A stretch of 8,177 nt of DNA, from contig CAMLDO010000060.1 in assembly GCA_946478865.1 (NCBI GenBank), positions 1 to 8,177 on the forward strand, given 5' to 3'. This DNA comes from an uncultured Methylobacillus sp. (lineage in GTDB: Bacteria; Pseudomonadota; Gammaproteobacteria; Burkholderiales; Methylophilaceae). A program made the position numbers and the translations under genes. Positions 1-8,177 of the stretch are shown piece by piece (within the stretch, counting starts at the first letter, position 1; every line of letters begins with the position of its first letter). The notes under the pieces are model-generated. The model was not told the origin of the DNA. It saw only the letters and a list, made by a program, of their open reading frames with translations, and made no database searches.

Positions 1-893
1 TGCGGCAATTGCCGCATGAGGCGCTCGAGGGTGCCTTCCTGGATTGGCGAACCCATATAGATCAGCCGCTTCAGGCTGCTGAGGTCGTACTTGTCGAAAT
101 CGGGGTGGTCGATCAAGGCCTGGATCATGGTCGGCACCAGCGTCAGTTCGGTGATCCGCTCTGCTTCGACCGCCGCCAGTGCCTCGCCCGCATCGAACGC
201 CGGCGCAATCACCTGCGTATCGCACATCAGGACCTGCTGCACGGCGCGAGCCATGCCCGCAAGGTGGAACAGGGGTGCGCTATGCAGGATCACCGAGTTG
301 GGCAGGCGCGGCCCGTCGGTCAGCCGTTGCAGGAAGCCCGACAACAGATTGCCATGACCCTGCATCACACCCTTGGGAAAGCCGGTGGTGCCGCCCGTAT
401 AGAGGATGACGGCGAGGTCCGTGCCGTCGCGCATCGCATCTTCCGACGGCGTGGCCTGCGCCAGCAGCCCCTCGTAGTCGAGCATGCCTTCCGGCGCCGT
501 CTTCTCGCCGGCGTAGATCCACACGGGATTGCGGCGCGCGGATGCCGCGATCTTGTCGGCGAGCGGCACGAACGCGTCGTCGACCAGCAGGATAGAGGTA
601 TCGGAGTCGTCGAGCGAATAGACGATCTCAGGCACGCTCCAGCGCGTGTTGACCGGGTTCATCACACCGCCACCCCACCACACCGCCATCAGGCACTCGA
701 TATAGCGATCGGAATTCTGCGCGAGCATGCCCACGCGGTCGCCGGGCTGCATGCCGGCATCACGCAGTACGGTGGCAAGTCGGGCGACGCGGTCTGCGAG
801 TTCGCGGTAGGTACGACGGCGCTCACCGAAAACGGTGGCCGTGCGGTCGGGGCAATGTTGCAGCGCGCGGTGCAATCCGATTGTCAGGTACAT
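1..893 (-). CDS. AMP-forming acyl-CoA ligase (FadD-like), 3' part beyond the window
   Basis: This gene encodes the N-terminal 297 residues of an ANL-superfamily acyl-CoA synthetase, which would activate a carboxylic acid with ATP and CoA through an acyl-adenylate. The P-loop signature YTGGTTGFPKG is at residues 165-175. The N-terminal subdomain also looks typical, with a FGERRRTYRELADRV stretch near residue 22 and NPVNTRW near 79. The LFHLAGM segment around 208-214 and the LTLVPTM segment around 250-256 also fit the family. Family members run to about 500-550 residues, so the later core motifs and the C-terminal domain with its catalytic lysine lie off the left edge. The ATG at 891-893 follows a GGAGAG ribosome-binding site with good spacing. 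It starts 43 bp after the SDR stop on the same strand and is probably cotranscribed with it. Substrate chain length or ring type cannot be told from this part. The family call is secure; the exact substrate is unknown. Confidence 0.93.
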   Translation of the reverse strand, partial: MYLTIGLHRALQHCPDRTATVFGERRRTYRELADRVARLATVLRDAGMQPGDRVGMLAQNSDRYIECLMAVWWGGGVMNPVNTRWSVPEIVYSLDDSDTSILLVDDAFVPLADKIAASARRNPVWIYAGEKTAPEGMLDYEGLLAQATPSEDAMRDGTDLAVILYTGGTTGFPKGVMQGHGNLLSGFLQRLTDGPRLPNSVILHSAPLFHLAGMARAVQQVLMCDTQVIAPAFDAGEALAAVEAERITELTLVPTMIQALIDHPDFDKYDLSSLKRLIYMGSPIQEGTLERLMRQLP

Positions 894-936
894 GTCTCTC
901 TCCATTATTGTTGTTGTGGAATCTTGCAGAGCCGGT

Positions 937-1821
937 TCACCCGGCGTAGCGGGTCAGGCACTCCGGCGCGTGGTACAGGGGGAAGCCATCGAACGGCTGT
1001 GAACGGTCGCTGGGCGCCAGGGTCCAGCCGGACCTGGCGTTGGGCACGCCGCCATCCACGCGGATGCAACTGCCGGTGATGAAGGCGGCTGCGGGCGACA
1101 ACAGGAAAACTGCCGCGGCAGCCACTTCCGCCTCGTTGCCGAGCCGCTGCAGCGGCACCTTGCGCGCGCTGGTGGCGAGCCGCCGTTGCGTGTCCTCCGG
1201 ATAGGTGTCGAGCCCGCTCGACGCGATCCAGCCTGGCGCCACGGCATTCACGCGTACACCCGCCCAGCCCCACTCACATGCAGCGGTCTCGGTCAGGTTG
1301 AGCATGCCCGCCCGTGCAGCGCCGGAGTGGCCCATGTTGGGCATGCCGTTCCACATGTCGGCCAGGATGTTGACGATGTTGCCGCCGTGCGACTCCATCC
1401 ATTGCAGATAGCACTCGCGCGAGAACAGGAAGCCGCCGGTCAGGTTGTTGGCAACCACGGCTTCCCAGCCTTTCTGGCTGATATTGCGCAGGTGCGAAGG
1501 GAATTGCCCCCCGGCGTTGTTGAACAGGCCGTCGATGCGACCGTGGGCGGCGATGATATCGGCCACGGTGGCGCGCACCGCTTCTTCCTGGCGGATATCA
1601 CAGGTATGGATCGAGATGCGCTGCCCGCTATCGGGGTTGGCGTGGTGAATCTCGTCACGCACGACCTCCAGCTTTTCCAGGTTGCGGCCCACCAGTGCGA
1701 GGTGGGCTCCCAGGCTCGCCAGCTCGTGCGCAGTGCAACGACCGATGCCACTGCCACCACCGGTGACGACTATTGTCTGGCCGGCAAACAGCCCGGGTCG
1801 GAACACAGAGTTATACGACAT
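937..1821 (-). CDS. SDR-family oxidoreductase, peroxisomal trans-2-enoyl-CoA reductase (PECR)-like
   Basis: This is a 294-residue short-chain dehydrogenase/reductase with a Rossmann fold. The nucleotide-binding motif TGGGSGIG is at residues 20-27, NNAG at 101-104 and a VNAVAPGW segment at 191-198. R46, after the second strand, suggests NADP(H) preference (inference). The usual YxxxK active site is absent: the aligned segment reads GHSGAARAG (164-172), with His and Arg where Tyr and Lys are expected. That form, followed by NLTETAACEWG, resembles eukaryotic PECR and the 2,4-dienoyl-CoA reductase branch, which points to enoyl- or dienoyl-CoA substrates rather than simple alcohols. A C-terminal extension after the VDGG motif (residues 255-258) runs about 35 residues. 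The ATG at 1819-1821 follows a GGAGACAGGT ribosome-binding region. The gene is the first of a two-gene unit with the acyl-CoA ligase and sits 3' of a conserved promoter segment. The fold is certain; the reaction is inferred. Confidence 0.9.
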   Translation of the reverse strand: MSYNSVFRPGLFAGQTIVVTGGGSGIGRCTAHELASLGAHLALVGRNLEKLEVVRDEIHHANPDSGQRISIHTCDIRQEEAVRATVADIIAAHGRIDGLFNNAGGQFPSHLRNISQKGWEAVVANNLTGGFLFSRECYLQWMESHGGNIVNILADMWNGMPNMGHSGAARAGMLNLTETAACEWGWAGVRVNAVAPGWIASSGLDTYPEDTQRRLATSARKVPLQRLGNEAEVAAAAVFLLSPAAAFITGSCIRVDGGVPNARSGWTLAPSDRSQPFDGFPLYHAPECLTRYAG

Positions 1822-1861
1822 ACCTGTCTCCTTACAGCGCCATGCGCCAATGCAAGCCCCG

Positions 1862-1890
1862 ATTCTGCTGGGAGAGGATGACTCTCTAAT
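1862..1890 (-). promoter_or_regulatory. Predicted sigma70-like promoter of the SDR-ligase unit
   Basis: A CAGAAT hexamer on the minus strand (1862-1867) is placed as the -10 element. At 17 bp upstream the -35 slot reads ATTAGA (1885-1890), which is poor and overlaps the operator, suggesting dependence on an activator. The -10 begins 19 bp from the operator edge, the same spacing as in the second copy. It lies about 40 bp from the SDR start codon. Confidence 0.5.
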
Positions 1891-1917
1891 CGCACTGTTG
1901 ATCTATTTCAGGACTAG
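1886..1917 (-). promoter_or_regulatory. Putative activator operator, copy 1
   Basis: This 32-bp core is shared with 3735-3766 with a single mismatch, at 1901 versus 3750. Read on the minus strand it opens with CTAGTCCTGAAATAGA and ends with CAACAGTGCGATTAG. The ends form an imperfect inverted repeat, CTAGTC against GATTAG (5 of 6 positions). The site overlaps the -35 position of the promoter downstream of it, as expected for a class II activator site. The neighbouring LAL-type regulator is the likely ligand; this is inferred from context. Confidence 0.7.
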
Positions 1918-2066
1918 TCGGACCAGTGCTGTTGAGCGGGCAGGCGGTGGCAGGAGGCGGCCACGACAGAAGAGGAGAAGTCGCAGCGGAACTGCGTTGC
2001 GGATGCGCTGGTCCAGCCCGAAAGCCCGCGGCGGCTGGCTATGGGAACGGCGCTGTGCCTTATTCG
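1918..2066. other. Intergenic region downstream of the DUF35 gene
   Basis: No convincing gene is visible between the DUF35 stop and the operator of the SDR unit. A small hairpin with a CGCAG/CTGCG stem lies at 1982-1996, and a looser CCAGCC/GGCTGG pairing near 2013-2040. On the minus strand the first is followed by a pyrimidine-rich tract but not a clean run of T. A weak terminator between the two units is possible but not demonstrated. Confidence 0.4.
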
Positions 2067-2468
2067 TCAGGCCGGCGCGAACACCGGCACCGGCGCGCCG
2101 TCTTCGGTGGTCGGCGCGAAACGCACCTGCACCGGCATGCCGATCTTCACCTCGTCGAGATCGATATCGACGATCCGCGTCATCATCGTCACACCCTCGT
2201 CGAGCGTCACGTAGGCGATGCAGAACGGGTGCGGCCCTGCCTTGCGCGTGATGCTGTAGCTGTAGACCTTGCCGCGGCCGGTGGCGGGCCGCCACTCGGT
2301 CTCGCCCATGCAGAACGGGCACAACGTGCGTGGATACCAGTGAGCCTTGCCGCACGATTTGCAGTGCTTCACCAGCAGCTGCCCCTCGCGGGCCGCCTGC
2401 CAGAAAGCGGTGCTGTCGGGTTGCTCGTCGGGGGCGTTGTACGGGGTGGGGATGTAAGGGGTGGTCAT
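2067..2468 (-). CDS. DUF35 Zn-ribbon/OB-fold protein, partner of the thiolase-like enzyme
   Basis: This is a 133-residue protein of the DUF35 (OB-fold with rubredoxin-like Zn ribbon) family, of usual length. The helical lead-in AFWQAAREGQLLVKHC (21-36) is followed by a zinc ribbon with cysteines C36, C39, C50 and C53 (CKSC, then LCPFC). An OB-fold of beta strands follows from about 63 (GRGKVYSYSITRKAG) to about 118. Such proteins are typically encoded beside thiolase-superfamily enzymes and form complexes with them; in steroid side-chain degradation the ChsH2 DUF35 domain is needed by the aldolase Ltp2. Here the ATG (2466-2468) lies only 15 bp after the stop of the thiolase-like gene, with a GGGAGAC ribosome-binding site inside that gap. 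The two are therefore surely one operon and probably one complex. The substrate is unknown. No residue stands out as missing. Confidence 0.92.
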   Translation of the reverse strand: MTTPYIPTPYNAPDEQPDSTAFWQAAREGQLLVKHCKSCGKAHWYPRTLCPFCMGETEWRPATGRGKVYSYSITRKAGPHPFCIAYVTLDEGVTMMTRIVDIDLDEVKIGMPVQVRFAPTTEDGAPVPVFAPA

Positions 2469-2483
2469 CGTCTGTCTCCCGTC

Positions 2484-3650
2484 TTATTCACGCTCGAGGA
2501 TCAGGGTCGCGGAACCGTGGCGCGAGCCCAGGTAGCCGCCAGTGCCCTGCGCAAGCGCGATGTCGCAGTTCTTCACCTGCACGGCAGGGTGCGCTTCGCC
2601 GCGCAACTGGCGCACGGCCTCGATCACCTTGGTGATGCCGCCGCGGTTGGCCGGGTGGTTGTTGCACAGGCCGCCGCCGTCGGTGTTGAAGGGCAACTTG
2701 CCGACGCCCGAGATCAGGTTGCCGTCCATTACGAACTTGCCGCCTTCGCCCTTCTTGCAGAAGCCGAGGTCCTCGAGCTGCATCAGCACGGTGATCGTGA
2801 AGCTGTCGTAGATCGACGCGTACTTGATGTCGGCCTGCGTCACGCCCGCCTCGGCGAAGGCCGCCGCGCCGGAGAACTTCGCGCCCGACCAGGTCAGGTC
2901 GACATAGCCACCGAGCTGCCCCTTCATGTACTCGCCTGCGCCGAGGATCTTCACCTTCGGCCGGCTCAGCTTCGCGGCGATTTCCGGGCGGGCGACGATC
3001 AGCGCGCCTCCGCCGTCCGACACCACGCAGCAATCCAGCTTATGCAGCGGGTCGGAGATCACGGGCGAGTTCAGCACATCTTCCACCGTGACCACGTCGC
3101 GCAGCATGGCGTTCGGGTTGTGCTGGGCGTGATGCGAGGCCGCCACCTTGATCCAGGCCAGTTGCTCCGCTGTGGTGCCGAATTCGTACATGTGGCGCAT
3201 GGCGACCATCGCGTACAGGTTCAGCGTCAGCGGACTGAACGGTACCTCGAACGGCGCCTCCGGGACGTTGGGGTCCACGTGGCGCGGCTGCGTGCCCCGC
3301 GAACCTTCCGAGCGCGGACGACCCGCGAGGGTGATCAGCGCGACATTGCACTTGCCGGCCGCGACCGCCTGCGCGGCGTGTGAGACGTGCGCAAGATAGG
3401 ACGAACCGCCGGTATCGGTCGAATCCACATGACTGACTTTCAGGCCGAGGTATTCGACCATGCTCAGCACGCCCACCCCCGGCGCATCGCCGGCGCAGAA
3501 GTAGCCGTCGACATCGGCCAGCGTGAGGCCGGCATCTTCCAGCGCGCCCTTGGCGCACTCGGCGTGGAGCTGCGCGACCGACTTGTCGGGCGCCTTGCGG
3601 GTCGGATGCTCGTAGGCCCCGACGATGTATGCCTTGCCGTTGATGCTCAT
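2484..3650 (-). CDS. Thiolase-superfamily protein (SCPx/lipid-transfer type) lacking canonical catalytic cysteines; possible acyl-CoA retro-aldolase
   Basis: This is a 388-residue thiolase-fold protein of the SCPx/Ltp branch. The N-terminal half begins GKAYIVGAYEHPTRKAPDKS (5-24) and continues with LHAECAKGALEDAGL and DVDGYFCAGDAPG. The place of the nucleophilic Cys reads DTGGSSYLAH (79-88), with no Cys. The position of the HDxF-type His reads YDSFTITVLMQLEDLGFC, with Tyr281. The GHP loop is NHPANRGG (331-338), and the late CxG Cys is replaced in QGTGGYLGS (368-376). These changes argue against thiolysis by the classical mechanism. They recall Ltp2-type steroid side-chain aldolases, which work with a DUF35 partner, and a DUF35 gene follows 15 bp downstream. 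The ATG at 3648-3650 is preferred because GGAGAG precedes it and homology starts there. An upstream in-frame ATG at 3728 would run through the promoter repeat and adds 26 unlikely residues. The fold is certain; the reaction is inferred. Confidence 0.9.
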   Translation of the reverse strand: MSINGKAYIVGAYEHPTRKAPDKSVAQLHAECAKGALEDAGLTLADVDGYFCAGDAPGVGVLSMVEYLGLKVSHVDSTDTGGSSYLAHVSHAAQAVAAGKCNVALITLAGRPRSEGSRGTQPRHVDPNVPEAPFEVPFSPLTLNLYAMVAMRHMYEFGTTAEQLAWIKVAASHHAQHNPNAMLRDVVTVEDVLNSPVISDPLHKLDCCVVSDGGGALIVARPEIAAKLSRPKVKILGAGEYMKGQLGGYVDLTWSGAKFSGAAAFAEAGVTQADIKYASIYDSFTITVLMQLEDLGFCKKGEGGKFVMDGNLISGVGKLPFNTDGGGLCNNHPANRGGITKVIEAVRQLRGEAHPAVQVKNCDIALAQGTGGYLGSRHGSATLILERE

Positions 3651-3710
3651 GCTCTCTCCAGTCAGGCCGCCATGACGTCGCCTACCGCGCCATGTGCCAA
3701 TGCAGCACCG

Positions 3711-3739
3711 ATTATGCCGCGAGAGCATGGTTCGCTAAT
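3711..3739 (-). promoter_or_regulatory. Predicted sigma70-like promoter of the thiolase-DUF35 unit
   Basis: CATAAT on the minus strand (3711-3716) is a fair -10 element. The -35 slot 17 bp upstream is ATTAGC (3734-3739), a poor match that overlaps the operator. The 19-bp offset between -10 and operator edge equals that in copy 1. The start codon is about 60 bp downstream, so the leader is about 20 nt longer than in the SDR unit. Confidence 0.55.
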
Positions 3740-3766
3740 CGCACTGTTGGTCTATTTCAGGACTAG
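3735..3766 (-). promoter_or_regulatory. Putative activator operator, copy 2
   Basis: This site matches 1886-1917 at 31 of 32 bases, with the same imperfect terminal dyad (CTAGTC/GATTAG). It covers the -35 slot of the promoter at 3711-3739, centred roughly 46 bp upstream of the predicted start of transcription. It lies between the thiolase-like gene and the downstream end of the LAL regulator gene, so it can only serve the catabolic unit. Binding by that regulator is an inference. Confidence 0.7.
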
Positions 3767-3900
3767 CACCAACTGCCGCTGCAGTCAGCGCTCATGACCT
3801 GTAACGCACTCGTACCGGCGGCTTACCGCGCAACGGAAGGAGAAATCGTTGATGGGCGAGACCCACCGGAGCGGTGCCTTGCAGCGGAAGATGCGCTGAA
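3767..3900. other. Intergenic region between the LAL regulator stop and the catabolic operator
   Basis: No secure gene is visible. Several short imperfect dyads occur, such as CACCG/CGGTG around 3870-3882, but none has a T-run that would mark an intrinsic terminator for the regulator gene. On the plus strand a 15-codon ORF (3852-3899) follows a purine-rich GGAAGGAG, but it has no recognisable product. Confidence 0.4.
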
Positions 3901-6558
3901 CTAGTCCAGCAGACCGCGACTGCGGGCAATGGAAATGGCTTCCATCCGACCACTCGCCCCGAGCTTTGCATAGATGTTGCGCAGGTGCGCCTTCACCGTG
4001 AACTCCGAGAGCGACATCTTGTCCGCGATGGTCTTGTTGCGTATCCCGCCAGCCAGCAGCCCGAGAACTTCCAGCTCGCGGAAGCTCAGCGCTTCGAACG
4101 ACTCCGCCGGTGATGTGGTGTCAGCATCCTCGGGTGGCTCCACTACACCCAGCCTCTCCAGCAGTCCGGCAAGAAAATGGGCGGCGATGCCGCTTTCACG
4201 CGGGCTTGACGCCCATTGCAGCACCAAAGCCTTCATCCCTTCGCCCTCTTCCAGGAAAGTCCGCAGGAATCCTTCCTGGCTCGCCCCGCGCAATGCTTCA
4301 GCCAACCCCGCCTCGGCAGCCTCCTTCTGTCCCTCTCGATTCAGGCACAGGGCCAACAGGATGCGCAGCTTGAGTGCGCAACGATAACGCTGAGAAACGG
4401 TCGCATCGTCGATCGCCTGCTGCAACTCCGCCGCCAGCCCGCTGCAGTCACCCCGAGCGATACGCAGGCGCGCCCAGCCGATGAAAGGTGTATCGACATC
4501 ATTGCCATACATCGAAACACCGGGACGCACCCACTGTGCATACATCCCGGCCGAGCGCAGAGCCTGTTCGGCAGCGTCGAGTCGACCTTCGATGGTGGCC
4601 AGCCGCGCGCGCTCCAGCCAGGCGGTGCAGATGATGCGGGGCGCAGCATGCTGCCGGCCAACTTCCTCCAGCGTGGCCAGCGTCTCCATGCTGCGTTCGC
4701 GGTCGCCGCGCAGCATGGCGATACGGGACATCAGCACGTGGACGATGATCAGCGGATCGTTAGGGGTACTCCCCTTCGTAAAAGGCATCATCCCACTGAG
4801 TACCCGCTCCGCCTCGTCGATGTCGCCGGTTTCATACAGGGCGAGTGCAAGGGGCACGCCCAGGGCGGTGCGTCCATCGGCTGGGACTACCTGGTCACCG
4901 CTGTAATATTGCCCCGAGGCAAGCCGCAGGCGTGCAAGCGCATCACCCAGACGTCCCTGCACCAGGTCGATGATGCTCTCGAAGGAATCCGTCGTAGCCT
5001 GCATGATGGACGAACGCAGCTTGCTGTCTCGCTGCAGGGCATGTGCCAGTATCTGACGCGCCTCGTCATAGCGGTAGTTCGAGATCAGGCAGTAGACCAG
5101 GACGTTGATCAGCCTTCGATACTGAAACTGCTGCTCCAGCGAGACGCGACCCAAATGCGCCTGAGTGACCTCCAGGCACGCTTCGACTTCGTCGCGCATC
5201 GCCATGCCCAGGCAGCGAATGACCTGCGCGTCGATCGATACCCTTTCCCGCTCCTCCACGGAAGACTGGAGCTGCTCAACGGCTTCCATCAGGCGAGACG
5301 CGTCATCGAAGCGACGATACAACGTCAGCGCCCACGCGCAGGTCATGCTCAGTTGCGGATCGCGCAGCAGCGCCTCGCGCGGGATATGGTCATGCCAGTG
5401 CAGGAGTTGCCGTATACCGCCACTCAGTTGAATGTCTGGCACGCACAGCGCAATTTGCGCCAATGCCTCGTCCACTGCCCCGCCTTGCAGCAGATGCTCC
5501 ACGGCCTCGAACCGCCGCCCTTGCGCGGCATACCAGCGGCCCGCATTACGGTGCAGGACGGCAGCCTTGCCCGGATACAGGCGCTCCAGCCGGTTGCGCA
5601 GGAAGTCTGCGAAGAGGTTGTGATAGCGGTACCAGGTGCCCTCCTCGTCCAGGCGGAAGACGAACAGGTTCGCACCTTCGAGGAATTCGATCATCTGCTG
5701 GCTGTCGCTTCGCCCGATGACCGCATCGCACAAGGGCGCGCACAGGCGGTCCAGCACACTCGTTTGCAGCAGGAACTCCTGGCAAGCCAGGCTTTGCCTC
5801 GCAAGGATGTCCTCGGCGAGGTACTGCGCGAGGTCCCGGTTGGTGCCAGTGAACGACTGCACGAAAGCGGCATGGTCGTTGCGCGCCTGCAACGACAGAG
5901 TGGCGAGATAGAGCGCCACGGCCCATCCCTCGGTGCGTCGGTGCAGCGTGGCGATCTCGCGATCGCACAGCGGCAGGCCCTGCCCCTCGCGAAAGAATGC
6001 GGTGGTTTCATCCAGCGAGAAGCGCAGCGTGGCAGGACCGACCTCCAGTAGATGCCCGCGTGCGCGAATACGGCCCACGCCGATCGCCGGAACATTGCGC
6101 GATGCCATTACCAGCGTTCCCCATGGCGGCAGCACATCGAGCACGTGGCGGATGTAATCGAGCACGTCCTGGCTGTGGATGACCTCGACTTCATCCAGCA
6201 TGATCGCGAAGCGCGTGGGATAGGCCGCAATGCGCTCGATCAGGTCGATGCCCTGTCCGTCGACCGCCCCGAAGCCGGCAGCGAGCAACGCCACGAAGCG
6301 GTCGATGTCATTGTCGGCGCCATCCAGGTTCACCCAATGGACCATGCGCCCGTCTGCCTGCGCGGCAGCCCGATACTGCTGCAGCAGCGTGGTCTTGCCG
6401 AAGCCCGCTGGCGCGCGGACCAGCATGAGCTTAGCCGAATCGGCAGCCAGCATCGATTCCACCAGCCGTTGGCGAGGCATCTGACCCGCGAGGGGCGCAG
6501 GCGGTATGAGTTTGGACGGGTAAATACGGTTGCTCCCGTCTCTTATTACTATATCCAT
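3901..6558 (-). CDS. LAL-family (MalT-like) LuxR-type transcriptional regulator
   Basis: This 885-residue protein has the layout of large ATP-binding LuxR regulators. A P-loop NTPase comes first, with Walker A APAGFGKTT at 49-57 and a Walker B-like FAIMLDEVEVI at 117-127. A long all-helical, TPR-like sensor region follows from about 350 to 800. A C-terminal LuxR HTH lies at about 822-885 (LSFRELEVLGLLAGG, then NKTIADKMSLSEFTVKAHLRNIYAKL). MalT and AlkS belong to this class: inducer and ATP drive assembly on DNA and activation of catabolic promoters. The ATG at 6556-6558 is chosen over a GTG at 6634-6636. The GTG would place the start inside the divergent recombinase gene, and the 26 extra residues do not look like the family. 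No strong Shine-Dalgarno precedes either. The gene is codirectional with the catabolic genes, whose shared operator is its likely target. The inducer is unknown; a pathway acid or CoA ester is plausible. Confidence 0.92.
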   Translation of the reverse strand: MDIVIRDGSNRIYPSKLIPPAPLAGQMPRQRLVESMLAADSAKLMLVRAPAGFGKTTLLQQYRAAAQADGRMVHWVNLDGADNDIDRFVALLAAGFGAVDGQGIDLIERIAAYPTRFAIMLDEVEVIHSQDVLDYIRHVLDVLPPWGTLVMASRNVPAIGVGRIRARGHLLEVGPATLRFSLDETTAFFREGQGLPLCDREIATLHRRTEGWAVALYLATLSLQARNDHAAFVQSFTGTNRDLAQYLAEDILARQSLACQEFLLQTSVLDRLCAPLCDAVIGRSDSQQMIEFLEGANLFVFRLDEEGTWYRYHNLFADFLRNRLERLYPGKAAVLHRNAGRWYAAQGRRFEAVEHLLQGGAVDEALAQIALCVPDIQLSGGIRQLLHWHDHIPREALLRDPQLSMTCAWALTLYRRFDDASRLMEAVEQLQSSVEERERVSIDAQVIRCLGMAMRDEVEACLEVTQAHLGRVSLEQQFQYRRLINVLVYCLISNYRYDEARQILAHALQRDSKLRSSIMQATTDSFESIIDLVQGRLGDALARLRLASGQYYSGDQVVPADGRTALGVPLALALYETGDIDEAERVLSGMMPFTKGSTPNDPLIIVHVLMSRIAMLRGDRERSMETLATLEEVGRQHAAPRIICTAWLERARLATIEGRLDAAEQALRSAGMYAQWVRPGVSMYGNDVDTPFIGWARLRIARGDCSGLAAELQQAIDDATVSQRYRCALKLRILLALCLNREGQKEAAEAGLAEALRGASQEGFLRTFLEEGEGMKALVLQWASSPRESGIAAHFLAGLLERLGVVEPPEDADTTSPAESFEALSFRELEVLGLLAGGIRNKTIADKMSLSEFTVKAHLRNIYAKLGASGRMEAISIARSRGLLD

Positions 6559-6573
6559 AGGACTGCTGGTTCC

Positions 6574-6589
6574 CACTGTTACCCTATAT
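6574..6589 (-). promoter_or_regulatory. Partial operator-like site in the LAL promoter
   Basis: Read on the minus strand, ATATAGGGTAACAGTG matches the operator core AAATAGACCAACAGTG (3742-3757) at 12 of 16 positions, in the same orientation relative to the gene. It overlaps the predicted -10 and transcription start, where a bound protein would block RNA polymerase. Autorepression by the regulator is therefore possible, but a match this short could be chance. Confidence 0.3.
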
Positions 6590-6612
6590 ATTTGGAGGCT
6601 TTTGGTGTGCAA
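6578..6612 (-). promoter_or_regulatory. Predicted promoter of the LAL regulator gene
   Basis: In an AT-rich patch (the 60 bp at 6541-6600 are about 40% GC, unlike the flanks), the minus strand shows TTGCAC (6607-6612), a 16-bp spacer and TATATA (6585-6590). Transcription would start near 6578, about 20 nt before the chosen ATG. The -35 would overlap the first codons of the divergent recombinase. The hexamers are moderate matches, so this is a prediction only. Confidence 0.4.
6594..6598 (+). promoter_or_regulatory. Ribosome-binding site setting the recombinase start
   Basis: GGAGG lies 8 nt before the GTG at 6607, which is in frame with the recombinase. No ATG in the open frame falls between here and the conserved core-binding domain. 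This makes GTG 6607 the best supported start. Confidence 0.55.
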
Positions 6613-7779
6613 TTGCAATCTTGCGATGGGCGCCACCGCACCATCGAGCGTCAGCAGATTTTGGCTTGGCGCAACAAAGTCATCGATGGCGGCCTATCCA
6701 AGCGCAGTTGGAACACATACTCCAACCATCTACGCACCATATGGGGATATGCGATCGAACACGGCATATTGCCGGAGGCAATGGTCAATCCGTTCAAGAA
6801 AACGACCGCTGTGGCACCGAAGCGTCCCAGCAAGATCGTCGCCGGCGAGGCGATTCACCGGGCCCGACGCTGGCTCATATCTCTTGCGGATGAAGAGCTC
6901 TGCACTGGAGAGCGCAGCCGAATCACGCCGGCTTGGTTCTGGCTAGCTACCTTCGAGATGTTCTACTACACGGGGATCCGCCTGAACGCCCTCCTCTGCC
7001 TACGCCTGCAGGACGTGGATTGGGATAACCAGCTGATCTTGGTGCGAGGCGAAACCGAGAAAACGCACCGCGAATTCCGAGTCCCGATTGTCGAAGGCCT
7101 GGCGCCCCACATTCGCCGACTGCTGCTCGAGGCCGAGCGCCTTGGCTTCACGCCGAAGGATCAACTGTTCAACGTCAACCGATTCTCCCCGCATTACAAA
7201 CGCGCTGAGATGAACTCCGACCAAGTCGAAGCGATGTACAAAAAGCTCATCGACAAGCTCGGTGTCAGGATGACGCCTCACCGATTCAGGCACACGCTGG
7301 CCACCGACCTGATGAAGCAGCCAGAAAGGAACATCCACCTTACGAAAAGCCTGCTGAACCACTCGAACATCGCCACGACGATGAGCTACATCGAGGCCGA
7401 CTACGACCACATACGAGAGGTTCTGCACGAGCGAAGCCTGCACCAAGGCGCTCTTCAACTGGTTCGTCACGCCGACGAAACAAGCGCACCGACCGCAAGC
7501 GAGCACCAGGTGCGAGAGCTGTCTTCGATGGAGCAGCTCCGAATTGAACAGGGCGATCAAGACCGCAGAGCACCGATGGACCCGGCGACACAAGAGTTGG
7601 CGTCAGCGCTACTGCAGGTGCAGTTCAACCGTGCCGGCACGAAACCATCCTTACCGCCCGAGGACCTGTTTGCGCTCAGCTTGCTCTTCACCATCCTGTC
7701 GAGCGCTGCACCAACTCCCTATTCTCGAGCTGGTTCAGGAAAAGGCTCTACGCGATTCGTGGCAAGAGCCTCGCCATAG
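6607..7779 (+). CDS. Tyrosine recombinase (phage-type site-specific integrase)
   Basis: This is a 390-residue tyrosine recombinase. The core-binding domain is at about 11-65 (TIERQQILAWRNKVIDGGLSK, then SWNTYSNHLRTIWGYAIEHG). The catalytic domain has the full set R125 (YTGIRLNALL), K152 (EKTHREF), H225-R228 (HRFRHTLATDL), H252 (LLNHSNIATT) and Y261 (MSYIEAD). It should cut and join DNA at an attachment site and is likely active. The reading frame stays open far upstream only because it lies antisense to the GC-rich regulator gene. The GTG at 6607, behind GGAGG, is taken as the start. The N-terminus is short: the first helix of the SAM-like domain seems missing or reduced. The C-terminal residues after about 366 look out of frame, and the real tail probably continues in the next frame to 7966. 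The gene is less GC-rich than the catabolic set (about 52% in 7201-7260 against 68% in 2641-2700), consistent with horizontal origin. Its neighbour is a tRNA-Lys 3' end. Confidence 0.88.
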   Translation: MQLQSCDGRHRTIERQQILAWRNKVIDGGLSKRSWNTYSNHLRTIWGYAIEHGILPEAMVNPFKKTTAVAPKRPSKIVAGEAIHRARRWLISLADEELCTGERSRITPAWFWLATFEMFYYTGIRLNALLCLRLQDVDWDNQLILVRGETEKTHREFRVPIVEGLAPHIRRLLLEAERLGFTPKDQLFNVNRFSPHYKRAEMNSDQVEAMYKKLIDKLGVRMTPHRFRHTLATDLMKQPERNIHLTKSLLNHSNIATTMSYIEADYDHIREVLHERSLHQGALQLVRHADETSAPTASEHQVRELSSMEQLRIEQGDQDRRAPMDPATQELASALLQVQFNRAGTKPSLPPEDLFALSLLFTILSSAAPTPYSRAGSGKGSTRFVARASP

Positions 7780-7966
7780 CGCAACGATGCGACGAATAGC
7801 AAAGCACCATCACCGGCATCCACTCGCAGCTCCTCATAGGGAAAATCTGACGCAGCTCCTGGTGCTTGAATTCTGGCGCCAGTCCTCTGGCTACGCGGAT
7901 TTCACCCAGCTAGAACGCCTGCGGCATTGCTGCACCGGCGGCGCTGCCCTACGCCCAAATAGCTGA
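7706..7966 (+). pseudogene. Frameshifted C-terminal tail of the recombinase
   Basis: From about 7706 a reading frame one base ahead of the recombinase encodes LHQLPILELVQEKALRDSWQ, continues to LEFWRQSSGYADFTQLERLR and stops at 7964-7966. Its third codon positions are mostly G or C, like the upstream recombinase, while the annotated frame after 7703 has mostly A/T third positions and a low-complexity tail ending at 7779. A loss of two bases in the GAGCGCTGCAC tract (for example GCGCGC shortened to GCGC), or a one-base gain, would explain the switch. The catalytic domain is upstream and unaffected. It could instead be a separate overlapping ORF or a sequencing error. Confidence 0.5.
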
Positions 7967-7985
7967 TTTCACTGACCCAGAAACG

Positions 7986-8016
7986 AAAAAGCCCGCCTTG
8001 GAGGGGCGGGCTTTTT
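7986..8016. terminator. Strong bidirectional rho-independent terminator
   Basis: A perfect 12-bp stem joins AAAAAGCCCGCC (7986-7997) and GGCGGGCTTTTT (8005-8016) around a 7-nt loop. A run of T follows the GC stem on both strands. It can end the recombinase transcript on the plus strand, lying 20 bp after the stop at 7966. It can also end the tRNA-Lys transcript on the minus strand. Confidence 0.93.
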
Positions 8017-8122
8017 CATATTGACATCACAAAGGAGCAAGCCTAATGCTCGCTTCATACGGCTGCAAGACTAGAAATCTGGCGACAAGCCCCTTCCTAG
8101 TACCGTACAACCGCTGCGAAAG
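8017..8122. other. Spacer between terminator and tRNA-Lys
   Basis: No gene, strong dyad or copy of the tRNA 3' end was seen in these 106 bp. If the element integrated into the tRNA, this is the outermost element DNA next to the attachment site. Confidence 0.4.
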
Positions 8123-8177
8123 TGGTGGGTCGTGTAGGATTCGAACCTACGACCAATTGGTTAAAAGCCAACTGCTC
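8123..8177 (-). tRNA. tRNA-Lys (anticodon TTT), 3' part, 5' end beyond the window
   Basis: On the minus strand an anticodon arm GTTGG-CTTTTAA-CCAAT gives anticodon TTT. It is followed by the variable loop, the T arm (GTAGG-TTCGAAT-CCTAC) and the acceptor strand ACGACCC, with discriminator A and an encoded CCA ending at 8123. The D arm and 5' acceptor strand lie outside. The 3' end faces the recombinase, the side where integrative elements enter tRNA genes. Confidence 0.95.

Follow-up and report, generated by a model that had tools for sequence, protein, structure and literature searches.

AlkS of Pseudomonas putida GPo1 is a LuxR/MalT-type activator of alkane catabolism whose operator is described as a 20-bp inverted repeat (PMC8784404, PMC3664771). 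As presented there, AlkS and its PalkB-PalkS2 promoters resemble the locus analysed here in combining a large LuxR/MalT-type activator, one operator in front of two units and a site upstream of the promoter (PMC8784404, PMC3664771). They differ in that the inner 20 bp of the 32-bp core repeated in our locus form a poor palindrome (4 of 10 positions symmetric), in that no core copy precedes our regulator gene within the DNA analysed, and in the pathway concerned. The MalT of Enterobacteria shares with our regulator the plan of ATPase, MalT-type TPR and GerE HTH; the protein studied here scores below the NCBI MalT equivalog cut-off (332.6 bits against 537 for PRK04841) and by this score does not count as MalT proper. 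Relatives of the regulator, 43-52% identical, belong to an unnamed clade of LAL regulators, defined here, from acyl-CoA gene clusters of Pseudomonas, Cupriavidus and Paraburkholderia. These clusters have in common with our locus the ligase and thiolase genes and a -10 at a fixed distance, and differ from it in their operator.

We analysed a stretch of 8,177 nucleotides, referred to as the window, in which the regulator and the catabolic genes lie, all on the minus strand, in the order LAL regulator, thiolase-like gene, OB-fold/Zn-ribbon partner, SDR and acyl-CoA ligase.

3901..6567, minus strand: LAL (MalT-like) regulator with ATPase, MalT-type TPR and GerE HTH (query stretch; nearest ATG at 6558)
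2484..3650, minus strand: thiolase-like gene (PRK08142 family), 91% identical to a Cupriavidus-genus copy
2067..2468, minus strand: Zn-ribbon OB-fold (ChsH2-type) partner, 91% identical to locus L148
937..1821, minus strand: SDR oxidoreductase of the second unit, best match 68% in the plasmid collection
3..905, minus strand: acyl-CoA ligase, running off the window edge (related ligases begin MYLT, i.e. at ATG 893)
about 6607-7779, plus strand: tyrosine integrase (Pfam)

The regulator has the composition of a LAL (large LuxR/MalT-type) protein, with a Walker A ATPase, a MalT-type TPR and a C-terminal GerE HTH in a chain of about 900 residues. Over its approximately 886 residues, TPR_MalT and GerE score above the Pfam cut-off and the P-loop GFGKT is present, with ATPase-type Pfam models matching only below cut-off. 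Among the other five main ORFs scanned in the window, Pfam detected no transcription regulator. A partial tRNA on the plus strand at the right window edge matches Rfam; ARAGORN reported none, and its assignment to Lys comes from reading the sequence. Together, the integrase and the edge tRNA suggest that an integrated element or island ends here and that the catabolic genes form its terminal part. Separately, the window tail (within 6607-8177) resembles DNA of Pseudomonas aeruginosa plasmid records.

Two promoter-leader cassettes and their core

Each of the two catabolic units is preceded by a copy of the same promoter-leader block, and both cassettes and their genes are read on the minus strand.

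1832..1917, minus strand: promoter-leader cassette, SDR copy, with the -10-like CAGAAT at 1862-1867 (plus coordinates) and ATTAGA at -35
1886..1917, minus strand: 32-bp core, SDR copy, CTAGTCCTGAAATAGATCAACAGTGCGATTAG
3682..3766, minus strand: promoter-leader cassette, thiolase copy, with the -10-like CATAAT at 3711-3716 (plus coordinates) and ATTAGC at -35
3735..3766, minus strand: 32-bp core, thiolase copy, CTAGTCCTGAAATAGACCAACAGTGCGATTAG

A preliminary description of this DNA had reported that the cores agree at 31 of 32 bases and that identity beyond them is about 78%. Our recount returned the same values, with 42 of 54 aligned columns identical outside the core. A repeat search recovered the block as a 63-bp pair (86%) and an adjoining 22-bp pair (91%) with a one-base offset between them, and flanking identity is 20-30% immediately upstream of the core and 17.5% immediately downstream of the block. 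The end of the likeness had been placed at the ribosome-binding sites, which holds for the SDR copy; in the thiolase copy some 32 bp still separate the end of the block from the ATG.

The core is better kept than the rest of the block: 1 of its 32 columns differs, against 12 of the 54 outside it, among them one gap and a mismatch in the final column (Fisher p = 0.026, resting on one sequence pair). In each copy 18 nt separate the edge of the core from the -10-like hexamer, so that the identical spacing reported earlier stands and its length of 19 bp is corrected. ATTAGA and ATTAGC lie 17 bp from the -10 in their respective copies. Consistent with the poor -35 noted before, a scan of positions 1780-3960 returned no sigma-70-type site at its cut-off, and CAGAAT agrees with a -10 hexamer at only 4 of 6 positions. 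A -10 hexamer preceded by a poor -35, with a conserved site that overlaps the -35 or lies upstream of it, is the arrangement of an activator-dependent sigma-70 promoter, and we consider the core likely to be a regulatory site.

Another account would hold that only a promoter-leader piece was duplicated and that the core, no more important than its surroundings, is not a dedicated operator. The sharp ends of the shared block, which takes in the leader, and the directly visible graft described below agree with it, but the unequal conservation of core and remainder, and a core position relative to the -10 that is that of an activator site, render this account improbable. The conserved entity might also be an RNA element of the leader, such as a riboswitch or an attenuator, as 22 bp of the leader are 91% alike; the best-kept part, however, lies upstream of the -10, and Rfam at gathering scores found no match in the cassettes, which leaves very little room for such an element.

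The dyad CTAGTC...GATTAG at the core ends matches at 5 of 6 positions; some such dyad arises in 45% of 5000 shuffled cores, but in only 0.5% does it fall precisely on the two core ends. A direct-repeat reading (TAGTCC/TAGACC, 11 bp apart) was dropped, equally loose repeats being present in 42-66% of shuffled cores.

With its variable base written as R, the core pattern matches the window twice at up to three mismatches and does not occur in 200 dinucleotide shuffles. The preliminary description had taken the core as the mark of a regulon; the relatives and collections searched gave no matches above chance. The pattern was absent from sets of 17 and 25 genomes (these sets and one of 398 genomes overlap), and a 24-base version matched in 4 of the 398 genomes, always with three mismatches and inside an open frame; two of these matches are mutually identical, and the chance estimate is 1-2 (backwards control, 0). 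Neither the 86-bp module in 249 Burkholderiaceae genomes (a search without positive control), nor the exact 24-mer of the core in viral contigs, nor the 239-base SDR upstream region in plasmids at E 1e-5 gave a match. The thiolase upstream region drew 48 weak plasmid records at E up to 10; among the matches listed, 33 leader bases were matched at E ~1 and the core was not. A module/core HMM run over 151 loci returned nothing but the window below E 0.1, and six SDR loci (L152-L157) contained neither module nor core. Across 77 loci no core rose above chance, the best core-like outside match being 22 of 32 bases in L045 (0.2 expected from shuffled consensuses), whose LAL protein is 37% identical to ours.

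Nothing points to an insertion-sequence end, no further copies having turned up in the collections searched. That the core occurs twice in a cluster with an integrase and a partial tRNA next to it could suggest the end of a mobile element, a MITE or another repeat. The want of further copies above chance, together with the fact that neither terminal inverted repeats nor flanking duplications were seen by eye in the window, makes this extremely unlikely.

The junction before the thiolase gene

Between the thiolase copy of the cassette and the thiolase ATG lies the tail of another gene.

3651..3682, minus strand: 3'-end remnant of an acyl-CoA dehydrogenase gene (..VGDVMAA*) with RBS

Base 3682 is common to the remnant and the aligned cassette block. 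The 32 bases before the window thiolase ATG agree at 28 of 32 positions with the tail and RBS of a Cupriavidus-relative locus (L123), where the frame ends in ..YGDAMAA* in place of ..VGDVMAA*. In L148, a longer piece around L123, BLAST homology extends from 2067, the OB-fold stop, to 3695. It thus ends within the last bases of the cassette, where cassette and dehydrogenase tail share the short word TGG.GCGC..TA.

The thiolase is widespread in Cupriavidus-genus genomes (43 of 50 at E <= 1e-150). A frame with a ..GDTDL(H/Y)..ER.. tail lies 11-37 nt before the thiolase ATG in 6 of 30 loci (L123, L112, L142, L143, L122 and L147), the remaining loci having different sequence there. The L148 frame ending in the dehydrogenase tail has no Pfam match itself, and its identification rests on the Cupriavidus metallidurans locus L112, in which Pfam assigns the gene with the same tail to the acyl-CoA dehydrogenases. 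Genome G426 (L123, L148, L151) carries six thiolase copies at E <= 1e-150.

The Cupriavidus thiolase/OB-fold pair (PRK08142, ChsH2-like) matches the window in protein identity (91%), in gene pairing and in the upstream dehydrogenase tail. In contrast to the window, the pair there directly follows that tail, without a cassette; a search of the Cupriavidus loci L148 and L149 revealed no LAL homologue. The tail match and the L148 homology indicate that the thiolase/OB-fold pair brought along the end of the gene that used to precede it; the cassette sits directly on this scar. As the dehydrogenase remnant ahead of the thiolase shows, the likeness of the cassettes stems in the first place from copying, rather than from a motif having been conserved independently. 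We regard it as highly probable that a promoter cassette was copied onto a captured gene pair; the mechanism and direction of copying are inferred, and either cassette may be the older. The earlier reading thus survives in part: there are two related promoter modules before two catabolic units, with a better-kept core, but their resemblance has its first source in copying.

The operator of related LAL regulators

The closest LAL homologues reach 55% identity, and 52% among those whose DNA was examined. In 20 loci with a LAL gene we compared the regions upstream of the related ligase and found, by pattern, CTAGTYC-n-TTCG-AACCA-like boxes in 18 of them (L010 being a variant and L008 excepted). 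A second box, TTCG or TTTG, follows 34-37 bp after the first, and a TAAAGT/TAGTAT-like -10 lies exactly 31 bp after the second box in 21 of 24 model sequences, the pattern having no match in L041, L059 and L008. These 24 sequences, the misplaced L008 included, were built into a 96-bp HMM, and a half-site matrix was derived from the 23 that remain after removal of L008.

The model yielded 40 matches at E <= 1e-3 across 122 loci. Operators were present in 29 loci of the set L001-L042 (42 loci, LAL identity 38-50%), in 1 of the 35 loci L043-L077 (LAL 34-38%), namely L059, whose LAL is 49% identical and which was in the model, in 1 of 30 short loci (L078-L107) and in 2 of 15 loci (L108-L122). Ten operator-bearing loci were outside the model set. 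All 40 matches have an open frame of more than 120 codons within 450 bp downstream, which by its first residues is a ligase in 23 cases and a thiolase homologue in 8. Seven operators stand before an acyl-CoA dehydrogenase, Pfam-checked in L041, L032, L059 and L009 and assigned in L033, L018 and L026 by first residues identical to those of L032; the remaining ones precede an ETF subunit (L029) and an aldehyde dehydrogenase (L031). Four loci (L002, L004, L005 and L039) contained neither a clade-type operator by HMM nor a core-like sequence by eye. As judged from these alignments, the relatives of the window LAL (43-52% identical) have a clearly conserved predicted tandem TTCG/TTTG operator that differs from the core. 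A literature search, mainly of freely readable papers, found no description of it.

Several of these loci have features of their own. Before the MYLTQGLHR ligase, the operators include an outer dyad CTGTCGT...ACGACAG in L003, and an inner palindrome TTGGTCC-GTTC-GGACCAA is seen in L015, L019, L036 and L042. Divergent thiolase and acyl-CoA dehydrogenase genes, with a clade-type operator at each, occur in L018, L026, L032, L033 and L041. In Cupriavidus pauculus L019, two similar upstream-like regions (4842-4976 and 7898-8037) near another LAL gene share a GATTAAGCCGTG/CACGGCTTAATC element, possibly a second case of paired promoters.

The core and its candidate activator

The tandem boxes, with box 2 set 31 bp from the -10 in the relatives, are absent from the window: the best HMM score of the clade operator is 3.7 bits (E 0.33), in coding DNA, and the nearly invariant TTCG is missing from the core. 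Conversely, no core turned up in the relatives searched, whose clusters keep a homologue of the regulator at identities of at most 52%. The preliminary description had named such an absence as grounds for refutation, and for homologues at this distance the outcome weighs against the link between core and regulator drawn there.

Some resemblance may nevertheless exist at the level of half-sites. Scored with the clade half-sites CTAGTYC/GAACCA at a 6-bp spacer, the cores rank first and second of 16,318 window positions (11.8 and 10.0 bits), whereas at the clade's own 4-bp spacer they rank 676 and 1201; other spacers give higher-scoring window positions (12.3 bits at 4, 13.6 at 7 and 13.2 at 8). 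Because the likeness was spotted by eye before scoring and eight spacers were tried, with two core copies that are not independent, it is suggestive only, and it concerns the half-sites alone. Measured from the -10, the first half-site of the core stands at 50 nt and box 2 of L001 at 39 nt, a shift of 11 bp or about one helical turn. The recognition helix of the LAL protein, SEFTVKAHLRNIYAKLG, is nearly that of its relatives, SEFTVKSHLRNINAKLG, and so the protein offers no clear reason for a changed site; the Y of this helix recurs in L041 and L018, loci with clade-type operators. The branch placed next to the window LAL in the tree, L059 with P0018 (local support 0.80), likewise has a clade-type operator.

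These results leave room for an arrangement in which the cassettes are co-regulated, with the core serving another activator or repressor encoded outside the window and the LAL protein using a clade-type operator elsewhere. The window has no such operator, the LAL-bearing relatives searched have no core, and only 8 kb of the cluster are visible, so that further regulators may exist. Against it stand the lack of a Pfam-detectable regulator among the other main ORFs scanned, the post hoc half-site likeness, and the nature of both units, which consist of gene types found behind the clade's operators. We consider this arrangement a credible possibility at clearly less than even odds.

We propose instead, with a probability of roughly 0.48 for the explanation as a whole, that a single activator-dependent promoter cassette is present here as two paralogous modules. 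The activator would bind at the 32-bp core, which overlaps the weak -35 and extends just upstream of it, with 17 bp between the -35 and the -10. One cassette would drive the SDR-ligase unit. The other would have been placed by recombination, perhaps at the shared word, before the thiolase/OB-fold pair, itself captured along with the final codons of the acyl-CoA dehydrogenase gene that preceded it, bringing this pair under the same control as the SDR-ligase unit. Both acyl-CoA gene groups probably answer to one activator, and the LAL protein is a plausible best candidate for that role at both units. In the relatives, LAL genes of this clade adjoin ligase, thiolase, dehydrogenase and ETF genes whose promoters have a conserved operator, which speaks for LAL control of both cassettes. 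The activator would then most likely act on CTAGTCC-N6-AGAYCA-type half-sites, and putative binding of the core by the adjacent LAL protein has, on these comparisons, nearly an even chance.

A bolder version is a growing regulon, in which the cassette was copied through a microhomology junction and the regulator moved from the tandem TTCG operator to a single site, CTAGTCC-N6-AGAYCA...GATTAG. We think this doubtful; if true, operator, spacing and regulator would have changed together in one catabolic cluster beside an integrase.

Overall, the regulation at this locus is of an ordinary kind, but the scar of its assembly is unusually clear, and the locus does not share the well-defined operator of its relatives. 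For a clade of LAL regulators in Pseudomonas and Burkholderiaceae, the analysis provides an operator and a promoter geometry that can be tested. In the window, the readable scar shows how a borrowed gene pair can be wired into a catabolic regulon by a pasted promoter cassette.
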